A program made the translations under genes and the position numbers. A stretch of 64,000 nucleotides of DNA from Lepidurus packardi (taxonomy: Eukaryota; Arthropoda; Branchiopoda; Notostraca; Triopsidae), in NCBI GenBank assembly GCA_023053545.1, contig JAKZAN010000001.1:2190565-2254564 (forward strand). Reading direction: 5' to 3'. This document shows, piece after piece, positions 1 to 64,000 of this stretch. The notes under the pieces are model-generated. The model was not told where the DNA came from. It did not search any database and worked only from the letters and a program-made list of their open reading frames with translations. How positions within the stretch are numbered: position 1 is the stretch's first letter; each line of letters begins with the position of its first letter.

Positions 1-3000
1 GTGTTCTAAAATCTGTCATTACCAGAGAAGACTCGGGTCAAAAGTAACATTTCGCGCTTGTTTAGTTTTCACATTTTTCACGAACTTAACTATCATCTGA
101 ATGTAGAACCAATAGATGCAGGCGTATCTCTGCTCTCTATTAAGCCACTGTATGCTCCACAAAAACGTAAACTAAGATCAACCTAGCCTTCAAACCAGGT
201 TGTTATCCTTTGTTACAACCGTATAGCTCGTTGAGTCAATATTAACATCATGTTTAAAGTGCGTTTCCCCATAAGAACCTTTGCCGATCAAATTTTTAAT
301 GACACACATAACAGATTGTAATGAAAATATACTGTTACAGTCTGCACATGTATTAGAAAATTTTAGCACCATTTCTATCTAAAAGTTGTGTATCCAAAGA
401 AAAAATTAATACAAATAAAACAGAAGAATGCAACGTTGTAAGGGGCTTTACTTACGTCCGGCATTTGAACTTAAAAAACAATCCCATCATGCAGCGTTGC
501 CGGTTTCGTTTTTAGTGTTACAGATCCCATGGTCGAGAAATCTGCTGTTACAATCGTTTAAACGGGTGTTTTGGGATTTCTAGATCTCCTGTAAAATTAC
601 GGTAGGGCAATGGTGTCTGAACTTTTAGTATGTCATTCTGTAGCATTTGATGAGCTTAAAAAATACTTTTGTAAACTTTTTGGGTAACTGTAGTTAACGT
701 AAGAGCGAAAAAAATACCACCCGTTTTTGTTAAGAAAGGTAGCGAAACCATACTTTATTGAATATCTAAATTACTTCTCACTCATTTCACATGTAACTTT
801 TTTTAATGCGCCTAGTGGTATGTGGCATGGCCGTGATTTTTTACGGCCTCTAGAAACCTTAAAGAGTTATGATTTTTGTTACTTTCAGGTCGCGTTACTT
901 TTGACCGGAGTCTCATTTAATGTCTGAAACAGGAACAACTCGAGCGTGAAAACTTCTTTTCTTCTCGAATGTCTCATGCACTGGCAAACGCCCTGCTAGA
1001 GCCATCATCCGCATCTGTTTATCTTGGCATTACTAAAGAAGGCGAGACTTAGTTATCACATTCTTCAAAACTGTCTATAGATACAGGTCGTAAAACACAG
1101 AACAACACGGCTTTAGGGCGAGTCTTTTCGATTCTTGTATTACTTTATGAACAACACAAGTTAGTCAAGTTTCAACCTTCAATATCAGGTCTAGGGTACA
1201 AGGCGGACCCTGACTTAAAGAATGTTTAAATTCAAAATTGGCGCAGAAATCCACGGCTGGAACTGCCCCGAAAGAAAAAGGCCGCATTTTAGGCGGAAGT
1301 TTGGGATTATATTAATCTTGGGCTGTTATTCATATTAGTTGGCTAACGCTTGCTTTATATCGTCTGCATTTAATTGTTACTAGTTACCGCGGCCAAAGGT
1401 AAGCTCGGAAACCGCGTCAGATATTTTGAATTCAAACTTGGCGCCAGAATCGCCGCGACGGTCGCATAACTTGAATACTGGCACCAAGAAAATTGTCTTA
1501 TTTTAAGAGCTAAAACCGCGAAAGGTTTAAAATAATTGTATATATTATTATAGGTGAGTTATAAATTGACGCATTCATGTTGCTTTTATTGTTGTTGGTA
1601 GCAACATTTTTTAATGTCGCAGTTGGAGACCTTGGACATTAGAACTGTTTCGCCCTGCATAAATAATAATTTTTTGTGAGAAGGTTCGGAATCTGATTCG
1701 TTGCTATGAGCTTTAGGAAATGTATTCGTGATTTATTCGGATCCAATAAGCACAGCAAAGAAAAGAAAGGAGGGAAAAAATGCGTAGTACAGTGCATTTA
1801 TTATTCATGCAGCTTTTTTTACGGGTTTCATTTGACAACAGTGCCTGGGTGCAGAACTTTTTTTTTCTTTTCTTTATTAGGCCGACGTAGGCTTTTGCCT
1901 GTTGTCGGATACTGTGTTTTAATCTATTCTACAAAGTCACTAATATCTGTATGTAGTAAAATAACATATTACAGGGGATATAGGTGTTTTGTACACTTAT
2001 CCTAGGTACTTAATTTTGTTGCTTCTTTCATTTTATTTGTAAAAAGAGCCAGTGCATGGAAGGTTTTTGGGTTACATAGGCTTTCAGCTGCATTGAAGTG
2101 GATTTTGAGCATACTTAGTTTTCGCAGAAATTAAGCTCTTTCTTTATTAAGCTTTGTGCATTTTTTTGGTGCATAAGAGATGGGGTACGTCTTGCTTGTC
2201 TCTGATTTGACATGGGCAGATGTTTACATGCGCCTTTTTATTCGTTTTAAATAATCAAGGGAAGGAAAATGTAAAGTTCTGATTTGTATTACTTTTGACA
2301 AGACGGCCCTCGTCAAACTGGAGCATATAAGAGGTTTACTTAACATAAGAGGTTTACAGAACTTTACTTGTTGCCTTACAATGCAAAATTCTTGACGGAG
2401 AAAAAAGAAAAAAAAAACGCATACATTTTAATTTGAAGTTAAGAACTGAAGTTGAAAGTTTTGGGAGACAGAAAATGTCACCCAAGCTAGCGTTTATTTA
2501 CTCACTTATAGAGGTCTCTGTGTCATCTTGGTTTTCAATTAAGGGCTTCAGCCGTCGAGTATCGTCTTATGTGTCATTTTGCTTCTCGTGACGGGAATTA
2601 TTGAAATCCATCGAGAACTTTCCGAGCTTGGCATTTCCATTAAGTTAAGCTCTTAGACTTTTTGAGCAAAAAACTTTTTTAGGGAGGTCGTTCTGGCCGG
2701 AAACTTTCAGACAAAACAGCATGTAATCTCGAGTCTCTTAAGCTAACTTGATTTTGGTTGAGATACAGGGTGAAAACGCAGGAGAACGACAGGAAAAACA
2801 AAGCGTTAGAGTAAAAAAATCATCGCTGACGTTTTGCGTTCCTTTATTTCAGTTTTTGCTTGTAAAACAATATTTCTAATTAGCGGGAGAATTATGTGCA
2901 GGTGAAAACCCTTAAAAAAGTAATGTTGTATTTTTATTACACTATTAAATTTAGATTACCAATGTCGATGCAATTAGTTCGAGCAAAATTAGCTTCAGTT

Positions 3001-3236
3001 TCGTTTGAAGCGTTTCTTTAAACTCAAACCGGCAAGCCACAAGGTCGCGTTCACACGTCTACAAAAAAATCTTCAAATGCTTACCTGTTTTTACACTATA
3101 TTCTATTCGTGTCACGTTTATATATTTGCTTCAAAAAGAACTTCTGGACATGAACATATAAATGAAACCGAAGTCTGTTATTGAGATATAGCGTGCTGAC
3201 TTTATACCGTGTTGTAGTGCAAGTTGGTCTAATGCG
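1..3236. other. AT-rich stretch without a recognisable gene
   Basis: No frame here shows a recognisable domain, and the open frames are short and AT-rich. Two diverged direct copies of a TTAAATTCAAAATTGGCGC-like sequence lie near 1225-1251 and 1427-1453, and a short tandem repeat (AAGAGGTTTAC) lies near 2326-2362. It is probably intergenic DNA or upstream regulatory DNA of the RAVER-type gene. Confidence 0.5.
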
Positions 3237-3391
3237 AACGCAGCTCAAGCTAGTCTTGCCGCGCATGGGCTGACCCGCGGAACGGCCAATGCCCGGGATT
3301 GCGCGAAGGCTGGTGGTAGTTGTGGCAGCAGATCCCGGGCAGGGCTAGGCAACGGAGCTGCATTGCCAACGTTAGTTGAACTTGCGGCGCC
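3237..3391 (+). promoter_or_regulatory. GC-rich promoter or 5' leader of the RAVER-type gene
   Basis: Base composition changes sharply from AT-rich to GC- and CpG-rich at about 3237, and the GC-rich block continues through exon 1 to about 3650. It contains a CCAAT-type core near 3288 (GGCCAATGCCCGGG). The transcription start is not determined. Confidence 0.4.
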
Positions 3392-6300
3392 ATGGCGACA
3401 GGACTGTCTAACGTGACCTCCACTAATGCGGGCAACGGTGTTGCATTTTTGCAAAGTGCAATCGTATCGGTGGCCACGGATGCAAATGCGGCATTTTGCA
3501 GTGCAGATACATTACCCGGAGCTAATTTGAGTGTCTGGGAGCATGTCGACGCAGACCGGATTGCCAAAAAGCGGAGGAATAACAGACGCCTTTTCCATAA
3601 CGGTCGCCATATTCAAATTCGCCACCTGCCTCGTGACGCTGCCGAGGAGGTAAGCGTTTACTGTTTTTACTCCACCGTTTCTAAGTTCTATAACTTTTAG
3701 GCTCTCTCTCTCTCAATTATTTCCTCCCAAAATGTGTCCACTACAAACCTACCCGTTTTCCTAAATCGTTTTGAAAGTGAATTTTCAAGCCACTTCAGGC
3801 CTGCGGAAAGCCCAACGGTTGTTGTCATGGCAACAGCCATTTGAATATTTTAGATTCGCAGGGGTTAAAGGTAGGGTGCTGGGTTTGTTTGTGAAAAATG
3901 TTACTGTTTTTCAAGCATTTTTGGGAAGGTTCTAAAGTAGCGGATATCCTCGAAAAACCGTTTTCTGGTTCAAGGCGTTCATTGTTGCCTTTTCAAGGGG
4001 AATTGTAGAGAGGAAAGTGAGGTTGTTTACCTTGACCTTGCTGTTTCCAAGACAATGGGCAAGGAAAGAAAAAGCCCTGGGGGTGACATAATTGCTATGG
4101 CAAGCCAAGTTAATTTGCATTTGACCTTCAATGTTGAGAGCAGCAGCATCCCTTTAGCATCTTCCCCAACTTTCTTTTTTTTCTTCTCTTTCTCTTTTTG
4201 TTTTTATTTTATTTTCTTATTTTACATTTCGGTGTTTTATTCAGTCGTAAAAGAGAAGAGAGTCTAGGTAGGAATAAGAAAGAAAAAAAAAACTGGTTCG
4301 GGTATTTGTATTGCATTGGCGGACATGGAAATGACCTTCGCGAGAAGCAAATATCCTTAGAAAATTAGATATGTGTAATGCATTCCAAGTAGTCTTTTCC
4401 CTCCCCCAATAGTTGGCAATGACTGAATCAGAAAAAAATGCGGCGGTGAAAAAGAAATATTAAAGACGTTTGTAGACATTTTCTCTGCCCCCAGTTTTCC
4501 TCACTTTTTTGTCGGGGACCCTAAGGTGCAAAATGTGAATAATTTAAAAGGTTGACAGCTCGGTAGGGAATTAGTCACGCCTTTACACGAGTGTCTTAGT
4601 CACACCTTTTACACGAGATATTTTATTTTTAATTTTGTGGGATCTGAAGCTCGTTTGGATGAATTTGAAAATCGTCAATTGGGATTTCTTTTCTTTTAAT
4701 TAAAGGCGTAAGAGAAGATAATTTTGATTGATTTGGACAGGTGAGAGATTAGGAGCGAGCTGGTTTTGTTTTGATCCAAAGTGATTTTTGTAAATGGATC
4801 GCATTACTGTTCAATTTTATTTTGCTAATTTAATCTAAGTAAACTTAAGAAAAATAGTACGTTAACTATAATTATTATGATTCATTAAATGTAGGCAAAT
4901 TTAAGTATATTAATAAAAAAATGAAAAATCTTAAAAAATAGAAGACTGGAATAACTAGCCAAACTAAGATTTAAACTGTTATGTTAGTGACACAAAATTG
5001 TTAATATAGATAAGTTTTAGGTGTCTAAAGTAATCCCCTTAATTAGTCAGCTTCTTTCTTTTCTTTTTTTTTTTGAGAAAAATCTTTGAATATTTAAGGG
5101 GATTCCGAAGGAATTCATTAAAAATTGCAAGAAGACGTAGTAAGTCTGTTGTGACCCGCTTTTTTTTCTTTTTACTCAAGATTGTCAACAAGTCTAAATT
5201 AAGCTGTTGGTTGGCAGATTGGCGAAACGCCTGCACATTTCTATACTTATGTATTTTTTGCATCGTTCTAATTTACACGTCAGAGAAGGGGTAAATTGCA
5301 AGTTAAAATCATATTTCAAAGCTTTTCTTTTCTTCTTGGGCGAAGGAAGAGAAGGAAACGTTTGAGCTCAAGCGGTATAGTGTTTACGTTCCCCTTTCAG
5401 TTGGTTGGCAAGGGAAACCGCCAAACCGAACAAAAAAACTAGACAGAATCAGCTTAAAACTCATCTGAGTGTGAAATTTTAGCTGCTGACGCGAGCAATG
5501 TCGTTTTTGTTGTTCCTTTTTTTGTGTCTACAAGGAAAAGATGTTGGGACTTAATCGCGAAAGATAATTCCAAACACTAGAGTTCTTTATTTTCTATCTT
5601 TTTAAGTGAATGTCAATGCTTTTTATGCAAGCAAAACTTTGTTGATTAGATTACTTAGGAAAAGATTAGCGTCTCTAGCTTCTCAACTACAGCGGCTTAA
5701 TTTCCTTTGATTCGTTTGGTTCTATTATGGGTTCAAGAGCCGCAGGAACCTAATCTTGGCTCGTGGTGGGAGGGGGAGGGTGGCTGAACCTCCCACCACG
5801 TGTGTATGTTCAAGAGCTAAATGAGAAGTTTAAAAAGGTCCATTTAACCCCCCTGGAAGCTTCTTTTGGCTCGTATGTCGTGGTTTCTTATCTGTTTAAA
5901 AAAGTCTTATCTAAAAAGTAAAAAGTTGAGCTCCTTTTTTTAGAAATCGTGAAGTTTTGTGCATAGAGAAGATGCGCTCTGAAAGTGAGGCTCTTGAAAT
6001 CAAGAGCCGATGAGATCAAAATCTGTTTCAAGTGGCTCAACGTCGCTTATTTCAGGGTGTGTGCATGGCATGGTGTAGGGTGGTCTCGCGATTCTTAATA
6101 AGTTTTATTTGCTATCTTTTTTTTTATTTATTGGGGGCAAAAATCCTCTGAAAAGCTGCACGTGGAGAGCTTTGATTTATGATGAGGTTATTTTGGGGGG
6201 TCAAGATCATTAAAAAGAGGTTGGCTCTGTGGAAACATTTGGGAAGCTTTCGAGCATGTTTTAAGACGTGTAGCAAATATTGGAGATGCTGAAGTAGAGC

Positions 6301-9300
6301 CAAAACAGATCATTCCTTTTTTCTTCAAACAACCGGAAAAAAAGAAGATGGAGAGAGTTCGTCTTGTATTCGTGTGCACTTTCTTTTGATAGAGAGCAAC
6401 TGGTTGGTATTAAATTCTAAAAGAAACATGGATAAAAAGTGGAGGATCTTGATTTTGACTTGTGTATTTGGCAAGTTGTTAGGAATATATTCAAAGTTTT
6501 TTTTAACAAAAAGAAAATTGACTTTTTCTAGTTGTAACGCTGTTTACCAAATTCTGTGGGCAAATCTCAGCAATCTTTAGTGAATTGCCTTAAGATTATA
6601 TTTCTATATATTTTAATAATATCGTGCTGTAATTTTCTGTCTCGTTCTTCGCGTGAAAACTTGCATGTATTGGAATTTGGTAAATATTGAAAAAAGCGTA
6701 TTAGTTAGCAAATCGTAATAAGGAATTACGTATTGCAATATTTTGGAAATATTATTTAATTGGAGGAGTACTCCTGGCAAGAAATTAAATAGTGCAAGAA
6801 ATAACTAAATAATGCTAGAATAATTAACACAGTGCAAGAAATTAATTGTTATAGCTTCAGAATGGTCACGAATCATTAAAGTTACACGAGAAATCTGAAA
6901 GTTTTTCTGAAAGCCAAGAAGCGAAAGCTCAACACCAACGAAGCTTGCTAATTCTCCTAATGATTTTCTTCACGCGTTCTAAATTTTTAATACACTTTTT
7001 CAGTGGCCACAGAAAGAAAAGTTGGCGAGATGAGAAAACCAACGTGTAGTAGAATAAAATAGAAAAATAAAAGAATAATACTTTTTTTGGAAAAACTTTT
7101 TTTTGTTATATATATAAATGTGTCTGTGTGTGTTTGTCAGATAAAGCTGGCGTTTGTTTTGGCTCGGATTCCATGGAAAAGTGTCTCCCTGTCGCTCTCT
7201 TTCACTTGCGTTCGCACTGACCCAAGTGCCACAGATTTGTGGCAGCAGGTTGAACTTGTCTTTGTCATTTGCATCGGACGGCTTCCCCGTTCCAAATTAT
7301 TACAATATTTTCTCCCGTAGAACATCTCAGGAAATATTCATCATTTTTCTTGTTATTCTTGCTAGACTTGTACTAAAAAAAGAATCTGTCCTTCGGAAAA
7401 TCTGTATCTTTTGGGGCAATTTGTTTGGGATAGGGAAAAGTATTAATAGGATTGTGAATCGGGTGTTTGCATGGCACCGTGTGTGGATGACGTGCAACTG
7501 GGTCCGTCTCGTTTTTTCTTCTTACTTTCTTAGTATATGATACCCTTTCCATATGGTTGAAGAGCAAAACATGGAAAGCTTGTCCTTATGGGTTGGGTTT
7601 GGGGGATGTGGTTTTAGAAGAGGTGACACCACACACTCCCTCCATTACGTCCATACAAACATACATAGAAACCCTCACGACAGGCCATCGCGCAAAGTTA
7701 ATTTTAGAGGACTAAAATTAAACCAGGGAAAGTGTCACTGGGGCGAAACTGTGGATGGTTACAACACTTTGGTACCCACACAACGCCATACGACAAGCGA
7801 GTACTTGCTCTGGTTAAGAGGCTTACTTGTTGCAAGGTAACTTGTGTAAAGGAAGCTTTTAAATTTTTCTGCCGATCGATAGTAATTACACGCGATCGAT
7901 ACCAATTGTACAGTTCGATTCCACGATGTTTAGTAACACGATCGATAGTAATTATACAGTTCATATAATGGACGATTTATATTTTTAGACTGAAGCTCAT
8001 TTTTGAATTTGAAGGAAATTTTTTTTTATTTGGTTTTGGAATTTTTTTTTTTAATTAAGAGCGTTTTTTGGAGAAGGATTGAAAAGAAATTTCGGGCGAA
8101 TAAATTGGAAAGGGAAATAAAACTGGAATAAATCAAAATTATATCTTGAACCGATTTGGGTGAAGTAATAATGGAACGTCACGTGGTCATTATTTCTTGT
8201 GATGGTTTTTGTTTTCATTTTAGAATGGGGAATGCTGGATTCATGGGTGGGGGGAAATCTTTCGAAATTCTCAAGTGTAAACGAGCCGTGAAGGTTCTAG
8301 AATTTTGGAATTATTCTTGAATATATCTTTGTATGCTTGGCTTCCGGAACATGCGCTTTATATCCGACATGTGCTCTGAAAAGAAAATCTGCATAATTTT
8401 CAGAAACGTTGATGTTCTGAAAGCAAATATAAATGTAAACAATTGTAGCATTAATTTCTTGTTATTTACTAGATTATTACAAAATATGCAGGATTTCCTG
8501 ACATTTAGAAAATATAAGTGTTTTGTAAAGCAAAAAGAAATGGTTAGCCTTGATTTGGGTTATTTTTGTCCAAACTTGTTTACACACATCGATGCGTGAC
8601 GTCACTAAACGTATCTTGCGCCAATAAAAGCACTTTTTATGCACATTTTTCACATACTTAATCTGCTCAGCATCTGAAAGAGCTTGTAGTATTTTTTAAA
8701 TTTATTTCGTGTTTGTTTATTGGGTTAGGTTCTATTGCGTCACGGCCCAACCACGTTTTACGCCCCACAAAAATAAAACTTTGCGCGGTTAAAGGTAGAG
8801 CTCCAGAAGGACAACAATTGATGGGACATGTGTTGTTGGCACCTTGCCGTATTGTTGTAAAGCTTTCGCATCCTCTCAAGCGAAAAGCGTAAGAAAGGAC
8901 GAGCGAGAAATGACTAAGAGGAAAAAAAAGAGGAAAACATTGGGCTCTTGCCATTCAAGAAGTTTATTATTTCTTCGTCCAAAAGAAGCGCACGTGGGTA
9001 AAATAGCTGCTGCTTCTTATGCAGAGTGGGCATGGCTTACTGGCAAGCGTAAGAAAAGAACTTATTTTTTTTTTTTTTTTTCAAAGGGCAACACCACAAA
9101 AATCCCATGCTGGGATTTGATTGATATTTTGAACTCGGTATTGTTCAACGAACAGAGAACTTTGTTTAAGGGCGAATTTCGTATGTTTAAATGCTGAAAC
9201 TAGGCTTTATTAACACCACACCGCAATAAGGGAGATTTTACTATGGTTACGTGAGGGAAAATAGTCCTTAATAACATCACATTGCAATTAAGGCGAAATT

Positions 9301-12300
9301 ATTCCCCTATGACAACAACACGAGACGTTTTCCTTCATCTTTTGTGTTAGTCGTCAACGAGGTTATTGGCACGGAAATTTTGGTCATGACGTCATGGACG
9401 TCATTGGATGACTTCTGAAAACTTGTCAGCATAGTTATTGATAGTTATTGTGTTTCTTCAGTGGTTAAAATACGGTCAACAACAAAGCTTTCGAGTACCA
9501 CGGACACTGATACGTATGTGACGTCATAAAATAACGTTTTCCTAATTTGTCGATATTTTGCTTTTTTAACGTAACTTATTACTTTGCGTAAGTGGACAGA
9601 AAAATACCACTCGAACCGAGATTTGTTGCATTATTTTCTAGGAAAATTTGGATTTTTTGGTGGCTATGGGCATTTTTTTTACCCAACGGTCTTCTGTTCG
9701 CGTTGGAGAGAAGGCTCTTCTGTCTATTGCAGTCACAAGTTGGCGCACCTGCAGTTTTTCGGTTGGAAGTTTTCGAAATGCCGACCATCTGAACGATGCC
9801 AGCGCTTTGCCGACTAATAAGTCCAGCACCCCACCCTAGCCACCGAAGCCCCCTCTAAATATGCCAAACAGCGGTTCATAATGTCACAACTGTCTGTGGG
9901 TTCTCGTAAAGTCTCGAGGTTTTAAACGGGATCTATTTGCAAAGACAATTAAGTGCTGCTTTCTATTCAGCGTGAAGAAGATTTTGGAGGGGCTCCATAA
10001 TATTAAGTTCTCTTTGTTCTTCTTCCTTTTTTGTGTATGCCAAGTTAAAGCTTAAACAAAAGGGTGCATTCAGTTATTTTTGTTATTATTTTTTTTCTCA
10101 TGTTTGCTTTGGACTAGGGCCAAAATTTTTGGGACGTTGCAGAAAATTACGTCTTATTTTTAAATATTCAATTTGTAATACTTCTTAGCATACATAAAGA
10201 AACTTATGAATATAGGGACGTTAAACCTAGAACAAAGAAAATAATTAAGTACGGATAATATCTTTAAATATTCCATAGAAAAAGTACCCTGAAAAGAAAA
10301 GTCGTCCAAATGAAAAATCGGAAGATTAAGTAGGAATATCAAGGAGTATCCATTGCTGATGGCTTAACAAGCCGTAGCTCTCCTAATTAGATCCTTCTGT
10401 AGAAGCAAAGTCACTTCCTGACATGTCCAAGGGCTTTTCCATGTATATAAACCTCCCTTATGCACTGCTACGAAGATATTTAACGAAACGCAAGCCTGGT
10501 AATAAGTAGGCGGCCCTTATGTATGGTTTAAGTTTTAACTTTTTGAACCCAACTCCTCTCACCAACCCTTTTATGAAGAAGTAAATTACGATAACAGGCT
10601 TAAACTTACAAGCCGTATTAAATAAAAAAAAAATCAAGGAGAAGTTGAATAGAAAGATTTAAAAAAATCAAGGAGAAATTGAATAGAAAGATTAAAAAAA
10701 ATCAAGGAGAAATTGAATAGAAAGATTCAATAGAAATGTAACGATACACAGAAAGTCATCTAAGTTTGGAAAATAACAATACCAATTTGGAAAATTATAA
10801 GCCTTTTTGCATCTATAATTGAATTTAGCTAGTATTTTTTTTTAAATGTAGTATTTAAAAATAAGTTAAAATAGTTCATGCTTAAAGTTTACAATAGGTT
10901 CTGAAACCAATTCAAAATACATTTGAATTGGTTTGAAATACTTTTTTTTTTAATATTTTGCTTTATGTTGAAAACTTATTTTGATTCGTTTCCAAAATGT
11001 AAAATTGTGTATAACCAACTTCAATGAACTGAATCACATCTTTCTTTAATGGGATGTGAAGTGAAACCATCTGAGTGTAATTTAAACCTAACTTTAGCCC
11101 ACTTTCTCACTCCGATAAAAAAAAAAGAGTAGAAACTCTTTACGTTAGTGTCAGCAAAAGTGGCTTTTCTTTACTGCAATGTTAAAAGCTGGCAGTCGTA
11201 TATAATTGCAATTCGCATCGAAGTCGAAACACGTGGCAAGGGCGCACAGACCATTAAAACCTCGTTATATATGGGCTCGCTGCCAATTAAATCGTATGCT
11301 AATTTTAACAGCGGACGTTGGGACGTGTGTATGTATATGTGTATGCATACGTATGTATAGGAGGACGGGGTTGGCAGTTTGAATATAGCCCATCCCCACC
11401 GCTAAACTGTCGCTTCTGTGTAACCCGCGACGACGATTTATTTCCCTGATTTTAATTTCTCACAAACTGACAAGCTGTGTTCCTCTTCTTCTTCCTTTTT
11501 CTTCCTTCCTTGTCTCTCGTCTTTTTCCCTTTTTACGTGCCGCCATGTATATAACTTGACCATCAAAGACGCCATTTGTAAGGTTCCCTCCCCCCCCCCC
11601 CCCCAAAACAAAAAATGGACCAAAAGTTGTAAACAGTGGACAAAGTTCGCTCTTGTTTGCCAGGAAAAGGAAGGATTTCTCTTACCCTCCTTGGATCTTC
11701 TTTCTAAGCAATATATCTAAGGATATAGTCTTGAGGGGGTGGGGGGAGGAAAAGGAGGGTTTTTACTTTTTTTTAGGTAGAAAAAGAAGAAGCTGTGCTT
11801 GATTGAATGCACGATGTGGATTTGGAAGAGAGCTAAACTTGCTTATAGGCTTAAAATAAAGAAAGAAGAAGCACGAGAAAAAATAGGGGTTGAGAGGATT
11901 CTTTTCTGGTTTTGGTAGCACCTTTTAGGGAAATTGGCTATCAGAGTTCTTGTCTTGGATAGCAAAGAAAAAAAAAGCTAATGTGGTTCGCTTGAGGTGG
12001 GGTGCAGATGTTTCCTCGGGTTAAAGTAATGAGCGTTTTCTTCCTTAATGGTGAATTGGTTACGTTTTTGGCTTGTCTTGTTAGGGAGAGGGTGGGGGTG
12101 AAGGGCTTAATGGAATATACTGGAGTATGAAAGTCTTATAGCCTACCCCCTCCCTCCCCCACATAGGAATGCATCAGGTTCTGATGGGGGGCACTTAATT
12201 CCGTAGTCGATCCGTAATCCTTTTATACGTGAACCAATGAAATTAAGAGGGGCTTGATTAGATTGGAAGCTTTGTGTGAGCCCTTAGGGGAGTGTAGGAA

Positions 12301-15300
12301 AATAATACTTGCAAATTTCAAATTTGAAAATTCAATCAATGAAAATGGCAATCCAAATGTGAAAATTTGGATTGCCAGCATTTTGTAATAGAAATTTTAA
12401 AGTTACAGCTTCGCGAAATTTGTGTTGATTTGTGAATTTTGTACAGCTTCGAGTAATTTGTGTTGATCATCATAAGCGAGATTTCGAATAGTTATCTAGT
12501 GGAAATTTTTTAATAAACTTTTCTATTATTGCAGGTTTGAAAAGATTTAATTTTCGTTCTTATTTTTTATAATTTAAGATAATAATTGGATAGTATGTTC
12601 AAATTTGAATTTTTGTACCCAACTCCTCACCCCCCATGAAGAAATAAATGACGGTAACAGGCTTAAACCCCACACGCCGTCTTAAAAATAAATTGGTATA
12701 AAGAATAATTTAAATGTTAAGAATCATACATGAATGAACAATCATAAAGAAAAAGTTTTATGCTAATAGAACTTTGACGTAAACGTATATTCGCGACGAA
12801 TCCGTTTTTTGCAATTGTTGCGGAAAAATTTGAAAACGATATTTTTAACACGAGAAAGCTTTTTTCTTTCAAGAAATGAGTCATTCTAAGGATTTTTAAG
12901 CGTTTTTATTGGTTGGTTGATAGAAGGATTATCGATAGGAACAAAATAGATTAAGTTTACGAAAGCAAGTGTATTACTGGAGAATCAGTTTACGTGTAAA
13001 TAGCGGTGACGTAATTTGTTTGCTCGTTTTCTTGAAAAGAAGCAACAAACAAAACCCGTTTATTATGCAGTTAACTTGCGAGTTTGTGTATTTTCACTGG
13101 ATTTTGGCGCCTTTTTTGGGAGGGGGAGGGGGGTCTCGTGTAGTACAATTCTGCGAGTTTCCCAAATAAACGGTATACCTCCTGCGAGGATTGTTTATGT
13201 CTGCCATAACCTGCGTTATGACACCGAAAATAATAAAAGGAAAACATTCGTGACGTTGCATCATTTTTTTTTTTTTTTTTTTTTTACCAATTATAAACTA
13301 TTAGTTTGTTTTTCTTTGATGTATTGTACTTTAATTCTTTTGTAATTTTTTGAAAGCAACATTTATAAACAGCATAATTTCTTCAGTTATATGTTAAGGG
13401 AAATAAAATAAATGTGTTAAGAACAGGTAAAAAAAGGGCAAAAAGACGCTCTGCAGATGATATTTGAAAACTTGCGTCTGATATACGACGTTGCTTTTAT
13501 CATGATCTTTAAGGGGGAAGCGGCCGCTATTGTTGGGGATGATTGCACAAAGTTTATGCTTTCCTTTTCGGTTGTAAAATGTCAACGCTTTTTATTGTTC
13601 TCGCTCTTTCACTGGCTAGACAGTTTTCAGAAATGTGTGACTGTCTCCCGAAATTGATAATCTGTGATTTACATTGTAATATCTCTTTGCTCCAATAATT
13701 TACGTTTGTATTTAAATTTTAGCTGTTTCATGTATTTAATGTAACTAGTATAAACTGTTTTAGTTGTTGCTTGAATTAAAATCGTATACTTTAACTTTTT
13801 AACTAATTCAAATATTCGATAACAATAAAATACGGCAGTAAGCTGAAAGTATCGGCATTGCCCCAGGCGGGTAAAAATGTGCAAAAACAAAAGTGTAAGG
13901 TTATAAAAATCTCTAAAATATTCTAACAAATAGTTATGAATGGGCAGCATGGAAAGGAAACCGGATATTTGTGTGCACCGAATTCGTTTTTTTTCTTTTC
14001 TTTATAACTTGCATGTGAAAACAGCAGCAGTCAGGCAACGAGTCATTTCCGCAGCGATCGAACAAAAGACAAACAGCACGCTAAAGCACGTTTCATGGTG
14101 TGTTATGGGTATTAACTTGACATGGAAAAATGCAAAGTGCCCCAAAGTCTTTTTTGGCTTCCTCTTTCCTTTTATGCATTGGCTATTGGTACCAGGAACG
14201 TGTCTTGGAGACCTAGAGACTGGCAAATAAATATAAGGGGAGGGAAAGCGAGTCGTTTCCATTAGCGCGGGTAATATGCTGTTTTATGATGTAGCCACGG
14301 TCGCGAGGACCTCGTTATATCGCTTCTATTATTTTGCTAATGGGCTATCGGAAAAGAGAAGCTGCCTCTTTCCTCTTCTCCCTTCATCGTCTCTCTAGTT
14401 TTCACCCTTATTTTCTCATACCCTTATTTCAACTGTCGAGGCAAAAAGAGAGCAAAAAAGTATAAATGGAATAAAATGAAGAATATACAGAGACCAGATT
14501 TACTATCCTTGTCTCTAAGGCTTTTTCCCGCTGTTTCCCCGCCAGGTTTGATGGCTGTCACTCTATAAAGGAGAGGAAAAATAAAATGATAACGAGAAAA
14601 TGTCCCTGGCCACTTCTTCGTCTTCTTTATTCATGAGGATCTTGCCAGAACTCCGATGCGGCTTAAGCTCACACACCTTATTGATTAATAAGAACAATAA
14701 ATATGTAAGAGCCCAAAGCGAAAAGGTTTTTTTTCTTTAGTGATTCTCGAGTGAAGCGCTATTTTGATGTGAAATCGATAGAAAACGTTTTTTCAAAGAA
14801 GATAAAGATAAATTAATAAAGCATAGATGTGGAAGAAAGTGTGATAAGAAGATATTTGGGTGATCTATTTTTAGGTCTATTATTGAGACTGTTATTATAA
14901 ATATTATTATATGTGTTTTAAATTATAAATATGTGATTATAAAAAAATTATAAATATTATTATAAAAATTATAATATAAATATTATTAAAATTATAATAT
15001 AAATATTATTATAAAAATTATAAATTATAAAAAAATTCTAAATATGTGTATTTCAAACGCCGTCGCGATTGAAAGAAGTTTATAAGAAGTTTATAAGATT
15101 ATAAGAAGTTTTTTTCTTAATCGAGATTATTGTAGGCTGAGCACGATAGACTGTACAATCTAATGACGTAAGAACTGTTCTACTTTAATTTTATGGTAAG
15201 TCTTATAACGTCTTTATAGGAAGTCAGTCAATTTTTGATTAAACCTGACGGCAAGGATGCAGTATATATTTTCTTTGATATATATTATATAGATATTATA

Positions 15301-18300
15301 TGATATTATATTATATGATAGATATTATATTATATATTTTTTCTTTGACCCACGTTAAGTCGTAAACTATCAAAAGTCTCGCGACTACTCAAAAAGCCAA
15401 GAACTATTTATATTCCGTACTGACGTCAGGCAGTGCGGGTATTTCGCCCATTGCTCTGACGCATTTGTGACTTGCCAATCCCCCAGTTCAACACTGTAGC
15501 GGAATTACTTCCTCTGCAAAAGAATAAAATAAAACATCTTTGCCTATTGCAAAGGAAACAAATAAAAGATGACTGAACAAATATATTTAAAGAGTCGTTT
15601 GTTTGTTAAAAAGGAAGGACAAAATCGTGTACATATTTTTTCACTTTATTTGAAACAAAACGCTCGCAACCTTTACTTTAAATAAAGTATTGAATAGAGG
15701 AAGCTGCTGTCTTCGTATGATAGAAATGAAGGTTTAATAGGCTGAAATTGAGCCAGCAAACTACGAACCATCAAGTTGTGTAACAGAGAAGGGGGAGAAA
15801 AAGAGACTTCTTCTATTATTAAAAACTTTGTCTCGCGTGACACGCTAAAGCCTTTCGTTACTCGCATTCTATTTCCTTATTCTCTTTTTTTTTTTTTGTC
15901 GTATGAGAAAAAAGGGTTATGCCGCTAGTGTTACTTAACAAAGACCACGGGTTTCATATTTGCTTTCCTGGTGTCTATCCGTACCACGCTATTTTCACTC
16001 AACCTTTTCTTTCTTTTTCTTTTGCTGCTTTCTTCCCACTCCTGATTTCTGTTATTTTCCAAAGAAGTGGACGAAAGAAAAAGATGTTAGAAAAATAAGC
16101 GTAACGGAAAATGCAATTCAAGTTTGGGCCTTTTTAGCTCAGACATATTAAAATTACTCCCAAGTCGTAAAAAAAAAACAGATCTGGCGAGCGAAAAGAG
16201 AATTGGGTAATTATCGGGCGTCTGCATATCCTGTACAGAACGTCTGTTTCTTGTCACGCATTTTTTTTTTTTAAATTTCTTTTCGAAAAAGGCGGTGTGT
16301 TATTGCGTTTGCTTTCTGAGCTTTCGAACGTTGGGACGTTTGGGCTAAAGGGTGTATAACGAAAAGGAAGGAATGACCTCTGTGACTATACCGTTATTTT
16401 CTGGCAAATAATGAAGCAATAAAAGGACACACGTATGCCCATATATACTTTACGTTACTGGGGAAAGAAGTGTATGTTCCTTAGGGGAAACGCGAGAGCT
16501 GAGCTGTGAATCGTTTTCTCACGTTGATGTCTGCAGTTCGCCCTGAGGGGGAGAAAATAATGAAATAGGAATCGAAATTTTCTTTTGGTGTTCGTGAAAT
16601 TCGGACAGAAATGATCCGATTTTTGTTCAGTGATAGGAAAGGTCACATGGCGCCAATTTTCAGTGCAAAAACTTATTTAAATCTGGATTTAATATCAATC
16701 TGAAAACTTTTGCAAATTTGTGAATTACGTTACAATTTTTCGGGTTTATGCAGTACAGAATTGGAACCGTTGCAGTTGAATCTGTGTAATCATTGCAGTG
16801 CAATCTTTTCCAGACCAGGGATTTCGATGCCTATAATAATAAGAACAATAGAAAGTGTCATTCATGAAGCTTGAGTTCATTGAGGTCCATTCCTCCTAGG
16901 CGAGAAATTTGTCGAACCAAAAGCAGGAAACTGGAGATCACTTTCAGTTTTTAATGAGAGGGGAATCAGTTTTATTTTGGATAAAATAGGAAGTAACACC
17001 TTTTTAGAAAATACAAATCCCATATCCAGAATCTCGGTAGGAGAGGCTCTGGGCAGATTTTGTATTATTATTTGATTTGGATTCTAGTTACAGATGGGAT
17101 AAAAGGTTTTTGTCCGAAAGGAAAACAACAAGAAAGCGCATTGGCCGGTTACTCACCTTTTCAGGTATTTTTTCCCCTTTGGTACAAGTTCTCTCTGTCG
17201 AAATATCCCTTCCTGAATGTACCGTAAGGTCGCTCCCTGTTCAATATAGCCGGGAGGGGTTCCTAGCGAAAATCGTAATAAGACGAAGTTGTCGAGTAAG
17301 AGGAAGAAGCTTCAAGGACCACTTTTCCTGTTTCTGCCTTGACAGCTCTAGGTATTGGAGCTTTGAACTGAAGTAAACCTCGGCGAATGCCCTTGGATCT
17401 TGGATACGGTTTCTTGAAAAACAAATTTTTTTCTAACAAAAAATACGTTGAGATTTTTATGTATTCTTGTAGTTCCATGTTATCCTATAAAGGATATACG
17501 TTTGTTGAAAATTGGCGTGAAAAGTCGTTCACGAATTATAGCCATTTAAAATGTGCGTTGTAGCGTCACAGACGAAGCATGGCGTGGTTTTACGGCGCTC
17601 TACGTTTACCTTTACGCGTCAAACAGTACACGAAGCCCCCGGGAACCGGGGTTGATACGTCCGTGACGTCAGCAAGCCATGCGCTTATATTGATTAAAAT
17701 CTTGTTCTTTAGTACCGTAATGACTATTATTATACATGATGGAAAGAAAAATATTACTGGACGCAAAATTTGTTGCCCTATTTTGGCAGACAATTTTTGG
17801 GTGTAACTATTTGTCCTAATTAACACTTCTTTCTGTTCTTTTTCTGTTCCTTTTTTGTCTGTTTCGCAGAGGTCTTAAAGTTTGATGCATATTGATTTCG
17901 AGTCGTGAGTTTGGCATCGGATTGTCGAAAGTGACGTTGGCATTTAGTAGTGGTGTGGGGTCGGTCTTGATTAAAGGATGCTAATGACGTGTATGTGTTA
18001 GCACATATTGCGAGTTTGAAGCTACAGAAAGCTACAGCTAAGAAGGGTTGTCGCCTGTCAGTCGCATAGAGGATAGATATTGCTTCTGCAAAGTACTGCA
18101 GCAATACTGGGGTTTGGATAGGGGGACGGGGGTGCGAAGAAACGAGGAACCTTGCTGTGAAATGAAGAGTTTATTTTGGGGAGTTCTACTACCCTTAACT
18201 TTCGGTCCAGACACTGAAGAGGAAGTTCTCTAATGTTTGTTTTAAACGAACAGGATTCATTTTCTTAAATAACTGTAGTGTTAATGTTCAATTTGGTATT

Positions 18301-20384
18301 GTTGTGAAATAAGAGTAAACTTGACTGCTTATAGCTAAATTTGATTGCAAGTGACCGTGTGACAATATGAAAGGTTGCAAGGTAACTTTTATGGAATCGT
18401 CGTTTTTATGTTATCGTAAACTAAAAGTAAACGTAATGAAAAGAACGCTTAAAGCTAAATGTGACAATCGGAGTAAATATGTATAATGGAACTTTACACG
18501 GTGCTATTATTTAACTTTCGGTAAGCTTAAAAGATTTTTTTCATAAATGAATGGCGTAAATATACAATAGTCTAAATAACTCGAAGGTTTAATATTTATT
18601 TAACAATGGTTAATCGTTTAAACTTAAGATAATTGAAATAAGTTGTTCATCAAGGTTAGTTAAAGTAAATTAAACCAGTAATTCACTGCAATTCACTTTA
18701 AGTGGTCAAATAAAACGTCTGGTATCAGTCCGGTATGAGTTTTTCAGAAAGTTAAGATTATTTTTTTTTAAAAGTTAAAATTGTTCTCGTCAGAACGCGC
18801 CATTCAGACTCCTTTTTAAGGACCAAATAAAGTCCCCAACGAGGGCTTTTTGTATGTATGGATTGCAGCTAGTTATGTCCTATGCAAATGAGGGTGTCAT
18901 AAAGGGCTAGAAGGATATACATATAAGAAGTTTGGTAATATATTGCGTGCTATGGATTGGAATAAAAATGCTAATTTTCCCCCTTTTTTATGTGTATAAA
19001 TATATTGTAATTTTTTTTTTTTTTTTTTTTGTTATTCGTAGGAAATTCGGTCCATGCTGAGCCATCGTCATTTGGAAGTGCAGAGCATTCACCTGAATGC
19101 CAATGGACCGGGAGCTGGGTTCGCTCGAGTGTTCTTACGCGATCCTGAACCGGACTTATGGGACAATTGGCCTCAACCTCAAAGCCAACAGCAGCAGCAG
19201 CCTAACAAGCAACGAGATGGTGGTCAGCACCATTCCAATTTTAACCTTCGCGGTCAGAAAGTGACCTTGAATCCTTCACCCACTGATAATTGTCTTTGCG
19301 TGGCCAAATTACCGTTGGATGTGACCGAAATGGACTTCCAACACCTGGCCATGTCTTATGGAGAAATCCGGAAAGCATTTCTCATGCTTAGTGATGAAAC
19401 TGGTAATAATTTTCTATTCTTTTTATTGCATTTTTTCCGAAAAAGTTTTAGTAATTTTAATTCCTTTTCTTTTCTTTCTTCATTTTATCGAGGATAGGTG
19501 AGAGTAAAGGCTATGGATTCGTGGAGTATTGCTCCAAGGAAGTGGCTCTGCACGCCAAAAGTCAGTTGGACAATTTGGCGTATGGGGACAGCTGTTTAAC
19601 CTGCGATTGGCTGGATCATCACATCACCAGCTATGACGACCTGCACTCGAAAGTTCTCTACGTGGATAACTTGCCCAAGGATTTCAGGGACATGTCGGAA
19701 TTTCGAAGCCTCTTTTCAATCGCCGCCCCTCCCCCTTACTGCCAAGTAAAAAAAAAAAAAAAAAAAATTAAATGATTTTTTTTTTAGGACAGTATTTAAC
19801 GAATTGTTGTTGGGTTTCTTGAATAGATCGCGTTGAATGGAGGTATTCCACAGAGTTGGGGTTTAGTGGAGTTTAGTAGCAGCGAAGATGCGGAAGAAAC
19901 GTGGCAGGCTTTGAATGGCATCCTTTTCCATGGCGCGCGAATCCGAGTTTCTTTCTTTATCCCTGCAGTCCGGGCTATTAGCATTTATATGCGTCTACTC
20001 AACGAAACCGTAACAAGATTTTTTTTTTTTATTACTATTATTGTGAAGTTGTTTTTAGTCAACATTTGTATTTTAACCCAAGGGTCAAAACAAGGGCCGA
20101 GCAGCATTACTACCAGAGCCGCCTGCCGAAACGGTCTTCCACCAGCTCCAGAATCTCACTAAGCAAAACCCTGGTTGTAAGTTTCATTTTCCCTTTCTTG
20201 TTCTTCTCATAATTGAATTACTATTTATTACAACTTCGTAGTAATTTTCGGAATTTATATAAAAATATTCAGTTCAATAATTTTCTGCTTTTACTTAAAA
20301 CCAAATCAACCAAATCTTTGGGGTGATGGATGGCATTTGGGGTGATGTCAAGTGTGTTGCAGCATTGCCTCCTGTTTTGAACCT

Positions 20385-20423
<39 letters not shown>

Positions 20424-21542
20424 GCCTTAATTGATCCTGTTTTTTCTGCGTATTTCACAGTCGTTCAGAGTCTTCATCAGATCATCATGACCCAGATCCA
20501 GTCACTGCAAGACTCTTTGCCCGTTTCGTCAGCGCAAAACAACGACTTCACGTCCAGACAAGCCGTACGGGGAGCCTCGCCGCTAGTTGGCCTACCCACC
20601 ACTTCCTCCCCCCCAGGAGTCTCCGTCCCCACACAAGAATTAGCCGCCAACGCCCAAGCCACTTTTTCCCGTTTGTTAGCCCAGACCCAAGGACCCCGCC
20701 CAGTCAACATGCCACCGCCTCCTTTACCCCCACAAGCGGGAGGTGACATCCGTTTACGTCTTCCTAGCTTTAGCTCCGCCCCTGAACCCAAATCCAAAGT
20801 TCCATTACTGCCTAATCCGATGGCGGGCGCCCCTCTTTTCACCACGTCTGCACCCCCACCCCCTCTCCCTCACCAGCCAGCTCACATTCCACCTTATCCG
20901 TATACACCTGACTCCACCCCCTCCCACAATAATAATACTAATAATAACCAAGGCGACCTGCAAATGACCTTGTTTACCTTGCTAGCCAACGCACAGAACT
21001 TGAGCCAACTCCTCAATACGTTCAACAACGCGATGCAGTCGCTCAATGGGGCCAATGCGAGTAGTACTAGCTCGCCTAGTACTCAACCGGGAGTTCCACC
21101 CCAACAGACCGCCGCGGCTGCGGTATTAGGTTTGTTGCTTCAATCCATGGGGCCCAACACCTTTTCAGCCGCGCCTCCCAACCATGTCCGGTCAGCGAAC
21201 GTGCAGGACTATGCCCCGATGCCGACCAGTGTCGCTCCCTTGGCGAGTTTACTCTGGAATCCGGGTTTAAATTCGAGAAATCAATCCGGGCCGCCCTCGG
21301 TGGGTTCTAATAGCTCGCGAGGCTCATCCCCTTTGTCTTCCAGTCCAAATACCAGTCCTTCGAGTACAGACAATAACTACCGGACCTCAGGCTTGGTCAC
21401 GCCCATCGGGCAAAAGCGGAAATACAACCATGTACTTCCGTCACCGGAACCCAGCCCAGATTCCGGTTATATCGGCCAGCATTCGCAAGGATTAGGCGGA
21501 CACTATGCGGACAGTTACTTGAAACGAAAAAGGCGAATCTAA
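3392..21542 (+). CDS. RAVER: RAVER-type ribonucleoprotein (PTB-binding, three RRMs)
   Basis: Exons: 3392-3649, 19042-19402, 19498-19745, 19827-20009, 20083-20176 and 20461-21542. Every junction is GT-AG and in phase, giving about 741 residues. Residues 73-120 begin RRM1 (IQIRHLP). RRM2 starts near residue 169 (CLCVAKLP, then KGYGFVEY) and RRM3 near 258 (VLYVDNLP, then WGLVEF). A linker after RRM3 carries the LLPEP motif typical of raver proteins. The C-terminal 350 residues are rich in Pro, Ser, Asn and Gln and end in a basic KRKRR cluster, a possible nuclear signal. Vertebrate RAVER1/2 bind PTB and help control alternative splicing; the same role is inferred here. The basic helix before RRM1 ([10 protein letters not shown]) matches the raver N-terminus. 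The first intron is about 15.4 kb, while the other four are 73-284 bases. The start ATG at 3392 is the first in the open frame; its exact position is unproven. Confidence 0.9.
3821..3834. promoter_or_regulatory. RFX X-box-like site
   Basis: GTTGTCATGGCAAC is an imperfect inverted repeat that fits the RFX X-box pattern (GTnnYYATRRnAAC). It lies about 170 bases inside the RAVER first intron. Function is inferred from the motif only. Confidence 0.4.
4571..4618. repeat. Short tandem duplication
   Basis: TTAGTCACGCCTTTACACGAG is followed within a few bases by TTAGTCACACCTTTTACACGAG. The two copies differ by one substitution and one added T. Nothing suggests a function. Confidence 0.6.
5762..5800. 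repeat. Perfect 12-bp inverted repeat (hairpin)
   Basis: CGTGGTGGGAGG (5762-5773) and CCTCCCACCACG (5789-5800) are exact reverse complements around a 15-base G-rich loop. The right arm runs into CACGTG, an E-box. It sits in the RAVER first intron. Confidence 0.7.
5989..6008. repeat. 9-bp hairpin with TCAAGAGC motif
   Basis: GGCTCTTGA and TCAAGAGCC form a perfect 9-bp stem with a two-base loop. TCAAGAGC also occurs near 5741 and near 5809, flanking the 5762-5800 hairpin, so a 270-base region shares one repeated module. Confidence 0.6.
7873..7964. repeat. Three CGATCGAT-headed repeats
   Basis: Perfect CGATCGAT 8-mers start at 7873, 7893 and 7939. Each is followed by a related AT-rich tail (AGTAATTACAC, ACCAATTGTACAG, AGTAATTATACAG). 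This is a small degenerate repeat array that could bind a factor recognising ATCGAT; that role is inference. Confidence 0.6.
8597..8604. promoter_or_regulatory. Full CRE palindrome 1
   Basis: TGACGTCA, the CREB/ATF palindrome, within the RAVER first intron. It is next to an ATCGAT at about 8589. Confidence 0.45.
9209..9312. repeat. Diverged tandem duplication
   Basis: TTATTAACACCACACCGCAATAAGG and a diverged copy, TTAATAACATCACATTGCAATTAAGG, lie about 58 bases apart. Each is followed by a similar GAGATTTTACTATG / CGAAATTATTCCCCTATG tail. Confidence 0.45.
9387..9403. promoter_or_regulatory. Full CRE palindrome 2 plus half site
   Basis: TGACGTCA at 9387-9394 is followed immediately by GGACGTCA at 9396-9403, giving a paired CRE. 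Confidence 0.5.
9519..9526. promoter_or_regulatory. Full CRE palindrome 3
   Basis: TGACGTCA, 125 bases after the paired CRE at 9387-9403, in the same intron. Confidence 0.45.
10540..10627. repeat. Dispersed repeat, copy 1
   Basis: An 88-base segment with cores AACCCAACTCCTC, ATGAAGAA and TAACAGGCTTAAAC. It matches 12610-12692 along its whole length with substitutions and small gaps. The family is not recognised, and no terminal repeats or target-site duplication are evident. Confidence 0.6.
10627..10728. repeat. Three-copy tandem repeat, 33-35 bases per unit
   Basis: Three nearly identical units of the form A(7-8)TCAAGGAGAA(A/G)TTGAATAGAAAGATT run head to tail, immediately after dispersed repeat copy 1. 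Confidence 0.8.
12346..12377. repeat. Perfect 13-bp hairpin
   Basis: TGGCAATCCAAAT (12346-12358) and ATTTGGATTGCCA (12365-12377) pair exactly around the six-base loop GTGAAA. It lies in the RAVER first intron, just before a pair of direct repeats. Confidence 0.75.
12405..12467. repeat. Pair of 25-base direct repeats
   Basis: ACAGCTTCGCGAAATTTG at 12405 and ACAGCTTCGAGTAATTTG at 12443 begin two 25-base copies that both end in TGTTGAT and differ at about two positions. Confidence 0.65.
12610..12692. repeat. Dispersed repeat, copy 2
   Basis: The second copy of the segment at 10540-10627, in the same orientation, with the same order of cores and an ACGCCGTCTTAAA end against AGCCGTATTAAA in copy 1. 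Confidence 0.6.
14885..15335. repeat. AT-rich low-complexity block
   Basis: Mostly irregular repeats of ATAAATATTATTATAAAAATT (14885-15045), AGAAGTTTATA (about 15075-15110) and TATATTATATGATA (15265-15335). A TATATTTTCTTTGA-like sequence flanks the last block on both sides. Confidence 0.7.
15421..15428. promoter_or_regulatory. Full CRE palindrome 4
   Basis: TGACGTCA in the RAVER first intron, just after the AT-rich block. Confidence 0.45.
17664..17671. promoter_or_regulatory. Full CRE palindrome 5
   Basis: TGACGTCA in the RAVER first intron, within a locally GC-richer patch. A short GC hairpin (CCCCGGGAACCGGGG) sits about 15 bases upstream. Confidence 0.45.
20388..20418 (+). repeat. 31-base poly-T run in a RAVER intron
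   Basis: A pure T tract lies about 40 bases before the last RAVER acceptor. It may act as an extended polypyrimidine tract, or be the tail of an old minus-strand retroposed sequence; no element body or target duplication is visible. Confidence 0.6.
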
Positions 21543-22017
21543 AAAAAAATTGCAAAAAACGTTGCACATTTTTGAGATTTTCTTTCTTTTTGGAAGAAAG
21601 ATAAAAAGATTTAAACGAGTCTTTAGGATTTGTATTTTTTAGTTGGTTATGTCCCTTTCTCATTTCATTTGAACTGTCAAAGTGCATTTTTAAAAACCTA
21701 GTGCGAATTTTAGGCGACTATCTCGTTCCTTACTCTGTTTTGTTTGTTTTTTTAACTTATTTCTTATTAAATCGTTAGCGAATTGCGCTCTGCGTTCGCA
21801 TACTTCATTCGCTGTCCAATTTCCATAGGTTTTTCGTACTGTAAACCCCCCAGATGAGCTACTTGTGCATAATTTATGTATTTAAACTAGAAATATTCAC
21901 TGTGTGGGGATGAATCCACATAAAAATCAACAAACAACAAGTTGCTAGGGTGAAAAAGAAGAACTTGCCTTTTGCCCTTCCCCCTCTTCCCGGTCCGACA
22001 AAAATAAATACATTGCG
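21543..22017. other. Convergent gap between RAVER and SLC35C1
   Basis: The gap is 475 bases and holds the 3' ends of two convergent genes. An ATTAAA-type signal lies near 21765 for the plus-strand gene. No coding sequence is seen. Confidence 0.5.
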
Positions 22018-23243
22018 TTATGCTTTTTGCACAGTTCGCGCCTTATGGCTCGTTTCCATTTCCAATTGTCTTACGCGCGCATATCCCGCGCTGCCGAATA
22101 AAACCACGAGGTTGGATAGCCACCATAAGAACGGTTTCGTTTCCTGGTACCAACGCGTGGCTAAGACGGTTTGGGCGCAGGCTTTGGCCGTACCAGAAAT
22201 GTTGTGGGTTAAAGGCGAAGTGACTTGGATTTGCAAACCAGTAACATAACCAATAGCGAAGCCGAATATACCACCGAGGGTCATCATGACCCAAAAGGTC
22301 GGATTTCCATAACCCGGGAAAGCCCAAATGACGGGAAATTCGCCCATAAGAAACATGAGCGGCAAAAAGAGAAGGCACGCGTTCAGATTGTTATAGTACC
22401 CCAAGAGCCAAACGCTTTGCTCAACGACTGGCAAGACTTTCTTAGTGTAGATCGAGTTGAGAGATACGAAGAGCGATGCGAGGATTCCATAAACCATTCC
22501 AAGCAAAGACAAAGTGCCCAAAGTGCCTTCTTGGTCCACGCCCAGCCAAAACCCGCCCACGATCATTCCGCAGCAAATCCCAGCCTGAAGTGAAGTTCGC
22601 TCTCCTAAAATAAAGATGGTAAGTGAAGACTTCCAAGGGGTTCTCTTATGAAATTTATTTCATTTTTACCTAATAAGATCCAAGTCATGAGGACGTTGAA
22701 AACGGTAGTCAACGATCTTCCAATGTAGTAAAAGGAAACGCCCACGTGTCTTAGGCAGAGGTTATTGAAAGAAATCATGGCTACAAAAACTACTGATAAA
22801 GGCAAGACCTGAAAAAAAAAAATTTGGTCTTTTTTCGAGATGGCTTTCATGAATTACAGAGGAAGATGTTTTACTTTTATCATGATGCCTGGACTAACAG
22901 TCATTTCAGGAAACTTAACCCATTGTGGCACCCACTTGCCTATTTGCGCCAAGACTAGACATATAAGTACCGTAACAATGCACTGAAACCAGGTGACAAA
23001 CAAAGGAGCGTCAATGATATTCGTGTCTTCTTTCCCATGTTTTTCATCGCGAGTTCCACTTAAAAGGGCTTTGTTGATAAATACTAACGAGATGGAGATA
23101 AACCTATAGGGAAATTTTTTATATCATAAAACGCACAAATCTTGTATTGTTTTTACTCACCAATAAGCGGCGACCACAAAGAAGATTTTCAGGTACTTAG
23201 CCAGCAGCGTTTCTTCCTTCACGTTCGTCATTCTCCTACCCAT
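22018..23243 (-). CDS. SLC35C1: GDP-fucose transporter
   Basis: Exons, in transcript order: 23243-23161, 23103-22875, 22808-22670, 22604-22018. All junctions are in phase and the product is 345 residues, against about 364 in human. It is a multi-pass nucleotide-sugar transporter of the SLC35/DMT fold that carries GDP-fucose into the Golgi. Diagnostic blocks include [45 protein letters not shown] and [20 protein letters not shown], all near-identical to the vertebrate GDP-fucose transporter rather than other SLC35 members. The start ATG begins [11 protein letters not shown] and precedes the first membrane segment. The gene is divergent from NCKAP1, with 268 bases between the two start codons, so a shared promoter is likely. 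Confidence 0.95.
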
Positions 23244-23511
23244 TTGAACTGATAACACGTTGTTACCCACGTAGCCTAGCTGACGTACAATGTTTCAGCT
23301 AATAATTTTAATTAGGCGGCTATATGCCTCCACCATCTGTGGGCCACTTGTATACATATTTGTATATCTATTCTGGCACTTGACTGGTACGTACTCTGTA
23401 GGGCAACATTCAAACTGTAATTTTGGGCGTTGCTTATTGTTGTTGGAAAATGCTTGGAAAAGCTCCCGCAAATAACCAGTGATTTTAGCTTGCAAGTTTA
23501 TTAAAAATAAA
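23244..23511. promoter_or_regulatory. Probable bidirectional promoter, SLC35C1/NCKAP1
   Basis: Only 268 bases separate the two divergent start codons, so both 5' leaders and promoters must lie here. No TATA box stands out. Confidence 0.5.
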
Positions 23512-26500
23512 ATGGCTCGAACGCCGATGGCGAGTCAGTTAAAACTGGCTGAAAAACTTTCAATACTGAATGACCGTGCAGTGGGCATGCTTACTAGAAT
23601 TTACAACATAAAAAAGGTAACATCTTCAAGCTGAAAAGATATTCGTATTGTTTTTCAACTCTAATTTGTTTTCTTTAGGCGTGTGGGGATGCCAAATCCA
23701 AACCGTCGTTTTTATCAGACAAGAATTTGGAGTCATCTATTAAGTTTGTTATACGGCGATTCCCTAATATTGACATTAAAGGGGTAAATTCCGACATATT
23801 CTTTACTTGTTAGCTTTATTAGCACAGTTTTGGTAATGATTATTGACGGTGGATGTTTTTGTTTTTAGCTTCAACCCTTACAACCCCTCAAGAATGATAT
23901 CATGAAATCATTATCCTTGTATTATTACACTTTTGTGGATCTTTTGGACCTCAAAGACAAAATTTGCGAATTATTGACAACGATGGACGCCTGCCAAGTG
24001 CATATGGATTTGGTAAATTTGAATGAAATATCTAAAGATTTTGTCTGTAATTTTTCTTGATTGGTTTCAGACCCTAAACTTTGATTTGACGAAAGGCTAT
24101 TTGGATCTTGTTACGACGTATGTACTCTTGATGATCCTTTTATCCAGAGTTGAAGACAGGAAAGCAGTTTTAGGACTGTTTAACGTGGCGCATGAGATGA
24201 CTCACAATCACAGGTAAAGTACTAACATGAATACTATTCTTTGGAGCAAAACTTTAAATCTCCTTTCTTAGTGACGTGAGTTTCCCGCGTTTAGGTCAGA
24301 TGATCATGGATTACGATCCTCCGTTGAAAAAACTAAGCGAAGAGTTCGTTCCTCATTCCAAACTTTTGGTCTCCGCATTATTATCCTTACAACAAGTATA
24401 CTTACGTCGCAACCTGTCGGCTTCGAATTGGAGGTAACGTCCTTATATCACGTGTCTCATTCTAATAACAAATTCGGTTATTAAAAGGTCCGCGCAAATG
24501 TTAAGTTTGACTGCTAACCAGAACCAGATGTTAAACCCTGCCCAAACAGATACTATGCCTTGCGAGTACCTCAGTTTGGACTCGTTTGAGCGCTGGATTA
24601 TAAGTAAGAACTCGTATTTTCTTAAGTAAATTAGATCTACTCACCTTTTTGTCTTATTTAGTTGGATTCAGTCTCTGCCATCAGTTTTTGACCCAAGCTG
24701 GTGCGGTTCAGCTCTGGACAAGTGCCCTGCAGTCTTCTTGGGTGTTCACTTTATTCCGCGATGAAGTGTTGTACATCCACGCTTACATCCAAGGCTTTTT
24801 CGAGACCATTAAAGGCTATAACAAGCGAGTAACCGAAGTTAAAGATTGCTATGCTCACGCCATTCAGTCCGCGTAATAAGAAATCCCTTTTGTAGTCCTT
24901 TCCCAATTAATTTCTCAATGTTTTAGGGCCTTGGTTCACCGAGACCGAAGGAAGTTCCTGCGGTCAGCCTTGAAAGAACTGGGATTTATTCTCACAGACC
25001 AGCCTGGGCTCTTGGGCCCCAAAGTAATGCGCAAATTCATTGATTCAGTATCTAACTTGTGCTTAAAAATCAAATCTATTGATTTTAGGCTTTATTTGTA
25101 TTCATGGGCTTGTGTTTTGCCCGTGATGAGGTTAATTGGATCTTACGACACCACGATAATCCGCCTCCTAGGCAAGGGAAGACGAAAACGGCTGAAGATT
25201 TGGTGGATAGGCAATTACCTGAGCTTTTGTTCCACATCGAAGAGTTAAGAGGTGAGTTATTTCAACAATTTTATTTTGAAATGATATTTTTGAATATTTC
25301 CTTAAACCTTTATTTTGCTTTCCTTTCTAGCATTGATAAGGAAGTATAACCAAGTTGTTCAACGCTATTATGTCCAGTATTTGTCTGGCTATGACGCTGT
25401 ATCTTTAAACCATCTTCTGCAACCCTTGGAAGCTTTGCCGGAAGATGAAAGCGTAATTTTGTCATCGTTTTGTAACGCGATTTCAGGATTGAGTGTTAAA
25501 CAAGGTGACCAGCCAGAAATGTCAGTTCGAATGAATACTTTAGTTGACATTTTTGTATTTATTTTAGTGGAAGAAGGGGAATTATTCGATTTCCGAGGCT
25601 TGAGATTGGATTGGTTTAGACTCCAGGCATACACCAGCGTTAGCAAGTCCCAATTGGTCTTGACTGAGCATCGCGAATTGGCCACATTAATGAACACGCT
25701 CATTTTCCATACGCGGATGGTGGATGGACTTGACGAGATGCTCGTCGAAGCTGCGGATTTATCCTTATTTTGCTTCTATAACAAAATCTTCGAGGATCAG
25801 TTTCACATGTGCTTGGAATTTCCAGCCCAGAATCGCTACATCGTCGCTTTTCCTTTAATCTGTGGCCATTTCGCCTCGTCTTGCCACGAACTTTGTCCTG
25901 AAGAGGTAAGAGTTGGAATTTGAAGATATTTTGTTAAGTTTGAAAATCTTAAACTAAGTTTTTGCCCGAATCTTTTAGCGCCATCATATCCGAGAAAGGA
26001 GCTTATCCGTAGTGAATGTCTATTTGGAGGAAATGGCGAAAGAAGCCAAAAATATTATCACCACCATTTGCGACGAACATTGCACTTTGAGCGATAAAGT
26101 AATTCAGGACTCAGATTACTTGAAATCTTGAAGCAGTAACACTTATAATGGTCTTTTATTTAGTTACTGCCCAAACATTGCGCCTCGTTAATCCCGCATG
26201 TAGCGAACAAGAAGAAGAGAGATAAAAACAAGAAAACGTCCACGGAAGCAGATAAACCCGGAATGGAAAGTTATCGCAAAAGCAGAGAAGAATTAACTAC
26301 GTAATGAGCCTTACAACTATGATTGAAAAGCTAATGGTAAAATTTGTAATGGGACGTAAATCTCTTTCCTTCCCAGAATGGACAAACTGCATATGGCTTT
26401 AACAGAACTGTGTTATGCCATCAATTACTGCCCCAGTATTACAGTATGGGAGTATACGTTCGCTCCTCGCGAATATTTGCACCAGCATTTGGAATCACGC

Positions 26501-28356
26501 TTTGCACGAGCAGTCGTGGGAATGGTCATGTGCAATCCAGACACGGGAGAAATCGCTAAACCGTCTGAATTGCTAACAAGCGTGCGTGGTTACATGAACG
26601 TTTTGCAGACTGTCGAGAATTATGGTAAAAATTATACTGTTTACCTTGATAGTTATTCGAATTACCCATTTTATTGGTCTCGTTTACAGTTCAAGTGGAT
26701 ATTACGAGAATTTTTAATAACGTTCTATTGCAGCAAACCCAGCAAGCCGATTCTAGTGGAGAAAAAACGATTACCTCCTTGTACATTACTTGGTAAAAAT
26801 TAATAATTACTTAATGTATGTGTTAATAAATAACTTTTTTTCTTAGGTATTCTGAGGTACTACTGAGACGGGTGAGTGCAGGCCACATTTGCTACTCTCC
26901 AGCCCAGAGAGCGTTTGTCAGTTTGACTTCCGAAGGAGCAGTTCCGTTCAACGCGGATGAATATTCGGATGTAACTGAGCTACGTGCATTGGCAGAGCTA
27001 ATTGGTCCGTACGGGATGCGATTGCTGCACGAAACCCTAATGTGGCATATTGCAAGTCAGGTCTTGGAGCTGAAAGTAAGATTTCTGTAGCCTGTTTAGC
27101 CTGTTACGTTTTTTTGTTTTTTGTTTTACGTTTTTTTTAAGAAATGGGGTAAATACCTGAATTACCTTTTTTTTCATGTTTAGCTTCCATTTTTTTCCGC
27201 TTGAGAAGCTAATTCTCGTTTTTTCTTGTTACAGAAATTGGTGGTAGCGAACAAGGAAGTCTTGGTTGCATTACGGACAAATTTTGACAAACCAGAAAAC
27301 ATGAAAGAGCTTTTCAGACGGCTCCAAAGTAGATTTGAAGAGTAATTTCTTAATCAGTGTTTACATTTTATGTTTTGGGGCGAATTTAGATGTGGATAAC
27401 GTACTTCAAAGAATGACTATCATTGGTGTCATTTTGAGCTTCAAGAAGCTGGCGCAGGACGCTTTGCATGATGTGCTGAAAGAACGAATTCCCTTCCTTC
27501 TCAACTCTATTTTGGATTTTCGTCATCAAGTGGCTGCGGAAGATGCAGATTCTCTCGTACATTTTTTTCGACTTCTTTTTAAATTAGATTTTTACGTTTT
27601 CTCAATTTATTAATGTCCTTCTTGGAGCTGTTAAGAATTGGTCTCATGAAATCTAGAACTTTGCCTCAAAATGTGGAAAGTTCCTATTGGAAATTATTTC
27701 AGTTTTCCTATTCTAAATTCTAGGCTGTGAACGAAATGGCTTCGGGATGCGGCTTACCCTGCCGTGTGGATCCGGTGCTATTTGCTGCTCTTAAAATGCA
27801 GAAGAATGGTGACTTTCGTTGAATAATTCAAGTCCATTTGTACTTATTTTCCTTGAATGTCTTAGAAACTGGAGAAGAAGATCATTTGTTAGCGTGTTTG
27901 CTACTAGTGTTTGTAGCAGTTGCTCTGCCTCGTTTGGCGCGGAGCGAGTCTTCCCTGTATCGAGCGGCTTTAGAAGGTCATGCCAACAATTCGCATTGTT
28001 TAGCACCTGCAGTCAACAACATTTTCTGTTCGTTATTTGCCCTGGCTGGCCGGAATGACACCGAGGAGCGCTTAAAAGAGTTTTTGGCCTTAGCTTCATC
28101 CAGTTTGCTGCGTTTGGGACAAGAAACAGACAAAGAAGCCATTAAAAACAGGGAGTCTGTTTACCTTCTCTTAGACTTGGTATTTTTTTATTATTATTAT
28201 TTAAAATTGTCCTCCCCAAAAACGACTTGTTTGTTCTAGATCGTTCAAGAGTCACCGTATTTAACAATGGATTTATTGGAGTCTTGTTTCCCTTACGCTT
28301 TGCTGCGGAAAGCTTACCAAGCAGTCTACAGACCAGATAATGTCATCATTAGTTAG
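23512..28356 (+). CDS. NCKAP1: NCKAP1/HEM subunit of the WAVE regulatory complex
   Basis: Exons: 23512-23616, 23679-23783, 23869-24012, 24071-24213, 24272-24433, 24488-24603, 24662-24872, 24927-25023, 25089-25251, 25331-25504, 25568-25905, 25979-26098, 26164-26300, 26377-26624, 26690-26792, 26847-27075, 27235-27328, 27390-27556, 27724-27808, 27866-28179, 28240-28356. The 21 exons give 1123 residues, nearly the human length of 1128. Colinear blocks span the whole protein: QKLAEKL-like N-terminus, [96 protein letters not shown] and DLLESCFPY. The family is a scaffold of the WAVE complex that links Rac to Arp2/3 actin nucleation. Introns are 54-167 bases. The tenth intron (25505-25567) is 63 bases and open in frame. 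The C-terminus (YRPDNVIIS) differs from vertebrates. Confidence 0.97.
25505..25567 (+). other. 63-base intron open in frame in NCKAP1
   Basis: The intron begins GTGACC after AAACAAG and ends TTTTAG before TGGAAGAAG. Its length is a multiple of three and it has no in-frame stop, so its retention would insert 21 residues. Splicing restores the conserved [15 protein letters not shown]. Confidence 0.7.
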
Positions 28357-28550
28357 ATTTCTTTTAAGTTATTTTCAGATTCTTGAAAGTATTACCATCA
28401 GCTGGTCGCAATTCATATTTTGCACTTCCCACCTTGCTCTACTTAGTTAAGATCCATATTGTTTTTACTTTTGAGCTTGTAATTCCCTAATGTTCTGGCA
28501 AGTTTAAATATAGACAAGCATTAAATGGGTTTCAACATAATTTTTCATCA

Positions 28551-29497
28551 TCAATTGGATCCTAAATCACTGGGTGGGGGAGGCTCGTTTCGACAAATTA
28601 TGGAAATTCGACGCTTTCGGTGAATTTTTTCGCCTCTAAAGAACGATTCGTTATCGTCCAAAACTGCATGAGTGTACTCGTACCGAATGGAATTTCTACA
28701 TCAAAAGTAACTCAGTAGTTCCTAAAATGTGTTTCGTTTTGAAAAATAATTTTTGGGATAATTACGTCATCACGTAAAGGGATCGGCAAGGCAAGCGCGC
28801 TGTTACTACCAAATCCTTGTCAGTTTCATGTACTAGACGCATGACACTATCCGATAAGAGAGAGAGACCAGTGATGGTATTTCCACAAAACTAGCCATGC
28901 GAAAAATCCGATGTAATTTATTTTTTATTTGACTTATGTTTTAAGAACATTACTCGGATGCTATCTATGTGTGGTTTAATTACACCAGTAGGTGCCAAAT
29001 CGAGGATATGCACATGTTGCAAGGGAGGTAAACCAGGTGGTAGAGCTGTTTCTGTGACGCGAGTTAGAATTTCTTTGTTTCGTTGGTTCCAACGTAAACG
29101 TTCGGTTTCTCGAAAGCCATGAATTGCCTAAAACAAAGGTAATGTAGGGTTACTTTTATCACTGAACTAGAGTTATTTTTACATCATCCCAATGGTCGAA
29201 CTCATATCGCATCCTTTGAAGGTAAGGTTCAATTTCTTGTAAAATATTCGCTTCTTCTTCTTCACTAATAAAGTTGGGCAAGATGCGCAAATCTTGGCTT
29301 ATAATGGTTCTTCTTTCTTCGCTGATTGCAGTTGAGAAATCTAGTAAATCGCTGGAAGATTTGGGTTGACCCTCAGAACCGTCGAGATCGTCTTTTTTTA
29401 ATGAAAACAGGCGGTAGGTTTTTCCTTGACATTTGCTTGGTTGCAATAAAGACTTCATTGATGTAAGTCTTACTCGACGCAACTTTTTAGAAAACAT
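28551..29497 (-). CDS. ALKBH7: ALKBH7, mitochondrial 2-oxoglutarate/Fe(II) dioxygenase-like protein
   Basis: Exons, in transcript order: 29497-29183, 29127-28954, 28890-28766, 28695-28551. The product is about 252 residues (human 221). The N-terminus from MFSKKLRRVRL is basic with few acidic residues, as expected for a mitochondrial targeting peptide. The core has YEFDHWDDAIHGFRETE and then IKPHIDSIRFCGNTI, which supplies the Fe-binding HxD (about residues 158 and 160). It continues with GLSLLSDSVMRLVHE, the distal iron-binding His in EYTHAVL, and the 2-oxoglutarate-binding region RKRRISIICR. In mammals ALKBH7 acts in mitochondria, in programmed necrosis and RNA demethylation. An upstream in-frame ATG at 29515 is possible. 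The gene converges on NCKAP1, with 194 bases between the stop codons. Confidence 0.9.
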
Positions 29498-30335
29498 GAT
29501 ACAAAGAAAGTACATTTAATTTAATTTGAATAAAATACAGAATCAAAAATCGTATTATGAAACTCACCAGGCATATACTTAACGCGGTTCTTAATCCTTT
29601 CATTTTCTCACATCCTAGTGATGATAACGCGACAATCTGTAAACAGTGTTTTGTTCGCAGTTTGTTGTGCGTTTACCTTAGCCTGGCATAGCTCTGCATA
29701 GGCGATCAGCAGCTAAATCGGCAGGATACAGAATAAGATATCTTCAGAAATTATTTTTGTCGTATATGTAATTCATGTCATAGCTTTCATTTTCCATGGT
29801 AAAATACAAAGTCAATGGGATTTTAGTCAACTTTTTCATATAATTGCAAATGAAATTCAGTGGGTTGCATCTTAATATGCATATAAATAATTTATTTATG
29901 AATTGGAGAAGAAAACATAGCCTTTGTATAGTAGATGTTATTATGTTCAGCTTTACTGCTACAAGTTATTTCAACATTTAGCAAAAAAGTGTTAGGAAGT
30001 TCCTGTGTTCCTTTGCGAAATAACCTATTTTTCCACGCGAAACAACTTTGCATAGCAAAGCTATAAAGGGGCACGTGGCAAACTTTCTATCGAACTGTAT
30101 TTGTATCTAGATAGTAGTAAATAAATCTAAGAAGCTTGAAACAATCTGTTATCAATATCACCAAGTTAAAAGTTGGATATTTCCGGAAAAAACGGATCTG
30201 TTCTCGAATCCCCATAAGTCACGCCTATTTTTCTGTTTACAGTCCTTGATGCTCCACTCCCAGCGTGTATGGCAGGTGTGTGATTAACAAATGGTGTCTC
30301 AGTGATCAATTAACCTTCTCTAAAGCGCCTGAAAA
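29498..30335. promoter_or_regulatory. Divergent intergenic region, ALKBH7/ZYG11
   Basis: These 838 bases separate two divergent start codons. TTTCCGGAAA near 30179 resembles a palindromic ETS-type site upstream of ZYG11. No coding sequence is recognised; a 60-codon minus-strand frame at 29892-30074 has no features. Confidence 0.4.
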
Positions 30336-33200
<2,865 letters not shown>

Positions 33201-34003
33201 AGGTGGAATGATTTGCGGCGGAAAAGAGGATTGGTTGTGCAGTTTTCTTGAACATAATGTGTTTTGTGTTTTAGTGGTAGGAAACAATCAATTGATTTGC
33301 TCTTACTAGTCTGGCGCTTCTATTTTTTCTGATATAGGATTTGTGTAATTATTTTTTGTCATATACTAAGGATTCATAGCAAAACTTGTAAACGGAAATT
33401 CACGTCGTTATAAACATTTGAATTGGTGCGCATGCTCTAATACTGATTTCAAACAGCAAGCGCTGTTCACATTGTAGCGTAAATTGCGATTACGCTGATT
33501 TAAAATAAGGAGATTGTGCAAGTTGAATGTCATAAGGCACGTATCAAGGAAGATAAAGTAGCTTTTGCCCAGGGACTTAAGCTTTCGTATTTCCAACTAT
33601 CAAAACTCGCGCTCACACAATTGCTCTCGCCGTCTTCGATCCAACTCGACTCCGCTCTCCGCTCATCTCAGTCTTCCCGTTCCTCTTGCACCATCTAACG
33701 TGGCTTCGACACAAAACTGGTCTCGATTCTTAGAATGTTCTTCTACTATCGATTCTCCTGTAAACATCGATACGTTTTGGTAGGGACGCCGACTCTGGAC
33801 GCGCGTGGAGATAAAATAAACAAGGTAAATTAATTAAGTTGCTCATATAAATATGCAAAAACGTAGTCGTTTCCGTTCAGTTTATTATACTGCATAGTAT
33901 TGTGGTAGTTATTTACAAGTTAGCATGAAGTATATTGGGTTTTAATCAAATAGGAAAAAAATCTTTTGTGTTTGCAGGACCCGCGGTTATTTCGCTTATT
34001 AAA
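33201..34003 (+). promoter_or_regulatory. Intergenic region and likely spliced 5' leader of the snRNP gene
   Basis: The region contains two ATCGAT sites (33748-33753 and 33766-33771). There is a good 5'-UTR intron candidate: donor CAAG|GTAAAT at 33825 and acceptor TTTGCAG ending at 33977, 26 bases before the start codon. Open frames at 33516-33783 look like chance. Confidence 0.4.
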
Positions 34004-34996
34004 ATGGATATTCGTCCAAATAATACGATTTATATCAACAATTTAAATGAGAAAGTGAACAAAGAAGGTATATTTCTTCTTCGGAACATGCACCATGTAA
34101 AAAAAAAACTTCATCCTAATCCAGTTTATCTTCTCTAGAGTTAAAGAAGTCTTTGTATGCTATTTTCTCCCAGTTTGGACAAATTCTGGATATTGTAGCA
34201 TTGAAGACGCTCAAGATGAGAGGTCAAGCATTTGTCATCTTCAAAGAGATTACAAGCGCCACGAATGCTCTCCGTTCGATGCAAGGATTCCCCTTTTACG
34301 ACAAACCCATGGTAATAACCCGACACTACTACGGGATTTAATTGCATTACATATTCTTAATGATGACATAAGTCCTTGCTCGCATAATTACCTCTACAGG
34401 TGGTAGTGAAGAGATGACGGCCCCCTTGGTGGTGCTGGAAGCTAAACCAAGGGCTGAAAGAATTAAAATAATACAATCTTAATTCTCTTTTAAAAGCTTC
34501 GAGTTCTAATTTCTTGAAATTTCTCTTGTAGAGAATCCAGTACTCCAAAACAGACTCGGATATGATTGCTAAGTTGAAAGGAACATTCCAAGAACGACCT
34601 AAACGCGCAGCACGTCGCCCCGAAGAAGGCATAGTAGACAAAGAAAGCAAAAAGCCCAAGAAAAAGAAGGACAAAGCTGGACCTTATGGCGAGCAGCCTC
34701 CTAATCAAATTCTCTTTTTGACCAATCTACCTGAAGAGACCAATGAAATGATGCTCTCCATGCTTTTCAACCAGTAATCTACTTAATCTATTCTTTCTGG
34801 TTACTTATTCGATCATAATCATTTTGTTTTAAATAGATTTCCTGGATTTAAAGAAGTCCGATTGGTACCTGGGCGACATGATATCGCTTTCGTGGAATTC
34901 GATACCGAAATGCAAGCAGGAGCAGCCCGAGATGCGTTGCAAAGTTTCAAAATCACACCCACACATGCAATGAAGATTACTTTTGCCAAGAAGTAA
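34004..34996 (+). CDS. SNRPB2: U1A/U2B''-type spliceosomal snRNP protein (SNF)
   Basis: Exons: 34004-34067, 34139-34311, 34532-34773, 34837-34996. The product is 212 residues (human U2B'' 225, fly SNF 216). RRM1 (about 7-82) has RNP2 IYINNL and RNP1 RGQAFVIF. A lysine-rich linker (KKPKKKKDK) follows. RRM2 (about 139-211) has [34 protein letters not shown] and [14 protein letters not shown]. These proteins bind U1 stem-loop II and/or U2 stem-loop IV. Many invertebrates have one SNF protein that does both jobs, so the U2B'' symbol shows sequence closeness only. All junctions are in phase. Confidence 0.93.
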
Positions 34997-35884
34997 ACGA
35001 ATGCGAGTTTGTGTGTGTCTGAGATCGTTGATAACTGGTAAGCTCTGTTACAATGCATTTGTTTCCATAGGGTAGACCAATACAGCATTGCACTTACGCT
35101 GAAAAATGGCATTGCACACATGCTGGTTGGCTGTCTTAATTATCATCCCTATCGAACTTTTTTTCACTTGAACGTTTTGCCCATATACTTTTGTTTCCAT
35201 TTTAATTTTTTAGTTATTAAAGTTTTAGACATTCGTCGTCGGATCAATAATTGCGAATACAGTCTTATATTAAAATTCGTGAGTCTAAATGCGCATTTAA
35301 AGAAGGCTTCGATAATCACGCATAAAGCAAAATGGCTTCTATCCGAAAGTTAATTTAATAATTTGCTTAATACATACACATCGCTTATGAATATATCTGT
35401 AATGAAAATGTATTGTAATAATTTAGAAATTCAATTTTAGGGAGTTTTATTATTCGAAATTAATTTGCGAGAAATTTAAAGGAGCCACAAATTGCGGTAT
35501 TCCAGACGATAGAAATAGTTATTCTTATTTTAGTGCAGATGGCGTTAGGGTGTTTACTTTTATGTTGTGTTGTTATTTTCTTCCTTAGCTTGGGTCGGTT
35601 CGTCATTTTTAGAGCACAAATTATGGAGTAGCACAAGCGTATTAGGTAAATATAGTTTATTTATCTTTCCTAGAAGACGCCTAAAAGTGTGCCTTACTAG
35701 TACCTGCAAATGTAGAGCTGATTAACAGTAACTAATATGAGCCTCCTTGCGTTGTCGGTTCGGTTGTTTTTTATTTATTTCCTTATCATATCTTTCCCAT
35801 GGTCTCAATTCTTCCTTTCCTTGTCATTGTTTTAATTCCAAAACTCTAATAGAATCTAAGAACAATCAACCTACATGTAAACTG
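34997..35884. other. Intergenic region upstream of the OTULIN-like gene
   Basis: AT-rich, 888 bases, with no coding sequence recognised. It should hold the 3' UTR of the snRNP gene and the promoter of the OTULIN-like gene. CAGATGGCG near 35545 resembles a YY1-type core. CCGGAAG, an ETS-type core, lies just after the next start codon (35888-35894). Confidence 0.4.
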
Positions 35885-38800
35885 ATGCCGGAAGCGAAGG
35901 TGTTTGACCATTGTAAGTAACGTAATCTAACAAATCATCCCCAGCGGCGTTTATTTGTTTGACCACAACGCGTCCGAAGGCTACGACTTTGACGCTTTTT
36001 CATTTCCGGGCGTCATTCCAAATTTATCTTAGCGTCCTTAAGACCAAGGCACATCTTTCGCTGGCAACCTTTTGGCATTTTACAGCACTTGCTATCTGCT
36101 TCTCATGCCAAATAATAGTCAAGTAAGCCGCCAACTCATCAATTCCTTTACCTTTTTATTTTTCAGTTAAAACACGTGCATTTATTACCCAACACGCTCA
36201 GAGAACGTAGGAGAAGAAAAGCTCGGATTCTCCTTTATAATTTGTTTATTCAGTTAGACGGGCACGCAAGGCGTCAAATTTGTTTCGCACTTTGATAACG
36301 CGGAACAAAACCCATTTAGGCGCCAAAGTGGAAGTTGTGTGCAAAACCGCACGTATACCTTCAAATGCGGGATGAATTAGCAACTTTTTTCCTTTTTTTC
36401 AGCTTCCCAAAGCAGTCATTTTGTCCTTTCGCGGCGCTTTATTGAACCGGAATCTATTGAAAAGCTATACCAAACAAGTGGATGGAGCTAAAAAAGGGAA
36501 AAGTATCCGAATTGAGATGCTTAGAATTAGTTATACGTGCCTGGTAGCGCGTACAGCTTGTCACACTTTTGGCTCTCCCTTTTTAAAAGTCACACTTTTC
36601 GTTGTAGCCAAGCCACCCTAACCCCCCACTTCAAAAGTGCCCAGGTGGGACGACTTTTAATCAACTCATTATCAGTTACGGTCCGGACTGCACCGTACGT
36701 GCTCTTATGTCTAATACCCTCGCTTGTGTCATATTTCTCTACATAATTTCGGTATTGCCGTGATAATTTTGTGTGTGGAAATTTTGCTTGAAAATTCATT
36801 AGGAAGCGTCCAAGTGGGTTTGCGGCACCGAATGCTTCTTTTGCCCCCTTCCGCCTCCCCATACCGTACCCCGAGCTGGGAGGGGCGAGAAATGCTGTCG
36901 TTTACGGCGGATCCCACCTCATGCAGCGGACTTCTGTTCGCCGTTTATTACCGGCATGAAAAGACGGGATTTTTTCCCGGACTGGACGCCTTTACCACCT
37001 GTGCCTTCCATGGAACGTTGGAGACGGATATTTTAACCTGGGCGGGGACCGTTGGGTTGGATCTATGTCATTGGGAACAGACTTGGAAGTTGGCCTTGGA
37101 ATCAGGTATTTACTTCTTCTTTATTTTGTATTTATTTTCCAGTATCTGTTATTTATTTTTGCATTCTTTGTATTTTTAGTCAAGGCGACAAGCGTGGTAT
37201 TCCTATTGGGGATTGGCGGCCTGATCTGTTACAAATTGTATAAAAAATGCTGGTCCAAGCAAAAAGCGAACGAATCATACTGGCGCCGGAAACGTAGTTT
37301 GAGACGAAAGAGATTGCGAGCGGAGAGATTTCGTAAAGGAGAAGAAGATTCCCGCCCAACGTCAACCTATCCGAGTGAAGAATCCGAAGAAGAAGAGGAT
37401 GAAGAAGAAGAAGACTGGAGTCAAGGCGTTGATGGCTTAAATTACTTTTCCTTTTATCGAGATAAGGTAATTCTTATCTGTTAACACTTATTATTATCGA
37501 TAGTGGACAATTTACCATTCGATTTTATTAACTATTATTTTTATAGTTATCTATTAAAACTATTTTAGTTATTTATTATTTTATTGCTCATTATTAATTA
37601 GTATTTGGCGTTATTTGAATATTTAAATACAAAACGGTTAAATACTACTAGTATACATGTATAGTAGTGACAAATGAAAATAAATAAAACATGGATATTA
37701 TTATTTGCCACATGTAATAAAATTCGATCGTCTTGCTCGTTCACAGAAAAAAGTACCAAAAAGCCCCCGCATTTTATACAAGTCCCGTCCCCGAGACGAA
37801 ACGGAGCATGCCCGCGATGTTAGTCCTTCGTCGCAAGTGTCTGGATGTCTGCGACGTAATTTCACATTGCCGGAATCCTTGGTGTTGCTGCAAGGCCCCT
37901 CCCCGTCCCATATCAGGGGCTACGAGACCTTAGATATGACGGAAGAAGATGGTTTTGACGAAGAAGAAGAAGGCAATAACCGCGTGCGTTCCTATAGCCT
38001 GTGCGTGCGAAAACACGAAGATGGCACCGCCTCCTGGGCCGCGTCTTCCAGCCTGGCGCAGGCGCACTGGGGCCAACTCAAGCGCCACTTGCTCCGCCGC
38101 GAAAGCTCCGTCGATTCGGATCTGGATCTCGACGCCGAGAGCCTCTGCGGGGATTTGAGTCGCTGGCTTAGAGATTGTTCACTCGATTCGCTCAGCTCGA
38201 GCCTTAGTTTGGACTCCAACACGAATCAGGCCCAAGGGAGTTATACGTTGCAGCATTTGGAGAATCTGGAGAAGGAACTGAGTCATGTGAAGCACAACTG
38301 CTTAAAAATGGACCGCGAATTGCTCACGTTACACCTGGACGTAGAGGAACCGTCCCAGGAGCGTAGGGGATCAGGAGCGTCATCCGTGGCTAGTTCGCGA
38401 CCTTCCAGTGCCTTGGATTTAGTCCACGCCTATCAGTCAAGAGCCTCGTTTAAAGGGTTACTCAACTGGGGATGCAATATGGAACCTAGTGAAGAAGAAC
38501 CCGAATTGAGCGTTTTAAATAGCCCAGGTTTGGGACCTCTGTCGGGCGGCAGCTCAGAACATCAAAATTCGTTGGAATGGGACTCGCCTACGCAAGGGTG
38601 GACCCGCTTGCCCAGACGCAGTCGGCACAGGAGCATCTCCATCAACAGCCTAAGCCAAGTCGAGTAAGTTGAAAAAGACTTTTAATCCCTAACACTTTTT
38701 TCTTTATTTTTTCCATAGACGGAGAAAAGATGTGCAGATCATGTTTCTTTGGATTTTAAAATTGTTGGTTCTTGATCGTTTAATTATGGATGTTTTGTTC

Positions 38801-40839
38801 GTTTTCCTATTCAAATTATTTTCTTTTTAAATTTTTATTTTGCATTTTAGGGAAGATGGTGGTAAATCGTTAGAATGGGACAGTGAAGGGTTGCCAGAGG
38901 ATGATGGAATACTCGAAGATCAAAATACAACCGTAGTTTTCCTTCCTATCCAGGAAGGAAGTAAAACAGCTATTAAACTCCAGGAGGAAGATGAAGGAAT
39001 GAGTCGAGAAGGAACAGTGAGTAGAAGTTGCACCGCGTCGCCTTTAACCATCAGGTATGTTAGAGTTGCGTTTAGTTGGGTTAAACTTTTTTGAGAAAAT
39101 ATTGAACTTGAATTTACTATAGATCAGCTAGCTCAGCAAAGGACAGCGGACAGATAAGACCTCGTAAATCCGAGGAAGAAAGATTGAAGAAACTGTGGAG
39201 TTCTGAAGAATCAGGGTATTTGGAAGATGTTTCAGAGTCTTCCACGTCGTTGCTACTTTCTGCTAGTACTTTATCCCCTTTATATGAACACAAGTAAGAC
39301 TTTTCAGTGTGTTTTTCAGTTACATTCAAGTAGTTTTTTGTGATTGAAGAAGTATTAATTTTGGTAGTTTCATAGCAATAATGAAACATGTCGTTCATTG
39401 CTCTTTTCCAGAGAGCGAATGTCTTTATCGGTCGCCAGTACTTCCGTTGCTAGCAGTTGCTTAGCCACGCCCTCGCCCTTTCTAAGTCCTGCCACTCCCC
39501 TAGAAGTATCCGTGGTGCGACGTAGAGAAAAACGATCACAAGATAACCAAAAAAATCAGGAAAATCGAGATTCGGCTTACTCAGAAGATGGGGGCGTGGC
39601 TTTTGGTCTAGAAGCTTTGTCCACCCCTATGCTGATCAGCACTTTTGCTGAATCTCTCTGGCAAGGACAAACTCTTCGAGCTTTCTCTGTGAAACAGGTT
39701 AGAAACAAGAAAAATGAGAATAATGTTTATTGATTCGTGTAATTACGTTTTATTGTTATTTTTTATTACTATTAATATATGTATTGTTCTTTTCTTTTAT
39801 TGGATTTTCGGTAGGGATATGCGGAAGTGGCTGATATCACCCAGTGCCAAAGGATGCGCCGGGTACGACCTGATAACTACGGAGTATTACGTGCAGCTTT
39901 GTGTCAAATGGTTGGCTGTGGCATCCCGTTGCCCAGTCCTGCTCTCACCTTCCATTGTTTGGAAGAAGCATGGAACCGTGGCGATACTTGGATACAGGAG
40001 TGGAGCTTTGGCCATAAATTGCCCTATGGTGCTACCAACGTACTTCAAGGCATGAAAGATTGCTTGGATGACCTCCAAAATCTGGTGCGTTTTAATTGTG
40101 TACCCTGCACTTCACTTGCCATGTTTCTAATTCTTTTTTTTTTTATTTATTTTTTAATTAGGAGATTCAGATTTCAAGCATGGATGAGCCAAAACTGGAG
40201 ACAGTAGCAATGCTCTTGAATGGGGACGCAGAATTGGACTTGCGTTGCATGGAAGCTATAAAATTGCACATGCTTGCTTCCGCCTTGAGTTTACACATGA
40301 CTGATGCATTGGGCGACGCAGTTCCTTTATTTGCTTTGCTACTATTTTCGCGCGGAGGGTCTGAAACACCCCGGGATTTGATGAATAACTACCTAGATCC
40401 CGTAGGAGACTCATTAGCACTCGGCGAGGTAATAATTAGCATGCAGAATTAAGCGTATCTAATTTCCTATTTTTATTTTTAAAAAATACGAACGCATCAG
40501 AGGAATTATCGAGAGGTAGAGTGTTTCTCTTTTACTATAGCTTATAAACTCGTTGATTTTTATGTACCCTTCATTTGTTATTTGGAGCTTGCAAATTTCC
40601 ATGTAGTCATAGACTAGAGTTATCAAAATTGAACTTTCCTTTTGTTTTGTTTTTATCAGGTGGAACTGTATCTTTTAAGCTACACATTGGATATCACGCT
40701 GCAGGTGCTAAGACCCACTGCCTCGGGCAATGAGGAGTTTCGTACGTTATTTCCGGACTCGGAAACTCCCTCACAAAGACCGTTGATCACGATAGTTGCT
40801 GACGACGACCGCCAATTCAGCATCCCGGTGGGGGACTGA
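35885..40839 (+). CDS. Membrane-anchored OTULIN-like protein, probable pseudo-deubiquitinase
   Basis: Probable exons: 35885-35912, 36254-36352, 36403-36477, 36803-37105, 37180-37466, 37747-38663, 38851-39054, 39123-39293, 39412-39697, 39815-40084, 40162-40428, 40660-40839, giving about 1028 residues. The first three exons are less certain. A hydrophobic segment (VVFLLGIGGLICYKLY, about 171-189) is followed by a strongly basic stretch and then an acidic run, so one transmembrane helix is likely. A long Ser/acidic linker follows, with a short possible coiled coil (LENLEKELSHVKHN). The last 240 residues match the OTULIN/OTULINL domain: RVRPDNYGVLRAAL, LLFSRGGSETP, VELYLLSYTLDITLQV and IVADDDRQFSIPV. 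OTULIN has DNYC and DDRHYN as its catalytic Cys, His and Asn. Here these are Gly, Gln and Ser, so Met1-ubiquitin hydrolysis is not expected. Vertebrate OTULINL is also membrane-bound and inactive. The linker and N-terminus are not recognised. Confidence 0.82.
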
Positions 40840-41331
40840 AAACAGTCCGTAACCTGGAAGTCCTACGGGCGAAGCAAAACGCATGCGCGCAATAGTGCAC
40901 TTGTTGAACTGGTGTTTTTACCAAAGAACTGTAGAAAAGCATTTAGAAAATTTGTCAAAGCTAAACCTGAGAGGCAGCTAGGCTAACCTTTTTTTTTTTT
41001 AAAGAAAATGTGTTTGGCGAGTAGGGCAGTCTAGTGTTTTAAAGGACCTTGTAACTGTAAATTCAGTATATGTACATAAAACTGTAGGGATTATTGTGAT
41101 TTATGAAAAGAGCTTAACGGCACAGTGTAGGTATTTTGAGCTTCGTTAGGCATTTTTTTCTAGGTCGACAGTATTACAATAGTAGTAAAGACAGCGAGTT
41201 CAATATGAGAGTAGCTGTATTGTGGCAACAAAGCACGTTTATTTGCTATACATATCTTTTTACTGGATATGTAAAGTGTAGCAATAAACTAAGCGATTGA
41301 ATAAGAGTTGACTAAAGATTTAAAAATTGAG
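40840..41331. other. Convergent gap, OTULIN-like gene and MRPS21
   Basis: 492 bases between two convergent stop codons. A plus-strand AATAAA lies at 41283-41288 and a minus-strand AATAAA (TTTATT on plus) at 41238-41243, so the two 3' ends may overlap. No coding sequence is seen. Confidence 0.5.
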
Positions 41332-41763
41332 TTATGAGCATCCTGGAAACGGATCTAGTCGATTAGTCCGCATTACGAATTGGATTTTTCTGGCCATATC
41401 TTCGTTGTAGATAGCTTTGCATTTTTCGTAATTGATTCTGCGTCTCGTCTTTAATAAAACAGGAATTACTGATTTCTGTAATTTGTTGACAATTTACAGA
41501 ATTTTATATTTACCTGGAAAGGTTTTTCGTATCGACGTGTCCTGCGAAATTGGTCGAACCATCCTTCAGCACCCATAATCCTACGGAATAGTAGAAAATA
41601 ACGCAATTTTATACAGTTTTACCTTTTAATGATGGGGGATTCATTGTTGCAAGTGCAAAATGAAACAAACTTACCTGTTAATCGTGCGACAGGCCTCTTC
41701 CACGTTATTCTCGTTCACGAAGACAGTCCTGGCAACAAACTGGGCATGTCTTTGCATACTCAT
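41332..41763 (-). CDS. MRPS21: Mitochondrial ribosomal protein bS21m
   Basis: Exons, in transcript order: 41763-41675, 41580-41514, 41448-41332, giving 90 residues (88 from the second ATG). The sequence follows human MRPS21 throughout: [20 protein letters not shown], then [48 protein letters not shown] and DPFPGC at the end. It is a small-subunit mitochondrial ribosome protein. The second ATG (41757) matches the family start best; the first adds MS. Confidence 0.93.
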
Positions 41764-42005
41764 TTTTGCGAACCACTGTCGTTTGTCTTGATGTGCAGTT
41801 TTATTCACGTTTTATTTGTTTATACAGCATAGATTTGCTGTATTCTGTAACTTCACCTGTACTGGTTAGGGTACGCTTTCAGTTTCAGCCCACTTCGAAC
41901 TGCGAACCATAGTTTAAAATGCGAACAGCAATGAAAAGCGTTTGAAACTGGAAACTAATTTCCGGATTTAAAATATTCGTCGACAGTACATTCCAATACA
42001 TATTG

Positions 42006-42209
42006 TCATGAACCGTCATGATTGTACAGCCTCCCAGTCCCATCTCTCCGTTTCTTTGTATACCTCTTCTCCAACCCTACGTCGTAGTCGTGGTAAGTGA
42101 AAGCAATCTCTAAGTAATCGTCATGAGGACGTTCTTTAAGAGAAACCGCGGTACCCAAGTATAAAAAGGGGCCGATTGGCCATGTAGGGGGCAGAGAACG
42201 TGTAGCCAT
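42006..42209 (-). CDS. Small unrecognised ORF, 67 residues
   Basis: A single open frame begins MATRSLPPTWPIGPF and ends in YNHDGS. It is GC-richer than the DNA on either side and lies alone between MRPS21 and the LIG4 stop, on the same strand. It has no signal peptide or membrane segment; it is rich in Tyr, Asp, Arg and Lys. I do not recognise the family. It could be a genuine small protein, one exon of a larger gene, or chance. No convincing partner exon was found within a few hundred bases. Confidence 0.35.
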   Translation of the reverse strand: MATRSLPPTWPIGPFLYLGTAVSLKERPHDDYLEIAFTYHDYDVGLEKRYTKKRRDGTGRLYNHDGS

Positions 42210-42386
42210 GGAAGACTTAAATACAGTGAAATGGCTAAATTTAGACGTATTCCTGCAATATTTGAAGCTTAAAAAATTTTTAAGACTATTATTTGATTAT
42301 AGACTCTATTAACACAACATAAATAAAATAGGTGAACTGATTGTTAAACACGACTTATCACACAAAAGTAAGCATCAGGTACGAAC

Positions 42387-45300
42387 CTACATATTCGAAG
42401 GATAATAAACTCGTTCTTCCAAAACGCGGCCTGCTTCAATGCTATTTTGTACCCAATGATACCTCACTAAATGAAATTTCTTCTTTCTGTTCCAGTTAAT
42501 CTCTTTCGCAACTCCCAAATCCGAAATCCTGCAATATTCAAAGTAAAATCTATTTCTCGAAATTTAACTTCAGTTTTCACTTTACCCATTCCAAATGACA
42601 TGTGTCACGTCATCAGTTAGCTCAGTCGTCACTTCCGCTCCATAGATCTTCAGCTCCAACATAACCCTGTCCATGTCTGGGTAGTTTGACCGCCAATTTG
42701 CATCCAAAACGGTTGTATCCACATAAACTTTGCATAAACGAAATACTGCGTATTTGTAGGACCGAGAAAAATTCTCGTACTCAACATCAGCAATCTCTTC
42801 TCGCTGCAACAACGGGGGGTTGATCTTAAAACGAAAAATAGACAAATGGACAGTACGAGATGAACTGCTAGAAAAAATATTTAATTCCGTAGAATTACCA
42901 GTTCTTGTACACGACGTAGTGCAAACTCTAAGCTTTCTTTCGTAGCAGGCTCCGTAAAATTATCACCAAAACGGTCAAAATGAAGTGCCATTTGATCTTC
43001 GCTTCGTTGAGTGGCTTTCCACACATCTACCGGACTAAATGGAATCAACTTGCAAGCATTCAAGCACCTAATTAGCCAATCAGCTCGAATCAAGTCATAT
43101 TTCCCAGAGACGATCAAACTTTGAACCCGAATATCTTTCTTTGCTGCAATAACACAAAACGTATCTTCTCCTAGGGGGAATAAATATGAAAAATTAGGAA
43201 TAATGAAATTTTTGTTTACAAAGTTTAATCAGTTACCTGCATTTTGAACACATGTTCCTCCATGTTCCACTACTTTTTTCATTAAGGCAGTACGATCCAT
43301 CTCCTTGGTCCCATTAATGATAAAGAATTCTTTGCCCTTGAGGAATTCTGAAACCTAAAAGACATAGGGTACATGTGATACCTAAATAAATAAAAATACA
43401 CAAAATACTTTTGAAACGGCCGAAATATCCACAGGTTGAAACTGAGAAGCAAGCATAAAACTCGGCTTAGCAGGACTATTTTCCGATTTTCGCTTTTTGC
43501 CTCCATGGTGTTCCCCATTGTCAGAGTAAAGGCGATTAGCCAATTTCCCTTCTGCCATCTTTAATATTTATTTAGAGCGAAAACAAATAAAAGAGAAAAG
43601 CAAGAAAATTACTTGACGTAACGTGGCGAACTCTGTGACAGTCATACACTCATGCCACGGCTTATCATAACGAACATGCTCTACCCTCGGAAACCGTAAG
43701 GTATACCCCATTTTATATGCATCGCTAGCCACAATTTCACCTGCTTTCACCTGAAATAAAAACTTATTATTATTAATAACGTTTTCCAAGGATAAGTTAA
43801 GTTTATATTGCCTCTACGATGTAAGATTTCTCCGGCTCGATCCAAAGGTCAGGTTTTTCCTTAGTCCAGACGATGTTGCTAGGGCAACTTTCTTTCCTAG
43901 CAACAGCGTTCCAATGTGGAGCCAAATTTAGCATCAATCTATTTAATGTTTCGTCTGAATAACCTGATCCGACTCGCGTAAGCGAGTAAAAGAACAAAGG
44001 TTTGCCTACAAACTTTTCTTTTAAAGTTTACACTTGAATCTGAAGTAAAGTACCTGTTATGGGGTCTTGAACAGCTACGGCCAATAAAAACTTGCTTAAA
44101 TAATCCCGACGTCTTCCCTGACCATAATATCCGCCCACAATAAGCAAATCCAGGTGATCCATCATCCCATCTATGTACTAACAAATTTACGTACAAGCTT
44201 AGATTTGAAATTAAATTTCTTAAATGAATTTTAAGAATACTTCGGGTTTAATTTTTGCCCAGCCTCCTTTACGAATGTTGGGCTTGTAAATCGAGTCAGG
44301 TTGCTTTAAAATTATCCCTTCTTCTCTGGTCTCAATGGCTCGATTGAGCATATCAATTGCTTCTTGCCTAAAAAATGGGCTTCAATCAGTAAAAATAGCT
44401 TTAAATAGTTTTTGTAAGGTTCGAAGTACTTTGTGGACGCAATTTTACGATCTGCTAATGCCAAGCGTCCTTCCAAAGGTTTGAAGACCTTGTCCAAGTA
44501 TTTTAGGCGTTCACGGAGGGGCAGACTAGACAATACTTTACGGTTATACATGAGAATGTCAAAGACGACAAAATATGGCTGGAAAGTGCTTTCAGGCCGT
44601 AAAGATTTGACATCCAAATTAGCTCCTAAGAACCAAATTTTAAATTAAGACGACGAGCAGGCAGTTGTAGGTTACACTAATACCTTTTGATATAATAAAG
44701 TTTTTGATTTTGTCCCAGACGAGCATTTCTCCGTCCAGAATGCAAGATTCCACTTCAGGATTGAACTGAGAGGCAATAAAAGGAGTTAAAGAGCCCTCTG
44801 CATTGCTTCCACCAAATTTATTAGTGTAATCAAAGCCATTCCTATTCAAAATGCAAACAAAATTTTGCACAAAATAAATTTATAAAATAAGAGAATAATA
44901 AATAGAAATATTTTACCTAGAGAAGAATTTGAAGGCATTGCCTTGTTTATGGAGTTGAAATCTCTCGCCATCAAACTTAGTTTCAATGTAGAAAGGCTTT
45001 CTATCCATAGCAACTTCTACGTTGTTTAAGTTGACAGTTTTGTCAGCCAACATAGGCCGAAAACAATCGAATAAAGAGACACTTTTCTCTTCTAACCGGA
45101 CTGCAGGGTCTCTTAGTTCCATACAAACCTAAACAGCGTAAAAAATTTATCCTGTTAACATTTGCTATTACAAACCTTAAGATAATTACCTTTTTAAGAT
45201 CATTGCGAGTGTCGTGTAATTCTTTTGCGTCTGGATGGAATATTTCCATAATAGCGTCTTTTCCCAGCCCAAGTCTAAACTCTCTCTTGAGAATTATCCG

Positions 45301-46012
45301 AATAAGCCACTTCTGTTCTTCGGCCGACATATGAGTGACTAACACCTTCAGATTTTCTTGTTTCTTCTCTAATAAGGAATAATTCTGCTTCTTGAATGGT
45401 AAAAAATTGGAAATTTCAATGCTACCTTGGTCTTTGTCGGCGAAACCTGCGGCCACAGCGTCCAAACGATCATTGACTTCTTCAATGGATAAGTTGCCAC
45501 GTTTCGGGCATCGATTTTTTAAAACCAGGTAGGCTTGATCAGCAAAATTGTTGGTCGAATGGGTTGATCTAGGAGCTCTGTGTTTAAAAGTGCATTTAAA
45601 TTACTCTTTCCATTAAGAACTTTGCAAGCATACTTATACGAAAGGAGTTTTTGAGCGTCATTTCCTTCTTTGGGCAACGCTAAAATACCAACATAAAGCC
45701 GGGCTAAAGTAACTTCTTGGACCCCGTAGCTAGTTCGGGCTCTGTCTAATGATGGAAGCAATAGGCGGAGTACCGGAAACAAACTCTCATCCTAATGAAA
45801 AATAAACTAATAAATAAAAATTTTATACAACACAGACGACAGAGAATAGTTACCATATCAGGAGAAGTTTTAAGTCGTTCTCGGTAAGCAGCGAAATAAT
45901 CCGAGAGTATTTTTCGTTTCGAAATTTTCTTGTCAGATTTGTTTGTCTTGTGAATTTTTTCGCATAGTTCCGCAAGCTCACTAAATGGAATTTGTGAAGC
46001 GACAGAAGCCAT
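42387..46012 (-). CDS. LIG4: DNA ligase IV
   Basis: Exons, in transcript order: 46012-45854, 45791-45634, 45577-45190, 45128-44917, 44841-44684, 44625-44430, 44367-44241, 44177-44054, 44005-43812, 43750-43613, 43558-43409, 43354-43237, 43170-42899, 42824-42586, 42528-42387. The 15 exons give 924 residues (human 911). This ATP-dependent ligase joins double-strand breaks in non-homologous end joining with XRCC4. The adenylation motif is [15 protein letters not shown], with the catalytic Lys near residue 286. Other blocks are [49 protein letters not shown] and [19 protein letters not shown]. Two C-terminal BRCT regions follow, the first ending DWLIRCL-like and the second near YVDTTVLD to HWVQNSIE, with the XRCC4-binding linker between. 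The ninth intron appears to use a GC donor. The start codon lies 374 bases from the divergent SIAH start. Confidence 0.95.
43751..43811 (-). other. Probable GC-AG intron in LIG4
   Basis: Homology wants YIVE joined to [10 protein letters not shown]. That requires a donor GAG|GCAATA at 43811-43810 and an acceptor CAG ending at 43751. A GT donor six bases earlier (ATC|GTAGAG) is also in phase and would drop two residues. Confidence 0.55.
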
Positions 46013-46386
46013 TTTTAGGTTAAAATGTACGCTTTCACGAGAATTCGCTCATAATAACATCAAAATAAACTTTGAACAGGTCCGATACTATTCGTACATA
46101 ATAAAAACGTGTATTCGCAGTTTAATTTCCAGAACTTCGCTATTCAGTAGAACCGGGATTCACTGCATTCCCCCAAAAGCCAAAGTTTACCTTCACTCTT
46201 GTGGTTCTTTGTCTCAAAACAGAAAACTCAAATGTTGTATTCTACCAAATTTATACCATTAGAACCCCAAGGAAACTTTCACGTAAATATAAGCTAGCTT
46301 ATCGAAAAAAGTAAGTAATTAACGTATTTGTCTACTTTTGCGCCCTAGTAAGAAAAAACGCTGCAGTAGAGTGGATACTTTAGCGA
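46013..46386. promoter_or_regulatory. Probable bidirectional promoter, LIG4/SIAH
   Basis: 374 bases separate the divergent start codons of LIG4 and SIAH. No strong core element stands out. Confidence 0.45.
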
Positions 46387-47531
46387 ATGAGTCGGCCTAC
46401 TACACTTCATAGGATGACTTCAAAATCGCGAAATGCTACAGCGACTATGATTCCCACCACTGCAGCCGGAGGACTCAGCTCCGTGATCCCCACCGCGGAT
46501 TTGGCTAGTTTTTTTGAATGTCCCGTCTGTTTTGAATACGTTTTGCCCCCCATCCTACAGTGCCATAGTGGGCACTTGGTTTGCTCCAACTGCAGGCCGA
46601 AACTAACATGCTGTCCCACTTGTCGAGGCAGTTTGGGTAAAAAAAAGCGTCCTTAAGAGTTTAGTATTTTTGCCTTAATCTTTACGTTAAAAGGCAATAT
46701 CCGCAACTTGGCCATGGAGAAAGTAGCGTCTACAGTGTTTTTCCCCTGCAAATACGTTACTTCAGGGTGCTCGGCCTCCATGCTCCACACCGAGAAAGGA
46801 GAGCACGAAGAAACCTGCGAATTTCGACCATACTCCTGTCCGTGTCCTGGTGCTTCCTGCAAATGGCAAGGGTCTTTAGAGCAAGTCATGCCGCACCTGG
46901 TGAGTCAACACCGCTCCATCACCACTTTACAGGGCGAAGACATTGTCTTCCTCGCCACCGACATCAATCTACCTGGTGCCGTTGACTGGGTCATGATGCA
47001 GTCCTGCTTTGGTCATCACTTTATGCTTGTTTTAGAGAAGCAGGAAAAATACGATGGTTTGCAACAATTTTTCGCCATCGTCCAACTCATCGGTACTCGC
47101 AAGCAAGCAGAAAGCTTTGCCTACCGGTAAAATTTTAAACATTATTTCCAAAACCAATTGTTATTCGAATTTAATTTAAGTACAGGTTTACGCAATGTGC
47201 GAACTAAAGTAGTTACAATGACACTATTTTAGCACAAGAATCCTGATCTGAATGAGTCAGCGCATGATTACAATTGATCTGATTATGAAGAGAGTTATAA
47301 ATATACTTATAAGAATATGCATTTATTTGTATTCCGGATTTTCTTTCACCAAGGCTGGAACTTAGTGGACATCGTCGCCGACTCACATGGGAAGCCACGC
47401 CCCGTTCGATCCACGAAGGCGTATCATCAGCAATTCTTAATTCAGATTGCCTCGTATTTGATACCAGCATTGCACAGTTATTCGCTGATAACGGAAATTT
47501 GGGAATCAATGTCACGATTTCCATGTGTTAA
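46387..47531 (+). CDS. SIAH1: SIAH-type RING E3 ubiquitin ligase
   Basis: Exons: 46387-46636, 46694-47126, 47354-47531, giving 286 residues (human SIAH1 282). The RING finger spans about residues 45-80 with Cys45 and Cys48 ([15 protein letters not shown], then [14 protein letters not shown]). Two SIAH zinc fingers follow ([31 protein letters not shown]). The TRAF-like substrate-binding domain carries [41 protein letters not shown] and the family end [16 protein letters not shown] proteins ubiquitinate substrates carrying the VxP degron. The family has one or two vertebrate paralogues, so SIAH1 is used for the ancestral gene. All junctions are in phase. Confidence 0.96.
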
Positions 47532-50400
47532 TAAGCAAAGATCTTGTCCCATTCCCAATTAATATTATACCCACGCCCCCCAAGATTGGGAGGAAAATCA
47601 GAAGTGTAAATTTCCGTAGGTATAAGAGAAAATCAGCCCAGGTTTCTAAAAATTTAACAAATGGTGTGATACAAGCTCCTTTATCACCAATATTTTTTGT
47701 TTTTTTTCAGAAGTGACTTTTTTAACACGAGTGAGAGCATGTGGGTGTGTCTTACGGCCGTGCAGCTGTGATAGAAACAAGGGGCGTGGCCCATAATTGC
47801 ATACAATTTGAGTACGAATGTGTAATTTAAAACTACATGTATGGGGTTCATTTGAACGTCAATGAAATGCTAAAATAATTACTGTAAAATTAAATAAAAT
47901 TTCCGAAAATTAGGGAATATATAATATTTTTTTATCATTTGATACTAGAAATTACATCGAATAGGAATACTAACTTAACGAACAGTTAATTATTTATTTA
48001 TTTAAAAAAAAATTAAACAAGCAATCGTGCACACAATAGTCAACGATTGCGAATTTTAGCCTATAAAACCACAAGGAATAGGCTTCATAGCTCCGAATTC
48101 CTCACTGCTCTGTTACTGTAGCTAGCTTCGTATCTTAGGAATACATTAAGTTGAATTTCACGACAAGTAACATACAATAACAGTGTACAAAAATGGTAAA
48201 AAAACAAACGTACCATTGTAGCGAACATCAGAGCAATCGGAATTGTAGCGAACATTTTCGTTTGTTTACGTCATCAATTCCTTTCAGCACCGCAACGTGT
48301 CCACGAGCTTTGGTTACGTTACGCGTTACCATAAGTTAGTCCAGTACCAAATATTAGATAATTAGAAAGTCAATAATCTCGCAGCGAAATACATGTATTT
48401 GCAGTTCTCTGCTTTCATTTCGATTAAAAGTCTGTCATTGTTTACATATTCCCTAAGCCCCTTTCAAGAGTATCTCCCAAGACAATCACTTGACCTTCTT
48501 AAGCAGCTGTCGTATACTCGTGCCAAGTGATTAACTGGTCATTAATTTCCCCTTTCCTTACTCGCCCAAAATTTTGGGCGGAGCACGCATGCAGAAAGGC
48601 GAGGGGAAAGGAAAAGAAGCGAAGGAAGAAAAGGTTTAAGACAAAAGGTTCAAACCCCGCAGGATTGGGACCCCCCATTGGGTTCCCCCACCAACCTACT
48701 GATAAAATCCATCAGGGAGGATGAAAAGTGACATATTAATCGACAGTTGTTTTGCCTTTTCCCTTCAAGTCCATGCAACTCAAGCTCTCCAAACCTACCA
48801 CGTCTGGACGAAAAACCTTAGGCAAAACCGGTTCGAGTTCAAATATCCCCCTCTTAACTTAACCATGTCCAACTTTAGTCATCCAGGTGTACACGACAAT
48901 CTATCGCCAATCTGCATCTGAAGCTGGGCCAGACTTACCTTTGGCTCATGGTAATTTTTTTCTTCACCTGTCTATCCCCCACCTTACCCTCCCCTTTCAC
49001 CCTTCAGCCAGCCTCGTTTACCTGTCTCAAGCAAAGGGAAATTTTCCGGAGGAGGTGTGTATGTAAAACTTGGCATGTGTTAAGCAAGACATATACCCTG
49101 GGCAAACAGCAAAAACAGGTTTTAGGAGCTCCCCATGGGTTTGAGAACTCTGTCTTTCTCTTTATCTGGCTTCGCCTCTTTTTGAACCCAAATTTCCCAG
49201 AGAGCTCAGAGACTTTTGTGAGCGTGAGTGTGTGTGAAGCATGGTCTTGTCAGACACGACGAACACGACAGCCCTGACACCCCAAAAGCCAGGCTCTTGG
49301 GAGAAGATCTTTACTGGGCAAGCCGAGTTGAGTGTTGGAAGAGGAGAGGCAATTGGCGGTGAGTGAACTTGGAGTGTTGGGGACGGACACAAAAGCTTTT
49401 CGGAGTCAGTGCAGCCTCAGCCATTGCGCTCGTTGCTCCGTTGCGTTGTTCTGTGTTCCTCCTACGCAGCCAAACGTCACGAACATTGATTTTTGTCTCA
49501 AAGCTACCGTAAGAGTATATCTTTTTCTTGGCCAGTGGGTTGGCGTGGACTCGGTATCAGCTAGCACCTGGCAGTTGCTTGCATATTTAGTGGAATAGGA
49601 AAAGAAAAGTGTGCACAGTTTTTGCGGGCCCATGAGTGGGCAAAAGTGCCCCGCCCAGTTAGCTGCAAAACCTTTGAATTTAAAATGAGCTAAATTTGTT
49701 TCGGAAATCGCGTGTCAGAAAAACTTAGCCGTAGATTGAATTTGAAATCCAGAAAAAAAAACATTGAGGCGAAAACTTAGGAAAATTACGAAAAAGATGT
49801 CGAGGAAATATATCTAAAACTAAACTTGAAAAGCAAACGTTTGACTTAGATAATTTGAAGTGATTCACCCTATCCATTAAAATTGTGCATTTAACCCGAG
49901 AAAAATTCCTCTTATGTACGTGACTTACGGGAAAACTTGAGAACAAACAAATCGTAGTTTTGAGTTAAGGAATCTCCGTTGAAATTCATGTTGAAACAAA
50001 AACGGTAAACAAAGTGATTCGAAAACTGAAACACCCGACGTCGAAGGTCACTGAATAACCTGCGAGTCATTCGAGTATCGTTTCTTAATTAAAACCAGCC
50101 ATTAACCCAAACCTCCAAACTCGGATTTCATATAGGCGCGAATACTGAGAAAATACTGACAACACCGTAACTCAAGCTCGAAAGTCGTGTTTAAACCACC
50201 CACAAACGATAGTGACATTATCCAAAATCCGAGATTCTTCAGAAAAAAAACCCTAATAGTCTTGTGTTTTAAACAAAACTCTTGAATAGTAAACTGTTGC
50301 TTATAGCCATAAAGCTGTCTTTCAACCTATATCGATGAGCAAAAACTTCGACGATTCGTTAAACATTCGAAAGACTCGAGTACAAATAAATAATCCGAAA
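47532..50400. promoter_or_regulatory. Large intergenic region upstream of SFRP
   Basis: About 2.9 kb with no recognisable coding sequence. 48580-49660 is GC-richer, with a purine-rich tract (about 48600-48640) and a pyrimidine-rich tract (about 48955-49020), and may hold promoter or 5' leader sequence. 49680-50330 is AT-rich. Open frames such as 48948-49277 and 49332-49598 lack domains. Confidence 0.4.
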
Positions 50401-52787
50401 ATGAAAAGCAGTTGGTTACCGTGGATGTTAACGTTAGGAAGCGTGCTGAGTGTGTTGGAGGCGTTCCCAAATAATCCGAGTGGGTTAGGGATGATTAGCG
50501 GCGGCGGCGGCGGCTATTTAGACCACCATTGGAGCCACGGGGGCGTTTTGGGGGCGGGGCGATCAGCTCCACCTACTTGCGTGGATATTCCGCGCAATTT
50601 GTCGCTCTGCCACGGGATTGGCTACTCAAAAATGCGATTGCCTAACCTTTTAGAGCACGATTCTTTGGGGGAAGTTCTCCAGCAAGCCGCGTCGTGGGTC
50701 CCGCTCTTGAACGTGCGTTGCCACCCGGATACGCAACTTTTTTTGTGCTCGCTCTTCTCGCCAGTTTGCTTGGACCGCCCCATTTACCCTTGCCGAGACT
50801 TGTGCGAGAAAGTGCGGACAGGCTGCGAAGGTCGCATGAAAACATACGGCTATCCTTGGCCGGATATGTTCCGCTGCGACAAATTTCCGCTTGATAACGA
50901 CATGTGTATCACGCCGATGGCCGGTGCTGCCACGTCCACAGGATCCGGTAGCAGTAGTTCTAGTAGTCCTAGCTCTACTAACTCGCAAGGCAGCAAAGCC
51001 TGGGCGGGGCCAGGTAAAATTTTGAGCAGATCCAACATCTTATAAGTTTGTAATGTTGTAAAACTAACAGAGAATTATAAACTTTTTCTTCAGGATTTGT
51101 AATACTCTTGTGTTCCTAAGTGATGAGGAAGAATCCTAATTCCAAAACAAAATGCACTAAAAATGAAAGCTACTTTTTTTTAGAAATGGGATAACTGGAT
51201 GCGTTAGAAACCCCTAGGAAGATAGTCGATTTCCAAGTCTGATAATTTTTTTTGGTACTATACTCGTAAAACGGAATATATTCTGAGAAATAAGACAGCG
51301 ATTTTGACGTCTTAGGTAGACTAAAAGAGAGACTAGATATATTGTGTTGGCATATTTTGGCTGCGGGAATAAAAATTTGCTAACGCAAACGAGTATCAAC
51401 TAAACAATAGCAAAGTACACAAAGTTGAGCCAAATTCACCAAAAATATCACGTTAAGTGCTTTCATCTTCTCGTAAAATTCTGCGTATTTAAAAGGACAT
51501 TAACTATCCCAAGTTCGTAGTTAGCCAAATTTCGCAATTTTCCAGTTTTCGTATTTCTATTTTTCCTGCGTTATCCTAGATCTCTGTTTCTCCGCTTACA
51601 CTGTCACTGAGGAATTTGAAAAGAAAATATATTCACATATAGGAAATAAATCCAACGGAAATTCTTCCATGTTAAAAGTTCTGCTACAAGCTAAGATGTC
51701 TATTTACGTATACATAAGGAAATAAACTTGCTTTGAGCTTTCCACGCTTGAAAAGTTTCATTTCCCTTTGAAAAACAAGCCCTGTTCAACCTCTGCTTGT
51801 TAAACAGTTTGCCTTTTCCGCAAATATACCAAGCTTGACCAAATATTCCCGTTCTCCCACAAGTTTCGTGTATTTTCTTAGGCGAGTGCGGGGCATGCCA
51901 CCAGGTCGACACCTATGAAAACATCCTGGATCATTACTGTAGAGCAGATTTTGGTATACTGACATAATAATGATAATAATTAAAACACTTTTATAACATG
52001 TCTTTTATTTTACCTTCGATTAGTGATACGGGGTAAAGGACGTAAAGCGAAAAAAACGAAAATTATGGTGAAAAAAGTCAAAATCCTCAAAGTGGGCGGA
52101 CCCTTAAAAGAGGCGTGGCGACGACCTTCGCAACGCGCAGGTGCATCCGGAGGTGGCCGAACTGCCTTGAGCTTAGAACTACCCGGCGAAACCTGCTGTG
52201 ACGCTATGCTCCGCCCACCAGCGGGTGATAAGCTACTCATCATGGGAACTCAACTCGGCTCCGAGTTAATTCCAACGTTTATTCTTCCATGGAACAAAAG
52301 ATCCAAAGTAATGAAAATGTTTAAAAAATTATTTTATAAACATTTATATTATTTTAATACTAGCTAAATTTCAATGTCCATATCGAAAATTCATATTCGT
52401 GAAAAAAATAATCCATTGATCTTTCGCTGTTTTCAGACTATTAGATCTGCGGTAAAAGCGTTCAAGAAATTCAATTGCTCAGACCCTAAATCGGTCTTTG
52501 GGGATGGTCACCTAAGCCAAGCCCACTTAGGCACGCCCACGAACAACGACACCGGTCGGCGCAAACGTGGAGGACGAAACAAGCTCCACCCCAATAATTC
52601 CACCATTATTGAACCTGCAGAAACCCCTTCAACCATCCAAGGCCCTCGAAACAAACACAAATCAAAAGTCACGCCTTTGTCCACTACTCCGGCTCCAACT
52701 TCGACCGCTTCGAGTCCACCGGAGAGAAGAAATGGAAATAAGAAGAGCAGACCACGAAATACACCCACGCCCGTGCCCGATTCCTAG
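50401..52787 (+). CDS. SFRP: Secreted frizzled-related protein (CRD plus netrin-like domain)
   Basis: Exons: 50401-51013, 51882-51953, 52024-52307, 52437-52787, giving 439 residues. The start chosen is MKSSWLPWMLTLGSVLSVLEA, a good signal peptide; an in-frame ATG at 50335 would put 22 polar residues ahead of it. The frizzled-type cysteine-rich domain has ten cysteines from CVDIPRNLSLCHGIGY through RCHPDTQLFLCSLFSPVC and PCRDLCEKVRTGCE to RCDKFPLDNDMC. After a Ser-rich linker comes a netrin-like domain with six cysteines (ECGACHQVD, HYCRADF, ETCCDAM, KKFNCS), a KKVKILK basic stretch and DKLLIMG. No seven-pass region follows, so it is an SFRP, not a Frizzled. Such proteins bind Wnt or Frizzled outside the cell. 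It has an unusual basic, Pro/Thr-rich tail of roughly 90 residues. Confidence 0.93.
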
Positions 52788-52991
52788 GAAATAGAACGTG
52801 AAAAGAAATAATAGTACATAACCCTAAGCGCTTCTTCCGCCCCGCCCCACCCCACCAGTGAAATCCATTTGTTTGGGTCATGAAAAAAATCGACCGCTTT
52901 GCTTTACATTTCAATCTCCTTTTCTTAACACTTGTAAAACTGTACATAGTGGTTGTTTTTTAAGGATTTTTTTTACTTTTTGTTTCCTAAC

Positions 52992-55015
52992 TTAAGATTC
53001 TTCAGTTGGATTTTGTTGTTTTGGGTTGGGCAAAAACGCCGTCTCGTCTAAATCGAGAAGCTTCGTGCCCAAATTTCCTTCCCGGAAAGCTCTGACAACA
53101 ATTTGGGCGGCGGTAACAATGTTGGGCTGCGAGCGAAGACTCCCTTAAAAAAAATGAGAAAAAAACATGCTATTTTTAGCTTCCAGCTTTTTGTCTTTTT
53201 TTCCTATAAAAGTAAATGCATAAATAATTTCTTTTCACAGCAGATAAAGAAAGAAACAAATAAAATTTTTTAAAATGCTTGGAATTTGTGAAAGGAATGA
53301 GTCATAAAACGTCTCCCCAATACAACTCTTGTACATTAAAATAAATGCCCTTTCCCCCTGTTTGTTATACGAAAATTGTTTTCTTTTATTTCTGGAAAAC
53401 TGAAAATTCGATCTTTCGGTTCTGTTGGTCTATGTGTGCACTGTGTCAATACAAAACGCCAAATATGGTAGCCTAATTATTACGTGCCTACCTGGTGTTC
53501 ACAAACCCTCATAGAAGCTTTATTAATATCATTATTATTATTATTACTGGATTTGATTTGTTCAAAACTCGGTTTAGCGCAATTTAAATGTCCAACCCTC
53601 TTTTGTATACTATCTGGTATTGTAAATTCAAAAAAAACAATCTAAAGCAAATCTTATCCTTTCGAGATAAATTAATGCTTCAAAACATGTTTTCAGTTAC
53701 CATCAGGCATTCTGACTCGTTGATGAAGATTGCGGGCGACAGCTACAGGCACTAACCACTCAAGAACGTTATCCACGGGGCCTTGTAACTCGAAAACTTG
53801 TGCGTACCTACGTAAAAAAAAAGCCACAAAAAACGTAATCACACATATTACCAGTCAGAAAAAGAACTACAACTACAGTACTTGAAATCCTGTGTTTTGT
53901 TGAGCCAAAAGAGGAGAAAGTCCGCCATGATGACTTCGCCCACCAAATGGTCCTTCAAGGTACCTGCCAAGGGGCCAAAAAAAAGTTATTTATGGCGGTT
54001 ATTACACATCCCCAGGCTTGACTAACAAGGTAATATCATCTACGATTGTTTAGCAGGTAAATTTGACACCTGAGGTGATACCTAATAGTCTCATATTAAA
54101 TAACAGTAGGAAACAATACACCAAACTTGTTCTGCGAGCACTAAAAAAGCTCTTAAAACATTCATCAATTTATCGAGCGACAAAAAGAAACCAAAAAGTC
54201 TCTGCTTACCACAAAGGGCTAACTTGAGACCAGCCACAATGGAATCCACACGAGGGTTCATAATCCCTGGTGTATCGAGGAGATAAACCGGCGGATTTTC
54301 CGAGATTTTGATCCTTTCTTGCACACTGCGAGTTATGCCAGCTACTGCGCCCACAGCTGAAGCTTTTCCTTTTCTTAAATGTCGACTCCTCAGCATATTG
54401 ATAAAAGAAGACTTTCCCACGTTAGGAACGCCAATGACCATCATTGCATAATCACCCACATGGCTGCGATTAAATCGATCACTTTCTGCGATTAAGTCAA
54501 CACCTAGTTTCATAACCTGTTAAAAATAGACTTCATAACATATTAGATTCCACAACCTAACGCAAGATTTGACGAAATAGTTTACCGATTTTAGGCCAGG
54601 ACACTTTTGGTCTTTGCAGTTTGTGAACAAAACGTGTTTTACACCTTCTTCTTGGGTCAAACGCTCCAGAATGTTTTTTTTATACTTGTCATCGATGAGA
54701 TCAGACTTATTAAGGATTAAAATATGGGGTTTAATACCCAAAACCGTTTGGCTGAACTTAGGATTCCGCCCAGAAAAGGGAATTCTGGCATCATGTACTT
54801 CAATCACGCAATCCACAGTTTTTAAACGAGCTTCCATCTGCTTTAAACCTAAGCATATAAACGTAAGAATATAAATGGATTAAGTGTCGAGAAAACCTGG
54901 GCTTACCTTTTCCCATGTGACCTGGGAACCAATGCAGAACGTTGTGATCCGGCATGGAGAATGACTTGCGGAATTTCATGGCATTATTAGCAAAATTTAC
55001 AGCGAAAACACGCAT
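52992..55015 (-). CDS. MTG1: Mitochondrial ribosome-associated GTPase 1
   Basis: Exons, in transcript order: 55015-54907, 54848-54586, 54516-54210, 53963-53882, 53807-53701, 53143-52992, giving 339 residues (human 334). The GTPase is circularly permuted, as in the YlqF/MTG1 family: VIEVHDARIPFSGRNP and the G4 motif NKSD come before the P-loop GVPNVGKSS and the G3 motif DTPG. WFPGHMGKG near residue 30 is the family N-terminal block. KLALCGTLKDHLVGE and the C-terminal QPNIVTAAQIVVRAFREGNLG complete it. The family helps assemble the mitochondrial large ribosomal subunit. The last intron is 557 bases, against about 60-250 for the others. The gene converges on SFRP with about 200 bases between stops. 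Confidence 0.94.
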
Positions 55016-55356
55016 ACTTCTCTAGTTTAATAGCTCTTCCTATTAATATGCTGATTTAATGCAAAAAAACACTTCAACGTGCCTGAAAATCAGCTTAAAT
55101 AACAAAATAACAGCACATGTTTTCTTCACGTGGAAGTCCTCTAGTATATCAATAATTGGATTTAATCAGTATCGAGATAGAATCGAGATTGATGTCATAT
55201 TACAAACAAACAACGCGGGAGATTCAAAGCGTGTATACTCCAAAATGTTAAAAAATGTATAAATACTTGATTCACATGTAAAAATGGGTGACAAGAACAT
55301 AATCAGGCGCATTAAGAAAGCTCGAAAAAGCTTTGTTAAAAGCTCTGGAACACTTT
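55016..55356. other. Intergenic region, MTG1 start to JARID2 stop
   Basis: 341 AT-rich bases between two minus-strand genes. They should hold the JARID2 3' UTR and the MTG1 promoter. No gene is seen. Confidence 0.4.
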
Positions 55357-58300
55357 CTACTTATTATATCTGGCAGTTCCAGCACTTTGCTGTAGGTCTT
55401 GTAGTTCCTCCTACAACAGAAAACACTTAAAAATTCCTAAATGTAAAACCTTAAAATATTACCTCTGTATATGAATAATTCACCGTGAACTTCTTAGCAG
55501 TGACAATCCCAGCTTTGCGTAGTACCGCAACCCCATGTTCCAAGCAAAACGAATTATCCTCATGATCCAAAACCTGAAAATCAATCCAAAGAACTCTTTC
55601 AGTTCCCTTGGAGAGATACCAAAAAAATTAAAATCTAAAAAAGAAATCCCTTACTCTAGACAAGAATAAATTCTTGCGACAAGAATCACATTCCCACTCT
55701 TCATCCACATCAGGCGTCGTCCCGACCGAAGTTTTTCGTCCCTTCCCAACCTTATTCTTAGCCCACACGACTCGTTCCCATCGTCCCACCCCCAATTTCC
55801 TCAACGCTTGCCGGCCTTTACACTCGTTCGACACCAAAACCACCAAAAGCGGCTTGATCTTCGCCCAAATTTTCGCACTTGTCCTTCCATCTTGGGCGAG
55901 GTTTACCACCAAACGATCCAAACTAAAAACAGTTGGTTCGCAGCTCAACTTTGCCTCCTAGAAAAAAAAACTAACTTGAATGCCAATCTTTTACAGCTAA
56001 AATAATTATAATGTTGTCTTCAGGTTTAACCTTACCTCAAATAGCTGTTGTGCAGAGTCTAACCAATCCAAAGGCGCAAAATAAACGCTTTCCGAGACGG
56101 AGTACCCCGTTCCCACAGACGATATAAACGCCCGCGGCCAAATGACCATAAACTGCCCCGGTTCTTGTACCGTGCGACATACGTTCACACCTTCTTGTTT
56201 TAAGACATGGGGCGGAACCATGACAGTATCCGAGGGAAGCCACACGCTTTTTTCTCGGATTAAATCTGGAGTTAATTTCTTTAAAGCGTCGCGGAAAACG
56301 GTCGCTTGCTCCGCCCCTACGCCGTACCACACTTTGCCCACTCCAGTGTGCAAATACTCGATCCAGGGCAAGCCATGGGGATCCCGGTACCAGCAGCATG
56401 TACTAAACAGCATATTCAAATGCAACGTGGGCAATGTGACGCCCATAAGTGCGCCCATGGCTTTGAGTAAGGATTGCTGGTCACTGCTCAAGACTTTAAG
56501 GTTCCAGGGATGTTTTTCGATTTTCGCAGATGGGAATCCATAGTCGCCCGTCAAGCCCGTGTCGATCGATCCCCCCAAAACAGAGATATGCCGATGTCCA
56601 CCTTCCACAAATTGCCAATAGAGCTTTTCCAGAAGAAGCGTGCTGTTGTTTTTGGCTTCGGCGGGACATAAAGCCGAGTATACGTGGCAAGCTGTGCGGT
56701 AGAAGCTGCTCAAGGTGATACTTTTATCCTATAATCATAAATGTTTTTTTTTATTTTATTAATTTTTAAAAAAGACATTTCCATGTTTTTCCAGCTACTT
56801 TGACAATACATTCGTCCGAGTCCTCGTCACTATCTTCAGACGATTCTTCCTCGGAGTCTGCAATGGGCTTGTTGAGATCCTCCTGGTCTTTCCGGCGCCG
56901 CAATTCGCGTTCCTGGTACTTCTTATCCACTTGGGTTAAAAGTTGCCGCCGATCTGCTTCACTTAGTGCGGCGTAGGGCAGAATATACTTCACATAAACT
57001 GAGTCTAAACGAGTGTTCACGCCAGGAACAGACGGCACGCCCAGTAATTCACCTACTTTGGCCCAGCGCCCTCTTTCCATTACCTAAAATTCATATTGAA
57101 ATAAGGTTAGATTTTAGGCAAAACGTAAACGCCCTCCGTTAAAAAGCAGGAAAAATAAAAATGATTAATAAGTAAAAAAAGCGGTAATTATGCATTTACC
57201 CACTAGAATGCAACAGTGGACTAGGGTGCAATTTTGTTGTCTTTTTTCACAAAAATAACAATACCTGAGTAATGCCCCCTTGGGCTTCTACTGCGTGGTA
57301 TAACTGGGGCAGATCCACTTCTACACCCCCTAAAGAGGGTAAATGCGTGCAGTCAATCTTCAAGCTGCGTAGATGCTTGCGTAAAGCTGCCAGCGTGCGT
57401 GAATTGGGTCCCCAGCGTCGCCATGTGCGATGAATGTAGTGCCTGTAGCCCGTAAAGCGCAAGTCTTCTTGCAAATTGCACTCGGGGCGAAAACTCGAAG
57501 GAGGTATAATACGACAAATGCCGAAAGGCTCCGCTTCCGCACGAATGCGTCGCAGATACGTTAAGGGATCGGCCCATTCCGCTTCTGTAGGTTTAAAAAC
57601 CGGAGCTTCACTCACGTCCTTGCTGTTGTAGTTGGAAGACACTGGAGCTGGGTCCACAGGCTTGAGAACATGCGAGCTAGGACCAGTCTAATAGTTAAAT
57701 GAAAAGGGTAAAAAATTGAACCCACAAATTCTAGAATTTTCAAGTTTACCCAAGACTTCTGACTGAGTGGAGTGCTCTCTTTGATTCGACTCTCGGCTAA
57801 ACGCCTACTTTTCGGGACTATAGCCTCACTGCTCCCATTAATTTCCAGATTTCTCCTTAAATGTAAAAAAAACCCACCAATATATTAAATTAAGATTTAG
57901 ATAATTTTCACCCAAAACGCACTTTTTGGCAGTTCTAGTCTCTCGTTTGCTTTCCACTTCTTTTGTTACTTCCACAGGGTTGTGTAATGTCTTTTTAGCA
58001 GCTTGGATCAGTTTATCTCGTAACTGAGTCAATTCTGGCTGTTTTTTCCCGCTTTTACCTATACTAAAGACACTTTGACTACTTTTACTGCGAGTTATTG
58101 GCTTTGAAGGCAATTTTTGTCCCACAGGCTCTTCTTGGACTGCCTTTCTTCTGGTTTTCACACCAAGGGAGAATTCAGGTTCCTTGCTTCTCATTTCTGT
58201 CTCCGATTCCGCTCTACTTTTGTCCAACATTTCGTTTTTTTTCCTACCATCAAACAAGAAATTGATCAATACATTTTGATTTTAAAACATATCAATTTAA

Positions 58301-59608
58301 TTTCTGAATTACTTGACGGAAAGGGAGGGAACGCTACGTGAGGCTATTCGTTGGAGCAACGTGCTACGGCGTGTTGGACGAGGCGTAAGAGTTTCTTCTT
58401 CTGAGCTACATTCGTCAGTTTCATTGCTTTCCACTTCTTCGTCACCATCCTCATCTTCGTTCCCCATAAGGCTGAGACAAACCGTGGCCACTTCTTTGGT
58501 TTTGCGACTCAAGTTTCGTCTCAAGCGGGGTTTTTTCTTGTCCGTTTTGGGAGTTACATTCAAGATAGCCGAAGCGGGGGTTTTTAATTGCGTGCCTTTA
58601 CGCGTTGTCATGCCTACTTTTTTCTCTGCCATTCCTTCAGAGGACTCTTTCGGAGAGGTAACCCGACTTCGGGGACTAGAACGGTTACTTTCTTGCGACA
58701 TACCTGAAAGACAAAATAAAGTAAGTTAGAATAAACCTACGCCATGGAAGATGTTTGAGCCTACGACTTGGTGACTTCGTTTTTCTTTCCAATTTGATGG
58801 ACGATTTTAGTGAAGCAGGTCGGACAGAGCGCATTTTCATTCGGGCCACATTCCAACTAAGAACTCGAGTGGAAAGTCTGGTCAGCATTCGACTCGCAAA
58901 CGCTGAATGACTGCGGGCTACAGGTGGGCGAATACTTTTTGGACTAACTTGCTGAACTTTAGGCGTTGAATTAGTCTTTTCGGACTCTTGTTTAGCGACA
59001 ACTAAATAAATCAATTTATTATGATAAACACGAGATTCTAAGACAAAAATTACGAATACTTGGCGTTAGAATCTGCACTTCCTTCTTGAGAGCTTCTGAA
59101 ATCTATGAAAATGAAAGACGATTAAAAGTTGTCCCATGAGTACTGAGTAGACATCGTAATACTTTTGGTTCCGGTTCGGAAACTTTGGGAGTAAGGGGCA
59201 AGGGAGATTCGTGTGAGATTTTGCTGTCTGAGGTTTCAGTCGGCCCTTTGGGCTGTGAACGGGGAACTAGCCCCAGAACTTCCATAGGTGGGAGTAGAGA
59301 GCTTCCTATATAAAAAAATGCTTTAAGACAAACTAGTCCTTTTGTTTGTTTTTTTTTTCTTAGCCCTTACCTCGAAAACAAAGGAAGGCTAAAAAGTCTT
59401 CTGTTTTAGGGCAGCATCCTGGGAATGCGTCTTTATATTTATCTTGAGTAGCTACAGTGGTTGGGCTGTTGGTACAGGAGGAAGAAATGGTCTTGTCTTT
59501 CTCCTTGGGGGTTCTGCTACTTTTAATATTAGAGGCATTATGGGAGCATCTAGAGCCCAAACCATGCAACGATGCCTGTGCAAACTTTCGCTGTGCTTGT
59601 ACCTTCAT
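55357..59608 (-). CDS. JARID2: JARID2, jumonji/ARID cofactor of PRC2
   Basis: Exons, in transcript order: 59608-59371, 59305-59163, 59102-59060, 59001-58741, 58703-58313, 58243-57923, 57855-57750, 57687-57265, 57083-56799, 56728-56036, 55957-55655, 55573-55463, 55410-55357, giving 1123 residues. The N-terminus has MKVQAQRKFAQ and later PKTEDFLAFLCFRG, both as in vertebrate JARID2. A long basic, Ser-rich region follows. JmjN is APVFKPTEAEWADPLTYL to GICRIIPPSSFRPEC. The ARID domain is RKHLRSLKIDCTHLP through VDLPQLYHAVEAQGGITQ to VKYILPY. JmjC has PWNLKVL, FSTCCWYRDPHGLPWIEYLH and GYSVSESVYFAPLDW; the iron-binding H-x-E/D is replaced by Y-R-D, so it should be catalytically inactive like the vertebrate protein. 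A C-terminal zinc finger (CDSCRKNLFL, FCLEHG) follows. JARID2 recruits and stimulates PRC2. The start lies 360 bases from the divergent MZT1 start. Confidence 0.93.
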
Positions 59609-59968
59609 CACTTAAGAGTATAATCACTTAATTTGACACTTATCACGTTAAAAATGTGAAACAATTGTAAGAGAAATGCACGTACAACTTCCCTATCCAG
59701 CTTTGTTTTGACTTTTAACTATCGATTGGAAGTTTTATGATCATCACATCATTTCGACTCTCAATTTAAGAATCGATTCCTTAGAACATCGATTTTAGTC
59801 TTAGATATAAAATATTTATGTTTCCCCACTAATTTGGGAATTGGAATGGATTTTTAGAAACGGATCGTTTACGGAGAGATTAGTCTGTTAAATCTACACA
59901 CTAGTTAGCCAGTTACAGGTAATTAGATTATCTTTGATTTCACAGGTTTAATCTGTTTTTTTTTTAGT
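59609..59968. promoter_or_regulatory. Probable bidirectional promoter, JARID2/MZT1
   Basis: 360 bases between divergent start codons. Three ATCGAT sites lie within 73 bases (59721-59726, 59772-59777, 59788-59793). TTTTTTTTAG just before the MZT1 ATG could be the acceptor of a 5'-UTR intron. Confidence 0.5.
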
Positions 59969-60178
59969 ATGACTAGCAACAACCCAGTAGCAACGCTCAA
60001 CATGCGGGAAAGCTTCAGGATTTTGAAAACTTTATCGGATTTGCTGGAAACCGGATTGGATAATGAAACGCTGGCAATTTGTCTCAAGCTGTGTGAGAAT
60101 GGTATGAGCCCTACTGCTCTTGCTAATCTTATTCTAATGTTGAGATCTCAAAAGCCACATAAAAACACTGAAGTGTGA
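59969..60178 (+). CDS. MZT1: Mitotic-spindle organizing protein 1 (MOZART1)
   Basis: A single-exon ORF of 69 residues (human 82). It is small and helical: ESFRILKTLSDLLETGLDNETLAICLKLCENGMSPTALANLILMLR matches the MZT1 family core closely, with the conserved TGLD-ETL and C-LCE-G motifs. MZT1 binds GCP proteins and is needed to recruit the gamma-tubulin ring complex. The N-terminus is shorter than in vertebrates. Plus-strand AATAAA signals at 60246-60255 lie just before the MESD stop. Confidence 0.92.
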   Translation: MTSNNPVATLNMRESFRILKTLSDLLETGLDNETLAICLKLCENGMSPTALANLILMLRSQKPHKNTEV

Positions 60179-60277
60179 ATTATACTTGAAATAACATTAA
60201 CAATTAAAGCAAACGAATGAATTTCATGTAATCACTGTTCCCATAAATAAATAAATTTATAGGTTTAGAACCACACT

Positions 60278-61016
60278 TCACAACTCCTGTTTGGTCTTTT
60301 TCTTTGACTGTTTCTTTTCACTTTTCTCTAACTTTTTTCCAGGATAGGATTTATTCTCAATGCTAACCTCGGCACAGCGTTCTTGGTCTACAAGGAAATC
60401 TCTAGCTTCCCAAGCCTGAGAGCCATCTTTAAACATGAAAATGGCTCTATTATCATCCACCAAAAACCTGTCGAAATAAGATTTATACTCAATAGATTCT
60501 TGTATAATTTCAGCCATAAACAATGTTCCTACCTCTCGGCCTGAATATGACTATTCCATAGGGCACTCTGCCAAAGTTTTGTCAAGTCTTCCGTTTCTTG
60601 TCTAGTAGGTTTGCCCGAAACCGTCACAAATGTCATAAGCGTTTTCCCTTTCTTGGAGAGTTTTAAAACATTCTCTGGATTCGACATATCCACCTCGGAA
60701 AAATCTATTGGTTTAGGTTGACGTAAATGTTCTGGCAGCTCATCTTCAGGCAGAGGTTCTTCGTCTTCCTAGAAGGAAAGGCACGCAATTAATTAACTTA
60801 GAACTTTATTACTAGAAATTTCCTCTAATAAGCTTCATTTACAGTACTTACATCCCATTGTTCAAGCAATCTTTCTAAATCCGCATCATTATAGTCACGA
60901 ATATCTTTCTTTGCCCATTCAGGCTTTTCTATATTGTCTTTCTTTTTCCCCACAACGCAAATGATCATCAAAATTAGGAAAAAGAAGCCCACAACCACTT
61001 TCACGTGCATTTTCAT
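60278..61016 (-). CDS. MESD: MESD, endoplasmic reticulum chaperone for LRP-family receptors
   Basis: Exons, in transcript order: 61016-60852, 60768-60533, 60467-60278, giving 196 residues. MKMHVKVVVGFFFLILMIICVVG is a signal peptide; an in-frame ATG at 61040 would add eight residues. The core is strongly conserved: KKDIRDYNDADLERLLEQWD, LPEHLRQPKPIDFS, KKGKTLMTFVTVSG, RAIFMFKDGSQAWEARDFL and RCAEV. It ends KKKTKQEL, a KDEL-type retrieval signal; vertebrates end REDL and similar. MESD folds the beta-propeller/EGF modules of LRP5/6 and other LDL-receptor relatives and is required for canonical Wnt signalling. The stop lies 99 bases from the convergent MZT1 stop. Confidence 0.95.
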
Positions 61017-61494
61017 TTCAAGTAAACAGCGTCTGTACACGTGACTGGCGTGTTGACTCGTCGTTGGCCCATCTGAAATGAGGCGCCGAATTCAAATTAT
61101 AATTAAATTATATATAAAATTTGAGGAACAATGGAATGTGGGTGAGGTAAAGGGCTGAAAAAAGTAAACAAAATTATAATTTTAATTTCCTCCAAAATCA
61201 CCGCCATATTTCATAGTTGTGTTACTTTTTTTTTCAAACAATATGCAAAATGTTTTTAGAACATAAGCGAGTGTATTCTAAGTGTGTTGTACTGAAACAT
61301 TGAGGCTTTTGAGGAACAAGGGAATGTGGGTGGGGTAAAGGGATGAAAAAAGTAAACAAAATTAACCCAAGAACAAAAAATGCGACAAGAATGCAATTTG
61401 ATGACTGTACAGAATATCCAAGGAAGCCATGTCGCCATAAACTCAAAAGAGCAAACGTTATAAAAAACAACTGAGAAAGGTCAGGTCTTTAAGG
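61017..61494. other. Intergenic region, MESD start to AGAP stop
   Basis: 478 AT-rich bases holding the MESD promoter and AGAP 3' UTR. They contain a 55-base direct duplication (listed separately). Open frames at 61234-61470 are featureless. Confidence 0.5.
61121..61363. repeat. Pair of 55-base direct repeats
   Basis: Copy 1 at 61121-61175 and copy 2 at 61309-61363 both run from TTGAGGAACAA through GGAATGTGGGTG, GGTAAAGG and TGAAAAAAGTAAACAAAATT, with a few mismatches. They lie 188 bases apart. Confidence 0.75.

Positions 61495-64000
<2,506 letters not shown>

Follow-up and report, generated by a model that had tools for sequence, protein, structure and literature searches.

An OTULIN-family protein with a replaced catalytic triad and a probable membrane anchor, predicted from the genome of Lepidurus packardi

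Gene organisation and genomic context

The window analysed here, a stretch of 64,000 nucleotides from Lepidurus packardi, holds on its + strand at 36832-40839 a predicted gene of nine exons and eight introns, which was spliced by script from stop-to-stop frames and the DNA (Table 1). All introns are of the GT-AG type, the phases agree throughout, and the predicted protein comprises 951 residues, or 931 if the second in-frame ATG is used. G+C content amounts to 0.42-0.55 in the exons against 0.20-0.31 in the introns, and the predicted frame obtained the best codon score of the three in 9/9 exons, the training set for this score being 12 open frames chosen by eye elsewhere in the window. The scores of exons 2 and 5 were weak in absolute terms, yet still the highest of the three frames. 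Exon 1, in which the two other frames scored 0.005 and 0.103 and contained one stop each, is open into exon 2 with a GT-AG intron between them and is the least certain exon of the model. Because the consistent phase over nine exons, the difference in G+C between exons and introns and the codon scores do not give the look of a decayed pseudogene, the gene is here taken as real and apparently intact, with exons 1 and 2, which bear the putative anchor, as the least secure part of the predicted chain.

Table 1. Predicted features of the OTULIN-like gene, with positions in the window.
Feature	Position	Strand	G+C	Codon score	Content
Exon 1	36832-37105	+	0.55	0.131	N-terminal ~91 residues; in-frame ATGs at 36832 and 36892
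Exon 2	37180-37466	+	0.45	0.009	Putative membrane anchor and basic stretch, acidic run after; acceptor TTTTTAG, donor GTAATT
Putative transmembrane segment	37185-37241	+			Residues 94-112 (ATSVVFLLGIGGLICYKLY); Kyte-Doolittle mean 1.61
Exon 3	37747-38663	+		0.230	Long linker; GT-AG, phase-consistent
Exon 4	38851-39054	+		0.102	Linker
Exon 5	39123-39293	+		-0.029	Linker
Exon 6	39412-39697	+			End of linker and start of OTULIN domain; counterparts of Tyr91 (Phe, 39644-39646) and Trp96 (Trp, 39659-39661)
Exon 7	39815-40084	+			OTULIN domain; Gly736 (GGA, 39881-39883) at the Cys129 position
Exon 8	40162-40428	+			OTULIN domain; helical arm with Leu259 counterpart
Exon 9	40660-40839	+			End of domain; Gln944 (CAA, 40813-40815), Ser946 (AGC, 40819-40821); stop TGA
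AATAAA	41283-41288	+			Candidate polyadenylation signal ~445 bases past the stop; pattern match only

The window contains 55 open frames with a length of at least 110 aa, and ten of those belonging to other genes were scanned against Pfam, with matches that included Nckap1, a Zer-1-like LRR, a DNA ligase N-terminus, Sina/Siah, a Frizzled domain, JmjN, ARID and JmjC, a set that points to an animal. On the - strand at 42582-45600, a DNA ligase N-terminal domain (45046-45600) and BRCT-like frames recognised by eye (42582-43228) mark what is perhaps a DNA ligase IV gene, convergent with the OTULIN-like gene. A Frizzled cysteine-rich domain (Fz, 6.6e-28) at 50293-51042 on the + strand could belong to a secreted Frizzled-related protein or to a receptor. 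Neighbouring frames on the - strand at 56009-57687, with JmjC (56009-56728) and JmjN plus ARID (57250-57687), suggest a homologue of JARID2; as JARID2 of vertebrates is a catalytically dead demethylase, the window may hold two pseudoenzymes. Rfam and tRNA scans of the window gave no match.

The OTULIN-family domain and its active site

Searched against Pfam, the full predicted protein matched PF16218 (Peptidase_C101, OTULIN) with an E-value of 1.2e-52 and 179.5 bits at a cut-off of 27, and no other family scored above its cut-off. The match comprised residues 687-949 (spliced from approximately 39617-40830) and profile positions 3-265 of 265, and the product of the three exons within 39815-40839 alone still reached 2.1e-47. 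In the PDB, that three-exon product matched 10 sequences at E-values up to 1, all of them human OTULIN constructs or OTULINL/FAM105A (best matches OTULIN 3znz, 2.1e-31, and OTULINL/FAM105A 6drm, 1.2e-24); at E-values up to 1e-5 the PDB matches were 10 sequences, all from human OTULIN (best 1.5e-36) or human OTULINL (1.3e-27). Given a whole-domain match above the curated cut-off and E-values at which chance is not credible, the domain is assigned to peptidase family C101, the OTULIN family. When a second OTULIN was sought within the window, only exons 6-9 of the same gene scored (E 1e-7 or better), and the next best hit had an E-value of 0.74.

Alignment with human OTULIN and OTULINL places Gly736, Gln944 and Ser946 at the positions of the OTULIN triad Cys129/His339/Asn341, and the surrounding motifs read DNYG and DDRQFS. 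The counterpart of Tyr91 is Phe, that of Trp96 is Trp, and the inhibitory Asp336 is retained. While the changes to Gln and Ser require one base each, the Cys codons (TGY) are two bases away from GGA, so that a single wrong base is no explanation for the Cys site. The original prediction had proposed an OTULIN-family domain at 39815-40839, alignable with OTULIN and OTULINL over its whole length and with Cys, His and Asn exchanged for Gly, Gln and Ser. The profile search upheld the family, the alignment was borne out with 87/261 and 70/263 identical aligned residues, respectively, and the codons agreed with all three substitutions, to which Tyr91 has to be added; the span, however, turned out to consist of three exons, and the domain begins one exon earlier, in exon 6.

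In human OTULIN, the mutants C129A, H339A and N341A were each reported to be without Met1-diubiquitin hydrolysis, and Tyr91 was described as the sole residue coordinating the side chain of Asn341, with Y91F reducing kcat 20-fold (PMC3690481). The triad on which active OTULIN depends is thus absent from the window protein. With the nucleophile, the base and the third residue of the triad each replaced, the fold should not cut ubiquitin chains any more, and the protein should be a catalytically dead pseudo-deubiquitinase. Caution is advised by USP53/54, which were once annotated as inactive and were reported to be active (PMC12037411), both being USPs and not of the OTULIN family.

Membrane anchor and linker

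The putative transmembrane segment encoded in exon 2 overlaps the most hydrophobic 19-mer of the protein (residues 91-109, mean 1.65). Its hydropathy is modest, as a stretch within the OTULIN fold (residues 847-865) reaches 1.42; residues 113-150, directly after the segment, contain 17 K/R and 5 D/E in 38 residues. Hydropathy and charge together point to a probable membrane anchor, situated ~620 residues ahead of the dead site and separated from the OTULIN domain by ~570 residues. According to the positive-inside rule, a single N-terminal anchor with such a strongly basic flank would place the OTU fold at the C-terminus, together with the long, flexible linker before it, on the cytosolic side. 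S, P, G, Q, N, E, K, D, R or T make up 68% of the linker (residues 151-686), and a search of residues 1-683 against the PDB at E-values up to 1 found no relative. Weak N-terminal Pfam matches to Flavi_NS1 (13.8 bits) and Lge1 (12.6 bits) lay below the cut-off and were taken as chance, as was a weak match to DUF4551 (10.1 bits).

A transmembrane segment upstream of the domain had also been predicted originally, and a probable anchor does lie in the same gene model; the best candidate is found far upstream and does not adjoin 39815. The hydrophobic frame immediately before that position (39693-40055) was rejected as a transmembrane segment, as an intron lies there (39698-39814, G+C 0.21), whose AT-rich sequence reads membrane-like in one of the frames and hence easily gives a false transmembrane call.

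Ubiquitin contacts and partner interfaces

Fourteen non-catalytic OTULIN residues, described as contacting diubiquitin, supporting binding or surrounding the Glu16 pocket (PMC3690481; PMC9363410), were scored. The window protein was identical at 7/14 of these positions and identical or similar at 12/14, OTULINL at 8/14 and 13/14, and against the domain background of 87/261 the enrichment in the window protein was not significant (hypergeometric P 0.14). Retained were Trp96, Gly98, Thr100, Leu259, Glu314, Asp336 and Arg338, among them both mutated S1 sites (Leu259, Glu314); on the S1-prime side, where Trp96, Gly98 and Thr100 are the same, Arg takes the place of Lys102, and the protein lacks Glu95, Arg97 and Gln101.

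With respect to partner proteins, a search for a PIM-like motif N-terminal to the OTU domain, modelled on the motif for HOIP (Asp-Met-Tyr-Arg-Ala) and using the one pattern [DE][MLIVF]Y.., gave no match, the sole occurrence in the protein being ELYLL at residue 894 within the OTU fold. The protein stops three residues past the Ile-Pro of the domain and is without an ETSL-like, PDZ-binding C-terminal tail, a tail whose conservation in OTULIN has been described for mammals and tetrapods (PMC6754446). At the second SNX27 interface, 4/4 mapped acidic residues are changed, and a fifth position falls outside the aligned stretch. Taken together, neither of the known OTULIN partner interfaces appears to be preserved.

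The contact residues bear on the idea that the protein is a natural reader or trap of linear ubiquitin, in which the domain, with the small Gly in place of Cys, would grip Met1-linked chains and shield or gather them at the membrane. OTULIN C129A was reported to bind Met1-diubiquitin with a KD of about 0.2 uM (PMC3690481) and to enrich Met1 chains in cells, an exchange of the active-site Cys for Ala was reported to raise ubiquitin affinity in several DUBs (PMC6172466), and a review of 2015 considered ubiquitin binding possible even for FAM105A (PMC4765238). Contacts such as Trp96 and Asp336 would fit this idea; the insignificant enrichment and the loss of Glu95, Arg97 and Gln101 speak against it. 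Moreover, later work reported no interaction of OTULINL with ubiquitin or with LUBAC (PMC7862380), and since OTULINL retains as many contact residues, their retention was rejected as proof of ubiquitin binding. A role as reader or trap is considered unlikely, though not negligible. Its boldest form, that a non-vertebrate lineage independently turned OTULIN into a membrane-anchored linear-ubiquitin reader, a natural C129A-like trap with Gly that gathers or shields chains on a flexible tether of ~570 residues, is quite improbable.

Relationship to OTULIN and OTULINL

Three sequences (window protein, human OTULIN and human OTULINL) were compared by distances, column patterns and column bootstraps, which yields an unrooted star. 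OTULIN and OTULINL shared 112/264 identical residues, more than either shared with the window protein, and formed the closest pair in 9919/10000 bootstraps. Among 259 ungapped columns, 58 were common to OTULIN and OTULINL alone, 34 to the window protein and OTULIN alone and 17 to the window protein and OTULINL alone, and 53/111 positions identical between OTULIN and OTULINL were retained in the window protein. The latter was nearer to OTULIN than to OTULINL in 9910/10000 bootstraps, a result from three sequences in which rate differences may play a part; within the same limits it was not closer to OTULINL than to OTULIN, as an ortholog of OTULINL would be expected to be. The branches derived from the distances measured 0.254 for OTULIN, 0.321 for OTULINL and 0.412 for the window protein.

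At the triad positions, OTULINL was reported to carry Asp139/His350/His352 (PMC7862380), from which it follows that its domain begins near the N-terminus and that the first His is kept. The dead sites of the two proteins hence have no triad substitution in common. For Ciona, one OTULIN gene, an active one, was reported (PMC4765238). Distances, triad and the Ciona gene favour, rather than prove, a loss of catalysis independent of that in vertebrate OTULINL.

The opposite would be an old membrane-bound pseudo-DUB which predated vertebrates and of which vertebrate OTULINL is the direct descendant. The general layout of a probable anchor and a dead OTU domain is alike in both, 17 columns unite them, and the codons of Gly (GGN) and Asp (GAY) can differ by one base, so that a single ancestral loss of Cys is possible. 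As three sequences only form an unrooted star, an old pseudo-DUB combined with a slowly evolving active OTULIN could also yield the branches found. Against such an ancestry stand the greater nearness to OTULIN in identities, columns and bootstraps, the differing triads and the active single gene of Ciona, and direct descent is therefore regarded as rather unlikely. The resemblance to OTULINL asserted in the original prediction accordingly holds for the dead OTU domain and probably for the anchor; it does not extend to the first His, the other substitutions or the long linker, which OTULINL lacks. The question posed there, whether the architecture predates vertebrates by far or originated twice, was apt: the distances favour the second answer, and the branch lengths leave room for an older origin.

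Four pattern scans for relatives, two each of a genome and a viral contig collection that cover bacteria, archaea and viruses, gave 11, 52, 67 and 4 matches, none of which was confirmed by tblastn, and given these collections they have no bearing on animals. Among the literature matches listed, no title dealt with an invertebrate membrane-bound inactive OTULIN, which is weak evidence of absence.

Functional interpretation

The locus is best explained as an animal gene, apparently intact, whose product is a catalytically dead, probably membrane-tethered member of the OTULIN family, most likely a binding module or scaffold at the membrane and possibly also a reader of linear ubiquitin, and we consider this explanation probable. 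The OTU fold, deprived of its triad, would no longer cleave ubiquitin chains and would instead serve partner proteins at the membrane as a binding module or scaffold, a role most likely by analogy with the one proposed for OTULINL at the ER.

Two other explanations concern the state of the gene itself. It might be a lineage-specific relic, the only OTULIN of its lineage, inactive since CYLD took over the removal of linear chains and now drifting. It was reported that Drosophila has no orthologue of OTULIN, that LUBEL, its homologue of HOIP, lacks the PUB domain, and that Drosophila CYLD hydrolyses linear and Lys63 chains (PMC5090701), to which the lack of a match to the one PIM-like pattern outside the OTU fold may be added. 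However, the reading frame stays open through all nine exons and scores as coding, which argues for retained function and makes a drifting relic quite doubtful. An artefact of assembly or annotation, with anchor exons from another gene or triad changes that are errors, is very improbable: the predicted junction of exons 2 and 3 does rest on splice signals and a phase match with a one-in-three chance, but the changes affect three separate triad sites plus Tyr91 and amount to two bases at the Cys site, in a window without any N.

If it is anchored in a membrane and distinct from OTULINL, the protein would be a second dead OTULIN of this type, which would suggest that the OTULIN fold is repeatedly useful at membranes without catalysis. 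The window protein would then also serve as an external reference by which to recognise the surfaces that matter in OTULINL.

Comparison with known systems

Three known proteins lend themselves to comparison. OTULINL/FAM105A (6drm) shares with the window protein an OTULIN-family OTU fold with a dead active site and was described as having an N-terminal predicted membrane localisation motif, an ER location and a supposed role in protein interaction (PMC7862380). It differs in the residues of the dead site (Asp/His/His versus Gly/Gln/Ser), in sequence, with the 70/263 identities given above, and in the absence of the linker of ~570 residues, its catalytic position being residue 139 as opposed to 736. 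OTULIN/FAM105B (3znz) is the closest by sequence, and Trp96, Thr100, Leu259, Glu314 and Asp336 are common to both; unlike OTULIN, the window protein has a changed triad and Tyr91, no N-terminal PIM match, no ETSL-like tail and changed SNX27 residues. The laboratory mutant OTULIN C129A resembles the window protein in having a small residue in place of the nucleophile, whereas in the window protein His, Asn and several S1-prime contacts are changed as well.
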